Below are positions 1 through 64,000 of a stretch of 64,000 bases of DNA, piece after piece (position 1 is the stretch's first letter; the number at the start of each line of letters is the position of its first letter). The notes under the pieces are model-generated. The model searched no databases and was not told where the DNA came from. It worked only from the letters and a program-made list of their open reading frames with translations. The stretch comes from Pelagibacteraceae bacterium AG-422-D23 (GTDB lineage: Bacteria; Pseudomonadota; Alphaproteobacteria; Pelagibacterales; Pelagibacteraceae). Made by a program: the position numbers and the translations under genes. The stretch spans positions 25,565-89,564 of the forward strand of contig QCMQ01000004.1 in NCBI GenBank assembly GCA_003213615.1, read 5' to 3'.

Positions 1-2
1 CA

Positions 3-965
3 GAAAGAATGGAATCTAGAAGGGTGGATAACCAGGCCAGAGGAAGATCTGGAAGACAAGGAGATGAAGGTAGTTCTGTATTTTACGTTAGTCTAGAGGA
101 TGATTTGATGAGAATTTTTGGATCAGAGTCTATGAATAGTATGCTTGAAAAACTTGGACTTAAAGACGGTGAAAGTATTGATCATCCATGGATTAATAAA
201 GCTTTAGAGAGAGCGCAGCAGAAAGTGGAAGCAAGAAATTTTGATATAAGAAAAACGCTTATCAAATTTGATAATGTTCTTAATGATCAAAGGCATGTTG
301 TATTTTCACAAAGAAAAAATGCGATGAATAGTGAAAATATCTTTGATTATTCAGATGAATTTTTAAAAGAAATATCTGATGATTTAATAAAGTTAAAAAT
401 TTCAAATTTATCCAATCCTAAAAGTAACGAATTTAATAATAAAACTAAGCAAATAGTTGGAAAAAGCTTTGAAGAAACTGAATTTAAGGATTTAATTGTT
501 TCAAAAGATAAAGATTTTACAGAAAAGATTTCTAATAAATTTCAAGAAACTAGAAACGAACGGATTAAACTTCTAGGTGAAGATCATGCAAAAGAAATTG
601 AAAAAAGAATTTTTCTTCAATCAATTGATTTAAACTGGAAATCACACATTCAATATTTGGAGCAATTAAGACAAGTTATAGGGTTAAGATCTTATGGTCA
701 AAGAGATCCATTAGTTGAATATAAAAAAGAAGCATTTGAATTATTTTCAAATCTTTTAGAAAAATTAAAATTAGATTATGTAACTATTTTAATGAACTTA
801 AAGGTAGTAATGGAGCCAAATAACGAAGAAAAAAATTCTAAGAAAATAAATCCATCTGATAATCCAAAATGTTTATTGTTAATAAAAAAAAATGAAAAAA
901 TTTCTAGAAACGATAGATGTGAGGCTACAGGAAAAAAATTTAAAAACTGTTGTGGAGCTTTATAA
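3..965 (+). CDS. secA: Protein translocase ATPase SecA, C-terminal part (5' end outside window)
   Basis: SecA is the ATPase motor that pushes unfolded preproteins through SecYEG. Only the last ~320 residues are present; the frame is open to the window edge. The first visible residues (RRVDNQARGRSGRQGD) are the conserved helicase motif of nucleotide-binding fold 2, followed by the helical scaffold and wing region and, near residue 300, a basic C-terminal tail. The tail ends in a SEC-C-like element (NDRCEATGKKFKNCCG). The usual SEC-C pattern is CPCGSGKK..HC(H/C), so the second Cys is missing and one residue is deleted, leaving three possible zinc ligands. SecA identity is secure. The gene converges with accA, leaving only 3 bp between stops. 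Confidence 0.95.
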   Translation, partial: ERMESRRVDNQARGRSGRQGDEGSSVFYVSLEDDLMRIFGSESMNSMLEKLGLKDGESIDHPWINKALERAQQKVEARNFDIRKTLIKFDNVLNDQRHVVFSQRKNAMNSENIFDYSDEFLKEISDDLIKLKISNLSNPKSNEFNNKTKQIVGKSFEETEFKDLIVSKDKDFTEKISNKFQETRNERIKLLGEDHAKEIEKRIFLQSIDLNWKSHIQYLEQLRQVIGLRSYGQRDPLVEYKKEAFELFSNLLEKLKLDYVTILMNLKVVMEPNNEEKNSKKINPSDNPKCLLLIKKNEKISRNDRCEATGKKFKNCCGAL

Positions 966-968
966 AAT

Positions 969-2063
969 TTAAATTAGTAAAAAGATTGAAGAAACTAAAA
1001 TTAATCCACCAATAATCGCTAGTAATATTTTTTTTGATTTAAAAATTTGATCTAAATTATTTTTCTTAATTGTTAATGTGCTTAGATCGTCAGTACTAGT
1101 CATAAAACCATCATTCCTTCCAATTTTTAGAAATTTATTTTTTCTCTCAGTCATTATTTCTTCTGAGGATAATTCGTCAAAATAATTTAAATTTTTTGTT
1201 AAAGTTTGTCTAACATTGTTTAATATTATATCTCTATCTCTGTGGGCACCACCTAATGGTTCGTCAATTATTTCATCAATAACTTTTAACTTAAGTAAAT
1301 CTTTAGCTGAAAGCTTCATAGCTTTCGCAGCATCAAGCATTTTTTTTGGATCTCTCCATAGAATAGTCGCACATCCCTCAGGGGATATTACTGAATAAAT
1401 TGCATTTTCTAACATAAGGACTTTATTTGATGAAGCTAATGCAATTGCTCCACCAGAACCACCCTCGCCTATAATTATTGCAATTGTTGGAACTTTAAGC
1501 TCCATACAGCATTCAATTGATTTTGCAATTGCTTCGGCTTGTCCTCTCTCTTCTGCTCCTACTCCTGGATATGCTCCTGGAGTATCAATAAAAGAGATTA
1601 TGGGAATATTAAATTTGTTTGCTAAGTTCATTAATCTTATAGTTTTTCTATAACCCTCTGGTCTCATCATTCCAAAATTTCTCTCAATCCTACTATCTAA
1701 ATCTTCTCCTTTTTCTTGACCTATAACTAAAACAGATTTTCCATTGAACTTTGCAAATCCAGTTAATACTGATTTATCCTCTCCATAATATCTATCTCCA
1801 GATAATGAAATGAAGTCTTCAAACAAATTATCAATAAAAAATTTTGCTTTAGGCCTATCTTCATGACGAGCAACCATAGTAGTCTGCCAAGGATCTAAAT
1901 TAGAATAAATATTTTTTAATTTTTCATCTATTTCTGTTTGAGTGCTTGAAATTTTTTGAGTATCGACTTCTGTTAATCCCTCTTGATTGTAAGGATCTTT
2001 CAATTTTTCTAGTTCGTTTTCTAGATCTTTAATTTCTGTTTCAAAATTTAGATAATTTTTCAT
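969..2063 (-). CDS. accA: Acetyl-CoA carboxylase carboxyltransferase subunit alpha, with C-terminal membrane segment
   Basis: With AccD this subunit transfers the carboxyl group from carboxybiotin to acetyl-CoA, giving malonyl-CoA for fatty-acid synthesis. The 364-residue protein has the family core: NFGMMRPEGYRK (~129-140), DTPGAYPGVGAEERGQ (~160-175), GEGGSGGA (~199-206) and ISPEGCATILW (~226-236). AccA is normally about 317 residues. Here the usual end (FLKIGR, ~311-316) is followed by ~48 extra residues finishing in a hydrophobic stretch at ~346-364 that looks like a single transmembrane helix. The partner accD lies 21 kb away. Start: the ATG precedes the conserved N-terminal helix (NYLNFETEIKDLE), which fits the family. 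Confidence 0.95.
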   Translation of the reverse strand: MKNYLNFETEIKDLENELEKLKDPYNQEGLTEVDTQKISSTQTEIDEKLKNIYSNLDPWQTTMVARHEDRPKAKFFIDNLFEDFISLSGDRYYGEDKSVLTGFAKFNGKSVLVIGQEKGEDLDSRIERNFGMMRPEGYRKTIRLMNLANKFNIPIISFIDTPGAYPGVGAEERGQAEAIAKSIECCMELKVPTIAIIIGEGGSGGAIALASSNKVLMLENAIYSVISPEGCATILWRDPKKMLDAAKAMKLSAKDLLKLKVIDEIIDEPLGGAHRDRDIILNNVRQTLTKNLNYFDELSSEEIMTERKNKFLKIGRNDGFMTSTDDLSTLTIKKNNLDQIFKSKKILLAIIGGLILVSSIFLLI

Positions 2064-2170
2064 TTTTTATTTATAGTGGATGGTTAAAATACAAAAAAGG
2101 CAATAAAATGATATTAAATAAGGTGTAATTCTTATTAATTGACTTAAATCATTTAACAGATACAAATTCA

Positions 2171-2316
2171 TTATCGGGAGAGACTATTTATAGCGCCGAA
2201 GGAGCAACCACCCCGGAAACTCTCAGGCAAAAGGACCGATTAAAGCATAACACTCTGGAAAGAGATTGATTTCCGCCGAAGGAGTAAAGCTCTCAGGCAA
2301 AAATACAGATGGGGTA
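2171..2316 (+). promoter_or_regulatory. Tandem glycine riboswitch upstream of malate synthase
   Basis: Two glycine aptamers stand in a row. Aptamer 1 has P1 strands ATCGG (2173-2177) and CCGAT (2236-2240), with the conserved GCGCCGAAGGAGCAA and ACTCTCAGGCAAAAGGACC segments. After a short linker, aptamer 2 (about 2242-2314) repeats CCGCCGAAGGAGTAA and GCTCTCAGGCAAAA and closes with CAGATGGGG. A glycine-responsive riboswitch at the malate synthase gene is known from SAR11, whereas elsewhere these switches usually control gcvT-type genes. I see no terminator between aptamer 2 and the coding region, so control of translation initiation is more likely than attenuation (inference). Confidence 0.95.
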
Positions 2317-2329
2317 CGAATTAAGTGCT

Positions 2330-4504
2330 ATGCAAGAAAAATACATTAAAATTAATAATCTTCAAGTATCTGAAAAGCTATCAAACTTTGTAAATGATGA
2401 ATTATTAAAAAATACAAATGTATCTTCAGAAAATTTTTGGTCAGGTCTAGAAAAAACACTCGATGAACTTGCGCCAAAAAATAAAGAATTAATTAAATTT
2501 AGGGAAGATTTACAGAAGAAAATAGATGATTGGCATATCAAAAATAAAGGTAAAGAATTTAATTTAGATGAGTACAAAAAATTTTTATTAGAAATTGGTT
2601 ATTTAAAAAATGAAGGACCTGATTTTAAAATAGAAACTGAAAATGTTGATGAAGAAATTGCAAGTATAGCTGGGCCTCAGTTAGTTGTGCCTGTCATGAA
2701 TGCAAGGTATGCATTAAATGCCGCGAATGCAAGATGGATGAGTTTATATGATAGTCTTTATGGTACAGATGTAATTGAACAATCTGAAGATAGCGTATCT
2801 GAAAGATATGATCCTTTAAGAGGTGAAATGGTTATAAAATATGGAAGGGATTTTTTAGATAAGTACTTTCCATTAGCTGGACTAAACTGGAATAAAATTA
2901 CAAGCTTTGCTGTAAAATATGGAAAATTAAAAGTTTTGAAAGGTGCTGATATTTTTGATTTGGAGGACGAAAATAAATTTGTTGGGCACAGAGGCGAAAG
3001 TGATAATCCTTCTGCAATTATTTTAAAAAATAATAATTTACATATTGAAATTCTAAAAGACTCAAGAGCTTTTGCTGCTCAACAAGATCATGCAGGTATT
3101 AGTGATATTATACTAGAATCAGCAGTTTCAACAATTTGTGATAATGAAGATAGTGTAGCAGCTGTTGACTCAGAAGATAAAATTATTTGTTATCGAAATT
3201 GGCTTGGCCTAATGAAAGGAGACCTTAAGTCAAAATTTGAAAAAGAAGGAAAATTATTTGAGAGAAAATTAAATCCACATAGAAGTTATATCTCAAAAGA
3301 TGGTAAAGGTTTAAAATTACATGGAAGAAGTCTTTTGCTAGTAAGAAATGTTGGTCATCTGATGACTAACCCTTCAATTTTATTAAATGATGGAAGTGAA
3401 ATACCTGAAGGAATTATGGATGCTTTTATAACTACAGCAGCTGCGCTTCATGATATTAAAAATAAAAATAATTCAAGAACTGGATCAGTTTATATTGTAA
3501 AACCTAAAATGCATGGTCCAGACGAGACAGCATTTACAGATTTAATTTTTTCCAAAGTTGAGGAAGTTCTAAATTTACCTAAGTACACATGTAAGATTGG
3601 GATTATGGATGAAGAGCGAAGAACATCAGCAAATTTAAAAGAATGTATTAGAAGTCTTAAAAATAGAGTTTTTTTTATCAATACTGGTTTCTTAGATAGA
3701 ACTGGTGATGAAATGCATACATCAATGGAAGCTGGTCCTATGATTAAAAAAGGTGATATGAAATCATCTAAATGGATTAATGCATACGAAAATAACAATG
3801 TTGATATTGGTTTAAGTTGTGGGTTTTCTGGTAAAGCTCAAATTGGAAAAGGAATGTGGGCAATGCCAGACAAAATGAAAGATATGATGGAGCAAAAAGC
3901 AGGACACTTAAAAGCAGGTGCAAACTGCGCATGGGTTCCTTCTCCAACAGCAGCTGCTTTACATGCTTTACATTATCATGAAATAAATATTTTTAACGAA
4001 CAAAAAAAATTAATTGATAGAGAACCAGCTAAGCTTGATGATCTCTTAACCATCCCAACAGCAGATAGACCTAATTGGTCTGTAGAAGATATAAATAAAG
4101 AAATTTCCAATTCTGCACAAACTCTATTAGGGTATGTTGTGAGATGGGTCGATCAGGGTGTAGGTTGTTCTAAAGTGCCAGATATTAACAATGTAGGTTT
4201 GATGGAAGACAGGGCCACTCTTAGAATTTCATCTCAGCATATCGCAAACTGGATACATCATGGTATTACAACCAAAATACAAGTAACTGAAATAATGAAA
4301 GAGATGGCAAAAATAGTAGACGACCAGAACAAAGATGATCCGCTATATGTTAAAATGAGCAGTGATTATGAAAACTCTATAGCATTTCAAACTGCGTGTG
4401 ATTTAGTGTTTAAAGGTAAAGAACAACCTTCAGGTTATACTGAACCATTACTTCATTTAAATAGATTGAAAAAAAAATCTAATCTGAGTTCGAAACCAAA
4501 TTAG
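2330..4504 (+). CDS. glcB: Malate synthase G, riboswitch-controlled
   Basis: Condenses glyoxylate and acetyl-CoA to malate, acting in the glyoxylate shunt and in use of glycolate or glycine carbon. At 724 residues it matches the usual G-type length. Recognisable signatures are HGRSLLLVRNVGHL, GFLDRTGDEMHTSMEAGPM and WVPSPTAAALHALHYH. An in-frame ATG at 2309 would add seven residues, but it lies inside the P1 stem of the second glycine aptamer. The ATG at 2330 gives an N-terminus (MQEKYIKINNLQ) that matches family length, so I chose it. No strong Shine-Dalgarno is visible; the nearest purine run is the GGGG at the aptamer end. The 3' end overlaps convergent recR by 26 bp. Confidence 0.95.
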   Translation: MQEKYIKINNLQVSEKLSNFVNDELLKNTNVSSENFWSGLEKTLDELAPKNKELIKFREDLQKKIDDWHIKNKGKEFNLDEYKKFLLEIGYLKNEGPDFKIETENVDEEIASIAGPQLVVPVMNARYALNAANARWMSLYDSLYGTDVIEQSEDSVSERYDPLRGEMVIKYGRDFLDKYFPLAGLNWNKITSFAVKYGKLKVLKGADIFDLEDENKFVGHRGESDNPSAIILKNNNLHIEILKDSRAFAAQQDHAGISDIILESAVSTICDNEDSVAAVDSEDKIICYRNWLGLMKGDLKSKFEKEGKLFERKLNPHRSYISKDGKGLKLHGRSLLLVRNVGHLMTNPSILLNDGSEIPEGIMDAFITTAAALHDIKNKNNSRTGSVYIVKPKMHGPDETAFTDLIFSKVEEVLNLPKYTCKIGIMDEERRTSANLKECIRSLKNRVFFINTGFLDRTGDEMHTSMEAGPMIKKGDMKSSKWINAYENNNVDIGLSCGFSGKAQIGKGMWAMPDKMKDMMEQKAGHLKAGANCAWVPSPTAAALHALHYHEINIFNEQKKLIDREPAKLDDLLTIPTADRPNWSVEDINKEISNSAQTLLGYVVRWVDQGVGCSKVPDINNVGLMEDRATLRISSQHIANWIHHGITTKIQVTEIMKEMAKIVDDQNKDDPLYVKMSSDYENSIAFQTACDLVFKGKEQPSGYTEPLLHLNRLKKKSNLSSKPN

Positions 4505-5096
4505 ACCTATTTTTAAAAGCAGAAAATAAAGTTCCATCATCTAAACTTTCAATTTCTCCACCAACAGGTAATCCTTGTGCTAATTTAGTAATCTTAACAT
4601 TCAAATTTTTTAAACTATCTTGAATATAATATGCAGTTGTTTGACCTTCAACAGTTGCACTAGTTGCGAGTATGACTTCTTCTATCTTATCTTTTTTAAC
4701 TCTTTGCACTAAAGAATTAATTAATAAATCCTCTTTTTTTTGTCCAGCTGATGAAATAGTGCCTCCTAAAATGTGAAAATAACCTTTATATATATTTGAA
4801 CTTTCTATACTCCACTGGTCAGATATATTTTCTACTACACAAATTTTTTCATATTTTTTATCTACAATTTTACAATTTTCATAATCACACTCTATTGAAA
4901 TAGATTTTAGAGCCCCACAAATTTTGCATCTAGAAATATTTTTATAAACATCCGCTAATGATTTTGCTAAAGGTTTTACTAGTTCATCTCTATTATTAAT
5001 TAACTTTAATACAATCCGCTTTGCTGATTTAGGACCCAAGCCAGGCAATTTTGATATCAGTTTAATTAAATCATCTATCTCATTACCATTTTCCAT
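4479..5096 (-). CDS. recR: Recombination mediator RecR
   Basis: RecR works with RecO (and RecF) to load RecA on gapped DNA. The 205-residue protein has the helix-hairpin-helix N-terminus (LPGLGPKSAKRIVLKL, ~15-30), a Cys-rich zinc region at ~57-75, and a C-terminal Toprim domain (ICVVENISD at ~85-93; LATSATVEGQTTAYY; LAQGLPVGGEIESLDDGTL). The zinc region is slightly unusual: the first CxxC is intact, but the second pair is spaced C-x4-C rather than C-x2-C. It follows ybaB by 3 bp in the dnaX-ybaB-recR operon, a very conserved bacterial arrangement, and overlaps the convergent glcB tail. Confidence 0.96.
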   Translation of the reverse strand: MENGNEIDDLIKLISKLPGLGPKSAKRIVLKLINNRDELVKPLAKSLADVYKNISRCKICGALKSISIECDYENCKIVDKKYEKICVVENISDQWSIESSNIYKGYFHILGGTISSAGQKKEDLLINSLVQRVKKDKIEEVILATSATVEGQTTAYYIQDSLKNLNVKITKLAQGLPVGGEIESLDDGTLFSAFKNRSNLVSNSD

Positions 5097-5099
5097 ATT

Positions 5100-5417
5100 T
5101 TATAAGGGCCATTTGAAACCTGGAATTCCAAACCCACCTGTTGCTTTTGAAATTTCCTCAGTTGTTTTTGATTTAAGTTGAGATTTGGCACTATTATGTG
5201 CTGCAACAATTAAATCTTCAATTATGGTTTTGTCTTCTTTCATAATTTCATCAGATAACTTTATTGTTTGCATCTCTCCCTCTCCATCCAAAGTTATCTT
5301 TACAGAATTTGAGCCTGAAACTCCTTCAACTCTAATTTCCTTAATCTTTTGTTGGCTTTCTTTCATTTTGGCCTCAAGTTCTTTTGCTTTATCTAAAATT
5401 TTACTAAAATCAGTCAT
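5100..5417 (-). CDS. ybaB: YbaB/EbfC family nucleoid-associated protein
   Basis: Small dimeric DNA-binding protein of the YbaB/EbfC family, found between dnaX and recR in most bacteria. The 105-residue protein has the family layout: N-terminal coiled helix (MTDFSKILDKAKELEAKMKE), then a beta-sheet core (GEGEMQTIKLSDEIM) and a C-terminal helix with the TGGFGIPGF tail. An upstream in-frame ATG at 5429 would add four residues, but the ATG at 5417 has a good GGAG ribosome-binding site in front of it and gives the typical family N-terminus, so I chose 5417. The start overlaps the end of dnaX by 8 bp, suggesting translational coupling. Confidence 0.92.
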   Translation of the reverse strand: MTDFSKILDKAKELEAKMKESQQKIKEIRVEGVSGSNSVKITLDGEGEMQTIKLSDEIMKEDKTIIEDLIVAAHNSAKSQLKSKTTEEISKATGGFGIPGFKWPL

Positions 5418-7062
5418 TATCAGCTCCATCTTTTTTTGAATTTACATCTATTAATTCTGCATCAGGAAATCTATCCAAAACACTTTTAAATATTTCTGAA
5501 TTTTTCATTTCATCTATTAATTGTTTTTTTTCATTTTTTTCTTTATCTTTTACTGACATTTGCCCTTTTAATTTACTAAATGTAATAATCCATCTCTCAT
5601 CAGTCCATTCGAAAAGTTTTGATGATAAATCTTTTACAAAATCTTTGTCTAAACTTTCATTAAAAGATATTTCAATTCTATTTTTTTCGAATTTTACGAG
5701 ATTAACATTTTTTTCTAATTCGTATTTTAGTTTGATCTCCTTTTTTTTTGAACAGATTTCAATTAAGTCCTCAAATGCATTTATATTGATTTTCTTTTCT
5801 CCTTTAATATCTGTTTGTATTTCTGGTTTAGTTTTTTCTTCTTGTGCAACATTCTTAATTTGGTTGATTGTTTTAGGAGTTAATTCAGTTTCTTTATTGT
5901 TAACTAAATTTTCACTCTTCAAATCAATCTCAACTTTTTCAACTTTATTTTTAGATTTTACAGAACTTAAATGCATTAGTCTTATTAAGAACATTTCAAT
6001 TGAAAGGTGCTGGTTAGAAACAATATCAATTTCTTCAAGGGAAGAAATGGCAAATTGCCAAAATAATATCAATACCTCTGAATCTATTTGATTTGATAAA
6101 TTTTTAATTTTAGAAAATTCTTCATCATTTAATGAAAAGTTTGTGCTTTCTAAAGTTAAAGAATTAATATTTTTAAAATAATAAAGTAACTCTAAGAAGT
6201 CATTAATAAAAACTTTTGGTTCAACACCTTGGTCATAAATTTTTCTATAAATATTTATTACTTTTGTTTCTTCACCTTTTAAAATCAGCTCAAATAAATC
6301 AATTAATTGAGATTTATCGAAATATCCAAAAATTTTCTGAGCTGAATTTAAATCCAATTCCTTTCCATCATCCAAGCTTAATAATGCTCTATCTAATAAT
6401 GATAAAGCATCTCTAACAGAACCTTCCGAAATTTTTACTATAAGCTTTAAAGCATCTTCTGTTATTTTTCCATTTTCCTTATCTTTAATTAATTTTATAT
6501 ATTCTAATAATTCTGAGGATTTAATTCTAGACAAATCAAATCTTTGACATCTAGAAACAACAGTAATAGGAATTTTTTTTATTTCTGTTGTTGCAAAAAT
6601 AAATTTTAAATATTCTGGTGGCTCTTCTAAAGTTTTTAATAATGCATTAAATGCTTGCTTGCTAAGCATATGAACTTCATCAATTATGAAAATTTTATAT
6701 TTTGCAGATGTTGGCCCATATCTAGAAAATTCAATCAAATCTCTTACGTCATCTACGCCTGTTTTACTTGCGGCATCCATCTCAAGAACATCGATATGAT
6801 TTGAGTTTGTAATCGCATCACAATTATCACATTTAATTTTACATTTATTTTCTATTCCATTTGAGCAATTAAGTGCTTTTGCAACAATTCTTGCAGTAGT
6901 AGTTTTTCCTATTCCCCTTATTCCAGTGAACAAATATGCATTAGGTATTTTGTTAGCTTTAATCGAATTGGTGATTGTTTCCGCAACAACCTCTTGACCT
7001 ATAAGATCATCAAAAGTTTGTGGTCTATATTTTAATGCTAATACCTTTGAGTTATTATTCAT
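5410..7062 (-). CDS. dnaX: DNA polymerase III subunits gamma/tau
   Basis: Clamp-loader ATPase that loads the beta clamp and couples the polymerases. The 550-residue protein has the AAA+ core: RPQTFDDLIGQ near residue 13, Walker A GIRGIGKTTTAR (~46-57), the zinc-binding Cys cluster at ~67-80, Walker B IFIIDEVHML (~125-134) and sensor 1 FIFATTEIKKIP. Past ~370 the sequence becomes a Lys/Glu-rich linker followed by the tau-specific C-terminal domain. I see no programmed frameshift signal I can defend, so whether a short gamma is made is open. It is the first protein gene after the SRP RNA on this strand and overlaps ybaB. Confidence 0.97.
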   Translation of the reverse strand: MNNNSKVLALKYRPQTFDDLIGQEVVAETITNSIKANKIPNAYLFTGIRGIGKTTTARIVAKALNCSNGIENKCKIKCDNCDAITNSNHIDVLEMDAASKTGVDDVRDLIEFSRYGPTSAKYKIFIIDEVHMLSKQAFNALLKTLEEPPEYLKFIFATTEIKKIPITVVSRCQRFDLSRIKSSELLEYIKLIKDKENGKITEDALKLIVKISEGSVRDALSLLDRALLSLDDGKELDLNSAQKIFGYFDKSQLIDLFELILKGEETKVINIYRKIYDQGVEPKVFINDFLELLYYFKNINSLTLESTNFSLNDEEFSKIKNLSNQIDSEVLILFWQFAISSLEEIDIVSNQHLSIEMFLIRLMHLSSVKSKNKVEKVEIDLKSENLVNNKETELTPKTINQIKNVAQEEKTKPEIQTDIKGEKKININAFEDLIEICSKKKEIKLKYELEKNVNLVKFEKNRIEISFNESLDKDFVKDLSSKLFEWTDERWIITFSKLKGQMSVKDKEKNEKKQLIDEMKNSEIFKSVLDRFPDAELIDVNSKKDGADND

Positions 7063-7072
7063 ATATATATAA

Positions 7073-7156
7073 GGAGACTAGAACCTGAATAACTGTCTCT
7101 ACGACTGCTTCCGTTAAGATCTGGTCGGGTTCAAGCAGCATCCACCTCTAGCCTCC
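7073..7156 (-). ncRNA. ffs: Signal recognition particle RNA (4.5S type)
   Basis: On the minus strand this reads as a small bacterial SRP RNA. The terminal stem pairs GGAGGCTAG (7156-7148) with CTAGTCTCC (7081-7073). The apical domain-IV loop has the hallmark segments TGAACCCGACCAG and AACGGAAGCAG, which bind the Ffh M-domain. Together with Ffh this RNA targets nascent membrane proteins to the translocon. The position directly upstream of dnaX is the standard alphaproteobacterial location. The ends are set from the closing stem and the predicted promoter and could shift by a few bases. Confidence 0.93.
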
Positions 7157-7162
7157 AAGACC

Positions 7163-7168
7163 ATTATA
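7163..7168 (-). promoter_or_regulatory. -10 element for SRP RNA
   Basis: On the minus strand a perfect TATAAT stands 6-7 bases before the GGAGG that begins the SRP RNA terminal stem. A TTGTAG at 7189-7184 is a possible -35 with short (15 bp) spacing. The -10 match is clear; the -35 is weak. Confidence 0.6.
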
Positions 7169-7202
7169 GCAGTTTAAATTTCTAATCTACAAGAAAAGAT
7201 TC

Positions 7203-8036
7203 TTATTTTTTTTGTCTTAAGTTGTCTGCTTCAAAAACACCCAGAACGTGAAAATCCTCACAATGTAGGCCTAGCTCTTCAAGAGATTTCTGAACTTTTG
7301 TATCTTCTATGTGTCCATCCAAATCACATAAAAAAAAATATGAATCGAAACTATTTTTTTCTGGATAACTTTGTAGTTTAGTTAAATTAACACCATTAAT
7401 TGCGAAACCTCCTAATGATTGATAGAGGGCAGCTGGTTTACTTTTCAATTTAAATAAAAAAGAAGTTATATAAGTTTTATCTTTAAATTCTGGTTGAGAA
7501 ATATTTTTTCCCATAACTAAAAATCTTGTCAAATTTCCACTTTCGTTTTCGATATTTTTTTTAATTACTTCTAAGCCATAAATTTCGGCACTCAATGAGG
7601 ACGCTATAGCTGATTGCTTAACATCTTTTGTTTTAGAAATCATTTCAGCAGATCCAGCTGTATCCGCTCTAATATGTTCTGCTAAATTATTTTCTTTTAT
7701 AAACTTTGAACATTGAGATAATCCTTGTGCGTGTGAATATACTTCTTTGATATCTTTTAATTTTGCCCCAGGCTGTCCTAATAAATTATGCTCAATTTTT
7801 TGAAAATGCTCTTTATAAATATTTAGCCTATGTTTAAAAATTAAATATTCAATTCCAATGTTACCAGTAATTCTATTCGACTCTGGAATTATAATTCTGC
7901 TATCTGGTTCTTCAGATGCATTGTTAAAACAATCATCAAAAGTTTTGCAAGGCAAGATTTCAGCTTTAGGATCGATTGATAGCGCTGCTAAATGAGAATA
8001 TGCACCAAAGGTTCCTTGAAAATAAATTTTACTCAT
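7203..8036 (-). CDS. pheA: Prephenate dehydratase
   Basis: Converts prephenate to phenylpyruvate in phenylalanine synthesis. It is a stand-alone dehydratase (277 residues) without a chorismate mutase domain, as in other alphaproteobacteria. It begins with the PDT fold (YFQGTFGAYSHLAAL), has the catalytic TRF motif (GNLTRFLVMG, ~165-175) and ends in an ACT domain (LFKLKSKPAALYQSLGGFAINGVNL) that normally binds phenylalanine for feedback inhibition. In that domain the usual ESRP is QSYP, so allosteric control may be altered (inference). Its start overlaps the kdsB stop by one base, so the two are probably co-transcribed. Confidence 0.95.
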   Translation of the reverse strand: MSKIYFQGTFGAYSHLAALSIDPKAEILPCKTFDDCFNNASEEPDSRIIIPESNRITGNIGIEYLIFKHRLNIYKEHFQKIEHNLLGQPGAKLKDIKEVYSHAQGLSQCSKFIKENNLAEHIRADTAGSAEMISKTKDVKQSAIASSLSAEIYGLEVIKKNIENESGNLTRFLVMGKNISQPEFKDKTYITSFLFKLKSKPAALYQSLGGFAINGVNLTKLQSYPEKNSFDSYFFLCDLDGHIEDTKVQKSLEELGLHCEDFHVLGVFEADNLRQKK

Positions 8037-8767
8037 TAATTCTTATATTCCATTATTTTTTTCAAGGCTAGATAATCTTCCTCTGTATCCACTCCTATTG
8101 GAGATGATTTGGCAAGTGAAACATTGATATCAATATTATTATCTAATGCTCTTAATTGCTCTAACCGATTTTCTATTTCATTTTTAGATTGGCTTAATTG
8201 AACAAATTTTTCGAGTGAGTCTTTTGAATAACAATAAACTCCAATATGATGATAAATATTATCTATCTGCTCAGACTTTCGTAAAAAAGATATGCCCTTT
8301 GGAAAATTGTTCTCCCCCAGAGTATTTTCAGTAATGACCTTTACAATATTTTCATTTCTCAAGTTTTTATTGTCTTTTATTGTTGCAGCAATAGTTCCTA
8401 TATTAGAAGGATTTTGTAACATTTTATCATTCAATTTTACTATATCTTGAATGTTGATTGCTGGTTCATCACCTTGTAAATTCATAATGAAATCAACATC
8501 TCTAATATTTGATTTTTTAAGTGCCTCATGAATTCTATCTGTACCTGTCTTATGTTTATTGCTAGTTAAAATAGCATTGAAACCATTGTTTCTTACATCG
8601 TCAATAATTTCCTGGTCCTCTGTGGCTACAATTACATCTCCAATATTGGCCTCCTCTGCTTTTTTAGCTACATGTGAAATAATTGATAAACCATTTATTC
8701 TTAGCAAAGGTTTGCCTGGCAGCCTAGTAGCAGACATTCTAGAAGGTATAATTACTAAAGTTTTCAT
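8036..8767 (-). CDS. kdsB: 3-deoxy-manno-octulosonate cytidylyltransferase (CMP-Kdo synthetase)
   Basis: Activates Kdo with CTP for lipid A-core synthesis. The 243-residue protein starts with the nucleotide-binding signature IPSRMSATRLPGKPL and contains NLQGDEPAI (~98-106) and YHHIGVYCYSKDSL, all typical of KdsB. The Kdo pathway gene kdsD is at 13.8 kb, and LPS-transport genes follow it, so this cell makes a Kdo-containing LPS. It is the first gene of a kdsB-pheA pair, divergent from the cytochrome c gene across 114 bp. Confidence 0.95.
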   Translation of the reverse strand: MKTLVIIPSRMSATRLPGKPLLRINGLSIISHVAKKAEEANIGDVIVATEDQEIIDDVRNNGFNAILTSNKHKTGTDRIHEALKKSNIRDVDFIMNLQGDEPAINIQDIVKLNDKMLQNPSNIGTIAATIKDNKNLRNENIVKVITENTLGENNFPKGISFLRKSEQIDNIYHHIGVYCYSKDSLEKFVQLSQSKNEIENRLEQLRALDNNIDINVSLAKSSPIGVDTEEDYLALKKIMEYKN

Positions 8768-8881
8768 TATATTTTAAAATTATTATACTCATTAAACAAC
8801 TATAGAGGCAAATTTATACATTAAATTTTAGCTTTTTTTTAATTTATCGTGTTATACGTTCACTACAAAATTTAGAAAAAA

Positions 8882-9421
8882 ATGGATTCTTTCGAAATAA
8901 ATAAAATAGTTGCTGCAGTCTTAATGGTTGCCCTGCTTGTTATCGGTATTGGAAAATTATCTGATGTTATATTCCATGTAGAGAAACCTGAGACACCTGG
9001 TTATTCAGTTGAAGTAGAAGCTGCCACTACTGTATCCACAACCAGCTCAAGCACTACATCAGACAAAATTGATATATCAGCATTAATGGCAACGGGAGAT
9101 GTTGCTCATGGTGAAAAAGTTTTTAAAAAATGTGCAGCTTGTCATTCAATTGTTAAAGGAGGAAAGAATGCTATAGGCCCAGCGCTATATAATGTTGTAG
9201 GAAGAAAAGTTGGAGCTATTGAAGACTATAAATATTCTAAAGCATTAGCTGCATATGATAAGAATTGGACTTTTGAAGAATTGAATGGATTTTTAATTAA
9301 ACCCTCAAAATGGATAAAGGGAACAAAGATGGCATATGCAGGTCTTAGAAAAGAAAAAGATAGAGCCTCTGTAATAAAATATCTAAATGAGAATTCAGAC
9401 AGCCCTTTACCGCTACCTTAA
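8882..9421 (+). CDS. cycM: Membrane-anchored c-type cytochrome (CycM/c552-like)
   Basis: Electron carrier of the respiratory chain, probably between the bc1 complex and cytochrome oxidase. The 179-residue protein has one N-terminal membrane anchor (~9-30, VAAVLMVALLVIGIGKL), a Ser/Thr-rich periplasmic linker (~48-65) and a class I cytochrome c domain. That domain has the haem-binding motif CAACH (~85-89) and a likely Met axial ligand in KGTKMAYAG (~148-156). The anchor plus flexible linker plus haem domain is the CycM layout of alphaproteobacteria. Its last 9 bp overlap the end of convergent argF. Confidence 0.9.
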   Translation: MDSFEINKIVAAVLMVALLVIGIGKLSDVIFHVEKPETPGYSVEVEAATTVSTTSSSTTSDKIDISALMATGDVAHGEKVFKKCAACHSIVKGGKNAIGPALYNVVGRKVGAIEDYKYSKALAAYDKNWTFEELNGFLIKPSKWIKGTKMAYAGLRKEKDRASVIKYLNENSDSPLPLP

Positions 9422-10342
9422 TTTTCCAAAACAATATAATAAAATACTTTTTTGTACGTGAACTCTATTGAGTGCTTGTTGCCATACGTGAGATTTTTTT
9501 CCCAAAAAAACATCGTCACTCACTTCGTCTCCTCTAGGTAAATTATGTAAAAAAATGCAACTTTTTTTTGCGTAACTCATTAATTTTTTATCAATTTTAA
9601 AATTTTTGAACGCTTTTATTTTTTTCTTCTTATTAACTTTGTCATTTAAAGAAATAACTTTATCGGAAAAAATTACATCTGCACCAGAAACTGCTTTTTT
9701 TGCATCATTATAAATGTAAATTTGTTTATTATTTTTTTTGACCCAAGCTCTTACTTCTTTTCCTGGTTCAAATTTTTTTGGACAACCAATACTTAACTTG
9801 AAAGAAAATTTTACTGATGCAGCTATTAAACTATCTAAAACATTGTTGGAGTCACCTATCCAGCAAATATTTAAATTAGAAATAGATTTCTTCATTATTT
9901 CCTCAACAGTAAAAACATCTGATAAAACCTGCGTTGGATGAGACGAAGGACTTAAGCCATTGATGACAGGTATGGATAAATATTTTTCAAAATTTTCAAC
10001 TTTTTTATCACTATCAGTTCTAAGCATAAATCCATCACCATAAGTCGAAAGAATTTTAGCCGTATCAGCAATGCTCTCTCCACCTTGACCCAAATGCAGC
10101 TCATTAGATCTTAAAGTCAAAGTTCCACCGCCTAATTGTTTGATAGCTAAATAAAAGCTTAATCTTGTTCTCAAACTAGATTTTTCAAACATTTGAATCA
10201 ATAATTTTCCTTTTAAGGGTGCACCCTTATCAACCTCTAATGTACTTAGTTTTTCTCTTAAACTTTTTCTTTTCTTAGCATCAATAATAATCTTTCTAAG
10301 ATCTTTTGCGGGTATATCTTTTAAATTGATGAAATGTTTCAT
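9413..10342 (-). CDS. argF: Ornithine carbamoyltransferase (divergent substrate motifs)
   Basis: Makes citrulline from ornithine and carbamoyl phosphate. At 309 residues it has normal family length. The carbamoyl-phosphate site is recognisable (KSSLRTRLSF at ~54-63; SHPTQVLSD at ~138-146). The ornithine-side motifs differ from consensus: the SMG loop reads SLN (KVISLNDK) and HCLP reads HNLP (FLHNLPRGDE). Its place one base after argD argues for the arginine pathway. The changes could mean altered kinetics, or acceptance of a modified ornithine, but I see no direct evidence for the latter. Confidence 0.88.
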   Translation of the reverse strand: MKHFINLKDIPAKDLRKIIIDAKKRKSLREKLSTLEVDKGAPLKGKLLIQMFEKSSLRTRLSFYLAIKQLGGGTLTLRSNELHLGQGGESIADTAKILSTYGDGFMLRTDSDKKVENFEKYLSIPVINGLSPSSHPTQVLSDVFTVEEIMKKSISNLNICWIGDSNNVLDSLIAASVKFSFKLSIGCPKKFEPGKEVRAWVKKNNKQIYIYNDAKKAVSGADVIFSDKVISLNDKVNKKKKIKAFKNFKIDKKLMSYAKKSCIFLHNLPRGDEVSDDVFLGKKSHVWQQALNRVHVQKSILLYCFGKLR

Positions 10343-10343
10343 A

Positions 10344-11510
10344 TTATTTTATCTGCGAACAGACCTTTTCAATAATTTTTAATGCTAAATCTAGTTCATT
10401 CTTTTTAACATTTAATGGAGGTAAAATCCGAACAACATTTTCTGCAGCTCTAATGGTCAGTAGCTTGTTGTTTATCAATTTATTTATAAATTCAGTTTGA
10501 TCTTTATATAACTGTATCCCAATCAAAAATCCTTTTCCTCTTATTTGCTTAATAACATTTGGATATTTTTCTTTAATTTTATTAAGCTTTAATAAAAAAT
10601 ATTTTGATAAACTTTTTACATTATTTAAAAATTTCTTATTTGATATAATATCCATTACAGTATTTCCGATAGACATAGCCAAAGGGTTTCCTCCAAATGT
10701 TGATCCATGAGTACCTGGTGTCATGCCCAAGGCTACTTTTTTATTCATTAAAACTGCTCCAATAGGAAATCCTCCACCTATTCCTTTTGCAATAGGTACA
10801 ATATCAGGTTTTACTTTAGATTTTTCAAAAGCAAAAAAGTCACCAGATCTTCCTATTCCGCACTGAACTTCATCAAGAATTAATAATATTTTTTTCTTGC
10901 TACATAATATTCTTAATTCTTTTAAGCACCAATCTGGAATCACTTTTATGCCACCTTCACCCATAATTGTTTCAATCATGATAGCAGCTGTGTTTTTGTT
11001 AATTTTCTTTTTAAGAGAATTATGATCTCCAAAACTAAAGTGATCAAAACCTGTTACTTTTGGACCAAATCCCTCTGTCATTTTCTTTGATCCACTAGCA
11101 AAAATTGCTGCTAAAGTTCTTCCATGGAATGAGTTTTTAATACACAAAATTCTATTTTTATGTGGTTTGCCTATAGAGTAAAAATATCTTCTAGCAACTT
11201 TGATTGCTGCTTCCGTAGCTTCAGCCCCACTATTTTGAAACATTACATAATTGGCAAAAGTTTTTTTACATAACTTTTTAGCCAATGCTTCTCCCTCTGG
11301 AATTTGAAATGCATTAGATACATGCCATAATTTTTTTGATTGATATTTTATAGTATTTACTAATTTAGGATGTGCATGGCCTAAAGAATTAACCGCTATC
11401 CCTTGTACAAAATCTAAATATTTTTTGTTATCAGTAGAATATAAATAACTTCCTTTTCCATACTTAAAGGCAATTTTTTTCCTTTTATAATTTTTTACTA
11501 AATAACTCAT
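10344..11510 (-). CDS. argD: Acetylornithine/succinyldiaminopimelate aminotransferase
   Basis: PLP-dependent class III aminotransferase that makes N-acetylornithine in arginine synthesis and often also serves lysine synthesis. The 388-residue protein has NSGAEATEAAIKVARRY (~92-108), LILDEVQCGIGRSG (~213-226) and the PLP-lysine region PIAKGIGGGFPIGA (~239-252). The dual role fits here, because dapD and dapE of the succinylase lysine route are elsewhere in the window. It is first in an argD-argF pair and divergent from gcrA across a 167 bp spacer. Confidence 0.94.
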   Translation of the reverse strand: MSYLVKNYKRKKIAFKYGKGSYLYSTDNKKYLDFVQGIAVNSLGHAHPKLVNTIKYQSKKLWHVSNAFQIPEGEALAKKLCKKTFANYVMFQNSGAEATEAAIKVARRYFYSIGKPHKNRILCIKNSFHGRTLAAIFASGSKKMTEGFGPKVTGFDHFSFGDHNSLKKKINKNTAAIMIETIMGEGGIKVIPDWCLKELRILCSKKKILLILDEVQCGIGRSGDFFAFEKSKVKPDIVPIAKGIGGGFPIGAVLMNKKVALGMTPGTHGSTFGGNPLAMSIGNTVMDIISNKKFLNNVKSLSKYFLLKLNKIKEKYPNVIKQIRGKGFLIGIQLYKDQTEFINKLINNKLLTIRAAENVVRILPPLNVKKNELDLALKIIEKVCSQIK

Positions 11511-11677
11511 AATTACTTTTTGTTTTATAAATTTTAATTATTAATACAAGTTGGGATTGAAAATATTTACAAACGAAGTTTTTAATTTTTGTTGATAACT
11601 CTAATATTTTAATTGTTTAAATTAATTTTGTATCATTATATTGTTATTTTATATTAATAACATACAAGATATTGATT

Positions 11678-12184
11678 ATGAGCTGGACAGATGAAAAAGT
11701 TGAATCTCTTAAAAAATTATGGGGATCTGGCAAAACTGCAAGTCAAATTGCTGAAATAATTGGAGGCATAAGCAGAAATGCAGTTATAGGTAAAGCTCAT
11801 AGGCTGAACCTTTCAGCAAAAATAAAAACTAGAGCAGCTACATCAAGCCAAAATTTTGACAACTCAACTAGTGAAAAAATTATTCAAAAATCAAGAAAAG
11901 GTCGTAAAAGCAAATTCAGATCATTAATTATAGAAAAAGACTTTGAGCCAGAAAATCCCAAGCAACTTGAAGAGCTTGATGAAAATACGTGCAAATGGCC
12001 AATTGGTCATCCAGATGAAAAATCATTTTACTTTTGCGGGAGATCTTCTTTAAAAGAATTTTCTTACTGCCGGCTCCATTTGCTCTACGCGTACCAGACA
12101 AAATCAGATAAAAAAGAAAAAGATGAAACGGTAGAAAAAGAGGATATACCAGATTTTATCGAAAAGAAAATTAAATCAGCTTAA
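11678..12184 (+). CDS. gcrA: GcrA family cell-cycle regulator
   Basis: GcrA is an alphaproteobacterial sigma-70 co-activator acting at CcrM-methylated promoters. The 168-residue protein shows the diagnostic N-terminal DNA-binding region (MSWTDEKVESLKKLW, then AEIIGGISRNAVIGKAHRL), a basic middle and a C-terminal RNA-polymerase-binding part with conserved Cys/His (CKWPIGHP, YFCGR, YCRLH). A TTG six bases upstream (11672) could extend it by two residues, but the ATG giving MSWTDE is the family start. It stands alone, divergent from argD. Confidence 0.93.
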   Translation: MSWTDEKVESLKKLWGSGKTASQIAEIIGGISRNAVIGKAHRLNLSAKIKTRAATSSQNFDNSTSEKIIQKSRKGRKSKFRSLIIEKDFEPENPKQLEELDENTCKWPIGHPDEKSFYFCGRSSLKEFSYCRLHLLYAYQTKSDKKEKDETVEKEDIPDFIEKKIKSA

Positions 12185-12203
12185 TTTTTACTAAACTTGT
12201 TTT

Positions 12204-13172
12204 CTAAATTTTATTAGAGGTATATTTTTTTGTAGAAAACTGTCCACCTTCTCTCCACATATAACAATATTTTTTAACTTCATCATTAAAATATCTTTTA
12301 CTAGGAATACCTATATCAAAATTAGTCTTGTATTTACCTGATGCGATATTATCATACTTCAAAAGTCTTAACTGATCTCGTGTGAGCAAAGGATTAGGTA
12401 ATATCTCAAAAAAACTAGCTGATAGTTCTGCTAATTTTAAGGGGAAAGGGAGCAAAAATCTTTTTTTATCAATAAGATTTAATAACCTTTGTAATATCTC
12501 TTTAAAAGTAATTATCTCTGGTCCAACACACTCTATAATTTTTGAGTAAATATTATTTGAAATCACATGATAAATCGTATCAGTCAAATCAGAACAATGT
12601 ATAGGGGCAAATTTTGTGCTACCTCCATAAAAAAGAGGAAATACAGGGAGTATATTTAATAAATTTAATTGAGAGTTCGTGAAGCCATCTTCTACACTGT
12701 AGACAATTGAAGGTCTAAAAATTGTAGCTAAAGGAAAGTTTTTTACTATCTCATTTTCTCCATCAAGTTTACTTTTAGCATAATCTGAATCTACTGCATC
12801 GTTAATTCCTAATGCTGAAAGATGAATAAAATGTTTAAGATTATATTCTTTGCATAAATTAGCTAGAAGAGATGGAAAAATTGTATGAATATTTTTAAAT
12901 GTATTACCTTTTTTTTGCTCATGTAAAATTCCTACCAAGTTAATACAAATATCTGCCTCTCTAAAAAGTTTTCTGATTTTTTGTTCATCAAATATATTTG
13001 ACTCAACAATGTTAATAAATCCTGCATTGCCAAGAGTTTTGAGAACTATGCCTTTTTGGTGAATATTTCTAGTTACAGCAGTTACTGTATAGTTTTCTTT
13101 TGTCAATTTTCTAACAATTGAGCGACCTATCTGCCCCGAACATCCAAAAATCAATACGTTCTTAGCTTTCAT
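12204..13172 (-). CDS. NAD(P)-binding epimerase-like protein (NDUFA9/complex I assembly type)
   Basis: Short-chain-dehydrogenase/extended-type Rossmann protein of 322 residues. The N-terminus has the nucleotide-binding GxxGxxG (VLIFGCSGQIGRSIVRKL), followed by INLVGILHE and HLSALGIN, and FRPSIVY in place of a YxxxK-type active site. This is the pattern of the NDUFA9-like subfamily linked to respiratory complex I, so a role in complex I or quinone-related metabolism is inferred, not shown. A TTG at 13178 would add two residues; I chose the ATG at 13172. It is divergent from rnd. Confidence 0.8.
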   Translation of the reverse strand: MKAKNVLIFGCSGQIGRSIVRKLTKENYTVTAVTRNIHQKGIVLKTLGNAGFINIVESNIFDEQKIRKLFREADICINLVGILHEQKKGNTFKNIHTIFPSLLANLCKEYNLKHFIHLSALGINDAVDSDYAKSKLDGENEIVKNFPLATIFRPSIVYSVEDGFTNSQLNLLNILPVFPLFYGGSTKFAPIHCSDLTDTIYHVISNNIYSKIIECVGPEIITFKEILQRLLNLIDKKRFLLPFPLKLAELSASFFEILPNPLLTRDQLRLLKYDNIASGKYKTNFDIGIPSKRYFNDEVKKYCYMWREGGQFSTKKYTSNKI

Positions 13173-13207
13173 AGACAATTTTTTGCTTTCATATATATAT
13201 GTTTAAA

Positions 13208-13819
13208 ATGAATAATAATATTCAACTTCACAAAGGGGATATACCTGAAAACCTAAATTTGGGCAACAGAATTGCCGTAGATGGTGAGTTTATGGGTCTA
13301 AATGTAAGACGTGATCCTTTATGTCTAATTCAACTATCGTCAGGTAATTCAGACGCTCATATTGTTCAATTCGATAGAAATAATTATGATGCTCCAAATC
13401 TTGTAAAAATATTAAGTGATGAAAAAATTGAAAAGCTTTTCCACTTTTCGCGTGCAGATTTGGCCCATATTAAATATTATTTAAAAACTGAAACAAATAA
13501 CGTTCTTGACACCAAAATAGCCTCGAAGCTAGCAAGATCTTATTCTGATAACCACTCCTTAAAAACTTTAATAAAAGAATTTGTTAACATAGATATCAGT
13601 AAGCAATTTCAAAGCTCAGATTTTGGAGGTGAGTTATCTCCAGCACAGTTAAAATACTGCGCGAATGATGTGATATATCTTCATAAAATTCATGATGAAC
13701 TTTATAAAATACTTGAAAGAGAAAATAGAGTTAAACTCTATAACGATTGTTTAAAATTTTTAAAAACAAGAGTTGATCTTGATTTAGCTTTATTTAAGGA
13801 AGATATCTGGGCACATTAA
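13208..13819 (+). CDS. rnd: Ribonuclease D-like 3'-5' exonuclease
   Basis: DEDD-family 3'-5' exonuclease of RNase D type, probably acting in tRNA 3' maturation. It is short (about 203 residues): only the catalytic domain, with no HRDC domain, as in many alphaproteobacteria. Motifs seen are AVDGEFMGL (Exo I, ~20-28), HFSRADLAHI (Exo II) and LKYCANDVIYLH (Exo III, YxxxD). An in-frame ATG at 13199 is possible; 13208 gives the typical MNNNIQLHKGDIP start, but neither has a clear ribosome-binding site. The stop overlaps the kdsD start (TAATG). Confidence 0.88.
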   Translation: MNNNIQLHKGDIPENLNLGNRIAVDGEFMGLNVRRDPLCLIQLSSGNSDAHIVQFDRNNYDAPNLVKILSDEKIEKLFHFSRADLAHIKYYLKTETNNVLDTKIASKLARSYSDNHSLKTLIKEFVNIDISKQFQSSDFGGELSPAQLKYCANDVIYLHKIHDELYKILERENRVKLYNDCLKFLKTRVDLDLALFKEDIWAH

Positions 13820-14787
13820 TGAATAAAATGAAATTTATAACTGCTGCAAAAGATGTAATTAATCTTGAAATTAAAGGTCTTCAACAATTAAAAAAAAATC
13901 TAAATAACTCTTTTAACAAAGCAATAATTGAGATAGCGAGATGTCAGTCAAAAGTAATATTATGTGGAGTGGGAAAAAGTGGGCTTATCGCATCTAAAAT
14001 TGCTGCAACTTTAGCGTCAGTAGGAACTCCTTCTTTTTATCTTTCAGCTAGTGAAGCTTCTCATGGAGACCTCGGAATGATTTCTAAAAAAGATATTTTA
14101 ATCCTAATTAGTAATTCTGGGGAAACTATAGAATTAAAAAATATTATTCAATATGCGAATAGAAATAAAATTTTGTTAATTGGAATCGTCTCAAAAAAAA
14201 ATTCAGTTCTTTATAAAGCTTCAGATATAAAAATTTTAATACCAAAAGTTATTGAAGCTGGAGGAATTGTTCCTACATCAAGCACAACAGTTCAGCTTGC
14301 AGTTGGAGATGCTTTAGCAATAGTAACTATGCAATATAAAAAATTTGGTAAGCTTGATTTCAAAAAATTACATCCTGCTGGCAATTTAGGTTCTCAATTA
14401 AGGACAGTTGAAGACATAATGATCACTGGGAAAAAAATTCCATTTGTTAATGAAAATACACTAATGTCAAAAGCATTAAATATACTTAACGAAAAAAAAC
14501 TTGGAATCTTAATTGTCCAAAATAAAAAAAAAATTACAAGAGGCATAATAACAGATGGGCAAATAAGAAGATTTAATAAGAAAAATTTGAATATTCAGCC
14601 AATGAAGGTAAAACAAATAATGACAAAAAACCCAATTGGAGTGGAAAAAAATGAACTAGCGGCAAAAGCTCTTTCATTAATGAATAGTAAGAAAATTACT
14701 TCTCTCCACGTATTTAGTGGTAAAAATAAATTTAAAACTATTGGAGTATTGCATATCCACGATATTTTAAGATCTAATATTTCTTAG
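13819..14787 (+). CDS. kdsD: Arabinose-5-phosphate isomerase (KdsD/KpsF)
   Basis: Interconverts ribulose 5-phosphate and arabinose 5-phosphate, the first step of Kdo synthesis. The 322-residue protein has an N-terminal SIS sugar-isomerase domain (GVGKSGLIASKIAATLAS at ~50-67; ISNSGET; HPAGNLGSQL) and two C-terminal CBS domains (~205-320). It is coupled to rnd by a TAATG overlap and followed directly by lptC and lptB, the normal alphaproteobacterial LPS block, which supports the Kdo role. Confidence 0.94.
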   Translation: MNKMKFITAAKDVINLEIKGLQQLKKNLNNSFNKAIIEIARCQSKVILCGVGKSGLIASKIAATLASVGTPSFYLSASEASHGDLGMISKKDILILISNSGETIELKNIIQYANRNKILLIGIVSKKNSVLYKASDIKILIPKVIEAGGIVPTSSTTVQLAVGDALAIVTMQYKKFGKLDFKKLHPAGNLGSQLRTVEDIMITGKKIPFVNENTLMSKALNILNEKKLGILIVQNKKKITRGIITDGQIRRFNKKNLNIQPMKVKQIMTKNPIGVEKNELAAKALSLMNSKKITSLHVFSGKNKFKTIGVLHIHDILRSNIS

Positions 14788-15354
14788 ATGGTAAAAAAGA
14801 TAATTGCACTAATAATTTTATCAGTTAGCCTAATTTTAATTTACTTTTATTTAGATAAATCAATTAATAAAACTCAAGATACTACAGAAAAAATATTGGA
14901 AGATAATGATGTATATAATTCAAATATAATTAAAAATGTAAATTATTCATCTAAAGATCTAAATGGCAATCAATACATTATTAATGCAGATGAAGGTGAA
15001 ATTGATATTTCAGATCCAAATATTATTTATCTAAAAAATGTTAAAGGATTAATCAAATTGACAAATGGAAATAAAATTACAATAAGTTCTAAATATGGAA
15101 AGTATAATATAGATAATTATGACACTATTTTTAATTTAGATGTAAATGTAGATTATTTAGATAATAATATTATTGGTCAGTATCTAGATGTCTCTATTAA
15201 TAGAAATACACTAATTATGTCCAAAAATGTAATATATACTAATTTAAAGAATATTCTTAAAGCAGATGTTATAGAAATGAATATACAAACTAAAGATACA
15301 AAAATATTTATGTATGACACAAGTAAAAAAGTTAATATAAAAAGCAAGAATTAG
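14788..15354 (+). CDS. lptC: LPS export protein LptC-like
   Basis: Bitopic inner-membrane protein that receives LPS from LptB2FG and passes it to the periplasmic bridge. The 188-residue protein has one N-terminal membrane helix (~4-22, IIALIILSVSLILIYFYL) and a beta-rich domain with repeated short strands (YIINADEGEID, KITISSKYGKYN, YLDVSINRNTLIM) of the LptC/OstA type. The call rests on this architecture plus its position between kdsD and lptB; similarity is weak, as is usual for LptC. An lptA gene, which normally sits between lptC and lptB, is absent: lptB starts 1 bp after this stop. Confidence 0.8.
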   Translation: MVKKIIALIILSVSLILIYFYLDKSINKTQDTTEKILEDNDVYNSNIIKNVNYSSKDLNGNQYIINADEGEIDISDPNIIYLKNVKGLIKLTNGNKITISSKYGKYNIDNYDTIFNLDVNVDYLDNNIIGQYLDVSINRNTLIMSKNVIYTNLKNILKADVIEMNIQTKDTKIFMYDTSKKVNIKSKN

Positions 15355-15355
15355 G

Positions 15356-16132
15356 ATGGGAATAATAAAAAAATTTAGGATCAAATCCTTTAAACAAAAA
15401 AATTTCATTATAGATTTTAATAATGTTTCACTTTCATATGGTAATAGATTAATATTGGATAACATTAGCTTTAAAATATCTGAAAATACAATTTTTGGAA
15501 TGTTGGGACCTAATGGTGTAGGTAAAAGTACTATTTTTAACCTGATGACAGGATTAATTGCTCCAAATCAAGGCAATATTAAAATTAACAATATTGATGC
15601 AACGAATTACCCTGTGTATTTAAGAACAAGAAAATTTAAATTATCATATTGTCCTCAATATGGTGGATATTTTAGCGATTTAACACTTCTAGATAATCTA
15701 AAAGCAATAAGTGAAATAGTGATTGAAAATAAAAAAATTAGAACTGAGAGAATTAATTATTTGTTATCTAGATTTGAATTAGAAAATTTAAAAGATATTA
15801 AAGCTAAATTTTTATCAGGTGGCCAGCGGCGAAAGTTGGTAATTGCACTTGCTTTATTAGCAGAACCTCGTGTTTTACTTTTAGATGAGCCTTTCGCAGC
15901 TCTTGATGTTCTTACTATAAAAATGTTGCAAGAGATAATTGTCAATTTGCAACAAGAAAATAGAATTACTGTTATAATTTGTGATCACCAAGCTAGAGAT
16001 CTTCTTGCTTGCTGTGATTTAGCTATGATTTTAAGTAATGGAAAAATTGTAGCTCAGGATACACCATCAAACTTGGTTAAAAACATAGAAGCTAAAAACG
16101 CTTATTTTGGTGAAAGTTTTAAATTTAACTAA
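15356..16132 (+). CDS. lptB: LPS export ABC transporter ATPase LptB
   Basis: ATPase of the LptB2FG complex that extracts LPS from the inner membrane. The 258-residue protein has Walker A GPNGVGKST (~51-59), Q-loop YCPQYGG, ABC signature LSGGQRRK (~149-156), Walker B VLLLDEPFAALD and switch His in ICDHQARDLL. The HQ/ARD segment after the switch His is typical of LptB. It is ~15 residues longer at the N-terminus than most LptB. A GGATG start lies 1 bp after the lptC stop, giving tight coupling. Confidence 0.93.
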   Translation: MGIIKKFRIKSFKQKNFIIDFNNVSLSYGNRLILDNISFKISENTIFGMLGPNGVGKSTIFNLMTGLIAPNQGNIKINNIDATNYPVYLRTRKFKLSYCPQYGGYFSDLTLLDNLKAISEIVIENKKIRTERINYLLSRFELENLKDIKAKFLSGGQRRKLVIALALLAEPRVLLLDEPFAALDVLTIKMLQEIIVNLQQENRITVIICDHQARDLLACCDLAMILSNGKIVAQDTPSNLVKNIEAKNAYFGESFKFN

Positions 16133-16136
16133 GTCA

Positions 16137-17456
16137 ATGCCTAAAATATTAGTTTTAAAAAAAAAGATAAATAATTTTAATAGAATAATTTCTGTTAGTG
16201 GTGATAAAAGCATAAGTATAAGGTGGGTATTATTTTCATCTCTTGCAAATGGAGTTTCAAAAGCAAGAAATTTATTAATTTCTGAAGATGTTTTGGCAGC
16301 AATAAAAGCTATTAGAAAATTAGGAATTAAATCAGAAATAAAAAATAGTACATGTAAAATTTATGGAAAAGGAATTAATGGTTACAAATATAAAAAAAAT
16401 CTCACAATTAACGCTGAAAATTCTGGAACTCTAGGCAGGCTTATACTGGGTTTATTAATTAATTCCCCAAAACCAATAAAAATAATTGGCGATAATAGTT
16501 TATCAAAAAGAGATTTTAAAAGAATTGCTGACCCTTTAACCAGGTTTGGTGCAAAATTTAATTTAAAAAATAATAAAAATTTACCTTTAACTATTTTGGG
16601 TACAAAAAAACCAAAGCCTATAAAATTTACTGAAAAAAAAGGTTCTGCACAAATCAAAAGTTCAATAATTTTTGCTGGCATGAAAACAAACGGTTGTACA
16701 ACCCTGAGGGCAAAAAAATCTAGAAATCATACTGAAACTATGTGTAGATATCTAAATTTACCTTTAAAAGTGAAAAGCAAAAAAAATTATGATGAAATTT
16801 CTATAACAAAAGTAAAAAAAATTAAATGTTTAAACTACAATATTCCTTCTGATATTAGCTCTGGTGCTTTTTTTATGATTTTAACTGCCCTTTCTAAAAA
16901 CAGTGAGTTACTTATTAAAAATGTAAATATTAACCCATCAAGAATAGGCGTTATAACAATTCTAAAAAAAATGGGGGTAAAAATAAACTTTCAAAACAAA
17001 AAAAATTATAGAGGTGAAAAAATTGCAGATATAAAAATTAAAAGTGTAAAATCAATTAAACCAATTAATTGTCCTGTTAAGTTAAATGCTAGTGCAATAG
17101 ACGAATTTTTAGTTATTTTTTTATTAGCTGCTAAAGCTAAAGGAATATCTTATTTTAAAAATTTAGAAGAATTGAACAAAAAAGAAAGTCCAAGACTTAT
17201 ATGGGGCTCTAAAATTTTAAATATGATGGGTGTTAAAACAAATACGACGAAAGACTCGATAAAAATTTATGGTAATCCAAACTTAAAAATTAGTAAAAAA
17301 ATTATAATCAAAAATTATCTTAAAGACCACAGAGTTTTTATGACAAGTGTAATTGCTGCACTATCTTTTGGGGGTAAATGGCATATACATGATAAAGATT
17401 CCATACAAACATCATTTCCTACTTTTTTAAAAATTATAAATGAATTGAAAAAATAA
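16137..17456 (+). CDS. aroA: 3-phosphoshikimate 1-carboxyvinyltransferase (EPSP synthase)
   Basis: Sixth shikimate-pathway step: adds enolpyruvyl from PEP to shikimate 3-phosphate. The 439-residue protein has VSGDKSISIRW (~15-25), AENSGTLGRL (~91-100), DNSLSKRDFKRIADPL, SAQIKSS, RNHTETM, the catalytic Asp in SAIDEFLV, KKESPRL and LKDHRVFMT. Core Lys, Arg, Asp and Glu residues are present, but some neighbours differ from consensus (NAGT preceded by Glu rather than Gly; KESDRL reads KESPRL). A TTG at 16107 is possible but lies inside lptB; the ATG at 16137 gives the normal N-terminus. Confidence 0.93.
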   Translation: MPKILVLKKKINNFNRIISVSGDKSISIRWVLFSSLANGVSKARNLLISEDVLAAIKAIRKLGIKSEIKNSTCKIYGKGINGYKYKKNLTINAENSGTLGRLILGLLINSPKPIKIIGDNSLSKRDFKRIADPLTRFGAKFNLKNNKNLPLTILGTKKPKPIKFTEKKGSAQIKSSIIFAGMKTNGCTTLRAKKSRNHTETMCRYLNLPLKVKSKKNYDEISITKVKKIKCLNYNIPSDISSGAFFMILTALSKNSELLIKNVNINPSRIGVITILKKMGVKINFQNKKNYRGEKIADIKIKSVKSIKPINCPVKLNASAIDEFLVIFLLAAKAKGISYFKNLEELNKKESPRLIWGSKILNMMGVKTNTTKDSIKIYGNPNLKISKKIIIKNYLKDHRVFMTSVIAALSFGGKWHIHDKDSIQTSFPTFLKIINELKK

Positions 17457-18112
17457 TGAAAAAACGAAAAAATATATTAAAGGTAAGTATTGATAGTCCT
17501 GCAGCTGCGGGTGCAGGCACACAGGCAAAACTTATTTCTAAACACTTTAATCTTTTGCATCTTGACAGTGGACGTATTTACAGATTCATAGCGTATATTA
17601 AAATGACAGACCCTTTTAAATTTAATTATAAATATATAAAAAATAAAATGAATAAATTAAAAATAAAAGATCTTCAAAACAAAAAGTTGTCATCTGATAA
17701 AGTAGCTACTATTGCTTCAATTATTGCAAAAGATAAAAAGATAAGAAAATTAGCTCACGCTTTTCAATTAGAGTGTGCATATAATCCTCCAAAAAAGTAT
17801 GATGGTTCATGTTTGGATGGACGAGATATAGGTTCCGTAATCGTAAAAGATGCTGACGTTAAACTGTTCATAACAGCTAAAGTTGAAATTCGTGCTATGA
17901 GACGTTTTAAAGAGTTAAGAGCAAAAAACAAAAAAATATCCTATAAAGAGGTTCTAAAAAGTATCAGAAAACGTGATAAAAGTGATAAAAATAGGAAGAT
18001 TTCACCCTTAAAAAAAACAAAAGATATGTACTTGATAAATTCATCTTCTGAATCTATAAGCACCTGCTTTATGAAAATTAAAAAAATAATAGATAGGAAG
18101 ATAAGTATTTAA
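17456..18112 (+). CDS. cmk: Cytidylate kinase with altered P-loop
   Basis: Phosphorylates CMP/dCMP. The 218-residue protein aligns along the Cmk family: LDSGRIYRFIA (~36-46), SCLDGRDIGSVIV (~120-132), RRFKELRAKNKKISYKEVL and KRDKSDKNRKISPLK are all present. The nucleotide-binding P-loop is not canonical: where the family has DGPAxxGKGT, this protein reads DSPAAAGAGT (~13-22), so the Walker Lys is Ala and a Gly is Ser. The aroA-cmk-rpsA order is the classic one, so the identity is safe. How ATP is held without that Lys is unclear. Confidence 0.9.
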   Translation: MKKRKNILKVSIDSPAAAGAGTQAKLISKHFNLLHLDSGRIYRFIAYIKMTDPFKFNYKYIKNKMNKLKIKDLQNKKLSSDKVATIASIIAKDKKIRKLAHAFQLECAYNPPKKYDGSCLDGRDIGSVIVKDADVKLFITAKVEIRAMRRFKELRAKNKKISYKEVLKSIRKRDKSDKNRKISPLKKTKDMYLINSSSESISTCFMKIKKIIDRKISI

Positions 18113-19866
18113 TGGAAATTGAAGTTTATTCAAATTCAACAAATTCGTCACAAGAAGAGTTCAAAGAGTTATTAAAGTCAGAATTTTCAAAAAATAAAAA
18201 CATAGAAGAGGGTAAGGTAATTGAGTGTAAAGTAACTAAAATTACCAATAACTATTGTTATCTTTCATCAGATGGTTTGAAGCAGGAGCCAATATTAGAC
18301 GTCAATGAATTAAAAAATCTTGGGTTAATTGATAAAATTAAAGAAGGAAGTAAATTAAATGTACTACTAGAAAAATTAGAACACCCAAAAACTGGTGAAA
18401 TAGTTGTTTCTGCTGAAAAAGCAATTAAGCTTGAAGGCTGGAAAAAAATTGTTGAAATGTATAAAAATGAAGAGCCGGTAATTGGCAAAATTTTAAGAAA
18501 ATGTAAAGGTGGAGCAGAAGTTTCAATTATTGATCTTGGTCTTTTAGCTTTTCTTCCTGGAAGCATGATTGATGAGGTGCCTCTAAAAAACTTTGATCAT
18601 CTTATTGGAGAAACTCAAAAGTTTGCAATTGTAAAATTAGATATGCAAAGAGGAAATGTTGTTGTATCAAGAAAACATATAATCACATCATTTAAAGTTG
18701 CAGATAAAAAAAAAATAATTGAAGGATTTAAAGAAGGCGACATTGTAAAAGGAACATGTAAACAATTAACAACATTTGGTGCATTTTTTAGATTAGATAA
18801 TGGAATTGATGTTTTGTGTCATACTTCCGAACTATCCTATTCAAGAGTTGGTCATCCTGATGAGATTCTATCAGAAGGAGACAAAAAAGATTTGAAAATT
18901 ATTGGTGTAGATTTAGAGAAACTTCAGTTAAGTACAAGTTTAAAAAGATTAATGCCTGATCCATTTGATAATATTGATCAATATCAAGCTGGTAAAATTT
19001 ATAAAGTTAAAATATTAAAAATAACCGATTTTGGTTTTTTTGCTGAACTTGAAAAAGGCTTAGTTTGTTTATGTCACTCATCTGAATTTTCTCACACAAG
19101 AAAAAATATATCAGCAAAAAAGTTGGGATTTTTAGTGGGTCAAGAAATTAATGTAGTTTTAAAAGAAATTGATAAAGATCAAAGAAGGATATCTTTAAGT
19201 TACAAACTTACTCAAGAAAACCCTTATGAAGTTTTTAAAAAAAATTATAAAATTGGAGATGTTATAGAAACTAAGATTGTAGCAAAAAATGAGTACTCAT
19301 TATTTGTCAAAGTTGAAGCAATAAATGACCTTGAACTTTTCTGTCATGCTAATAATTTATCTTATCAGGGAAAACCAGAAGAAGAATTATCTAAATACAA
19401 AGTTGGGGATAGTCTTAAAGTAAAAATTCTTGAATGTAATATAGAAGATCAAAAAATTAGAGTTGGTTTAAGAGAAGCTCAGGGAAATGATCCAATTTTA
19501 TTTTTTGAAGACAAAAAATTAAATGATCGGATTTCATGTAAAGTAATATCGGCTGAAAGAAAGGAAGGCTTAAAAGTGAGACCGTTAGGTTGTGAGATGG
19601 ACTTTATTATAAAGAAATCAGCCATAAGTGCCAATCCTGCTGATGCCAGAGTTGAAAGATGGACAGGTGGGGAAACTGTTGATGTTTGTTTGGCTGAAAA
19701 AGATTTAAAAAAAAGAAAAATTGTTCTTTCAATTAAGTTATTAGAAACTCTCGAGAAAGCAGAGGCATTGGAAAAATATGGTACAACAGAAGGATCTGGA
19801 AGATCACTTCCTTTTAGCAATCTAGCAGACAGCTTGAAAAAAAAAGAAGATAACAATAAAGATTAA
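18112..19866 (+). CDS. rpsA: 30S ribosomal protein S1
   Basis: RNA-binding S1 protein that helps recruit mRNA to the 30S subunit. At 584 residues it carries about six S1/OB repeats, clearest at ~205-280 (GDIVKGTCKQLTTFGAFF...HTSELSY), ~290-365 (FGFFAELEKGL...HSSEFSH) and ~378-455. Three repeats carry an LCH or FCH tripeptide where Val/Leu-His (for example GLVHxSE) is usual. The start is ATG at 18112, inside the cmk stop (TAATG). The order cmk-rpsA-ihfB is standard for proteobacteria. Confidence 0.94.
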   Translation: MEIEVYSNSTNSSQEEFKELLKSEFSKNKNIEEGKVIECKVTKITNNYCYLSSDGLKQEPILDVNELKNLGLIDKIKEGSKLNVLLEKLEHPKTGEIVVSAEKAIKLEGWKKIVEMYKNEEPVIGKILRKCKGGAEVSIIDLGLLAFLPGSMIDEVPLKNFDHLIGETQKFAIVKLDMQRGNVVVSRKHIITSFKVADKKKIIEGFKEGDIVKGTCKQLTTFGAFFRLDNGIDVLCHTSELSYSRVGHPDEILSEGDKKDLKIIGVDLEKLQLSTSLKRLMPDPFDNIDQYQAGKIYKVKILKITDFGFFAELEKGLVCLCHSSEFSHTRKNISAKKLGFLVGQEINVVLKEIDKDQRRISLSYKLTQENPYEVFKKNYKIGDVIETKIVAKNEYSLFVKVEAINDLELFCHANNLSYQGKPEEELSKYKVGDSLKVKILECNIEDQKIRVGLREAQGNDPILFFEDKKLNDRISCKVISAERKEGLKVRPLGCEMDFIIKKSAISANPADARVERWTGGETVDVCLAEKDLKKRKIVLSIKLLETLEKAEALEKYGTTEGSGRSLPFSNLADSLKKKEDNNKD

Positions 19867-19879
19867 AAGTAGAATAAAT

Positions 19880-20170
19880 TTGGCTATTGTAAAATCAAAG
19901 CTCTTAAAACAACTTTCTTATAATTACCCAAATTTTTTAAAAAAAGATCTAGAGAAATTTACCAATATAATTTTAAGTGAAATTAAACGTACTCTTAAAA
20001 AAGGTGATAGAGTAGAGCTCAGAGGTTTTGGGGTTTTCTATACAAATATACAAAAAGCTAGAATATCAAGAAACCCAAAAACAGGGGAGAAAGTTAACAC
20101 ACCAGAAAAAAAAACTATTCACTTTAAAATGTCTAAAGACTTGTTTAAAAAACTGAATAATGAAGAATAA
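19880..20170 (+). CDS. ihfB: Integration host factor subunit beta
   Basis: DNA-bending HU/IHF-family protein of 96 residues. It has the family body KKGDRVELRGFGVF (~41-54) and the DNA-contacting arm ISRNPKTGEKVNTP (~61-74). It follows rpsA by 13 bp, the usual position of ihfB (himD). The start appears to be a TTG at 19880, since no ATG precedes the conserved N-terminal helix, and the upstream purine-rich AAAAGTAG is only a modest ribosome-binding site. The stop overlaps pyrF by 11 bp. Confidence 0.92.
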   Translation: MAIVKSKLLKQLSYNYPNFLKKDLEKFTNIILSEIKRTLKKGDRVELRGFGVFYTNIQKARISRNPKTGEKVNTPEKKTIHFKMSKDLFKKLNNEE

Positions 20171-20852
20171 AAGTATTTTTGTTGCCTGTGACACTTCCAA
20201 TTTAAATGAAATAAAAAAAATAATTAATCAAACTAATTCAAATAAATTAAAAATAATCCCCAAATTTGGTCTTCAATTCTTTTACTCTAAGAATGGAAGA
20301 AAATTTTTAGAAAAATTTAAACAAGATTTTTGGTTAGATTTAAAGATAAATGATATACCCCAAACAGCATTATCTGCTATTGATAGCTTAAAAGATTTAA
20401 AAAAATGTAAATATATAACCGTACATGCAAATGGTGGTTTGGAGATGCTTAAATCAATAAAAAAAAAGACAAAGAAAATAAATAAAAATTTAAAAGTTTT
20501 GGGAGTTACAATCTTAACAAGTCTTAATACTAAATCTCTTAAAGAGATAGGTCATACAAAAAACGTAAAACAATTGGTTTTAAAACAAGCTGCATTAATT
20601 AAAAAATCAAGATGCGATGGTATAGTTTGCTCTGCTCAAGAAGCTTTGATGGTTCGTAAAAGATACAAAAATTTATTAATTATAACTCCAGGAATAAGAT
20701 TGCCTGGTGATAGTTCAAATGATCAAATGAGAATTATGACACCTAAACAGGCTTTTAAAAATAAGGTTTCTGGTATTGTTATAGGAAGATCTCTTACAAA
20801 AGGTAATATAAAAAATAACACCATAAAACTCATTGATCATTTAAACAAATGA
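20160..20852 (+). CDS. pyrF: Orotidine 5'-phosphate decarboxylase
   Basis: Final step of UMP synthesis. TIM-barrel enzyme of 230 residues. The catalytic Asp-x-Lys-x-x-Asp array is intact in LDLKINDIPQT (~60-70), with Asn where His is commoner, along with ITVHANGG, VTILTSL, CDGIVCSAQEA, PGIRLPGDSSNDQMRIMTP and VIGRSLT. In the phosphate-binding region consensus DQKR(V/I)MTP reads DQMRIMTP and GRPIT reads GRSLT. It overlaps ihfB (11 bp) and trpF (4 bp), so it sits in a translationally coupled series. Confidence 0.92.
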   Translation: MKNKSIFVACDTSNLNEIKKIINQTNSNKLKIIPKFGLQFFYSKNGRKFLEKFKQDFWLDLKINDIPQTALSAIDSLKDLKKCKYITVHANGGLEMLKSIKKKTKKINKNLKVLGVTILTSLNTKSLKEIGHTKNVKQLVLKQAALIKKSRCDGIVCSAQEALMVRKRYKNLLIITPGIRLPGDSSNDQMRIMTPKQAFKNKVSGIVIGRSLTKGNIKNNTIKLIDHLNK

Positions 20853-21478
20853 TCAAAGGTTGCAAGATTTGTGGTGTAAAAGATTCTGATACTTTAAATT
20901 ATATAATTAATCATACTCATCCCCCAAAATTTATTGGCTTTATCTGTAATTACCCAAAAAGCTCAAGATATGTTGAGCTTAACTCTCTAAACAAATTGTT
21001 AAACTTAAAAAAAAACAAAAGTGAATTTGTTGCTGTTTTAGTAAAACCTAACAATAAAATTTTAGAAGAAATAAAAAGTTTACCTTTTGATTATTATCAA
21101 TTGTATGACTGTACTCCAGATGAAATCAAAATTATAAAACAAAAATATCAAAAAAAAATTATTACTGCTCTAACAATAAAAGATGAAACTGATGTTCTTA
21201 GGTATAAATCATTTGTTGACGTAACAGATGTATATTTATTTGATAGCAAAGGTTATGAGAAAAGTCATAGCTTTGATCATAACTTGATTAAAAATATCAA
21301 ACTAAACAAGGAATTAATGCTAGCTGGTAATATAAAATTCGATGATAACTTAAAAAATTATAAGAAAATTGCTAATTACTTAGATTTATCTGGAGGCTTG
21401 GAAACTTCTGGATTAAAAGATAAATCCAAAATAAATATTTTTTTAAACAATTTAAATAAATTAATAAATGAAACTTAA
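20849..21478 (+). CDS. trpF: Phosphoribosylanthranilate isomerase, divergent
   Basis: TrpF performs the Amadori rearrangement of phosphoribosylanthranilate. The 209-residue barrel keeps the general-base Cys in CKICGVKD (~5-12) and a candidate general-acid Asp in YLFDSKGY (~130-137). Signature loops differ from consensus: QLHG reads QLYD, GGTG(K) reads KGYEK, LAGGL reads LAGNI, and DVSSGVE reads DLSGGLE. It starts GATCATGATC-style, 4 bp inside pyrF, and overlaps trpB by 11 bp. Its place directly before trpB-trpA is the main reason to keep the TrpF name. Confidence 0.82.
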   Translation: MIKGCKICGVKDSDTLNYIINHTHPPKFIGFICNYPKSSRYVELNSLNKLLNLKKNKSEFVAVLVKPNNKILEEIKSLPFDYYQLYDCTPDEIKIIKQKYQKKIITALTIKDETDVLRYKSFVDVTDVYLFDSKGYEKSHSFDHNLIKNIKLNKELMLAGNIKFDDNLKNYKKIANYLDLSGGLETSGLKDKSKINIFLNNLNKLINET

Positions 21479-22697
21479 AAAAAAAATTCCTCTAATTGAC
21501 CAGCATGATCGTTACGGTTTTTGGGGTGGTAAATTTGGAGGAAGTTTTATTCCTGAAACTTTAAAAAAACCTGTAGAAGATCTAACACAGGAGTTTTCAA
21601 AATTAAGAAATAATAAGAAATTTTTAAAAAAGAGAGATTATTATTTTAAGAATTATATAGGGTCGCCCACATCATTTTTAAAATTAGAAAATTTGTCTAA
21701 TCACTTAGGTGGTGCTCAAATATGGGCCAAAGTTGTATCGGAAGCTAATGGTGGAGCACACAAAATATATAATGCAACTGTTCATGCTTTAATTTGTAAG
21801 GCAATGGGTAAGAAATATATCGTTGGAGATACAGGTGCAGGTTATGCTGGTAAAATGTTAAGTATGGCTGCTAAGAAATTTGGTCTGAAATGTAAAATTT
21901 TCATGGGTGCAAAAGACATCAAAAGACAAAAACCAAACTGTGATGCTATGAGAAAAAATGGTGCTGAAATAATTCCTGTATATTCAGGCAGTCAAACATT
22001 AGTCGATGCAGTCAGTGAGTGTATGAGATATTGGGTATCAAATTGTGACACTACACATATGTGTGTTGGAAGTACAGTTGGTCCAAATATATTTGTAAAA
22101 ATTTGTGGATGGAGTACAGCACAAATTTCAAGAGAATTAAAAATACAAATTAAACAAGAATTCAAAAAAATTCCAAAAAAAATTAAATTAATCAATTGTG
22201 TGGGTGGTGGGAGTTCAGCATATGGTTTTTGGAGTGAATTTATAGATTTTAATAAATCGCAAATAGAGTTAGTTGGTGTAGAGGCTGGAGGTCCAAAAAA
22301 ATCTAAACTCCATGCCGCTCCTTTAAGTAGAAATGCTAAAATTGGAATTTTACATGGTGCAGCTTCTTATGTTTGTCAAAACAATGAAGGTCAAATTAAT
22401 GATACAGAATCAATTAGTGCTGGATTGGATTACCCAGGCGTAAGTCCAATACATTGTTTTTTAAAAGATACAAAACGAGCAAGATACACTTATGCAACTG
22501 ATGAAGAAGCACTTAAAGCACATGTAATGGTAACTAAATTTGAAAAACTTAACCCAAGTTTAGAACCTAGTCACGCATTTGCAGAAGCAATAAAAATTGC
22601 TCCAAAATTAAGTAAAGATAACATAATAATTGTTAACTCTTGTGGCGATGCAAAAAAAGATAGAGATATCTTAAGAGAGAGACTGGGTAAAAATTAA
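21468..22697 (+). CDS. trpB: Tryptophan synthase beta chain, strongly divergent active site
   Basis: TrpB condenses indole with serine using PLP. The 409-residue protein matches the family from GFWGGKFGGSFIPETL (~17-32) to the end. The PLP lysine is present (GGAHKIYN, Lys ~99). Many otherwise near-invariant positions differ: LKREDLNHTG reads AKVVSEANGG, ETGAGQHG reads DTGAGYAG (~121-128, so the catalytic Glu is Asp), GGGSN reads GGGSS, GLDYPGVGPEH reads GLDYPGVSPIH, and NLSGRGDKD reads NSCGDAKKD. Overall length and order are normal and the gene is not broken. Position between trpF and trpA (1 bp overlap with trpA) supports tryptophan synthesis, but altered chemistry or specificity is possible. 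Confidence 0.85.
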   Translation: MKLKKKIPLIDQHDRYGFWGGKFGGSFIPETLKKPVEDLTQEFSKLRNNKKFLKKRDYYFKNYIGSPTSFLKLENLSNHLGGAQIWAKVVSEANGGAHKIYNATVHALICKAMGKKYIVGDTGAGYAGKMLSMAAKKFGLKCKIFMGAKDIKRQKPNCDAMRKNGAEIIPVYSGSQTLVDAVSECMRYWVSNCDTTHMCVGSTVGPNIFVKICGWSTAQISRELKIQIKQEFKKIPKKIKLINCVGGGSSAYGFWSEFIDFNKSQIELVGVEAGGPKKSKLHAAPLSRNAKIGILHGAASYVCQNNEGQINDTESISAGLDYPGVSPIHCFLKDTKRARYTYATDEEALKAHVMVTKFEKLNPSLEPSHAFAEAIKIAPKLSKDNIIIVNSCGDAKKDRDILRERLGKN

Positions 22698-23497
22698 TGA
22701 GTTCATTAATTAACGAGGCTTTCTCAAATGCTAAGAATGAAAACAGGCCTGCATTACTTACTTATACAGTTGCTGGAGATAATACTAAAAATAAATCCTT
22801 AGAAATATTAAAATCAATTTCTAATTACGCAGATATTTGTGAATTAGGTTTTCCACATAACACTCCAATAGCTGATGGAGGACAAATACAAACAAGTGCT
22901 TACCGGGCAATTAAAAATGGTATTAAAATTAATGATGTATTTTCAATTGTAAAAAATTTTAAAAAAATAAAAAAAAACAAACCAATTATACTGATGGGCT
23001 ATTACAACATGATCTATCAATATAATGAAAATAAATTTTTAGAAAAATGTAAAAAATCAAAAGTTGATGGTTTAATTGTTGTTGATTTACCCTATCCCGA
23101 AAATAAAAATTTTGCCTATAAATGTAAAAAAAAAGGAATTAGTTTTATTCAATTAGTTTCACCAACTACTTCCCAGATAAGATTAAAAAAAATTATAAAA
23201 GATTCTCACGACATGATTTATTATATAAGTATGTTATCAACAACAGGTGGAAAGCTTAAAGTATCCCCAAAGAAAATATTAGAAAAATACAACAAGATAA
23301 AAAAACTAAACAAATCAAAAAATGTTGTTATTGGCTTTGGAATTACAGAAAAAACCATCCAATCTCTTAAAAAAGCTGATGGTTTAGTGGTTGGAAGCGC
23401 AATTTGTAAGGAAATCTCTAAATCAATTGAAAAGAGACAAAATGCTGTCACAAATGTTACTAATATCGTTAAGAGATTAAAAAATAAAATTCAATGA
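22697..23497 (+). CDS. trpA: Tryptophan synthase alpha chain, divergent
   Basis: TrpA cleaves indole-3-glycerol phosphate to indole for TrpB. The 266-residue barrel keeps both catalytic acids in CELGFPHNTPIADGG (Glu49, Asp60). The loop around them departs from consensus: PFSDPxADGPxIQ reads PHNTPIADGGQIQ. The phosphate-binding SRTGVTG segment reads SMLSTTGGK. LMGYYNMIYQY and VVGSAICK are typical. Because TrpA and TrpB form a channelled complex, parallel drift in both suggests co-evolution. It overlaps trpB by 1 bp and accD by 4 bp. Confidence 0.87.
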   Translation: MSSLINEAFSNAKNENRPALLTYTVAGDNTKNKSLEILKSISNYADICELGFPHNTPIADGGQIQTSAYRAIKNGIKINDVFSIVKNFKKIKKNKPIILMGYYNMIYQYNENKFLEKCKKSKVDGLIVVDLPYPENKNFAYKCKKKGISFIQLVSPTTSQIRLKKIIKDSHDMIYYISMLSTTGGKLKVSPKKILEKYNKIKKLNKSKNVVIGFGITEKTIQSLKKADGLVVGSAICKEISKSIEKRQNAVTNVTNIVKRLKNKIQ

Positions 23498-24423
23498 ACT
23501 GGATAACTAAAATTATAAAAGCAGGTGAAAAAATTAAAACTGCTATACGTGAAAGAGCTACAAAAGAGGATATTGCAAAAAGTGATTGGACATCATGTTG
23601 TAAGGGTCCAATTTTAAAAAAAGATTTAGAGGAAAACTTGTGGGTATGTCCAGATTGTAAGCGTCATCATAGAATAAAACCACATCAAAGATTTGATATA
23701 TTGTTTGGAAAAAACAATTATGAAATTTTCAAAACTCCAATACCAAAAGACGATCCACTAAATTGGACAGACTCCAAACCTTACAAAGAAAGATTAAAAG
23801 GTGCACGAAAAAAAACAGGATTAGAATGTGGAATGATGGTTGCCTCTGGAGCTATAAATAATATTAAAATTACAGCTGTAGCTTCTGATTTTGATTTTTT
23901 AGGAGCTTCAATGGCAGCTGCAGAAGGTGAGGCTTTTTTATATGGAATACAACATGCCATAGAAAATCAAACACCTTTTTTATGTATTAGTGCAGGTGGA
24001 GGAATGAGAATGATGGAAAGTTTAATTTCATTATCTCAAATGACAAGAACAACTCTTGCAATTAATGAATTGAAGAAAAATGGACTTCCATATTTAGTTT
24101 GTATCACTGATCCAACAGCAGGGGGTATTACTGCATCATACGCTATGTTAGGTGATATTCATATTGCAGAACCAGGAGCTTTAATTGCATTTGCAGGTTC
24201 ACGAGTAATTCAAGGAACTGTTAAAGAAGAACTTCCTGAAGGTTTTCAAAAAAGTGAATATGTTGAAAAAACTGGTTTTGTCGATTTAATCGTTGAGCGT
24301 AAAGATCTTACATCTAAAATTGGAACTTTATTATCAATATTGTTAAAGAAGAATTCTGATATAAGTGCTAAACAAAATGAAACTTCAGAAGATTCTCAGC
24401 AACTTTCAAAAGTTGCATCCTAA
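23494..24423 (+). CDS. accD: Acetyl-CoA carboxylase carboxyltransferase subunit beta, modified zinc finger
   Basis: Partner of AccA in malonyl-CoA synthesis. The 309-residue protein contains an N-terminal zinc ribbon (~32-57) and a crotonase-fold carboxyltransferase domain (ASDFDFLGASMAAAEGE, ITDPTAGGITASYAMLGDI, AEPGALIAFAG). The ribbon's first knuckle reads WTSCCKG, so the usual C-x2-C has become CC, with C-x15-CPDC following at normal spacing. The oxyanion region SGGARMQEG reads SAGGGMRMMES, and FAGPRVIEQT reads FAGSRVIQGT. The trpFBA-accD-folC order is standard in alphaproteobacteria, so the identity is firm. Confidence 0.93.
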   Translation: MNWITKIIKAGEKIKTAIRERATKEDIAKSDWTSCCKGPILKKDLEENLWVCPDCKRHHRIKPHQRFDILFGKNNYEIFKTPIPKDDPLNWTDSKPYKERLKGARKKTGLECGMMVASGAINNIKITAVASDFDFLGASMAAAEGEAFLYGIQHAIENQTPFLCISAGGGMRMMESLISLSQMTRTTLAINELKKNGLPYLVCITDPTAGGITASYAMLGDIHIAEPGALIAFAGSRVIQGTVKEELPEGFQKSEYVEKTGFVDLIVERKDLTSKIGTLLSILLKKNSDISAKQNETSEDSQQLSKVAS

Positions 24424-25642
24424 AGAAATAGACCTATCACTTGATAGAATTAAAAATCTTTGTGAAAAACTAGGAAATCCACAAAACAAAATTAATGCAA
24501 TATCAATTGTAGGAACTAATGGTAAAAATTCTACAATTCAAGCTGCTTATTCAATTCTTAAAGAAGCAAGTTTCAAATGTAATGTTTACACAAGCCCGCA
24601 TATTCAAAAAATTAATGAAAGGTTTATTTTCAGCAACCAGGAATTAAATGATGATGAGTTAGCTGATTTATTGGAAGAAGTTGAAAAAATTAATAATAAT
24701 CAATCAATCACAGTGTTTGAGATGTTATCAGCTTGCTTTTTTTATAAAGCAGCACAATATCCAGGTAACATTAACTTAATAGAAAGCGGCTTGTTTCATC
24801 GTTTTGATGCTGTCAATGTTCTAGAAACTAATCTGGCAAGTATTGTTACATCGATAAGCAAAGATCATCTAGATTGGCTTCCAAAAGATAAACAGACAAT
24901 CGAACAAATTGTATTTGAAAAAACATCTACACTTTTAAAGTCAAACATTATTGTAGCCAAACAAAGCACTAAAAAGACGATGGATTGTATTAAAAAAAAT
25001 ATCTCTCAAAATAAATCAAATAAAATATTTTTTAATGATGATTTTAGTTACTCAGTTAATGAAAATGATTTCTTCTACTATGAAGATAAATTTGGTGGAT
25101 TAAAACTTCCTATGCCTAATGTGCTTGGTCAATATCAATTAGAAAATATATCTACTGCAATTGCAACTCTTAGAACTTTAGATCTTGAGATTAGGGATGA
25201 ACACATAAAAAAAGGTATTAAAAATATATCTAGCTTAGCTAGACTTCAGGAAATTAAATCTGGTAAATTAAAAGAATTAGTTAAAAATAATAGATTTATA
25301 GTAGATGGAAGCCACAACGAAGGTGGTGCTAAAGCATTAAATGAATATCTTCAAAGCTTGGATTGTAACAAACATATTATAATTGGAATGATGGCAAATA
25401 AAGAACATGAAAAATATATCAGTTACTTCAAAGATATTTCTTCCATAACCACTATAGATTTAAAAACTCAGCCTAACTCTATTAGTGGAAAAGATTTGAG
25501 AGAAAAATTTAAAAGTATAACCAATGTTCAATATCAACCTGATATTAAGCAAGCGATTAAATCAATTGATCTAAAAGAAGGTGATCTTTTATTAATTACA
25601 GGATCTTTGTATGGGGCTGCTGAAGTATTAAGTTTAAATTAA
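24377..25642 (+). CDS. folC: Folylpolyglutamate synthase / dihydrofolate synthase
   Basis: Mur-ligase-family enzyme that adds glutamate to dihydropteroate/folates. The 421-residue protein has the ATP loop IVGTNGKNSTIQ (family GTNGKGS; a Gly is Asn), VYTSPHIQKINERF, SKDHLDWLP and VDGSHNEGGAKAL. FHRFDAVN stands where GGRLDATN is usual, and EKTSTL where EKAGI is usual. A GTG at 24365 would lengthen it; the ATG at 24377 gives the normal MKLQKILSNF start. It overlaps accD by 47 bp and convergent trxA by 4 bp. Confidence 0.9.
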   Translation: MKLQKILSNFQKLHPKEIDLSLDRIKNLCEKLGNPQNKINAISIVGTNGKNSTIQAAYSILKEASFKCNVYTSPHIQKINERFIFSNQELNDDELADLLEEVEKINNNQSITVFEMLSACFFYKAAQYPGNINLIESGLFHRFDAVNVLETNLASIVTSISKDHLDWLPKDKQTIEQIVFEKTSTLLKSNIIVAKQSTKKTMDCIKKNISQNKSNKIFFNDDFSYSVNENDFFYYEDKFGGLKLPMPNVLGQYQLENISTAIATLRTLDLEIRDEHIKKGIKNISSLARLQEIKSGKLKELVKNNRFIVDGSHNEGGAKALNEYLQSLDCNKHIIIGMMANKEHEKYISYFKDISSITTIDLKTQPNSISGKDLREKFKSITNVQYQPDIKQAIKSIDLKEGDLLLITGSLYGAAEVLSLN

Positions 25643-25956
25643 ATATTTTTATCTAAAAATTCTTTCATATGGCTTTCTGAAACGCCTCCAACTTTTCTAT
25701 CTACTTCAACACCTTTTTTATAGATAATAACTGTTGGTACACCTCTAATCCCTGCTGCACTTCCAGTATTTATTCCACCATCTTCAACATCCGCATAATA
25801 AAAACCAGCTTTATCTTTATATTCATCAGATAATTTATCCATTACTGGTTTTAGTGCCTTACATGGTCCACACCACTCGGCTGAAAACTGAATTACTGAA
25901 ACATCTTCATTTTTAATTTTAGTATCAAAATCTTCGTCTTTAAAATTTGTAAGCAT
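25639..25956 (-). CDS. trxA: Thioredoxin
   Basis: Small disulfide reductase of 105 residues, cytoplasmic. It has the classic active site AEWCGPCKALKPV (Cys32-Cys35 type, ~26-38) and the cis-Pro loop GVPTVIIYKKG (~73-83). It reduces ribonucleotide reductase and other targets. It converges with folC (4 bp overlap) and lies 34 bp after the exonuclease gene on the same strand. An AAGGA stands at good spacing upstream of the ATG. Confidence 0.95.
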   Translation of the reverse strand: MLTNFKDEDFDTKIKNEDVSVIQFSAEWCGPCKALKPVMDKLSDEYKDKAGFYYADVEDGGINTGSAAGIRGVPTVIIYKKGVEVDRKVGGVSESHMKEFLDKNI

Positions 25957-25990
25957 ATATCCTTTCTATAAATTGCAGTCTTAAAGTCAA

Positions 25991-27427
25991 CTAGGCAATT
26001 TCATATTTTTTTTCTATAGACATAATAAATTCATTTATTTCATCTAATTTTTTTAGTTCCTCTTCATCATCTCGATTTGATGCTTGATCTCTTAAGGTGT
26101 CAATTTCTTGGTAGGCCATTCCTATAGTTTGCCATTTTTCTCTATTTTTACTTAAAATTCTTCTGGCGATTTCACTTTTAATATTTTTATATAAATCTGG
26201 TGGCAAAATTTGTGGTGCTTCTTGATAGATAATTTTTTGACCAAACCAACTACATCTTTTATCTTGAAACTTATCCAACATTCTTAGTTTATCTTCCCAA
26301 GAAGAACTGTGCCAAGTTTTAAATAACTGGGTGTCTTTGTTGGGAATAAATTTTTCATATAAAGTTTCCTCTGGTAATAAATCTTCTTGTGTTTGAGTTT
26401 GAGCTTTTTCTTCAGCTGCTTCTCTATTAATGATTTGAATATTTTTACAAAAATTTTCACTATTTCTAACCATTTTTGCTCTTTTTTGAATGGTTTCTAA
26501 ATCTAATTCTGCATATGCCTTTTCCTTTAATGCAAACTTTTTATCTAGCACAACAGGAGCTTTGTTGGTTTTGATCACTCTAAGTGCTTTTGGACTAAAC
26601 TTTTTTAAATAGACCTTAAGATCATTTACTGACAAGTTTAATAATGGTTCGGGATCTCTTCTTAAATCAAATAAATATCCCCACGATGCGTATGATGGAT
26701 GAAAACAGTGGTCTGGATGCAGTGTAGAGACAAGGTACATCATGTTTTTTCCTTTAACATTTTCAAATATTGAATAAATCCCCTCACTTTTTAAAATAGT
26801 TTCAACGCTATTTTTTGTGGATGTGCTTAAAAAATTTTCCCAATTGTCCTTATGTTTATCTTTTATAATTCGAAGAATTTTTAAGCTTGTGAACGCGTCA
26901 TGATAGGCTGTGTGTTGTTGAGAGGTATCAAATCCTTGTTGTCTAGCTAAACCTTCTAGAGCAAGACTTTCATTTCCTGCTTCAGTTAATTCAGTCTTTA
27001 ATGTTTCAGGATTTAAAGTTTGAGCAACTCTTGCAACATGTAAACCATCGTGTTCTTTATTAGGTGATGAGTGTGTAATATATGGATATCTGTTTCCTTT
27101 AAAAAAATTAAAATGAAACATACGCCTATCAAAATTTAAGTTACTCCAACCCATAAACAATGCTGGGCCAGCCTTAGAGAAAAAGTTTTCTACAGCTCCT
27201 AAAAAATCATAATGTGAGTAATTACCTTTAGTAAGTAAATCAATACTTGTTGAATTAACCAACAGGGCTTTTGCGCTTGGAACTTCACCTTCAGGCATTC
27301 TTCCACGAATATTAAGCTTACCAACTTCTTTTAAGTTTTTATCTACAACTACAGCACCTACTTCAATTATTGAGCCCCAAATTGTGCTATTTGTTGTTTC
27401 TGTATCGTAAATTACTATTTTATCCAT
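25991..27427 (-). CDS. sbcB: Exodeoxyribonuclease I (SbcB-like)
   Basis: Single-strand-specific 3'-5' DNA exonuclease. The 478-residue protein has the DEDDh catalytic core: IYDTETT (~5-11), NLNFDRRMF (~96-104) and HTAYHDAFTSLKI (~172-184). It also has the ExoI-specific C-terminal half, with blocks resembling the SH3-like and helical domains (LRRDPEPLLNLSVNDLK, RVIKTNKAPVVLD, LYEKFIPNKD, FQDKRCSWFG). This separates it from RNase T or DnaQ proteins, which lack that half. It lies 6 bp after a PD-(D/E)XK nuclease gene, itself after rmuC. Confidence 0.85.
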   Translation of the reverse strand: MDKIVIYDTETTNSTIWGSIIEVGAVVVDKNLKEVGKLNIRGRMPEGEVPSAKALLVNSTSIDLLTKGNYSHYDFLGAVENFFSKAGPALFMGWSNLNFDRRMFHFNFFKGNRYPYITHSSPNKEHDGLHVARVAQTLNPETLKTELTEAGNESLALEGLARQQGFDTSQQHTAYHDAFTSLKILRIIKDKHKDNWENFLSTSTKNSVETILKSEGIYSIFENVKGKNMMYLVSTLHPDHCFHPSYASWGYLFDLRRDPEPLLNLSVNDLKVYLKKFSPKALRVIKTNKAPVVLDKKFALKEKAYAELDLETIQKRAKMVRNSENFCKNIQIINREAAEEKAQTQTQEDLLPEETLYEKFIPNKDTQLFKTWHSSSWEDKLRMLDKFQDKRCSWFGQKIIYQEAPQILPPDLYKNIKSEIARRILSKNREKWQTIGMAYQEIDTLRDQASNRDDEEELKKLDEINEFIMSIEKKYEIA

Positions 27428-27433
27428 AAAATC

Positions 27434-28117
27434 CTAAGTTAAATTATAAAGTTCATTAAATTTTTTTAATCTTCCTAAAAATAAGTTTTGATAAATAATC
27501 AAATCGTGACCTTGAATTTTAAACTCTTGGAACAAATTATCTACTGTGCAAACTAGAATTACACAAGATGTTATATTAGAGTTATAAACACTGTTGTGTG
27601 CTAATGCATAAGCAGCTGTTTGCAGAAGCCATGAGTCTATATATTCTGCCTTTTTAGGTTTGTTGGCTTGTTTAAAATCAATAATCGATTCCTTACCATC
27701 AAAAATACCAACAGCATCACAAGTTCCAGAATAAGAGTTTTCTTTATACAAAGTGCATTCTACACCCCAAATTTCCTCAAATCTATTTTTCAATCCTTTT
27801 TCTATAATTTGTTTTGCCATGATTTTATATTTTTCATCATCATCAAAAAAACTCATATTTTCACGTCCTAAAAGATAGGACTCAAGATAAGCGTGCATCT
27901 TTGAACCTCTGCTGCTTGCTGCTTTTGTAATTGCTTCAGCTTCTTTCTGGCCAGTTCTTTCTCTCCAATTAGCTAATGCTGCTTTATCTTCTTCTGACTT
28001 TGTTGCATCTAAAATTGAGGTGACGCTTGGTAATTTTTTTTCACCTATAAGGTATCTTCTTATACCATCCTCTGTCGATCTAATGGATTTAGGATAATCA
28101 TACTTTTTATTCCACTG
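27434..28117 (-). CDS. PD-(D/E)XK-family nuclease (MGME1/phage exonuclease-like)
   Basis: About 227 residues. The protein shows LPSVTSILDAT, then SRGSKMHAYLESYLLG, then the likely catalytic core TCDAVGIFDGKESIIDFKQANK (positions ~138-159: Asp, then Asp-x-Lys) and LLQTAAYALAHN. This is the RecB-like nuclease fold seen in MGME1-like and phage or Cas4-type exonucleases. A longer reading from 28225 would overlap rmuC and lacks family features; I chose the ATG giving MQWNKKYDYP at 28117. The substrate is unknown; neighbours suggest processing of DNA ends together with ExoI and RmuC. Confidence 0.75.
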   Translation of the reverse strand, partial: QWNKKYDYPKSIRSTEDGIRRYLIGEKKLPSVTSILDATKSEEDKAALANWRERTGQKEAEAITKAASSRGSKMHAYLESYLLGRENMSFFDDDEKYKIMAKQIIEKGLKNRFEEIWGVECTLYKENSYSGTCDAVGIFDGKESIIDFKQANKPKKAEYIDSWLLQTAAYALAHNSVYNSNITSCVILVCTVDNLFQEFKIQGHDLIIYQNLFLGRLKKFNELYNLT

Positions 28118-28157
28118 CATGAGATTTCTTATAGACGTTATTACGGAAAAAAAGAAA

Positions 28158-29255
28158 TTAATTTTTAAGCTGCCTATTTCGTTCAACAAATTTTTCCACG
28201 TTTTCAGTTTGTACAGCCTTCTCAACTTGCTCGGGATCTTTAATGTTTTCTAAAGTTCTTGAAATTGATCTTGCATCCGTTCCAAATTTATCAACAACAC
28301 CCATAGCATCTTCTAATTTTTTTCTAAGAACTATAATGTTGTCAAAATGTTTAGAAAATCTTGTACTGATTGTTTTTAAATGATTATAAATTTCTGTTGC
28401 TCCTTTTTGTACTTTCAATGATTGAAAGCCCATATGTAAAGACTGTAAGTAAGCAGAAAGAGTATTAGGCCCACATATCACAACTTTATATTTTTTCATT
28501 AACTCTTGAGTTAATAATTCTTTTGTACTTGGATCTTGGTATTCAGTAAGCTCTTTATATAAACTTTCTGTAGGAGCATACACAATTGCAAAATCGGTAG
28601 TTTTTGGTGGCACAATATATTTTTCATTAACACTTTTAGCTTTTGCTTTAAATGCTGAGGCTAATTTTGCTCTAGCATCTGCAACAGCCCTTTTGTCTTC
28701 CGCGTCATGACCATCGGTAATTGCTTTAAATTTTTCTACTGGAAAATGACTATCTACAGGAACCAAAACATCTCCTTGAAGCTTTATTGCAAATTCCACA
28801 TTTTCACTTGTATCTTCCTTCATTTTTACATTCGTCATGAATTGAGAGGCTGGCAGCAAATCTTTGATAAGTGCATCTAGGCTAAATTCTGCAAGAGTTC
28901 CATATTTCTTAACTCCAGCTAAAATTTTTGTTATCCCCTCTTGGCTTTGATTTAACAATTGTACTTGTTGGTTAAAATTACCAACCTTTTCCTCTACCTT
29001 AGTTAAAGTTTCAGTCATATCTTTAGTAACCCCAGTTGATAGGTTGTTAAATGAAGTCGACATTGCACCAAGTGAGCTGTTGATCGTAGTATTTAAGGTA
29101 TCTTTTAAACTTGAAATTTCAGATTTTAAATTAGCTATTTCTTCAGCCTCTTTATTTTCGTTTTCCTGATTAGGCTTAGTTTTTAAATTTAGATAAAGAA
29201 TAGCTAAAACACCTCCTAACAATAAAACTAGCAAAATTAATAATATAGTATCCAT
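28158..29255 (-). CDS. rmuC: DNA recombination protein RmuC-like
   Basis: 365 residues with an N-terminal membrane helix (~4-24, ILLILLVLLLGGVLAILYL), a coiled-coil (~33-110) and the RmuC nuclease-fold domain (VDSHFPVEKFKAI at ~167-179; FAIVYAPTESLYKEL; GPNTLSAYLQSL). RmuC limits rearrangements at inverted repeats in E. coli; its biochemical action is not well defined. It starts the minus-strand series rmuC-nuclease-sbcB. Family assignment is good; function is inferred from family. Confidence 0.88.
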   Translation of the reverse strand: MDTILLILLVLLLGGVLAILYLNLKTKPNQENENKEAEEIANLKSEISSLKDTLNTTINSSLGAMSTSFNNLSTGVTKDMTETLTKVEEKVGNFNQQVQLLNQSQEGITKILAGVKKYGTLAEFSLDALIKDLLPASQFMTNVKMKEDTSENVEFAIKLQGDVLVPVDSHFPVEKFKAITDGHDAEDKRAVADARAKLASAFKAKAKSVNEKYIVPPKTTDFAIVYAPTESLYKELTEYQDPSTKELLTQELMKKYKVVICGPNTLSAYLQSLHMGFQSLKVQKGATEIYNHLKTISTRFSKHFDNIIVLRKKLEDAMGVVDKFGTDARSISRTLENIKDPEQVEKAVQTENVEKFVERNRQLKN

Positions 29256-29320
29256 GATTCTAATTCTTTTATTTTATAGTAAATATTTGATTAATGTATT
29301 TAAATATTTAAAAATACTTT

Positions 29321-29452
29321 ATGGAACTAATTTTAGTATTAAAAATATTCTTCATTATTTGTGTTATTGTTGCGCTTTATGCAATTATTAGAAATCTTGA
29401 TATTATCAAAATTATACTAATTTATTGGAAAGACTTAATTTTTAAAAAGTAA
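29321..29452 (+). CDS. Possible 43-residue single-pass membrane peptide
   Basis: A short open frame reads MELILVLKIFFIICVIVAL and on to a basic end (WKDLIFKK). About residues 3-23 form one hydrophobic helix. It lies in the 179 bp gap between rmuC and hisG and overlaps the hisG tail by 18 bp in convergent orientation. No good ribosome-binding site is visible, and in such AT-rich DNA hydrophobic short frames arise by chance, so this is tentative. Confidence 0.35.
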   Translation: MELILVLKIFFIICVIVALYAIIRNLDIIKIILIYWKDLIFKK

Positions 29453-30127
29453 TTTTAATATTTTTCTTAGGCCTGTTTTGTTATTTGATGACTTAGAAAT
29501 CATCATACAAGCCTCTGATCTAAGTATCTCTCCATCCTTTAAAATACGTAGATTATTTGCTTTTAAAGTTTCTCCAGTTGACGTGATATCTGTAATTATC
29601 TCCGAAGAGCCTGTGAAAGGATAAGCTTCAGTTGCACCCAAACTATCAATTAATTTAAATTGAGTAACACCCTTTGAAAACAAAAATTCCCTTGTTAAAT
29701 TTGGATATTTTGTTGCCACTCTTAATCTTTTCTTTTTCTTATCCTTAAATTCAAATGCAATTTCCTCTAAATCTGCAACTGTTTGTACATCTATCCATGG
29801 ATCAGGAATTGCAACTACTAATGTGGCCTTACCAAAATTATATCTTTGTAAAACATTAATTTTTTTTTGAGTGTTTATTTCACTCTCTTTAAATAAATCA
29901 AAACCAGAAAAACCTATATCCAAAGATTCATCTCCAAGTCTTTCGATGATCTCTCTTGCATGAAGATATAAAATCTTAATATTTTTATATTGCTTTATTG
30001 ACCCTAAAAGATCTCTCTCTCCTCTTTCAGAAATAAGAGTTAATTTATTTTTTTTAAAAATATTTAAAACATCTTTTCTAAGTCTGCCTTTGCTTGGAAT
30101 TCCAATTTTTAAAATATTTTTTGTCAT
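29435..30127 (-). CDS. hisG: ATP phosphoribosyltransferase, short form
   Basis: First step of histidine synthesis, joining ATP and PRPP. The 230-residue length shows it is the short HisG, which lacks the C-terminal regulatory domain and needs HisZ. Typical segments are IGIPSKGRLRKDVLNIF (~7-23), DIGFSGFDLF (~72-81) and the PRPP-binding TGSSEIITDITSTGETL (~172-188). It starts on the last base of hisZ, so the two required subunits are coupled. Confidence 0.94.
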   Translation of the reverse strand: MTKNILKIGIPSKGRLRKDVLNIFKKNKLTLISERGERDLLGSIKQYKNIKILYLHAREIIERLGDESLDIGFSGFDLFKESEINTQKKINVLQRYNFGKATLVVAIPDPWIDVQTVADLEEIAFEFKDKKKKRLRVATKYPNLTREFLFSKGVTQFKLIDSLGATEAYPFTGSSEIITDITSTGETLKANNLRILKDGEILRSEACMMISKSSNNKTGLRKILKLLFKN

Positions 30128-31179
30128 TAATAATTTAAATTTAAAGCAGCACCAACTGCTGGAGTTTGTTTTTTTGATCCCAAGTCTGAGATTAGACCAT
30201 CATAACGGCCCCCATTAATAATATTTTTTAATGAGTTTTTAGATTTAATATCAATTTTAAAAACCATTCCGGTGTAATATTCTAACTGCCTTCCAAAGGA
30301 TGCTGAAAATACTACATTTAATTTTGAAATCTTTTTATCAGAGATTGGAAAATATTTTTGATCTACAGCTAAATTTATTCTGTTTTTTTTAAAAAATTTA
30401 TTTAACTCAATTGCTGCTTTATTTATCGGACATTTAATTTTTAAGAAATCTTTTATTATTTTTGAAACATTTTTTCCTTTACTAGCTCTTCTAGGATCTT
30501 TTATTTTCTGATCAAATCTTTTTAATATTTCATTAATTGTTCGTCCTGCAACAACATTTGATAAATCTTCTTTAAGCATTTTCACGTAACGCTTTTTATC
30601 TATTTCGACAATTGTTGGATCAACATCTGAATTAGTTTCTAATCTTTTTAACAAATCATTAAAATATTCTTCTCTCCAGAAGTGCCTAGATAATCTTAGC
30701 TTCCATCTCTTTGGAATATCCAATTTTGATATTAACAAATTAAATATTTCAACATTTCCAATCGTGAGCGTTCCTGAAGAATATTTGATATTTTGAAGTG
30801 ATTTAAGGGATGTATTTATAATTTCTTTATCATCATTTTTCTCATCCTTAGATCCTAAAATTTCAAATCCAATTTGATTTCTAATAATTGAGTCTTTTTT
30901 ATTTTGTGATTTTCGATAAGCTTGACCACTGTAGAAAATTTTTTCCTTACCTTTTAAATTATTTTCCAAATATCTTAAACAAGATGCAATTGTTAAATCT
31001 GGTCTAAGACACAACTCACTTCCATTTTGATCCGTAAAAGAAAAGATAAATTTTCTAAAGTTTTCTCCTGATCTTTGAACGATATGATTAGCCTCAATTA
31101 CTGAGGGTAAATCAATATATTTAAAACCCTTAGATTTTACCGATCTAAGGATATTTTCAGATAAGTTTTTTGACTTCAT
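30127..31179 (-). CDS. hisZ: ATP phosphoribosyltransferase regulatory subunit
   Basis: Catalytically inactive HisRS-like paralogue that activates and regulates short HisG. The 350-residue protein carries class II synthetase-type segments (GSELCLRPDLTIASCLRYL at ~54-72; YSGQAYR; RQLEYYTGMVFKI; GGRYDGLISDLGS) but lacks an anticodon-binding domain. It lies between hisS and hisG and overlaps hisS by 23 bp, so histidine synthesis and histidyl-tRNA charging are transcribed together with tRNA-His upstream. Confidence 0.92.
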   Translation of the reverse strand: MKSKNLSENILRSVKSKGFKYIDLPSVIEANHIVQRSGENFRKFIFSFTDQNGSELCLRPDLTIASCLRYLENNLKGKEKIFYSGQAYRKSQNKKDSIIRNQIGFEILGSKDEKNDDKEIINTSLKSLQNIKYSSGTLTIGNVEIFNLLISKLDIPKRWKLRLSRHFWREEYFNDLLKRLETNSDVDPTIVEIDKKRYVKMLKEDLSNVVAGRTINEILKRFDQKIKDPRRASKGKNVSKIIKDFLKIKCPINKAAIELNKFFKKNRINLAVDQKYFPISDKKISKLNVVFSASFGRQLEYYTGMVFKIDIKSKNSLKNIINGGRYDGLISDLGSKKQTPAVGAALNLNY

Positions 31180-32551
31180 CGATTAAATTTTCTTTTGGAA
31201 ATGTTTTATTGTTTTCACCCTTTACACCCTTAAGGCTTTTTATAGTGACTGTATTTTCATTAAATTCATTTTCACCACATATTATTGCAACATCCAACTC
31301 ACGTTTATTTGCTAAGGTTAATTGCTTTCCTAAATTTTTCTTTGTATCTAAAAAAATTTCAGCATTGATATTATTATTTCTTAATAGATCTAAAATTTCA
31401 TAGTAATTTTTAAGATATTTTTCATCCATTACACAAACTAAAACTGGTTTTTGACCATCTATTTTTATTTGATCTAATTGCATTAAAGCAAATAACAATC
31501 GATCAACTCCAAAACTAATTCCGGTGCCTGGAATATCCACACCTTTAAATCTTGAGATTAATTTTGCATAGGCTCCTCCAGAACAAATACTGCCTATATC
31601 AACCTCTTTACCTTTGTTATTTGTAACTTTAAAATTTAGGTTTGTTTCAACAATGAAATCTGAATAATAAGCTAATCCCCTAACAATTGTAAAATTTGTT
31701 TTGACCTGATTTAAATTTGAACTGTAACCCAATACTTCAAATACTTTTTCTAATTCTTTTATACCTTCTTGAGACAATGGATTTTTTAATGTTTCTTTTA
31801 ATTCTTTTAAATCTTTAATTTTTAGAAAATTAAGTATTTCGGAAGCTTGTTCATCGTTTAAATCTGCACCCTTAGTGATTGCACCACTTATATCTTTTCT
31901 CTCGTTTTTAAGCAGATCTTCAACACCTTTTAAACCAAAACCTGGTTTATCTAATTTATCAATTGCCCTAATTACTTTTACTTGCTTTTCTTCTGATATT
32001 TTTAAATTATCAATTAATCCTTGAACTATTTTTCTGTTACTGATGTTAATTGTAAATTGATCTTTTTTTAGACCACAATCTAACAAAGTACCTGATATTA
32101 AATTGCAAAGCTCAGCATTTGCCTGGGCAGGATTAACATTGCCTACAATATCAAAATCTGCTTGCATAAATTCCCTGTACCTTCCGTTACCAGCCTTTTC
32201 ATTTCTAAAGACATTTTGAATAGCATATCTTTTAAAAATTGATGGAAGCTCTTGATTATTTTGAGCAACAAATCTAGCTAGTGGGCTTGAAAGATCATAC
32301 CTAAGAGTAATGCTTTTTTCTCCATCCTGAAATGAGAATACATCAGACATAGGATTAGCATCATCTTCTGCCAAAAAAGATCCTATATTTTCACTTATCT
32401 CAAACGAAGGGGTTTCCAGAGCCTCTGCTCCAAATTTAATAAAATTATTCTCAATAGCTTTTAAAAGCTTTTTTTTGAGAAGAAGTTTTTTATCCCAACG
32501 ATCTTCAAATCCTGAAGGTAATCCAGGAATTAATTTTTTTTCTTTATTCAT
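31157..32551 (-). CDS. hisS: Histidyl-tRNA synthetase
   Basis: Charges tRNA-His. The 464-residue protein has class II motif 2 (FKRYAIQNVFRNEKAGNGR, ~114-132), a motif 3 region (GTGISFGVDRLLFAL) and an anticodon-binding domain (~375-464). Histidine-recognition motifs differ from consensus: RGLDYY reads RGLAYY and GGRYD reads GGAYA. Reading from 32599 would run into the tRNA-His gene; the ATG at 32551 (MNKEKKLIPGLPSGF) fits and lies only 4 bases after the tRNA CCA end. The only possible Shine-Dalgarno is therefore the GGG of the tRNA acceptor stem. Confidence 0.93.
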   Translation of the reverse strand: MNKEKKLIPGLPSGFEDRWDKKLLLKKKLLKAIENNFIKFGAEALETPSFEISENIGSFLAEDDANPMSDVFSFQDGEKSITLRYDLSSPLARFVAQNNQELPSIFKRYAIQNVFRNEKAGNGRYREFMQADFDIVGNVNPAQANAELCNLISGTLLDCGLKKDQFTINISNRKIVQGLIDNLKISEEKQVKVIRAIDKLDKPGFGLKGVEDLLKNERKDISGAITKGADLNDEQASEILNFLKIKDLKELKETLKNPLSQEGIKELEKVFEVLGYSSNLNQVKTNFTIVRGLAYYSDFIVETNLNFKVTNNKGKEVDIGSICSGGAYAKLISRFKGVDIPGTGISFGVDRLLFALMQLDQIKIDGQKPVLVCVMDEKYLKNYYEILDLLRNNNINAEIFLDTKKNLGKQLTLANKRELDVAIICGENEFNENTVTIKSLKGVKGENNKTFPKENLIDEVKKLI

Positions 32552-32555
32552 TTTT

Positions 32556-32630
32556 TGGTACCCGGGCTGAGAGTCGAACTCAAACTTAAAGTTCCACAAA
32601 CTTCCGTGCTAACCATTACACCACCCGGGC
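32556..32630 (-). tRNA. tRNA-His (GTG), no encoded G-1
   Basis: Cloverleaf on the minus strand: acceptor GCCCGGG/CCCGGGT, D-stem GTGT/GCAC, anticodon stem GAAGT/ACTTT with loop TTGTGGA (anticodon GTG), T-stem TTGAG/CTCAG with normal TTCGACT loop, then A73 and an encoded CCA. The base before G1 is A, so the universal extra G-1 of tRNA-His is not encoded. Position 73 is A rather than C, and G1-U72 closes the stem. It is co-directional with hisS. Confidence 0.95.
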
Positions 32631-32684
32631 TTATCCTCTTTGTTTTTATCTTATTTTATGTGGATTTAAAATTATAATATAAAT

Positions 32685-32850
32685 AAATAGCCTACTGGCT
32701 ATGGAAACAGTTTCTGTGAGTACTTCTAAAAGTCTTTCTGTATGTAATATTTATATTCATGAGCAGTCTTTTAGACAAAAAAAATTAATATTCAAGGTCT
32801 AAATAGAAAAAGGACGTTTATCTATTTGATAGATAAAACGCCCTTTTAAA
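32685..32850 (+). ncRNA. Candidate small transcript between tRNA-His and cspA
   Basis: The spacer holds a perfect TATAAT (32673-32678), then a series of short inverted repeats: TAGCC-TACT-GGCTA (from 32688), GAAAC-A-GTTTC, ACTT-CTAA-AAGT, and TTTAGAC (32770-32776) with GTCTAAA (32797-32803). It ends in a strong hairpin with T-run at 32808-32847. A 33-codon frame (32701-32802) also fits here, without a ribosome-binding site. Promoter, stems and terminator together look like an independent small RNA, but I recognise no known family. Confidence 0.4.
32808..32847. terminator. Bidirectional intrinsic terminator after cspA
   Basis: A long near-perfect hairpin (AAAGGACGTTTATCTA facing TAGATAAAACGCCCTTTT, loop TTTGA) is flanked by T-runs on both strands. 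It stands about 14 bp after the cspA stop on the minus strand and would also end the plus-strand small transcript. Confidence 0.85.
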
Positions 32851-32861
32851 TAATTTCTAAA

Positions 32862-33074
32862 TTAGTCTATTTTTTTTAAATTAACTGCAGAAGGACCTTT
32901 GGGACCATCTTCTAATGTGAATTCAAGTTTATCACCTTCATTGAGATATCTCATACCAGCAGCTTTTACCGCTGAAGCGTGAACAAAGGCATCTTTTTCT
33001 TTATCATCTCTTTCAATGAAGCCATATCCCTTTTTACCGTTATACCATTTAATTTTTCCTTGTAGTGTACTCAT
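32862..33074 (-). CDS. cspA: Cold-shock protein, CspA family
   Basis: A 70-residue single cold-shock domain that binds single-stranded RNA/DNA and acts as an RNA chaperone. RNP-1 is GKKGYGFIERD (~13-23) and RNP-2 is DAFVHAS (~28-34), followed by GPKGPSAVNLKKID. Its own promoter probably lies in the 80 bp between it and tRNA-Phe. A strong terminator follows. It is a single gene unit. Confidence 0.95.
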   Translation of the reverse strand: MSTLQGKIKWYNGKKGYGFIERDDKEKDAFVHASAVKAAGMRYLNEGDKLEFTLEDGPKGPSAVNLKKID

Positions 33075-33154
33075 CTTATTTCTTAGTCCTTTTGTTATTT
33101 ATTATATCTTAAAGTTAATTTCTTTTACGATTATTTCAAGATGAAACTTTATGG

Positions 33155-33229
33155 TGGTGGCTGAGGAAGGATTCGCACCTCCGACACAAGCCTTTTCAGG
33201 GCTCTGCTCTACTCCTGAGCTACTCAGCC
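33155..33229 (-). tRNA. tRNA-Phe (GAA), unusual T-loop
   Basis: Cloverleaf on the minus strand: acceptor GGCTGAG/CTCAGCC, D-stem GCTC/GAGC, anticodon stem GAGCC/GGCTT with loop CTGAAAA (anticodon GAA), T-stem GGAGG/CCTTC, A73 and encoded CCA. The T-loop reads TGCGAAT instead of TTCGAAT, so the near-universal U55 (pseudouridine site) is G. It begins 4 bases after the infA stop and is probably part of the same transcript. Confidence 0.94.
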
Positions 33230-33233
33230 TTAT

Positions 33234-33449
33234 TTATCCCCTAAAGATAATTCTTCCTTTAGTAAGATCGTAAGGTGTCATTTCAACTGTCACATTATCA
33301 CCTTGGAGAACTCTAATTCTGTTTTTTCTTAACTTACCAGCCGTATGGGCAGTAACAGTATGTCCATTTTCTAATTTTACTCTAAACATAGCGTTAGGAA
33401 GTAGGTCTATCACTGTACCTTTAAATTCCAGTAAGTCTTGTTTTGACAA
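33234..33449 (-). CDS. infA: Translation initiation factor IF-1
   Basis: Small OB-fold protein (71 residues) that blocks the ribosomal A site during initiation. Signature segments are [22 protein letters not shown] (residues 9-30, in the OB core), [13 protein letters not shown] and [11 protein letters not shown] at the end. The gene follows hisD by 2 bp, while the stop is 4 bp before tRNA-Phe, so it lies inside a translation-plus-histidine transcript. Confidence 0.96.
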
Positions 33450-33451
33450 AT

Positions 33452-34735
33452 TTATTTTCTCCTTATTCGTTTTACTACAGATTGAGCGTGTCCAACCAAC
33501 CCTTCGTAATTTGCAAGTGTTATAACTGATGGTCCAAGACTTTCAATACCCTTTTTTGATAAGTTTATGTATGAAATCCTTTTATAAAATTCATTTACAC
33601 TTATACCGCTTGAGTATTTTGCAGAACCATTAGTTGGCAACACATGGTTTGATCCAACATTATAATCAGTCATTGCCATCACTGCATATTTTCCTAAACA
33701 TATTGATCCTGAATTTTTTATTTTTGGAACTAACGATTTATAATTTTTAATATTTAATTCTAAATGTTCTGGTGCAATTTTATTTACAACACTTGTTATT
33801 TTAGCGTCTGAAGAAATATACATAAGAATTCCATTATTAATTAAACTTCTTCTTGCAACAGAAGCTCTTGGAATTTCATTTAATTGTTTAGTAATTTCAA
33901 TTTTTACTTTATCTAGCAAATTTTTATCTTTTGAAATCAAAATACATTGTGCAAGAATATCATGTTCAGCTTGTCCAATTAAATCACTTGCAACCCACTC
34001 AGGATTTGAGAATTTGTCACAAACGACAGTCACTTCTGAAGGACCTGCGGTCATACCTTCAATTCCAACAACACCAAAAACTTCTTTTTTTGCAGCCGCA
34101 ACATAGGCGTTTCCTGGACCAACTATTTTATGAACTTTTTTAATTTTTTTAGTCCCATAGGATACTGCTGCAATAGCAGAAGGGCCCCCGATAGAATAAA
34201 TTTCTTTTATTTTGCATTTTTTTGCAGCGTATAATACGGCTGGATTTTGTTTTCCTTTATAGCCTGGATTAATCATAACTATTCTCTTAACGCCTGCAAC
34301 AATTGCTGGAATAGCGTTCATCAACACACTTGATGGGTATGAAGCAGTAGAGCCAGGAACATAAATTGCAACAGACTCTAAAGGCACATATTTATATTCA
34401 AGTTTGTTTTTTAATTTATCTGTATAAGAAATATTTTTAAATTTTTGAAGTGAATGAAATTTATAAATTCTACTATAAGCCGTATCGATTGCTTTCTTTA
34501 CTTTTTTATCAAGTGAATTTATAGATTTTTTTATTTGTTTTGTGCTTGGAATGATTATTTTATTTTGATTGAATCTTTTCTCGTATTTTAATAATGCTTT
34601 ATCTCCATTTTTTTTAACATCTTTAATTATATTTGTTACAGAAACTGAGTCTGATTGAATTTTTTTTTCTCTCTGTATAAGCAAATTCTCTAATAATTTA
34701 TCAAAATTTTTACTTTTACTATTTAATATCTTCAT
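33452..34735 (-). CDS. hisD: Histidinol dehydrogenase
   Basis: Last two steps of histidine synthesis (histidinol to histidine, NAD-dependent, zinc enzyme). The 427-residue protein has [23 protein letters not shown]-type start of the catalytic domain (within ~120-145), [35 protein letters not shown] and the zinc-ligand region APEHLELN. All the His/Asp/Glu ligands I can place are present. It lies between a DUF2948 gene (2 bp) and infA (2 bp), a common alphaproteobacterial arrangement. Confidence 0.95.
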
Positions 34736-34737
34736 AA

Positions 34738-35130
34738 CTATTTAATTTCACTTTGATCCTCTAATCTTGCTTCAATAGTTTCTGTAGTTAAAGCAATATG
34801 AGCATTGTTATTAAAAATAAGATTTATTTCACAAACATCATTATTTTTCAAATAATCTATACCTATTAGTTCTAAAACTGTTTCTTGATTTGATTGATCA
34901 ATGTTTTTTGATCTTACTTTATCAACAAAATCAAACCTACAAATGCTATTGATTTTTTTATCTTCCTGTTCACTTTCAACCTTGGTTCTTTCAATTGATA
35001 ATAAAAAAACCTTATTGGATGCGAGATATTTTATATCCGCAATTTTAACCTTAGCCCCTGAACTACAAGCTGAAATCATTTGTAAACCTTCTTGGTCGCT
35101 TGCTATTATTTTTGCTAAATATTTATTCAC
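34738..35130 (-). CDS. DUF2948 family protein
   Basis: A 130-residue alphaproteobacterial protein of unknown function, normally found between murA and hisD, exactly as here. It appears soluble and mixed alpha/beta, with DQEGLQMISACSSGAKVKI (~13-31), FLLSIERTK (~47-55) and CRFDFVDKVRSKNID (~68-82). No catalytic motif is evident. It starts on the last base of murA and ends 2 bp before hisD. I base the family name on sequence pattern and neighbours. Confidence 0.8.
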   Translation of the reverse strand: MNKYLAKIIASDQEGLQMISACSSGAKVKIADIKYLASNKVFLLSIERTKVESEQEDKKINSICRFDFVDKVRSKNIDQSNQETVLELIGIDYLKNNDVCEINLIFNNNAHIALTTETIEARLEDQSEIK

Positions 35131-36389
35131 TATTTTAATCTTTTAATTTTAACACCTATTTTTTTTAATTTATTTTCTATTTTTTCATAACCTCTATCTA
35201 AGTGGTAAATTCTGTTAATATATGATTTACCAGTAGAAACTACAGCCGCTAGAACCAAAGCAACAGAAGCTCTTAAATCACTAGACATTAATTCAGCACC
35301 AATGAATTTAGTATTTCCTTCTATTGTAGCAGTATTATTTTTAATATTTATTTTAGCTCCAAGTCTTTGCAATTCTGCAACATGCATAAATCTATTTTCA
35401 AAAATACTTTCAGTTATTGAACTTTTACCAACTGCTTTGCACATCAAAACCATCAATTGTGCTTGAAGGTCTGTAGGAATGCCTGGAAACTCTTTAGTTT
35501 TAATACTTTTTATTGATTTTATTTTTTCAGGTCCTTTAATTAAGATTTTATTTTCACTAGTTTTAATTTTAGCACCAACTTTTTTTAGTAATTTTATTTC
35601 TGTATTAATAATTTTAGGATTTAAATTATTTATTTGTAAATTGCCATTTGCAAGTGTTGCAGCTACACAAAATGTGCCTGCTTCTATTCTGTCAGCCATT
35701 ACAGAATATTCAGTTTCATTTAAAGAATTTACACCTATGATTTTACAAACTCTTCCTTTCCATTTTATTTTCGCTCCTGCTTTATTTAAAAAATTTGTAA
35801 GATCTTTAATCTCAGGTTCTATTGCACAATTTTTTAAAACAGTTTTTCCTTTTGCTAAACATGCTGCTATTATAGAATTTTCAGTTGCCCCAACACTTAT
35901 CTTTGGAAAATTTATAGTTGTTCCGATAAGTTTTCCTTTTGATTTAGCAAGAATATATCCATCTTTTAATTCATATTTCATACAAAGTTTTTTTAATGCA
36001 GTTAGATGATAATTAACTGGTCTAGCGCCAATTAAACATCCGCCGGGTAAAGAGATTTTAGATTTATGGTATTTTGAAATAAGTGGACCTAAAACTAAAA
36101 TAGAACCACGCATTGTTTTGACTAAAGAATAACTAGCAAAAGTTTTCATATTTTTTTTATTTATAATTTTTGCTGTTTTTTTATCTTTTGATAAAATTAT
36201 TTTAGAACCAAGAGACTTTAATAAATTTAACATTGTATTAATGTCTCTAACTCTTGGTAAATTTTTGATAACTACAGGTTTATCAAATAATAATGTTGCA
36301 GCTAATATTGGTAGTGACGCATTCTTCGAACCTGAAATTGAAACATTACCCTTGATTTTACAAGGGCCGTTGATCAGAAATTTATCCAT
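35130..36389 (-). CDS. murA: UDP-N-acetylglucosamine 1-carboxyvinyltransferase
   Basis: First committed step of peptidoglycan synthesis, using PEP. The 419-residue protein has the UDP-GlcNAc site GSKNASLPILAATLL (~20-34), the catalytic Cys loop GGCLIGARPVNYHL (~114-127), DRIEAGTFCVAATLANG (~230-246), the IPTDLQAQLMVLM region and SDLRASVALVLAA. The reactive Cys is present, which implies sensitivity to fosfomycin-type inhibitors. It starts 3 bp after dcd ends. Confidence 0.96.
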   Translation of the reverse strand: MDKFLINGPCKIKGNVSISGSKNASLPILAATLLFDKPVVIKNLPRVRDINTMLNLLKSLGSKIILSKDKKTAKIINKKNMKTFASYSLVKTMRGSILVLGPLISKYHKSKISLPGGCLIGARPVNYHLTALKKLCMKYELKDGYILAKSKGKLIGTTINFPKISVGATENSIIAACLAKGKTVLKNCAIEPEIKDLTNFLNKAGAKIKWKGRVCKIIGVNSLNETEYSVMADRIEAGTFCVAATLANGNLQINNLNPKIINTEIKLLKKVGAKIKTSENKILIKGPEKIKSIKSIKTKEFPGIPTDLQAQLMVLMCKAVGKSSITESIFENRFMHVAELQRLGAKINIKNNTATIEGNTKFIGAELMSSDLRASVALVLAAVVSTGKSYINRIYHLDRGYEKIENKLKKIGVKIKRLK

Positions 36390-36392
36390 AAA

Positions 36393-36953
36393 TTACTTTT
36401 TAATCTTAGCAACTTGAATTGTGGTTTGACCCTGATATTTACCGTTCTTTGATTTATAAGTTGTTTCTGGCTGAGTATCTGATTTAAAAAATAAAAATTG
36501 TGCTATTCCCTCGTTTGAATAAATTTTTGCAGGATTAGGTGTTGTATTACTTAGCTCAATTACAATATTGCCCTCAAATTCATTTTCAATTGGTGTAACA
36601 TTACAAATAATTCCTATTCTTGCATAAGTACTTTTTCCAACACAAATACATAAAACATCTTTTGGTATTCTAAAATATTCTACTGTTTTAGCTAAAACGA
36701 ATGAATTTGGTGGGATAATACAGTGTGGTCCTTTTCGTTCTATAAAGTTATCATCAGAAAAATTCTTTGGATCAACCAAAGAACTATTTACATTAGTAAA
36801 TATTCTATACTCATCAGAGATTCTTACATCGTATCCCATACTACTTAATCCATAAGAAATTTTTCCTTCAGAAACTTGATGATCCAAAAATGGCTCTATC
36901 ATATTGTGCTCCTTGCACATTTTTTTAATCCAAGAATCAGGTTGAATTGACAT
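36393..36953 (-). CDS. dcd: dCTP deaminase
   Basis: Deaminates dCTP to dUTP, the source of dUMP for thymidylate. The 186-residue protein has the trimeric dUTPase-like fold: SSMGYDVRI (~37-45), [18 protein letters not shown] (~76-93), [19 protein letters not shown] and the terminal QTTIQ region. The start overlaps the stop of the preceding 33-residue gene (TAATG), giving coupling. Confidence 0.94.
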
Positions 36954-37054
36954 TATTTATTTTTCTTTTTATTTTTTTTTTGGAAAATTTTTCTTTTCTT
37001 CAAATTTTTTCTAAGCGCCAAGCTTAAACGCTCATTTTTTTCTTTTGAACTCAT
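36953..37054 (-). CDS. Very small basic protein (33 residues)
   Basis: Short frame starting [20 protein letters not shown] and ending in a Lys/Asn run. Evidence that it is real: the start overlaps the preceding 66-residue gene by 4 bp (ATGA), the stop overlaps the dcd start by 1 base (TAATG), and the [14 protein letters not shown] pattern resembles small basic proteins I associate with alphaproteobacteria. Function unknown. The overlap on both sides suggests a true operon member. Confidence 0.6.
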
Positions 37055-37251
37055 TCTTTGTTTGGGTTAGTCAGAAAATCTAAAGAAATTGGTTTATTGG
37101 GATCTATTGTAGGTGTTTTTTCCTCTTCTTTTTTTGGGCCTTCTTTAGCTAAACGTTTAGCTTTTTTTTCAGCAAGCTTTTTCTCTCTTTTAGCTTGCTT
37201 TTCCATAAGCTTATTACCTTTAGTTGATTTGTAATCGTAATGAATTCCCAT
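37051..37251 (-). CDS. Small charged protein of unknown function (66 residues)
   Basis: Lys/Glu-rich protein with MGIHYDYKSTKGNKL at the start, a helical, strongly charged middle (~16-48) and a Pro-containing tail ending [11 protein letters not shown]. An AGGA stands 8 bases before the ATG, a better ribosome-binding site than most here, supporting this start. It heads the transcript that runs through the 33-residue gene, dcd, murA, DUF2948, hisD and infA to tRNA-Phe. No motif points to a function. Confidence 0.7.
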   Translation of the reverse strand: MGIHYDYKSTKGNKLMEKQAKREKKLAEKKAKRLAKEGPKKEEEKTPTIDPNKPISLDFLTNPNKE

Positions 37252-37351
37252 AACATTTTCCTAAAATAGATATAAATCATATTCATCAAAAAATTAAGGC
37301 AATAATTTGAAAAAAATGCTTTATTATCAATAAAATACAATTTGCCTCTAA

Positions 37352-37425
37352 GCTCCTGTAGTTAAATGGTATAACAAGTCATTGGTAATGACTAGTTCCC
37401 TGGTCAGTACAGGGTGGGAGCACCA
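37352..37425 (+). tRNA. tRNA-Thr (GGT), unusual T-loop
   Basis: Cloverleaf: acceptor GCTCCTG/TGGGAGC, D-stem GTTA/TAAC, anticodon stem AGTCA/TGACT with loop TTGGTAA (anticodon GGT), T-stem CCCTG/CAGGG, A73, encoded CCA. The T-loop is GTCAGTA: positions 54 and 58, which normally form the T54-A58 reverse-Hoogsteen pair, are both G. A TACAAT 10 bases upstream (37336-37341) may be its -10. It ends one base before the stop of the convergent TVP38-type gene. Confidence 0.88.
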
Positions 37426-38148
37426 CTAATTTCTATAAAAAAAATTTCTCAAAAATATCGTAATCAGAATTAAAATAAAGAAAGCTATAATAGGAAGATA
37501 TATATCAGGTGAAAATATTATATCAGTTATTCCTGGTACTTCAGCATTTTGATCTATAATTTTTTCTAATCCATTCCCAATAGAAACTGCCAAAAAAATT
37601 TGAGGGATTATTCCAATCAATGTAGCAAAGAAAAAATTTATAACCTTAACATTAAATAGGGTTGGTAAGAGACAGCTCAGCTGCCAAGGTATACCACCTA
37701 TAAAACGGTAAATTAATAAATAAATAAATTCGGATTGTTTAAATTTTATTTCCAAGTTTTGAAACTTATTTAAAAACTTTTCTCTAATAAGCTGTTTTAA
37801 AAAATAGTTTCCAAAAATATACAAAAAAGTAGCACCAATACTCAAGCCTAAAACAACAACAAGTGTACCTATCCATTTTCCAAATATAAAACCACCCATT
37901 AAAGCAACTGGAGATCCAAATCCTAAAAAAGGGAAAACCCAAAGAATAGTTAATGCTAAAAAAATAATAGAAATTAAAAATAAGTTAGATTTTTTAAGTT
38001 CAAAAAAATAAGATTGGTTATCTCTTAGAAAATCATAAGATGTAATTTCTGAGAGACTAAATTTTGAAAAAAAGAAATACAAAAATAAGCAAACAATTAA
38101 TAAATAAGACAATCCAATAAATAATTTAATTTTTTTTGTATTTTCCAT
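37426..38148 (-). CDS. TVP38/TMEM64 family membrane protein
   Basis: A 240-residue integral membrane protein of the DedA/VTT superfamily. There is an N-terminal helix (~9-27), another at ~55-75, the conserved core FGSPVALMGGFIFGKWIGTL (~77-96) with GLSIGATFLYIFGNYF following, YRFIGGIPWQL (~146-156) and a C-terminal helix (~212-233). Members are linked to lipid scrambling and membrane homeostasis; the substrate here is unknown. It is a single gene, divergent from rpmH. Confidence 0.85.
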   Translation of the reverse strand: MENTKKIKLFIGLSYLLIVCLFLYFFFSKFSLSEITSYDFLRDNQSYFFELKKSNLFLISIIFLALTILWVFPFLGFGSPVALMGGFIFGKWIGTLVVVLGLSIGATFLYIFGNYFLKQLIREKFLNKFQNLEIKFKQSEFIYLLIYRFIGGIPWQLSCLLPTLFNVKVINFFFATLIGIIPQIFLAVSIGNGLEKIIDQNAEVPGITDIIFSPDIYLPIIAFFILILITIFLRNFFYRN

Positions 38149-38244
38149 GATTCTTCTTATTTTAATGCTTAATCTTCTATTTGCTATTTTAATTATTACT
38201 AATATAAAGGTGCAAAATTATAAAAAACTATATCAAATCTAATT

Positions 38245-38385
38245 ATGAAAAGAACTTATCAACCCTCAAATAAAAAAAGAGCTCGAAAACACGGCTTTCG
38301 TTCAAAAATGAAAACTAAAGGTGGTAAAAAGCTTTTGGCTAGAAGAAGAGCAAGAGGAAGAAAATCACTAACTGTTTCTGTATAG
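38245..38385 (+). CDS. rpmH: 50S ribosomal protein L34
   Basis: A 46-residue basic ribosomal protein beginning [20 protein letters not shown] and ending [13 protein letters not shown], which is unmistakable L34. It heads the conserved rpmH-rnpA-yidD-yidC block, with rnpA beginning 4 bp later. Its two extra C-terminal residues compared with the usual 44 are unremarkable. No clear Shine-Dalgarno precedes the ATG. Confidence 0.97.
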
Positions 38386-38389
38386 AATA

Positions 38390-38731
38390 ATGAAAAGCAA
38401 AATACTTGCTCTTTCAAAAAACGAAGAATTTAAAAATTTACTTAAACAAAAAAAGATTACCAATAAATACGTAAGTATTTTTTTTGGAAAATTATTAAAT
38501 AAAGATAAAAAAAGACTAAATATCAGTTTTGTGACTAAAAAAAAAATTGGTAATGCAGTAAAGAGAAATAAAATTAAAAGAAGATTAAGAAACATTATGA
38601 ATGAAGCTGTTAAAAAAGTAGAGATAAACTTTGATTATTCATTTCTTGTTATAGCTAAGTCTTCTATGCTAAATAATGAATACAAAATTATAAAAGAAAC
38701 TCTTTTTCAGGATTTTGCAAAAATAAAATAA
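38390..38731 (+). CDS. rnpA: Ribonuclease P protein component
   Basis: Basic protein (113 residues) that, with the RNase P RNA, removes tRNA 5' leaders. The family signature [18 protein letters not shown] (~51-68) is present, with [17 protein letters not shown] at the start. It is encoded 4 bp after rpmH and overlaps yidD by one base. The RNA subunit gene is not in this window. Confidence 0.95.
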
Positions 38732-38982
38732 TGAATATATTTACTTTAATTTTAATTAAATTTATCAAAGGCTATAAATATTTGATTAGTCCATTATTGG
38801 GTCATTCTTGTAGATATTTGCCAACATGTTCTGAATACAGCATAGATGCTTTAAAAGAGTACGGTTTTTTTAAAGGTTTATTAATTAGTATAAAAAGAAT
38901 TTTATCCTGCCATCCAATAAAATTTTTAGGGGGTGGCGAAGGGTTTGATCCAGTTAAAAAAGAAATAAAGGACAATAAATAA
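38731..38982 (+). CDS. yidD: Membrane protein insertion efficiency factor YidD
   Basis: An 83-residue amphipathic protein that helps YidC-dependent membrane insertion. Diagnostic pattern: [20 protein letters not shown] (~16-35), then [14 protein letters not shown] and [19 protein letters not shown]. It overlaps rnpA and yidC by one base each (both TAATG), so the block is strictly coupled. Confidence 0.95.
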
Positions 38983-40661
38983 TGGAAACTAGAAATATAA
39001 TTGCTGCCATAAGTTTATCAGCTGCTGTAATTATATTATACTCGCTATTTTTTGCACCACCTCCTGTAACGAAAGAAAATTTAGCTGAAAAAACTAAGAC
39101 TGAACAGAATTCAGACGCACCTAGTCTTGATCAAAAAGAGAATGTAACTGAAATTTCACGAGAAGAAGCTTTACAACAAAGTGAAAGAATTCAATTTGAG
39201 AACCAAAGTATTGTTGGATCTATTTCATTAAAGGGGGCCGCAATAGACGATCTAACTTTCAAAGAATATAATGTTAGTTTGGAAAGCGATGAAAAAGTAA
39301 AATTTCTTGCACCACGAAGCTCTAAAGAAGGGTATATAATAGAAAGTGGTTTTATAACTACTGATAAAAATATAGATATTCCAAATGCAGATTCTATTTG
39401 GTCAGTTACTGGAAATAATAAATTAACTGATCAATCTCCTATAAAACTAAGTTGGACTAATAATCAAGGCATCACTTATGAAAAAGAAATTGCATTAGAT
39501 GATAAGTTTTTATTCACAATAAAACAAAGAATTATAAATTCTACTGATAAAAACTATGACTTCTATTCTTATGGACAAATTATAAGAAATCAAATCCCTG
39601 ATGGTTTAACCGATTTTTATATTCTTCATGAAGGCCCTATCGCTACATTAGATGAAGAATTAATTGAGGAAGATTATGACGATATTGAAGAGAAAAAATT
39701 TTCAAGAATTGCTCAAAAAGGATGGTTAGGTCTAGGAGATAAATATTACATATCAACTCTAATTCCCCCAAGAGAAAAAGAATTTAAAACTACGATGGAT
39801 TACAAAAACAAGTACAGAATAAACTTTGTTACAACAGAACCATTGGAGTTAAATGGAAACTCCTCTATAGAAGAAAAATTGCAAGTAATAGTAGCTGCAA
39901 AAAGAGTTGATGTAATTGATGGGTACGCAGAATCATTAAAAATTGATAAATTTGATCTTACGATTGATTGGGGATTCTTATACTTTTTAACACGTCCTTT
40001 GTTCACTGCTTTAGAATATTTCTTTAAAATATTTGGTAATTATGGATTGGCAATTATTGCTGTTACTGTTTGTATTCGTGTAGCATTTTTTCCACTTGCT
40101 AATTTTTCATTCAGAAGCATGGCTAAAATGAAAGCTCTTCAGCCTGAGATGGCAAGACTTAAGGAAGTACACAAAGATGACAAGATGAAATTGCAACAAG
40201 CAATGATGGCTCTTTACAAGAAGGAAAAAGTAAATCCCATGTCTGGATGTTTGCCAATTCTAATTCAAATACCTGTATTTTTTGCTTTGTATAAAGTTTT
40301 ATTTGTTACGATAGAAATGCGTCATATGCCTTTTTATGGTTGGATCCAAGATTTAAGTGCTAAGGATCCTACTTCTATATTTAATTTATTTGGATTGATT
40401 CCATATGACGTACCTTCTTTTCTTGTAATAGGAGCATGGCCAGTTGCTATGGGGGTATCAATGTGGATACAACAAAAGTTAAATCCAGCTCCAACAGACC
40501 CAATGCAAGCAAAAATATTTATGTTCTTCCCTTTATTTTTAACAGTAATTCTTGCACCATTCCCAAGTGGGCTAGTAATTTATTGGACAGTTAATAACAT
40601 TTTAACAATGGCTCAGCAGGTTGTAATAATGAAACGTACAACAGTTAAAACTGTAACCTAA
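38982..40661 (+). CDS. yidC: Membrane protein insertase YidC
   Basis: Inserts and folds inner-membrane proteins, alone or with SecYEG. The 559-residue protein has an N-terminal helix (~5-24), a large periplasmic beta domain (~60-330) and the conserved five-helix core from ~350 (LFTALEYFFKIFGNYGLAIIA within ~343-365, NPMSGCLPILIQIPVFFALY, FPLFLTVILAPFPSGLVIYW). The cytoplasmic hairpin LQPEMARLKEVHKDDKMKLQ is clear. The GTPase gene engB, often next in alphaproteobacteria, is absent; argB follows by 14 bp. Confidence 0.96.
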   Translation: METRNIIAAISLSAAVIILYSLFFAPPPVTKENLAEKTKTEQNSDAPSLDQKENVTEISREEALQQSERIQFENQSIVGSISLKGAAIDDLTFKEYNVSLESDEKVKFLAPRSSKEGYIIESGFITTDKNIDIPNADSIWSVTGNNKLTDQSPIKLSWTNNQGITYEKEIALDDKFLFTIKQRIINSTDKNYDFYSYGQIIRNQIPDGLTDFYILHEGPIATLDEELIEEDYDDIEEKKFSRIAQKGWLGLGDKYYISTLIPPREKEFKTTMDYKNKYRINFVTTEPLELNGNSSIEEKLQVIVAAKRVDVIDGYAESLKIDKFDLTIDWGFLYFLTRPLFTALEYFFKIFGNYGLAIIAVTVCIRVAFFPLANFSFRSMAKMKALQPEMARLKEVHKDDKMKLQQAMMALYKKEKVNPMSGCLPILIQIPVFFALYKVLFVTIEMRHMPFYGWIQDLSAKDPTSIFNLFGLIPYDVPSFLVIGAWPVAMGVSMWIQQKLNPAPTDPMQAKIFMFFPLFLTVILAPFPSGLVIYWTVNNILTMAQQVVIMKRTTVKTVT

Positions 40662-40675
40662 TTAAAAAATAATAA

Positions 40676-41524
40676 ATGGAACTTGAAAAGATATTACCCA
40701 AAGATGGGCCACCAATTAATGAAGTAACTAAGTATATTGAAAAATACAAAAATGATTTAATAGTAATTAAATACGGTGGAAACGTTTTAATTGATAGAAA
40801 CGTATTTAATAATTTTATAACTGATCTTAGTGTTTTAAATAAATTAGGCCTTGCAACTGTGGTAATTCATGGTGGTGGACCTAGAATTAAAAGAGAGCTA
40901 GAAAAATCAAATATTAAATCAAAATTTATAAGAGGATTAAGAGTAACTGATAAACATATAATTGATATTGTTGAGTCTGTTTTGATTGATTTTAATGATG
41001 ACATTGTTAATTCCTTAAAAGACAAAGAAACAGAAGCAATCTCTATTCACACAAAAAATAATAATATTATAAAAACTATACCAGAAGCAGAAGAACTAGG
41101 ATTTGTAGGAATACCAAATGAGATTAATAATGAACAAATATTAAATATAATTAGTCAAAATAAAATTCCTATAATTTCTCCATTAGGATTAGGTGAAGAA
41201 AACCAAACATATAATATTAATGGAGACACAGCAGCAATGGCCATAGCAAAATCTTTAAAATCTAGAAGACTTTTGTTGATGACGAATGTGGATGGTGTTC
41301 TAGATAAAAATAAAAAATTAATAGAAGAAATTTCTTCATCTGAGATTATGGAAATGATCAAAGATGAAACTATTACAGAAGGTATGATACCTAAAATAAA
41401 TGCTTGCTTAGACGCAGTGAACAATGGTGTTACAGCAGTTGGTATAATTAACGGTACAAAACCACATTCATGTTTATGGGAAATATTCTCTGACAAGGGC
41501 TCTGGGACCCTAATAAGACAATGA
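40676..41524 (+). CDS. argB: Acetylglutamate kinase
   Basis: Second arginine step, phosphorylating N-acetylglutamate. The 282-residue amino-acid-kinase fold has IKYGGNVLID (~32-41), TVVIHGGGPRIKREL (~61-75), RGLRVTD (~85-91), NINGDTAAMAIAKSL and LLLMTNVDGVLDKN. The N-terminal ~25-residue helix is typical of the hexameric, arginine-inhibited type. It overlaps the next gene by 4 bp (ATGA). Partner genes argD and argF are 30 kb away. Confidence 0.95.
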   Translation: MELEKILPKDGPPINEVTKYIEKYKNDLIVIKYGGNVLIDRNVFNNFITDLSVLNKLGLATVVIHGGGPRIKRELEKSNIKSKFIRGLRVTDKHIIDIVESVLIDFNDDIVNSLKDKETEAISIHTKNNNIIKTIPEAEELGFVGIPNEINNEQILNIISQNKIPIISPLGLGEENQTYNINGDTAAMAIAKSLKSRRLLLMTNVDGVLDKNKKLIEEISSSEIMEMIKDETITEGMIPKINACLDAVNNGVTAVGIINGTKPHSCLWEIFSDKGSGTLIRQ

Positions 41525-42192
41525 AAGAATTAAAAAATATTAAGAACATTTTGTTTGATTGTGACGGTGTGCTGTATGCTGATCTTGAAGGAGTATTTGG
41601 ACAGGTCAGTAAAAAAATGACCCAATATATTTCAAATAAATTGAATGTAGATTTAAAAAAAGCAAAAGAATTGCAAACAAATTATTTTCATAAATATAAC
41701 ACTAGCCTTAATGGTTTAATGATCCATCATGATATACCTCCAAAAGAATTTTTAGACTACGTACATGATATTAATTTAGATTTTTTAGAAAAAGATACTG
41801 TTTTGAGGAATGAGCTAGAAAATACTAATCTAAACAAATTTGTGTTTACAAATGGTAGCAAAGAACATGTTAAGAATATTACTACTCACTTAGGAATTGA
41901 TGATCAATTTGATGGTGTTTTTGATATTGTCGATGCTGAATACAGTCCAAAACCTACGGCAAAAGCATTTGACCTTATGGTCAAAAAATTTCAAATCGAT
42001 CCAACCGAGACACTTTATATCGAAGATATCGCAAAAAACTTATCTATTGGAAAAGAAAGAGGAGCAAAAACAGTTTGGTTAATCAATGATGAATACTGGG
42101 GTAAAAAAGAGTCTGATGAAGAGTATATTGATTACAAAATAGAAAATCTTTCTTTATTTTTAAAAGAAATAAGGTTATTAAAAAACTCATAA
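41521..42192 (+). CDS. HAD-family hydrolase (pyrimidine 5'-nucleotidase type)
   Basis: Haloacid dehalogenase-like phosphatase of 223 residues. Motif I FDCDGVLYADLEG (~13-25) has the nucleophile and acid Asp, motif II is FVFTNGSKEH (~105-114), motif III Lys lies in YSPKPTAKAF and motif IV in YIEDIAKNL. The helical cap places it with SDT1/PPA1-like pyrimidine 5'-nucleotidases that are common next to arg/dap genes in alphaproteobacteria. The true substrate cannot be told from sequence. Confidence 0.8.
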   Translation: MKELKNIKNILFDCDGVLYADLEGVFGQVSKKMTQYISNKLNVDLKKAKELQTNYFHKYNTSLNGLMIHHDIPPKEFLDYVHDINLDFLEKDTVLRNELENTNLNKFVFTNGSKEHVKNITTHLGIDDQFDGVFDIVDAEYSPKPTAKAFDLMVKKFQIDPTETLYIEDIAKNLSIGKERGAKTVWLINDEYWGKKESDEEYIDYKIENLSLFLKEIRLLKNS

Positions 42193-42196
42193 AATT

Positions 42197-43024
42197 ATGA
42201 GTATTGAAAATATTATAAATGAAGCTTGGGAAAATAAAGACCAAGTAAATCAAAATTCAGATAAATCTTTGAAGGATGCTATTAATCAAATTATTGATGA
42301 TTTAGATAGTGGAAAATCAAGAGTAGCTGAGAAAATCAATGGTGAATGGGTTACTCATCAACATCTTAAAAAAGCTATCATGTTAAGTTTTAGAATGTAT
42401 CCAATGGAAAATTTAAATGGTCCTTATAGTAGCTGGTATGATAAAGCTCATTTACTTAAAGGAAAAACAGCTGGATGGACAAAAGAAGATCATGAAAAAG
42501 CTGGTTTTAGAATGGTGCCTAATTCACCAGTAAGAAAAGGATCATTTGTAGGAAAGAATGCAGTTTTGATGCCATGTTATGTAAATATTGGTGCATATAT
42601 TGATGAAGGAACAATGATGGATACATTTAGTCGTGCAGGAAGTTGTTGTCAGATTGGAAAAAATTGTCATATCTCTGCAGGTTCTGGAATTGGGGGTGTT
42701 TTGGAACCCGCTCAAGCATTACCAACAATTATTGAAGATAATGTTTTTGTTGGGGCGATGTCAGAGGTTGTCGAAGGTGTGATAGTTGGTGAAGGCTCAG
42801 TATTAAGTATGGGAATGCTAATTACGCAAAGCACTAAAATAGTAACGCGGTCAACAGGCGAAATTACTTATGGAAAAATTCCTCCATACTCAGTTGTTGT
42901 ACCAGGTTCATTACCAGATAAAAATAATCCATCAGCACCATCTTTAAGCTGTGCAGTAATTATTAAACAAGTTGATGAAAAAACAAGATCAAAAACATCA
43001 GTTAACGATCTTTTAAGAGATTAA
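42197..43024 (+). CDS. dapD: Tetrahydrodipicolinate N-succinyltransferase
   Basis: Succinylase-branch step of lysine and diaminopimelate synthesis. The 275-residue protein has an N-terminal helical domain, FRMVPNSPVRKGSFVGKN (~104-121), a left-handed beta-helix of hexapeptide repeats (~110-240) including GAYIDEGTMMDTFSRAGSC and GSGIGGVLEP, and a C-terminal extension. dapE follows 2 bp downstream, supplying the desuccinylase. argD probably supplies the aminotransferase. Confidence 0.96.
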   Translation: MSIENIINEAWENKDQVNQNSDKSLKDAINQIIDDLDSGKSRVAEKINGEWVTHQHLKKAIMLSFRMYPMENLNGPYSSWYDKAHLLKGKTAGWTKEDHEKAGFRMVPNSPVRKGSFVGKNAVLMPCYVNIGAYIDEGTMMDTFSRAGSCCQIGKNCHISAGSGIGGVLEPAQALPTIIEDNVFVGAMSEVVEGVIVGEGSVLSMGMLITQSTKIVTRSTGEITYGKIPPYSVVVPGSLPDKNNPSAPSLSCAVIIKQVDEKTRSKTSVNDLLRD

Positions 43025-43026
43025 AC

Positions 43027-44184
43027 ATGCCAACAATAAATGAATTACAATTAGCTAAAGAGCTAATTAGATTTCCATCAGTTACAAAAACTGATGCTGG
43101 TGTAATTAAATTTTTAGAAAAAAAATTAAAAAAAATCGGCTTTAAAACTAAAATTCTCGAATTCAAAGATAAAAATAGTTATCCTGTAAAAAATCTTTAT
43201 GCAAGACTTGGTACCGCAGGTCCAAATTTTTGTTATGCAGGTCATTTGGATGTGGTGCCACCTGGTAATTTAAATGATTGGACTGTTAATCCCTTTAAAC
43301 CAGCTATTAAAAAAGGATACTTAATTGGCAGAGGTGCAAATGATATGAAAAGCTCAATAGCTGCATTTGTTACTGCAGTAAGTAATTTTTCTAGGGAAAA
43401 TAAAAAATTTGGTGGGTCTATTAGTCTTCTAATTACTGGAGACGAAGAAGGAATTGCAATTAATGGAACAAAAAAAGTTGTTGAGTATTTGAGGAAAAGA
43501 AAAGAAAAAATAGATTTTTGCTTGGTCGGAGAGCCTACGAATCCAAATAAATTAGGAGAAATGATAAAAATTGGTCGTAGAGGTAGTATGACTGGAAAAT
43601 TATCTGTCATTGGAATTCAGGGACATGTCGCTTACCCAAATAGAGCTAACAATCCGTCAACAGCTTTAGTCCAAATACTTAAAGAGTTAAAAGAAATTAA
43701 ATTTGATAAAGGAACAAAAGATTTTCAACCTACAAATTTAGAAATAACAAAAATTAACATTGATAATTCAGCTGATAATGTAATTCCAGGATTGGCTGGT
43801 GCATCCTTTAATATTAGATTTAATAACAAACACACATCTTACAAATTAAAGAATAAAATAAATAAAATAATTAAAAAAATTTGTAATAAAAATAAATCAA
43901 AATATAAAATCGAATATAGTGTTTCTGGTGAGGCCTTTTTAACTAAGCCTAACAGAACTACATTTATGATACAAAATACAATTAAGAGAATTACTAAAAT
44001 TAAACCAAAACTATCTACAACCGGTGGTACATCGGATGCTAGATTCATAAGAAAAATAGCTCCATGTTTAGAATTTGGGTTAGTAGGAAAAACTATGCAT
44101 AAGGTGGGAGAATGTGTGTCCTTATCTGATTTAAAAAGATTAACTTTAATTTATACTAAAATCTTAGATAACTACTTTAAGTGA
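43027..44184 (+). CDS. dapE: Succinyl-diaminopimelate desuccinylase
   Basis: Zinc-dependent M20-family amidohydrolase yielding LL-diaminopimelate. The 385-residue protein shows the metal-binding order: AGHLDVVPPG (~70-79, His and following Asp), GRGANDMKSS (~100-109), TGDEEG (~137-142, the Glu pair) and VGEPTNPN (~163-170), with the terminal metal His in LVGKTMHKVGE. A lid/dimerisation domain spans ~180-290. It follows dapD by 2 bp and overlaps the next gene by 4 bp. Confidence 0.95.
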   Translation: MPTINELQLAKELIRFPSVTKTDAGVIKFLEKKLKKIGFKTKILEFKDKNSYPVKNLYARLGTAGPNFCYAGHLDVVPPGNLNDWTVNPFKPAIKKGYLIGRGANDMKSSIAAFVTAVSNFSRENKKFGGSISLLITGDEEGIAINGTKKVVEYLRKRKEKIDFCLVGEPTNPNKLGEMIKIGRRGSMTGKLSVIGIQGHVAYPNRANNPSTALVQILKELKEIKFDKGTKDFQPTNLEITKINIDNSADNVIPGLAGASFNIRFNNKHTSYKLKNKINKIIKKICNKNKSKYKIEYSVSGEAFLTKPNRTTFMIQNTIKRITKIKPKLSTTGGTSDARFIRKIAPCLEFGLVGKTMHKVGECVSLSDLKRLTLIYTKILDNYFK

Positions 44185-45110
44185 AAACTGGTTTAATTAC
44201 ATCAGACACATCTCAAAATCATGATACAGGTCCTGGGCATCCAGAACAAATAGCAAGAGTATCAGTCATAATAGAAAATTTTAAAAAACTTAAAAATAAA
44301 AATCTTATATGGAAGAAACCATCTAAAGTTTCAGATGATATTCTATTAACTACACATGAAAAGAATTATTTAAATTTAGTAAAAAGTTCTTTTCCAAAAA
44401 ATGGTTTTTCTTCACTTGATGGTGATACAATCATTTCACCTGGAAGCAAAGACGCAACCTTCGATGCAGTTGGATCAATAATTACCGCAATTGATGGAGT
44501 AGAAAAAAAAGAATTTAGAAATGCATTTTGTGGTGTTAGACCTCCTGGACATCATAGCTCACAAAATAAGGCCGCTGGTTTTTGCATTTTAAATTCAGTG
44601 AGTATTGGAGCAAATTATTTGTTGAAAAAATATAAATATAAGAAAGTTGCAATAATTGATTTTGATGTCCATCACGGTAATGGAACACAGGATATTTTTT
44701 ATGAAAATGAAAATGTTCTTTTTATATCTACTCACCAATATCCCTACTACCCAGGAACTGGTTCAGAACATGAAAGAGGTAAATTTAACAATATCTTTAA
44801 TATACCTTTGCCAGCTGGCATAAGTTCAGAAGAATATTTAAACGTTTTTGACCGTGTCTTAAAAAAATTAGAAGAATTTAATCCAAAATTTATATTAATA
44901 AGCGCTGGTTTTGACGCCCATGAGGATGATCCTCTTGCTCAATTTAATTTAAAAACAGAGGATTATTTTACTATTACCAAAAGAATATTAGAGGCATCTA
45001 AAAAATTTTGTAATGGAAAAGTTGTTTCAATTTTAGAGGGCGGTTATGACCTAAATGCACTTAGAGACAGCACTAAAAGACACGTTGATGCTCTTTTAGA
45101 ATTTAATTGA
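44181..45110 (+). CDS. Histone deacetylase family protein (AcuC/AphA-like)
   Basis: Zinc-dependent amidohydrolase of the classical HDAC superfamily, 309 residues. Present are TGPGHPEQIARV (~16-27), GVRPPGHHSSQNKAAGFC (~118-135, tandem catalytic His), the zinc-ligand block IDFDVHHGNGTQDIF (~157-171) and ISAGFDAHEDDPL (~237-249). Bacterial members act on acetylated proteins, polyamines or small amides. The start is a GTG at 44181 inside the dapE stop (GTGA). It sits directly before a SET-domain gene. Confidence 0.92.
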   Translation: MKTGLITSDTSQNHDTGPGHPEQIARVSVIIENFKKLKNKNLIWKKPSKVSDDILLTTHEKNYLNLVKSSFPKNGFSSLDGDTIISPGSKDATFDAVGSIITAIDGVEKKEFRNAFCGVRPPGHHSSQNKAAGFCILNSVSIGANYLLKKYKYKKVAIIDFDVHHGNGTQDIFYENENVLFISTHQYPYYPGTGSEHERGKFNNIFNIPLPAGISSEEYLNVFDRVLKKLEEFNPKFILISAGFDAHEDDPLAQFNLKTEDYFTITKRILEASKKFCNGKVVSILEGGYDLNALRDSTKRHVDALLEFN

Positions 45111-45143
45111 TAATTCTTAAGAAAACTCTAAATAAAAATCTTC

Positions 45144-45635
45144 ATGAAATTATATAAAATAAAAAAATCTGGAATTGATAATAAAGGTAGAGGACTTTAT
45201 GCAACTCGTGACATTAAACAGGGAACCAAAATAATTGACTATGTTGGTAAACTTATAACAAAAAAACAAACACAAGATTCTGATAAATACGATAATAATA
45301 AACCCATTTATTTATTTACGATAAATAAAAGATACGACCTAGATGGAGATTTTCCATGGAATACTGCGGGTTTAATTAATCATTCTTGTGATAATAATTG
45401 TGATTACGATGGAAAGGGACTGAAAATTTGGGTCAAAGCAATTAAAGACATTAAAAAAGGTGAGGAGTTTACCTGTGATTATGGATTTGGTTATGATGAA
45501 AACTACAAACAATTTCCTTGTAAATGTAAATCAAAAAACTGTTGTGGCTATATTGTAAGAGCTGAATCTAGATGGCGAATAAATAAAAAGTTTGCTATGA
45601 GCAATAAAAATAAATTAATAAAGAACTCTAAATAA
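45144..45635 (+). CDS. SET-domain protein (putative lysine methyltransferase)
   Basis: 163 residues with a complete SET fold: NKGRGLYATRDIKQGTKI (~14-31), the SAM/knot motif LINHSCDNNC (~78-87), KGEEFTCDYGFGYDE (~107-121) and a post-SET-like CKCKSKNCCG (~126-135) that could bind zinc. Such proteins occur scattered in bacteria; a ribosomal or other protein target is possible. It converges with truA, overlapping 21 bp. The function is inferred from the domain only. Confidence 0.85.
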   Translation: MKLYKIKKSGIDNKGRGLYATRDIKQGTKIIDYVGKLITKKQTQDSDKYDNNKPIYLFTINKRYDLDGDFPWNTAGLINHSCDNNCDYDGKGLKIWVKAIKDIKKGEEFTCDYGFGYDENYKQFPCKCKSKNCCGYIVRAESRWRINKKFAMSNKNKLIKNSK

Positions 45636-46355
45636 AAATAAACCACCCGGTGGTGCTGGAGGGGCGCACAGTGTTCTTTTTTTCGACTTAAATCTCTTTT
45701 CAAATGTTTTCAAATCCCATTTCTTTTCTCCCAAGTATTTTAAACAACCAACCATAGATCTAACCTGATGTTGTAAAAATGATTGAGAACTAAATTGAAA
45801 TTCAATTTTATTTTTTGATGATTTAATATTTATTGATTTAATAGTTTTAATTGGGCTTTTTGCATTACAGCTTGAAGATCTAAAAATTGAATAATCATGA
45901 GTTCCTAATAACTTTTTAGCACCCTTTTTCATTAATTCTAAATTTAAAGGTCTTCGAATATGCCATGCTCTATTTTTTTCAATTATGGGTTGGCTTATTT
46001 GATTAAAAATAAAATATTTATAAATTCTTTCCTTTGCTGAAAATCTAGCATGAAATTTATTGTTTCTTTTTTTTATGTTTTTAATTGCAATATCTTTTAA
46101 ATTTAAAAAATGATTTATGGATTTTAAAAATTTAATTTTATCAGTTATTTTATTTTTACAATCAAAGTGCGCAGATTGCTCAAATGCATGAACTCCTGCA
46201 TCAGTTCTTCCTTGACCATGTAAAATAATCTTTTCTTTTAATAACTTTGATAATTTTTCTTGAATTAATCCTTGAATTGTTGGACCTTTTTTTTGAATTT
46301 GCCATCCTCTAAAATTTGTACCTGCATACTCAATAAGTATTTGGTATCTATTCAT
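45615..46355 (-). CDS. truA: tRNA pseudouridine synthase A
   Basis: Makes pseudouridine at tRNA positions 38-40. The 246-residue protein has YAGTNFRGWQIQ (~9-20), the catalytic Asp motif GRTDAGVHA (~49-57), RFSAKERIYKYFIFN and FLQHQVRSMVGCLKYLG (~183-199). The start overlaps fmt by one base in the def-fmt-truA order usual for alphaproteobacteria. The tail overlaps the SET-domain gene. Confidence 0.95.
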   Translation of the reverse strand: MNRYQILIEYAGTNFRGWQIQKKGPTIQGLIQEKLSKLLKEKIILHGQGRTDAGVHAFEQSAHFDCKNKITDKIKFLKSINHFLNLKDIAIKNIKKRNNKFHARFSAKERIYKYFIFNQISQPIIEKNRAWHIRRPLNLELMKKGAKKLLGTHDYSIFRSSSCNAKSPIKTIKSINIKSSKNKIEFQFSSQSFLQHQVRSMVGCLKYLGEKKWDLKTFEKRFKSKKRTLCAPPAPPGGLFLFRVLY

Positions 46356-47278
46356 TATAAAAATGAACCCTTTTTAATTTGTGTTCCTAAAACAAATTCT
46401 CCAATACTTTGGGACTTTTTTCCTTGTCTTTGTATTTCTTTAACTTTTATTGATTTTTTGTCTCCACATGAAATTTCTAGATAGTCAGACAAAACCTCAC
46501 CTGGTTTTCCTTGTGCTTGTCCAATTTCTGCTTTTAATATTTTATATCTCTCACCGTTAAACATGAAATAAGCTCCTGGAACTGGATAAAGTCCATTTAT
46601 TTTGCCAATTATAATTTTAGCATCCTCTTTCCAATTAATCTGCCCCTCTAATTTTTGAATTTTTGATGCATATGTCGCTGATGAGTGATCTTGTTCTATA
46701 AAGTTTACTTTATCCTCATATATATCATCTATATTATCTAAAATTTTCTCTGCAGCTAAACTTGATAGCTTTTCATTAATATCTTCGGCATTAAAATTAT
46801 TTTCTATATTAATTTTATAAACGTTACATACCGGTCCTGTATCTAGTTCTTCTCCTATTTTCATAATACTAATTCCTGTCTCTTTATCTAAATTCATAAT
46901 TGATCTTTGAATCGGAGCGGCACCTCTCCACTTTGGAAGAATAGATGCATGTATATTAATAAATCCTTTTTTAGTTAAATTTAAATATGACTTTGGTATA
47001 ATTTGACCATAAGCAACAACTATTGCCAAATCTGCTTCTAAAGATGTAAAATATTCTAATTCCTCTAAATTTTCTTTTAATGAATTTGGTGTTCTAAATT
47101 CTATATTTAAAGTTTCTGAAATTAATTGAATTGGTGACTTGTTAATTTTTTGACCTCTTTTAGATTTTTGAGGTGGTTGTGTATAAACACAAGAAATAGG
47201 ATATCCATTTTGATAAAGTGATTTTAAAATTGGAACAGCGAACATGGGTGTACCCATAAAAACTATTTTTTTTAGCAT
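46355..47278 (-). CDS. fmt: Methionyl-tRNA formyltransferase
   Basis: Formylates initiator Met-tRNA. The 307-residue protein starts KIVFMGTPMFAVPILKSL and contains INIHASILPKWRGAAPIQRS (~107-126) with the catalytic Asn/His, and TGISIMKIGEELDTGPV (~133-149, catalytic Asp). The C-terminal OB domain is present (~205-300). It is followed by truA and preceded by def 3 bp upstream, so formylation and deformylation genes are together. Confidence 0.96.
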   Translation of the reverse strand: MLKKIVFMGTPMFAVPILKSLYQNGYPISCVYTQPPQKSKRGQKINKSPIQLISETLNIEFRTPNSLKENLEELEYFTSLEADLAIVVAYGQIIPKSYLNLTKKGFINIHASILPKWRGAAPIQRSIMNLDKETGISIMKIGEELDTGPVCNVYKINIENNFNAEDINEKLSSLAAEKILDNIDDIYEDKVNFIEQDHSSATYASKIQKLEGQINWKEDAKIIIGKINGLYPVPGAYFMFNGERYKILKAEIGQAQGKPGEVLSDYLEISCGDKKSIKVKEIQRQGKKSQSIGEFVLGTQIKKGSFL

Positions 47279-47281
47279 TGA

Positions 47282-47800
47282 TTAAACTTCTGCGGAGGTA
47301 GATTTTAATTTTGATAATTTTTTAATTATCATTGATCTTTTTAATTTTGAAAGATAATCAATAAATAGTATCCCCTCTAAATGGTCCATTTCATGCTGAA
47401 TACATGTTGCAAGAAGACCATCTGCCTTTAGCAATTTCTTTTCTCCATCATAATCAAGATATTCTACTTCACACTTACTAGGTCTATCAATTTCTGCAAA
47501 CTGATTTGGCACAGAAAGACATCCTTCCTCATAAGTTGCTTTTTCTGGATCTTTATTTTTAATAACTGGATTTACGAAATATCTTGGTTTTTTTTTATTC
47601 TCATCTTTACTTATATCCATTACAATAATTCTCTTTGGCACGCCAACTTGTATCGCCGCGAGACCAATTCCGTTTGCTTCATACATTGTCTCAAGCATAT
47701 CATCCATCAATTTTTGCTCTTCTTTGCCAACAGTATTGACTGGTTTAGAAATTTGTCTAAGTAATTTATTAGGTTCTGTTATTATAGTTCTGATAGCCAT
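47282..47800 (-). CDS. def: Peptide deformylase
   Basis: Iron/zinc enzyme that removes the N-terminal formyl group. The 172-residue protein has motif 1 GIGLAAIQVG (~44-53, usually GLAAPQVG), motif 2 EEGCLSVP (~91-98, with the metal Cys) and motif 3 CIQHEMDHLEG (~132-142, two metal His plus the catalytic Glu). It heads def-fmt-truA. A 21 bp spacer separates it from the large exported protein upstream. Confidence 0.96.
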   Translation of the reverse strand: MAIRTIITEPNKLLRQISKPVNTVGKEEQKLMDDMLETMYEANGIGLAAIQVGVPKRIIVMDISKDENKKKPRYFVNPVIKNKDPEKATYEEGCLSVPNQFAEIDRPSKCEVEYLDYDGEKKLLKADGLLATCIQHEMDHLEGILFIDYLSKLKRSMIIKKLSKLKSTSAEV

Positions 47801-47821
47801 AACTTGATTTTATTATAATTT

Positions 47822-49585
47822 TTATACTTTTAAAGGAAGAACTTTTAACAATAGTTTATTTCTAATTAAATCAACATTTAATTGATTTAAAGTGTTGATA
47901 ATAAAATAAATTGTATCTTCATCAATATTTTCAATTTTGTCAGGTCCAATTACCTCAATTATTCTCAATAATGCAGCACCAATCTCATTATTATCTATCA
48001 TTGTTTGAATATCGGCAGGCATTTCTGATTGCTTTACCTCATATAGACCGTCATATTTTTTTGAAATTTCAACTCCATCAGACTTAAGCGCCTCTAAAAA
48101 AATTATATCTTTTTTTGATAAAAAATATTTTTTATCTTTTTTAATTTTCTTTAAAAATTTATCTAGATCCTCTTCAATTTTAGATTTTGCATAGTCTCCA
48201 TTGAAATAATTTATAAGTTTTGATTGATGTAAAATTTTACTATTATATTTAATCTTTTTATCTGTTGTCTCTTTCTTGTTTAAATTATTATTATAAAATG
48301 TTGTAAAATTTGAGGGCACATCCTCAACATTAATTTCACCTAAAAAATTTTTTAATTCCAAATCAAAGGCATCACCAATATCATCAGATATAAATAGATC
48401 CTTTAATATCTTAATAAATTCTAACTTAATTTTTGGTTCTTCTGTTAAAAGAGTTCTTTGATATAAAAGAGCGCGTCCCTCGATTGAAGATAGAGATTTA
48501 TATGCCTCTTTTGCGTTTAAAAATTGATTAATATTAAATTGGAATTTTTTATAAAATTCAAATAACTCCACCTCAGAATAATTTTTATCATTAACAGCTT
48601 TTTCTATTGTAGAAATTTTTTCTACATCGGTAATTTCTATGTCTTGAATTTTAAAAAGTAAATTGGCAGCTGAAAGATATTTCCAAATTGTTTTAGGTGT
48701 ATCTTCACCTGGTTCATAAGAAAACTCAGGGTTAGTTCTATGAGCTAAATGAAAATCTAAAATTGAATTTATTGATATGTCTTTATCTGCCTCATCTAGA
48801 TATCCAAATAAATAATTTATTTTGTTTTCGAAATAACTATCTTCGAAACCTAACTCTTTTTTTAAATCTAAGATTAGTTGTGCCTCTTCATTTTTTCCAT
48901 AATTGATTAAACAATATAAATTAAATTTAGATAGATATTCATCTTGGATAGGTTCTGTATTTTTAGAGAAAATCTCACATGATTTTTTTACATTTGATTC
49001 TGATAAATAAGTATCTACCAAATATTTTGCTAAATTTGGATGCAAATTTATTATTTGATTTTTAATTAAATATTCTTCTATTAATTCTAAGTTTGCATAT
49101 TTTATTAACCAATCAGATTTAAAGCTCATAAATTCTTGCTCTGTAATATTTTGGTTTGGGGAATAAGCATTGGTTAATAAAGATATGTGCATTATGTCAG
49201 ATGCATCTTCTGAAAGTTTAAACTTATTAATATTCTGAAATAAATTTTTTAATTTGGTTCCATCTGAATTTGACCACATATCCATACTCAGGCCGTATTC
49301 ACTTGGATCGTATAACCCAACAATTTTAATTTCTTTTGAAGAAAATTCTTTATCAAGTTTAATTGTATCAGTTTGTTTATTTGTTTGTAGTTCATAAACA
49401 CTATTCTGAGTAGTGTTTACAGCGTTTTCACTTGAAATATTTGTTTCTGAAATAACTTGATTATCCTTTTTTTCTATATTCCAAATATCAATTGTTTTTT
49501 CCTCAGCAAACACAGGTGTAAAAAAAATAAGACAAAATAATTTAATTGTAAGAATTTTTTTATTTAACAATTTTGAAATTTTCAT
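47822..49585 (-). CDS. Large exported protein of unknown function
   Basis: About 587 residues. The N-terminus is a signal peptide: basic MKISKLLNKKILTIKL, a hydrophobic core, and a probable cleavage after PVFA before EEKTIDIW. The rest is acidic and soluble-looking, mostly helix-forming, rich in Leu/Glu/Lys/Asn and suggestive of helical repeats, with no catalytic motif I recognise. An upstream start at 49630 would hide the signal peptide, so I chose 49585. It overlaps the small membrane-protein gene by 26 bp and probably shares its transcript. A periplasmic scaffold is a guess only. Confidence 0.75.
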   Translation of the reverse strand: MKISKLLNKKILTIKLFCLIFFTPVFAEEKTIDIWNIEKKDNQVISETNISSENAVNTTQNSVYELQTNKQTDTIKLDKEFSSKEIKIVGLYDPSEYGLSMDMWSNSDGTKLKNLFQNINKFKLSEDASDIMHISLLTNAYSPNQNITEQEFMSFKSDWLIKYANLELIEEYLIKNQIINLHPNLAKYLVDTYLSESNVKKSCEIFSKNTEPIQDEYLSKFNLYCLINYGKNEEAQLILDLKKELGFEDSYFENKINYLFGYLDEADKDISINSILDFHLAHRTNPEFSYEPGEDTPKTIWKYLSAANLLFKIQDIEITDVEKISTIEKAVNDKNYSEVELFEFYKKFQFNINQFLNAKEAYKSLSSIEGRALLYQRTLLTEEPKIKLEFIKILKDLFISDDIGDAFDLELKNFLGEINVEDVPSNFTTFYNNNLNKKETTDKKIKYNSKILHQSKLINYFNGDYAKSKIEEDLDKFLKKIKKDKKYFLSKKDIIFLEALKSDGVEISKKYDGLYEVKQSEMPADIQTMIDNNEIGAALLRIIEVIGPDKIENIDEDTIYFIINTLNQLNVDLIRNKLLLKVLPLKV

Positions 49586-49742
49586 TTGGAATAATTTTTT
49601 CAATTTCTTTTTTAGGTGCAGGAAAATCAATTGTACTTAGAAAAAAAATAATACCTAAAATAACCCCTAATCCTATTATAGATTTAATAACAAGTCCTAT
49701 GATACTTGCTTTGCCTGAACTTGTGTTTTTAATAAATTGCAT
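49560..49742 (-). CDS. Small single-pass membrane protein (60 residues)
   Basis: Begins MQFIKNTSSGKASIIGLVIK, has one hydrophobic helix (~14-40, SIIGLGVILGIIFFL) and ends with a charged periplasmic-looking tail (FPAPKKEIEKIIPNENFKIVK). It overlaps the downstream exported-protein gene by 26 bp in another frame, so the two are probably produced together. Such a layout is seen for small accessory membrane proteins, but no family is recognised. Divergent aroK starts 58 bp away. Confidence 0.6.
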   Translation of the reverse strand: MQFIKNTSSGKASIIGLVIKSIIGLGVILGIIFFLSTIDFPAPKKEIEKIIPNENFKIVK

Positions 49743-49799
49743 ATACTTTTAGATAATTTCAAATTAAGACATATTTATGTTTTTTCAATAAAGAAACTT

Positions 49800-50312
49800 A
49801 TGAAATCAAAAGAAAATCTAGTTTTTTTAGGGATGATGGGTTCAGGTAAAAGCTCTATTGGTTCCTTGGTAGCAAAGAAATTAAAATTAAATTTTATAGA
49901 TATCGATAAAGAAATTGAAAAAAATTTAAACATTACAATTAAAAAAATCTTTGAAGTTAAAGGTGAGGATTATTTTAGAAAAATTGAGGAACAGACAACT
50001 TTAAAAAAACTTAAATTAAATTCTACTGTGATTTCACTTGGTGGAGGAGCTTTTGTAAACAATAATATTAGGAAAGAAATTTTAAAAAATCATTTATCTT
50101 TTTGGCTAAATTGGGATGATAATATATTATTAAATAGAATTAAAAATAGCAGAAAAAGACCATTAGCGATTAATGCTTCAGATACTGAATTAATTGATTT
50201 AATTAAGAAACGGTCTAACATTTATTCTAAAGCTTTATATGAGATAAAGTGTGATAATCTTACTAAAAGTGAAATAGTAAATAAAATTGTAGAAATTTAT
50301 GAAACAAGCTAA
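49800..50312 (+). CDS. aroK: Shikimate kinase
   Basis: Phosphorylates shikimate at the 3-hydroxyl. The 170-residue P-loop kinase has GMMGSGKSSIGSLVA (~11-25), FIDIDKEIEK (~34-43), GEDYFRKIEEQT (~56-67), LGGGAFVN (~79-86) and the lid Arg in NSRKRPLA (~116-123). A start 63 bp upstream is possible but would add an unrelated leader; the ATG at 49800 fits the family. It overlaps aroB by 14 bp, the usual aroK-aroB pair. aroA lies 33 kb away. Confidence 0.95.
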   Translation: MKSKENLVFLGMMGSGKSSIGSLVAKKLKLNFIDIDKEIEKNLNITIKKIFEVKGEDYFRKIEEQTTLKKLKLNSTVISLGGGAFVNNNIRKEILKNHLSFWLNWDDNILLNRIKNSRKRPLAINASDTELIDLIKKRSNIYSKALYEIKCDNLTKSEIVNKIVEIYETS

Positions 50313-51405
50313 ATTAAACATAGTAACCAAAACTGAAAAATATCCAATAATTATTGGATCAAATTTAACATCGAGTGTATCAAAAATTTTTAAATTAAAT
50401 TCAATTGATTTTGATAAATGTTTAATTGTCATTGATAAAAATGTTCCAAAAAAATTTATCTCAAATATTAAAAGATCTTTAAAAAATAAAAGTATTTATG
50501 TGTTATTTTTTAATGCCAATGAAAAAAATAAAAATATTAATAGTGTTAATAAAATTCTAGAAGTTTTGTTAAATAAAAACTTTACAAGAAATGATGTTTT
50601 AATTTCTTTAGGCGGAGGAATTACAGGTGATGTAAGTGGTTTTGCTGCTAGTCTTTTTAAAAGAGGCCTAAAGTTTGCAAATATTCCAACAACTCTTTTA
50701 GCTCAAGTCGATTCATCAATAGGCGGAAAAACTGGAGTTAATTCTAAGTATGGTAAAAATTTAATAGGAAGTTTTTATCAACCATCATTGGTTCTCTCAG
50801 ATATTCAATTTCTTAAATCTTTATCAAAAAGAGAGATAATTTGTGGATATGGAGAAATATTGAAGCATTCATTAATTGATAATAAAAATTTTTTTAATTT
50901 CTTAAATAAAAATCTTAAAAAGATTTTAAGTCTTTCATCTCCATTTATTGAAAAAGCAATTTATGAAAGTTGTAAAATTAAAAAAAAAATAGTTGAAAGA
51001 GATGAAAAAGAAATTGCATTAAGAAAAGTGTTGAATTTTGGTCATACATTTGCCCATGCTTATGAAGCAAGCTTAGGGTACAGCTATAAACTAAATCATG
51101 GTGAAGCTGTGATACTTGGAATTAAAACAGCACTTAATTTTAGTTTAAGTGAAAATATGCTCAGTAAAAATGAATATAATTTAATTATAAATCATATTTA
51201 TAATTCTGGTCTGCCTTCTTCAATAAAAAAATATTTTTCTATAAAAGATTTAAATAAGATTTTATCTTTTATGACTAAAGATAAAAAAAATAATTCTGAA
51301 AAAATTAATTTAGTTTTATTAAAAAAAATTGGTAAGCCAATTTTCAACAAAGAATACTCAAAAAAAAACTTAAGTTTATTTCTAAAAAAAATTTTAAGTA
51401 ATTAA
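50299..51405 (+). CDS. aroB: 3-dehydroquinate synthase
   Basis: Second shikimate step, NAD- and metal-dependent cyclisation of DAHP. The 368-residue protein contains the NAD region SLGGGITGDVSGFAASLFKR (~103-122), IPTTLLAQVDSSIGGKTGVN (~128-147), GKNLIGSFYQP, CGYGEILKHSLI (with the metal Glu) and the metal His in NFGHTFAHAYE and LNHGEAV. It overlaps aroK by 14 bp and convergent bolA by 12 bp. Confidence 0.96.
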   Translation: MKQAKLNIVTKTEKYPIIIGSNLTSSVSKIFKLNSIDFDKCLIVIDKNVPKKFISNIKRSLKNKSIYVLFFNANEKNKNINSVNKILEVLLNKNFTRNDVLISLGGGITGDVSGFAASLFKRGLKFANIPTTLLAQVDSSIGGKTGVNSKYGKNLIGSFYQPSLVLSDIQFLKSLSKREIICGYGEILKHSLIDNKNFFNFLNKNLKKILSLSSPFIEKAIYESCKIKKKIVERDEKEIALRKVLNFGHTFAHAYEASLGYSYKLNHGEAVILGIKTALNFSLSENMLSKNEYNLIINHIYNSGLPSSIKKYFSIKDLNKILSFMTKDKKNNSEKINLVLLKKIGKPIFNKEYSKKNLSLFLKKILSN

Positions 51406-51654
51406 AATTTGGATTGAATGAATGAATTCTTTTAATTCTTGATCTAAAATCTTGTAAATTTTTTTATTACTTTCAATTTTACTCATTTTTTTTAGTTCTT
51501 CAGAAACAATAATTAATTTTAAATGATATTTTCCTTCTTGATTTCCTTCATGATTTTTATGAAGAAAAGATTTATCTTCAATATTTATACTTTCAATATT
51601 TATTTGATTTAATAATTTATTTTTTACAATTGTAATTAACTCATTTATATCCAT
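51394..51654 (-). CDS. bolA: BolA family protein
   Basis: An 86-residue BolA/IbaG-like protein. The class II KH-like fold shows DINELITIVKNKLL (~2-15), a middle HKNHEGNQEGKYHLKLIIVS (~33-52) that includes the conserved His region, and a C-terminal helix with IYKILDQELKEFIHSIQI. BolA proteins pair with monothiol glutaredoxins in iron-sulfur handling. The neighbours (a J-domain gene and cobST on the opposite strand) match the alphaproteobacterial bolA locus. Confidence 0.9.
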   Translation of the reverse strand: MDINELITIVKNKLLNQINIESINIEDKSFLHKNHEGNQEGKYHLKLIIVSEELKKMSKIESNKKIYKILDQELKEFIHSIQILIT

Positions 51655-51671
51655 ATATGTTATTATATATC

Positions 51672-52205
51672 ATGAAAAATATTTGTGACTGGAATAATTG
51701 TAATGAAATAGGTGAATATAAGGCACCAGTTGAAAAAGATAATAGTAGAAAATTTAGAATGCTTTGCCTTGAACACGTAAAAGAATTTAATAAAAATTGG
51801 AACTATTTTTCAGGAATGAATGATGACCAAGTAATGGATTTTTTAAAGTCTGATATGACTTGGCACAAACCCACTCAAAGTTTTAGCTCCTCAGATAATT
51901 TTTTCAAAGTATTGTGGAATACAACTTTGAGAGATGAACTCGACAAGGAAAAAATAAATGGAGATTATAATCATATGCGTCAATTTAAATTTGATCATAA
52001 AGATATAAAAGCTTTTGGAATATTGGGGGTTTCTGTGGGTTTAAAGTGGAAGAAAATACAAGATAAATTCAAATTACTTGTGAAAAAATTTCACCCTGAT
52101 ATGAATTCTGGTAATAAAAAATACGAAGAAAAACTTAAACTTATAACATTAGCTTACACTCAATTAAAAAATACTTATAGAGAAAAAATTGACACCAAAT
52201 CTTAA
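51672..52205 (+). CDS. J-domain (DnaJ-like) protein
   Basis: 177 residues. The N-terminal part has a small Cys/His element (CDWNNCNE ... [15 protein letters not shown]). The C-terminal ~60 residues form a J domain: [20 protein letters not shown], then [12 protein letters not shown] with the HPD tripeptide that stimulates DnaK, then [17 protein letters not shown] domain at the C-terminus, next to bolA and cobS, is the conserved alphaproteobacterial form. An in-frame start 15 bp earlier is possible; MKNICDWNN fits the family. Confidence 0.88.
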
Positions 52206-53163
52206 TACAGAACCAGATATTAAAGTTTCATTAAAACAAACTTTTGGAATTGATTCAGAAATGGAAGTAGACGCATTTTCGAAAAAGAATGAATATGTTC
52301 CTGAAATTGATAAAAACTACAAGTTCGATAGAGATACTACTTTAGCAATTATTTCAGGATTTGCTTTTAATAAAAGAGTTTTAGTTCAAGGATATCATGG
52401 CACTGGAAAATCTACTCACATTGAGCAAATTGCTGCAAGATTAAATTGGCCTTGTATCCGTGTAAATTTAGATAGCCATGTAAGTAGAATTGATTTGATT
52501 GGAAAAGATGCGATCGTTCTTAAAGATGGTAAACAAGTAACTCAATTTAACGAGGGAATTTTACCATGGTCTATACAAAATCCAGTAGCACTTGTTTTTG
52601 ATGAATATGATGCTGGTAGACCTGATGTAATGTTTGTAATTCAAAGAGTTTTAGAAGCTGAGGGAAATTTTACATTACTAGATAAAAACAAAGTAATTAA
52701 ACAAAATAAATTTTTTAGATTATTTGCTACTTCAAATACTGTTGGACTTGGTGATACGACAGGTCTTTATCATGGTACGCAGCAAATTAACCAAGGCCAG
52801 ATGGATAGATGGAATATAGTTACGACGTTAAACTATCTTAGCCTAGATAGAGAAATGGACATTGTTTTGTCTAAAAATAAAAACTTAAATAACACAAAGG
52901 GAAAAGAGAAGGTTGCTAATATGATAAAAGTAGCATCTTTAACACGTAAAGGATTTGTTGCAGGAGATATTTCAACAGTAATGAGCCCAAGAACGGTGTT
53001 ACATTGGGCAGAAAATGCAGAGATATTTAAAGACACTGGTTACGCTTTTAGAGTTACATTTCTTAATAAATGTGATGATATTGAAAAAAATACTATCGCA
53101 GAATATTATCAAAGATGTTTTGGTGAAGAGTTGCCAGAATCTTTGATTAATATTCAAATCTAA
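52189..53163 (+). CDS. cobS: CobS-type AAA+ ATPase
   Basis: MoxR-related AAA+ ATPase of 324 residues, annotated elsewhere as the CobS subunit of aerobic cobaltochelatase. Walker [21 protein letters not shown] (~66-85), Walker [16 protein letters not shown] (~137-151) and sensor 1 [11 protein letters not shown] are intact. The start is a TTG preceded by an AGAGAAAA purine run; no ATG gives a family-length N-terminus ([15 protein letters not shown]). It overlaps the J-domain gene by 17 bp and cobT by 1 bp. The catalytic CobN subunit is not in the window. Confidence 0.92.
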
Positions 53164-54962
53164 TGAGCTCTAAAGAAAATAATTTAAAAGAAAAATTCAA
53201 AATTGCTTTAACTTCTACGGCAAAAGTAATTGCTGATGATTTTGATCTGAAAAAAAGAAATTCTGAGGAAAAAAAAATAAAAGAATTTAATTTTCTAGAG
53301 ATTGATAATTTAACTAGTCCAGCTGATTTTATAAGATTGCGTGCAGAAACAGATTCCTCTGCATTGAAAAAAAAATTTTGTAATGAAACAATTTACAAAA
53401 AAAACCTTCCCTCAAATACTTCTTCTAGATCTCTTTATAATATTGCAGAAAAAATACGTTATGAGACACTGGGAGGAAAAATGCTGAAAGGAATTGAGAA
53501 AAATTTTCAAGAAAATTATCATCAAATAATAAATCGTAAAAGAAAAGATCAACTAAAAACTAAAGAGGATGTAACTGTTTCAGAAGCATTCGAGCTATAT
53601 ATGCTTAAGAATTTTCATAAAATTAAGCTAAATCCTTTAACAACAAAAATGCTTAATTTTTGGGAAAAAGACTTTGAGAACGCTATAGAAAAACATAAAG
53701 AATTTTTACTTAAAAATCTTGAAGATCAAAATATTTATAGTTCAAAGTTTTCAGAAATATTGGAAGAAATGGATATTTTTCAAAGTGAAGATGATGACGA
53801 AAGAAAAGAAGAAAATCAAGATCAAGGACAAGATAATCCATCAAATGAAGATGAAAATAATGACAAAGAAGATAATAAAGATGAAAAAGATGAAAATGTA
53901 TCAGAGGCTTCACTAGATGCTGATTATAGTGTTGATGAATTTAACTTTGACGAACAACTGTCGGACACAGATTCAGATGAACAAAGTTCAGAACAAGTAG
54001 CTCAAAAAAAAATAGATAATGTCAATTTAGATTATAAAATATTTACAACTCAATTTGATGAGGTTGTAAAAGCTGAAAATCTAGAAAATGCAGATGAGGC
54101 AACAAAACTAAGAAGAAATTTAGATCAACAATTAATTGGCTTTCAAGATATTATAACAAAGCTTGCAAATAAACTTCAAAGACAATTACTTGCAAAACAA
54201 AATAGAGCATGGGAATTTGATTTAGAGGAAGGATTATTAGACAGTTCAAAACTTCCAAGAATTATAATGGACCCTTATAATTCTTTATCTTTTAAAAAAG
54301 AAAAAGATTTAGATTTTAAAGATACAGTAGTAACTTTATTGATCGATAATTCTGGATCCATGAGAGGAAGACCAATCACTATTGCAGCCATTTGTGCAGA
54401 TATTTTATCCAGAACATTAGAAAGGTGCTCTGTTAAAGTTGAAATTTTAGGTTTCACAACTAAAAATTGGAAGGGTGGACAGAGTAGAGAATTATGGACC
54501 AAAAATTCTAAACCTAAAACACCAGGAAGATTGAACGACCTAAGACATATAATTTACAAAGGAGCAGATACCCATTGGAGACAAGCAAAAAATAATTTAG
54601 GACTAATGCTTAAAGAAGGATTGCTAAAAGAGAACATTGATGGAGAAGCAATATCATGGGCATACAATAGAATTAAAAAAAGAAAAGAGGAACGAAAAAT
54701 TTTGATGGTAATTTCTGATGGAGCGCCGGTAGATGACTCAACTCTTTCTGTAAATTCAGGTGATTTTTTGGAAAAACATTTAAAAAAGATTGTGAAGTTT
54801 ATTGAAAATAAATCAGATATTGAAGTTTTGGCTATAGGAATTGGTCACGATGTTTCAAGGTACTATAATAAGGCTATTAAAATTACTGACGTAAATGAAT
54901 TAGGAGATGTTATGATATCTCAATTAAGCTCATTATTTGAAACAAAGAACAAATACCACTAA
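53163..54962 (+). CDS. cobT: CobT-type VWA-domain protein
   Basis: Partner of the CobS ATPase, 599 residues. An N-terminal helical region (~1-200) is followed by a highly acidic low-complexity linker (~200-260, Asp/Glu/Asn-rich). A C-terminal von Willebrand A domain has the metal-binding MIDAS motif [10 protein letters not shown] (~393-402) and [11 protein letters not shown]. CobS-CobT form a chaperone-like pair for metal insertion by CobN; as MoxR/VWA proteins they could remodel another target. It converges with the sensor-kinase gene, overlapping 4 bp. Confidence 0.93.
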
Positions 54963-56239
54963 ATATTAAATAATTCTCTATTCTTCCATCTAATAACAAC
55001 TTCAGCTCCACTGCGTGTTTTAGAATTTCTACAATTTACTGATGCAAAATTTTTCTCTAATAAAGTTTTTCCAATAAATAATCCAAGACCAAGACCTTGC
55101 TTTGACTTGTCATTAGAAAAATTTGATTTTAAATATGGTTCTCCAATTTTTGATATAATATCTCGTGGATAACCTTTGCCATCATCTTCTACTGTAATTT
55201 CTGTAAACTCACTATCACTTTTTAAATTAATAAAAATAGAATTTTTGGAAAATTTATTGGCGTTCCCTATAAAATTTCTTAATCCATAAACTATTTCAAT
55301 AGATTTAGTTATTTTTTTTGGGTTTGAGTCTTGATCAAAATTGAATACAAATTCCTTTTTACTTATTTCCCTAAATGAAGTTATAATTTCATGCAAATAA
55401 TCTCTAATATTAATATCTTTATCAAAAAATTCATCCTCTTCTACAGGGTTTAAAGTTAATCTCTTTAAAATTTCATTGCATCGCTCAACTTGGCTATTCA
55501 ACAACTCTATGTCTTTTTCTAAATCTTTTTGCCCTTTAAATTGCTTCATTAAATCATGTGCAATTATTGTTATTGTGGAAAGTGGTGTGCCTAAAGAATG
55601 TGCAGCTGCAGCAGCTTGACCACCTAAAGATAAAAGCTCATGTTCTTTAGCCATTACCTCCTCCATTTTTCCTAATGCCTCTTTTCTTAATCTAGATTGT
55701 GTACCAAATGACATTGCAAAATAGTTTAAAAATACTAAAGCAATAATCAAAGAAAGTGGAATAGAATAATAAAAATAATGATTATTATGAAAATCACTAT
55801 TTAAGTTAATTGGCAAATCTTTATAAATAAAAGTTAAAAACACAATTACAATTGTTGTTAAGATTACTAACAAAGTATTAGTTCTCAAACTTAAATTTGA
55901 TGAAGAAAAAACACTTGGTATTAATATAAAAATAACAAATGGATTGGTTATTCCCCCTGACAAATAAAGAAGGAAGCCTAATTGCAAAATATCTATGAGT
56001 AGGAAGATAAAAGCAGATCTATCTGAAAGTTGTGTTTTTTTATAAATAAAAATTAAATATAGATTACTTAATATCCCTAAAAATATAACTAAATTTGAGG
56101 TAATAAAATCAAAACTAGGATTTAGAAATAAATATACAAAATTAACTGCAATTAATTGTCCAATAATTCCGATCCATCTTAGAGTTATATAAGTTGATTT
56201 TTTAAAAGAATGATATTTTGAAGTTTCAAAGAACTTCAT
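54959..56239 (-). CDS. regB: RegB/PrrB-type redox sensor histidine kinase
   Basis: Membrane histidine kinase of 426 residues. Six hydrophobic segments lie in ~20-180, including the quinone-site motif GGITNPF (~95-101). The phosphorylation region is [20 protein letters not shown] (~208-227), the conserved redox Cys is in [11 protein letters not shown], and the ATPase domain has N, G1 and G2 boxes ([27 protein letters not shown]). In RegB the residue after the phospho-His is usually Glu; here it is Ser. No response regulator is adjacent, so the partner is encoded elsewhere. Confidence 0.85.
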
Positions 56240-56241
56240 TT

Positions 56242-58308
<2,067 letters not shown>

Positions 58309-58419
58309 TTAAATTTTGGAAAAGAAAAATTATAACATTTTTTTGAAAAATTGCTGATTTATCTTCTTTAAAAAAAGATAATTTGGTTAAATTATACCTG
58401 AAAAATAAAGCTTATTTGA

Positions 58420-58509
58420 TGGCGGAGAGAATGGGATTCGAACCCATGAAAGGATTGCTCCTTTACACGCTTTCCAAGCGTGCGCCTTCAACCACTCGGC
58501 CACCTCTCC
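58420..58509 (-). tRNA. tRNA-Ser (GGA)
   Basis: Class II tRNA on the minus strand: acceptor GGAGAGG with CTCTCC, D-arm TGGCCGAGTGGTTGAAGGC, anticodon loop CTTGGAAA with anticodon GGA, a long variable arm (AAAGGAGCAATCCTTT), a normal TTCGAAT T-loop, G73 and encoded CCA. It is 114 bp upstream of gyrB. Confidence 0.96.
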
Positions 58510-58554
58510 ATTATTAATTGCTTATTTATAATAATATAATTAAACAATAATAAC

Positions 58555-59703
58555 ATGAACTTTGGAGAATTTAAGAAAAGTCTTAAATATAAGAAATACA
58601 AATTATGGAAAATAATAGTTAGATTTATAGAATATAAATTTAAAAATTTAACTATTGATTTAGTTATCAATCTAAATAAATTTAAATCAAAATTTGATAC
58701 CCGTGCAGTAATTGATATAGGATCTTACAGTGACAATAGCTACATCAATTTTTTGATTTATTCACTAAAAGATGAATTTTTATTTTCTTATAACAGAGAT
58801 AAACATACTAAAAAATTATTCAAAAGAATTGGTTTAATAAACTTTTTTAAGCATACCATCTCAAACTTAGATGTTAATAAAAAATCAAAAATTAAGATTA
58901 ACATGAAACCTGATAAAGAAGATAAAAATGAAAACGAAATATTGATCGATACAAACTATTTTAAATTTTTAGAAAATACTAAAAATAGTAATGAATTAAT
59001 TATGCCATATTTTATGTATCCAAGAATATATAATTCGTATTATAAAAAAATAAATATAATAAAAAAACCTGAATTTAATTTAAGAGTATTTTTTTCTGGA
59101 TCTGTTGTAGAAGAAGGATATAGCTCATTTAGATGGGAGAATGAGCCTGAGAAATTTCCAGACAGGATAAGTGTAATTAATAAAATAATAAAAGAGTTTA
59201 AAGAAGATATCTTTTTTATAAAATCAAAAAAAGATTTAAAAACAAATAATCTTTTTAAAAAAAAAATAATTTTTTGTCTACATGATAAAATGATTAAAAA
59301 AACTTCCTACACTTTAAATTTTAAGAATAATTTTAAATTATTGAGTAATTCATGTTTTAATTTAAGTTGTCCAGGAGTAGTAATGCCACTATGTCATCAT
59401 CTAATTGAAGGAATAAAAGTTGGATCTATACCAATAACTAATTGCGAAAAATTACTTTTTCCAAACTTAAGTAAAGATATTTCTTTGCAATACTCAAATC
59501 TTAATCAACTTATAGAAAAAATATATGAAGCTCTTAAAATGGATGAAGACAAAATAATTAATATGAGGTCAAAAGTACAAGAATATTATAATCTAAACTT
59601 GTCGCCTGAGGTGTTCAAAGAGAATTTTAAAAAAATTATATTTCAAAATGGGAAAAAGATTATTTGTTGTGATGATCACCGTAGCGTAACAAATATAAAT
59701 TGA
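58555..59703 (+). CDS. Putative glycosyltransferase (exostosin/GT47-like C-terminus)
   Basis: 382 residues, very Lys/Asn/Ile-rich. The N-terminal ~150 residues show no motif I know. The C-terminal half has FRVFFSGSV-like strand starts (LRVFFSGSVVEE, ~176-187) and the donor-site-like segment LSCPGVVMPLCHHLIEG, followed by IKVGSIPITNCE (~277-305). This resembles the PPGxGWPLRxRLxEALxxGxIPV pattern of exostosin-type and related transferases. No other surface-sugar gene adjoins it; it sits alone between tRNA-Ser and lepA. Family level only, moderate support. Confidence 0.55.
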   Translation: MNFGEFKKSLKYKKYKLWKIIVRFIEYKFKNLTIDLVINLNKFKSKFDTRAVIDIGSYSDNSYINFLIYSLKDEFLFSYNRDKHTKKLFKRIGLINFFKHTISNLDVNKKSKIKINMKPDKEDKNENEILIDTNYFKFLENTKNSNELIMPYFMYPRIYNSYYKKINIIKKPEFNLRVFFSGSVVEEGYSSFRWENEPEKFPDRISVINKIIKEFKEDIFFIKSKKDLKTNNLFKKKIIFCLHDKMIKKTSYTLNFKNNFKLLSNSCFNLSCPGVVMPLCHHLIEGIKVGSIPITNCEKLLFPNLSKDISLQYSNLNQLIEKIYEALKMDEDKIINMRSKVQEYYNLNLSPEVFKENFKKIIFQNGKKIICCDDHRSVTNIN

Positions 59704-59761
59704 GTTTATTTGAAGTTATATTTAATTATAAACTTAACTAATTGCTTTTATAATTATTTTC

Positions 59762-61570
59762 TTATTTTTCTTTGCTTATCTTTAAAACACCTATAAATGC
59801 TTCTTGAGGGATTTCCACTCTACCAAACTGTTTAGATCTAGCTTTACCTTTTTTCTGTTTTTCTAAAAGTTTTCTTTTTCTATCAGTTGCTCCACCGCCG
59901 TGAATTTTGGTTAAAACATCTTTTTTAAACCCTTTAATTGTTTCTCTGGCAATAATTTTACCTCCTATCGCAGCTTGCACTGGAATCATAAAATTATGTC
60001 GAGGTATTAAATCTTTTAATTTTTCACAAACCTCTCTCCCAGTTTTTTGTGCAAAATCTTTATGTATCATCATCGCTAAAGCATCAACTGGTTCTCCATT
60101 AACTAGAATACCAAGTTTTACCAAATCTCCTTCCCTATGCTCAATAATTTCATAGTCAAAACTAGCATAACCACTAGTCATAGATTTTAGTCTATCATTA
60201 AAATCAAAAACAACTTCATTCAATGGTAACTCATAATTCACTACAGCTCTATTACCTGAATAACTTAAATTAGTCTGAATTCCTCTTTTATCCTGACACA
60301 TTTTTATAATTGAGCCTAAATATTGGTCAGGAGTAATGATTGTTGCCTTTATCCATGGCTCTTCGATATATTTTATTACAGTTGGATCAGGTAAACTTGA
60401 TGGATTTTGAAGATCAATTATGTTTCCGTTATTAAGATGAATTTTGTAAACAACACCAGGTGTTGTTGTTAATAAATTAACATCAAATTCTCTTTCTAAT
60501 CTTTCTGTTACAATTTCCAAATGAAGTAAACCTAAAAAACCACATCTAAAACCTAATCCTAAAGCAGATGATGACTCGGGTTCAAATGAGAAACTTGCAT
60601 CATTTAATTGTAATTTAGCTAATCCGTCTTTAAGTTTTTGAAACTCAGAACTATCTACTGGAAATAACCCGCAGAACACTACCGGTTTACTTGGTTTAAA
60701 TCCTGGCAAAGCTTCATCCAATGGTTTCGAAGCATCACAAATTGTATCTCCTACTTTTGTTTCAGACAAAACTTTAATTCCTGTAGTAATAAATCCAATT
60801 TCACCTGTTTTAAGTTCATTTATGTCTGCTGGCTTTGGAGTAAAAACTCCAACTTTTTCAACAATATACTCCTGATTGGTAGACATCATTTTTATTTTCA
60901 TGTGTTTTGAAAGTTTACCATCTATCACTCTAACTAAAATCACTACACCTAGGTATGTATCATACCAACTATCAACCAATAAACATTTTAAATCTGCAGA
61001 ACTTTCTCCTTTTGGAGCTGGTAATGTTGTGATAATTTGCTCTAAAATATCTTCTATTCCTTCTCCAGTTTTACCTGAACACGGAATTGCATTTTCGGTA
61101 TCAATTCCTATAACTTCCTCAATTTGTTTTTTTGTTCTATCTAAATCTGATGCAGGTAGGTCAACCTTATTTAAAACTGGTACTATCTCATGGTTGGTAT
61201 CCAAAGCTTGGTAAACATTTGCTAAAGTTTGAGCTTCTACACCTTGTGTACTATCTACGATCAAAATTGAACCTTCACATGCATATAAAGATCTACTTAC
61301 TTCATAACTGAAATCTACATGACCCGGGGTATCAATAATATTTAAAATATAATTTTTTCCATTTTTAGCTTTATAATTTAATTTTACAGTTTGAGCTTTT
61401 ATTGTAATTCCTCTTTCGCGCTCAATATCCATAGAGTCTAAAACTTGAGCTTTCATTTCTCTTTCAGTTAATCCACCACAACTATGAATAATTCTATCGG
61501 CTATAGTAGATTTTCCATGATCAATATGTGCAATTATTGCAAAATTTCTTATATTATCAATTGAACTCAT
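59762..61570 (-). CDS. lepA: Elongation factor 4 (LepA)
   Basis: Ribosome-associated GTPase. The 602-residue protein has the G motifs AHIDHGKST (~14-22), DTPGHVDFS (~77-85) and NKVDLPASD (~131-139), an EF-G-like switch region with [10 protein letters not shown], and the LepA-specific C-terminal domain ([20 protein letters not shown], ~563-582, Arg/Lys-rich). The start AAT-TC-ATG is 8 bp after pheT. The plus-strand gene upstream converges with it. Confidence 0.96.
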
Positions 61571-61578
61571 TAATTATT

Positions 61579-63987
61579 TTAGGAACGAATTTTAGCACCA
61601 GTTTTATTTTCAACTGTTTCTATTATCAAATTATTAGTTTTTTCTAAATCGTTATCCGTTAATGTTTTTTCCAATGATTGAATAGTAACGCTTATAGCAA
61701 CTGATTTTTGATTTTCAGGAATATTGTCTCCTTCGTAAACATCAAATACTTTAATGTTTGAAATTAAATTTTTATCAATACTAGATATTGCACTTACTAA
61801 ATCTTGTACTTTTACTTTTCTATCAACAATAAATGCAAAATCTCTTTCGGATTTTTGAAAGTCGGATACTGAATATTTTGATTTTTGATCTTTTAAAGGT
61901 TTTTTTGGTAGTTTTAAATTATCTAGAAATATTTCGAAACCTAATAAAGACTCTGTTTTAATATCTAGCGTTTTGATAATGTTTGGATGAATTTCACCAA
62001 AATAAGCAGCTACCTTATCTTTTCCCTTATTTAAAAATACTCTGCCTGATTTTCCTGGATGATAATAATTGGGGCTTTCATCATCAATATAAAATTTTTC
62101 TGAGTCATAACCAGCTTCTACTAACGTTTGTATAACATCTCTTTTAATATCAAAAACATCTATATTTCTATCTTTTTCAATCCATGAAAGTCTAGATTTT
62201 TTTCCAGCTGACAAACCACAAACAACAGTATTCTGTTCTCCAGGTTGTGATCCATAAAATATTGGCCCTATTTCAAATATTGATAAATCTTTAATTCCTC
62301 TATCTAAGTTTTTGCTCATGTACATTACTAAATTTGAAAAAATAGAATTTCTTAATACTCCCAATTCAGAGCTAATTGGATTTACAATTTTTATTTCTTT
62401 ATTGGCTTCTTTAAAGTGATCATTAAATTTAGCATCTGTAAAAGACCAAGTAATTGTTTCCAAATACCCTTTGGATGCTACTGCCCTTTGAAGAAAATGA
62501 AATAACTTTTGAGTTGGATTTAAAGTGTTTTTTGATCTTTCTTTAATAGGATTTTCTATTTTAATTTTTTCATAGCCACTAATTCTTACAAGCTCCTCAA
62601 CTATATCAATTTCTTGAACAATATCTGGTCTCCAAGATGGAACTGATAATTTAAAGAATTTTTTTTCTTTTTTTAATTTAAAACCAAGTTTTTCTAAAAT
62701 GATTATCATTTCTTTGGTTGAAATTTTAAAACCGGTAATTTTTTCAAATGTTTTTGGTTCAAATTTTATTATTTTGTTTTTATAAGATTCAATTTTTTGA
62801 ATATCTATTTTACTTATTTCACCACCACAAATTTCCTTAATTAAAAAAGCTGCTTTATTTAATCCATCTTCAATAGATAACTGATCAATGCCTCTTTCAA
62901 ATCTAAATTTAGCGTCTGTATCAATATTTAATTTTTTAGCAGTTTTTCTAATTGATCTTGGATCAAAATAAGCCGATTCTAGTAGAACATTTTTTGTATC
63001 TAACTCTGTACCAGATCTTGTTCCTCCAATAATTCCTCCTAGGCCTAAGACCCCTTTGTTGTCACTTATTATACACATTCCATCATCTAGTTTGTAATTT
63101 TTATTATCTAGAGCAGTAAATTCTTCTCCTGATTTTGAATTTCTAACAATTATTCCCTTCTCGATTTTGTCTGCATCGTATGCGTGCAAAGGACGATTAA
63201 TATCAATCATGACATAATTTGTAATATCTACAATTGCAGATATTGGTTTTTGACCTATGGAAATTAATTTATCTTTCAACCATTGGGGACTTTCAGTATT
63301 TTTGACTTTAGTTATCAAGCAGCTACCAAAAGATAAACAGCCTTGATTTTTTTCTTTTGTAATTTTTACTTTTAAGGTCTGTTTTTTTTTAGATTTAATT
63401 TTTTTATCTTTTTCTGGTTTTAAGTTTCCAAAACCTGCGGCTGATAAATCTCTCGCTATCCCTCGAACACCAAGACAGTCTGGTCTATTTGGTGTAATTG
63501 ATAAATCGATAAGATTAGAACTTGGATTAGAAAAATAACTTTTTCCAATGTTTTTTGCATATTTGGGTGACGACAGTTCAGTAATCCCATCACTTTCATC
63601 TGATAAATTCAATTCAGATTCAGAACAGAGCATTCCATAAGATGTAACATCTCTTATTTTAGCAACAACAAGTTTAGTTTTGTTTTTTGGGATTATTGCA
63701 CCTGGTGGGGCATATACAGTTAGAAGGCCCTTTCTTGCATTTGCAGCACCACAAACAACTTTTTTGATTTCTTTATTACCAACATCAACATCACAAACTT
63801 TAAGTCTGTCTGCATTAGGATGTTTTTCTGTTTTTATAATTTTTGCTACTTTAAATAAATCTAATCCCTCAGATAAGTTTTCTATGCTCTCAACCTCAAG
63901 ACCTATGTCTGTTAGTTTCTCAAGAAGTTTATCTTCTTTAGCACTTATTTTTAAATGATCTTTTAACCAATCATATGTAATCTTCAT
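61579..63987 (-). CDS. pheT: Phenylalanyl-tRNA synthetase beta subunit
   Basis: Beta chain of the PheRS heterotetramer. At 802 residues it is a full-length bacterial form with an N-terminal EMAP/tRNA-binding-like domain ([21 protein letters not shown] in ~46-66, CGAANARKG), B3/B4 editing domain, B5 domain, the catalytic-like module and a C-terminal ferredoxin-like anticodon-binding domain ([17 protein letters not shown], ~698-714). The start lies 13 bases from the window edge, so pheS is expected just outside. It is followed by lepA at 8 bp. Confidence 0.96.
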
Positions 63988-64000
63988 CTGCTTAAACCTC

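Follow-up and report, generated by a model that had tools for sequence, protein, structure and literature searches.

The Walker A lysine is held to be near-indispensable and pseudokinase calls depend on it; adenylate kinase K13 mutants are near-dead. Published reports on Lys-to-Ala replacements conflict, some of the mutants being wholly inactive; the literature drawn on here comprises PMC3019153, PMC7259600, PMC9599734 and PMC5704018. In the structure of T. thermophilus CMP kinase (CMPK; PMC7259600), the lysine contacts the terminal phosphates of ADP and CDP alike, forming a bridge between them, and the phosphate undergoing transfer is gripped by Arg153 and Arg171. The P-loop lysine also bonds carbonyls at the loop start (PMC5704018). 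For the K14A mutant of the M. tuberculosis dephospho-CoA kinase CoaE, the published report (PMC3019153) gives 81% of kcat kept and a 1.5-fold increase in the ATP Km, with kcat/Km for ATP about two-fold lower, and its authors propose compensation by a lid arginine.

The window, by which we mean the whole stretch of 64,000 nucleotides that was analysed, comes from a genome whose closest named relatives are Pelagibacteraceae and contains a cmk gene whose product has no lysine in its P-loop (hereafter K-less). This product is like the bacterial (d)CMP kinases of known structure from E. coli, S. aureus and T. thermophilus in its predicted fold, cut-off-passing family scores, CMP-binding residues and lid arginines, but the Walker A lysine is replaced in it by Ala (a few relatives have Gly or Ser instead) and the first P-loop glycine by Ser. 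It resembles CoaE K14A in being a P-loop kinase with Ala at the lysine site, although the latter is a laboratory mutant of another kinase and not a natural fixed state. Among the papers listed by our literature search, which covered titles and abstracts of open-licence papers, none reported a lysine-free P-loop in a bacterial CMK. A haloarchaeal protein, the 'cytidylate kinase family protein' of a Salinibaculum plasmid (WP_302083062.1), also lacks the lysine (P-loop GPPGSGTTT), but it has Thr instead of Ala and lies on a far branch, and its relative on a Natronorubrum plasmid keeps the lysine (GSGKST). Other archaeal CMKs have Thr at this site too.

The cmk gene and its operon

The ORF at 17456-18112 (+) translates as ...KVSIDSPAAAGAGTQAKLISK... 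and scores 147 bits against PF02224 (curated cut-off 26) and 140.4 bits against TIGR00017, the latter only just above the cut-off of 135.55; it matches PF02224 alone and not PF13189 (Cytidylate_kin2). The predicted model has a pLDDT of 93.7, and in a fold comparison its best 14 chains (Z 25.5-22.2) are CMP kinases without exception (14/14). By family scores and predicted fold, the cmk product is thus classified as a CMP kinase. Residue roles were assigned from the spacing of motifs relative to the T. thermophilus CMPK structure (PMC7259600), and the putative CMP-binding and lid residues Ser/Thr38, Tyr42, Arg43, Arg97, Arg123, Asp124, Arg150, Arg173, Asp177 and Arg180 are all in place. The initial annotation, which had read the P-loop as DSPAAAGAGT with Ala for the Walker A lysine and the remaining protein as conserved, is borne out on both counts: codon 20 is GCA, the loop departs from the canonical Walker A pattern GxxxxGK[ST] at Ser14 and Ala20, and the protein retains DGRDIG as well as the lid arginines. 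The features are collected in Table 1.

Table 1. Features of the cmk locus in the window
Feature	Position	Strand	Remark
aroA (EPSP synthase; named from sequence), upstream of cmk	16107..17456	+	stop overlaps cmk start
cmk, (d)CMP kinase homologue, 218 aa, lysine-free P-loop	17456..18112	+	ORF, profile scores, predicted fold
P-loop D13-S14-P-A-A-A-G-A20-G-T22	17492..17521	+	
Ser14, replaces first P-loop glycine	17495..17497	+	Ser in 87/88 K-less loci
Codon 20, GCA (Ala), at Walker A lysine site	17513..17515	+	
Lys25, rescue residue proposed in the initial annotation	17528..17530	+	not K-less-specific
Arg40 (LDSGRIYR), candidate compensating charge	17573..17575	+	Lys/Arg in 86/88 K-less loci
Arg123-Asp124 of DGRD, putative CMP phosphate and cytosine contacts	17822..17827	+	motif match to Arg126/Asp127 of T. 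thermophilus CMPK
Arg150, putative lid arginine	17903..17905	+	motif spacing to T. thermophilus Arg153
Arg173, putative lid arginine	17972..17974	+	motif spacing to T. thermophilus Arg171
Lys187-Thr188, precede last strand	18014..18019	+	Thr188 in 87/87 K-less loci with a residue there
Asn195, end of last strand, usual Asp replaced	18038..18040	+	Asn in 86/87 K-less loci with a residue there
rpsA (ribosomal protein S1; named from sequence), downstream of cmk	18112..19866	+	start overlaps cmk stop

The gene order is lptC, lptB, aroA, cmk, rpsA, ihfB, pyrF and trpF, the neighbours being named from their sequences alone, and a matching order is present in related loci. One-base overlaps of stop and start (TAATG) occur at 17454-17458 (aroA/cmk) and 18110-18114 (cmk/rpsA), which suggests coupled translation of these genes. 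Variations on this arrangement were seen elsewhere. In six genomes of the family (L146-L151; genera g5 and g7) aroA and cmk seemingly lie in one open frame of 657-669 aa, which resembles the profile of a bifunctional EPSP synthase/cytidylate kinase. A lysine-bearing cmk (L205, DGESASGKST; L209, DGEAASGKST) is present in two genomes of the genus where neither aroA nor rpsA was matched within ~6.5 kb of it. In three further genomes (G199, G381 and G414) a second, off-operon K-less paralogue (L203:402-2103, L276 and L279) adjoins an ATP-sulfurylase-like gene, which PF01747 confirmed in G199 and which tblastn recognised at 53% in the other two, G381 and G414, where the paralogue and this gene share one orientation. 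In each of the three genomes a cmk fills the aroA-rpsA slot as well, the slot copy of G199 being lysine-bearing, so that G199 holds both forms and G381 and G414 hold two K-less copies each.

Distribution of the K-less form

The lysine site is occupied by Ala in 80, Gly in seven and Ser in one of 88 K-less loci, which correspond to 85 distinct rows since some loci represent the same genome twice; L001, which duplicates the cmk of the window, was left out, and L102 and L109 were dropped for having no residue at the site. Codon 20, read in 87 of these genes, is GCA in 39, GCT in 31, GCG in seven, GCC in two, GGA in seven and TCC in one, so all four alanine codons are in use (79 genes). The lysine and the first glycine (position 14) are kept in all 77 other loci of the order and in all 90 CMKs taken one per other alphaproteobacterial family. 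The latter were drawn from 107 genomes with any match, of which 17 were left unread: the genome of the window itself, another from its family, six with full-length, three with split and six with weak partial matches. The shares of K-less and lysine-bearing loci are not to be taken as frequencies, because L052-L112 were found with a K-less query and some other loci were picked for low scores. A tally with less bias, though probably an underestimate, comes from a degenerate DNA pattern for the P-loop. In the window's genus it matched 146 genomes out of 300 (21 of the 45 that are at least 90% complete), and its reversed control matched 0/300. The fixation across SAR11 raised in the initial annotation therefore holds within one clade and fails order-wide, where the 77 other loci keep the lysine.

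Viral contigs gave nothing comparable: none of the 58 pattern stretches examined codes for a relative, and a scan for GPPGSGTTT-type DNA motifs found none. Of the order's 149 good genomes, 13 had no PF02224 match among the candidates scored, which may reflect assembly gaps or candidates left unscored, with loss of the gene as another possibility.

As for the gene complement, no second PF02224 gene was found in the window's genome (G000, 94.67% complete) and no PF13189 match at E <= 0.001, so that a second canonical cmk, which the initial annotation had named as a possible way out, does not come into play; the genome has one adenylate kinase family match. The single-contig genomes G012 and G046 and the three-contig genome G052 have one PF02224 match each, K-less in every case, and single-contig G050 has one full-length K-less match plus one weak partial match below the cut-off.

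Phylogeny and proposed exchange of the two forms

In a tree built without the P-loop columns, the 20 K-less proteins included (20 of the 88 loci) form one clade (bootstrap 100, SH-aLRT 96), and the clade recurs in a separate, quick-search tree with 29 K-less rows (SH-aLRT 97). Lysine-bearing SAR11 CMKs fall outside it. Loss of the lysine is thus fixed in one clade and is not SAR11-wide. Several losses within SAR11 were considered and rejected, as the tree gives one origin and L133 and L167 are deep members within the K-less clade. L133/L208 has the loop DATAGSGSTS, with Ser at the lysine site, and its aroA sister belongs to a lysine-bearing genome.

The slot between aroA and rpsA holds either form among near relatives, K-less in L022 and L029 and lysine-bearing in L018, L019 and L206, and the aroA and rpsA genes of these loci show ordinary similarity. 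On a quick-search aroA tree of 79 loci (of 84 tried), the form changes six times, at least five of them forced, and one of the six lies where the K-less genus begins. A subset of 68 near relatives (62 K-less, five lysine-bearing and one unread) gives four changes, at least three of them forced on well supported branches, and none of 200 bootstrap trees gets by with only one change. The bootstraps of this tree and of the 20-locus CMK tree had not settled (0.986). Sister pairs of aroA with different cmk forms include L019/L029 (99) and, farther out, L208/L211 (100). With labels shuffled, the 68-locus tree gives a mean of 4.9 changes, little different from the observed four, so the lysine-bearing form is scattered almost randomly over it, in only five loci. 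We read the slot pattern as in-place replacement of one form by the other, a pattern that co-recombination of aroA may also explain. Such swapping of K-less and lysine-bearing forms in place would be a sign that both do the same job.

Selection and conserved residues

The median dN/dS is 0.11 (range 0.06-0.19) in 43 close K-less pairs and 0.23 over 3158 usable pairs, in many of which synonymous sites are near saturation; the highest values, up to 0.70, come from pairs with the off-operon copy L167. Arginines 43, 97, 123, 149, 150, 173 and 180 are invariant in all K-less rows with a residue there (87 or 88), Asp124, Asp174 and Asp177 are present in 100% of K-less rows, and Glu153, matched to an ATP-ribose contact, in 87/87. 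From the alignment, the lysine appears to be the only member of the T. thermophilus ADP/CDP contact set to be lost in the K-less clade. Judged from sequence, the K-less cmk is genuine and ancient, a form of a core enzyme that purifying selection has maintained throughout the clade.

Residues that might replace the lysine

Several positions distinguish the K-less form. Relative to the common residues of other families it carries Ala188Thr and Asp195Asn, position 188 being Ala in 79 and position 195 Asp in 86 of the 90 CMKs of those families; Lys/Arg187 (86/87 loci) and Lys/Arg209 (87/87) are likewise typical. Ser14 may accompany Ala20 because the lysine bonds loop-start carbonyls (PMC5704018). 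The K-less-linked residues may also be shared history, since the tree gives the loss of the lysine a single origin.

The two K-less loci without a basic residue at position 40 (L057 and L061) have Leu there. Among lysine-bearing CMKs, a basic residue occupies position 40 in 29 of the 34 from the sister family f2 and in both from genus g6, but in just one of the 41 others from the window's family; Lys187 occurs in 36 of 43 of the same family and Lys209 in 23 of 34 of the sister family. The changes at 187, 209 and 40 are hardly new inventions, because they are also common in lysine-bearing relatives. It is possible that position 40 was permissive, the basic residue coming first and the loss of lysine later. 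In profile matches, position 40 lines up with residue 33 of adenylate kinase (offset 7), an aspartate near the metal; our literature search found nothing on adenylate kinase Asp33 for or against this correspondence.

Probable function of the K-less protein

We propose, with a probability of about 0.78, that the cmk product of the window is the (d)CMP kinase of the cell and is active with a lysine-free P-loop. The P-loop backbone amides, Thr22 and Mg would carry out phosphoryl transfer together with Arg123, Arg150 and Arg173, some rate cost would follow from loss of the lysine, and the changes at positions 14, 188 and 195 would re-tune the loop. The likeliest replacement charge may be Lys/Arg40, which lies near the putative CMP-binding Tyr42-Arg43 in sequence, a guess to be held loosely. 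A more specific form of the proposal is tentative and has the odds against it, namely that this is a fully active natural kinase with its charge supplied from the acceptor side by Lys/Arg40, that the basic residue made the P-loop lysine dispensable, and that lineages kept either form while recombining in one slot.

The alternatives each meet contrary evidence. The protein might be a pseudoenzyme that binds CMP in regulation or in a role for the rpsA operon, with CDP made by another kinase; this we regard as unlikely, even though a residue central to ATP phosphate binding is lost and a few genomes (G199, G381 and G414) have another CMK copy. The donor-side lid arginines and Glu153 would be expected to drift in such a protein and are kept, the K-less gene is the sole PF02224 match in the single-contig genomes G012 and G046, the window's genome has no PF13189 kinase and just the one adenylate kinase family member to turn to, and near relatives carry the lysine-bearing form in the same slot. 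Rather less probable still is that phosphotransfer is kept with a changed substrate or donor. The K-less paralogue beside an ATP-sulfurylase-like gene in three genomes hints that the clade may be versatile, but the residues matched to contacts with the cytosine, ribose and phosphate of CMP in the T. thermophilus structure are invariant, and the operon copy occupies the place that the lysine-bearing cmk has in relatives. It is very improbable that, as the initial annotation had suggested, the lysine of Gln-Ala-Lys swings in for the missing one. This residue, Lys25, is five residues past Ala20 and is indeed basic in 84 of 88 K-less loci, but the site is equally so in lysine-bearing CMKs (0.99 of the 77 of the order and 0.86, or 77/90, of the others), is Leu, Gln or Glu in four K-less loci, and lies within the first helix (20-31) of the predicted structure. 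A sequencing or assembly error in this genome, the other caveat of the initial annotation, is refuted by recurrence of the same state with differing codons in the 88 loci, which come from many separate assemblies, and in the 146 of 300 genomes; its chance is negligible.

Under the favoured reading of an active enzyme, the K-less form is probably the only recognisable CMP kinase of many marine SAR11 bacteria, and an active one, as far as sequence comparison can tell. A natural series of related enzymes, some with the lysine and some without, that alternate within a single operon of abundant marine bacteria would allow a direct test of the role of this lysine in phosphoryl transfer. The same series would open to test the changes that make the lysine dispensable and could serve as a model for ATP-using enzymes without it.
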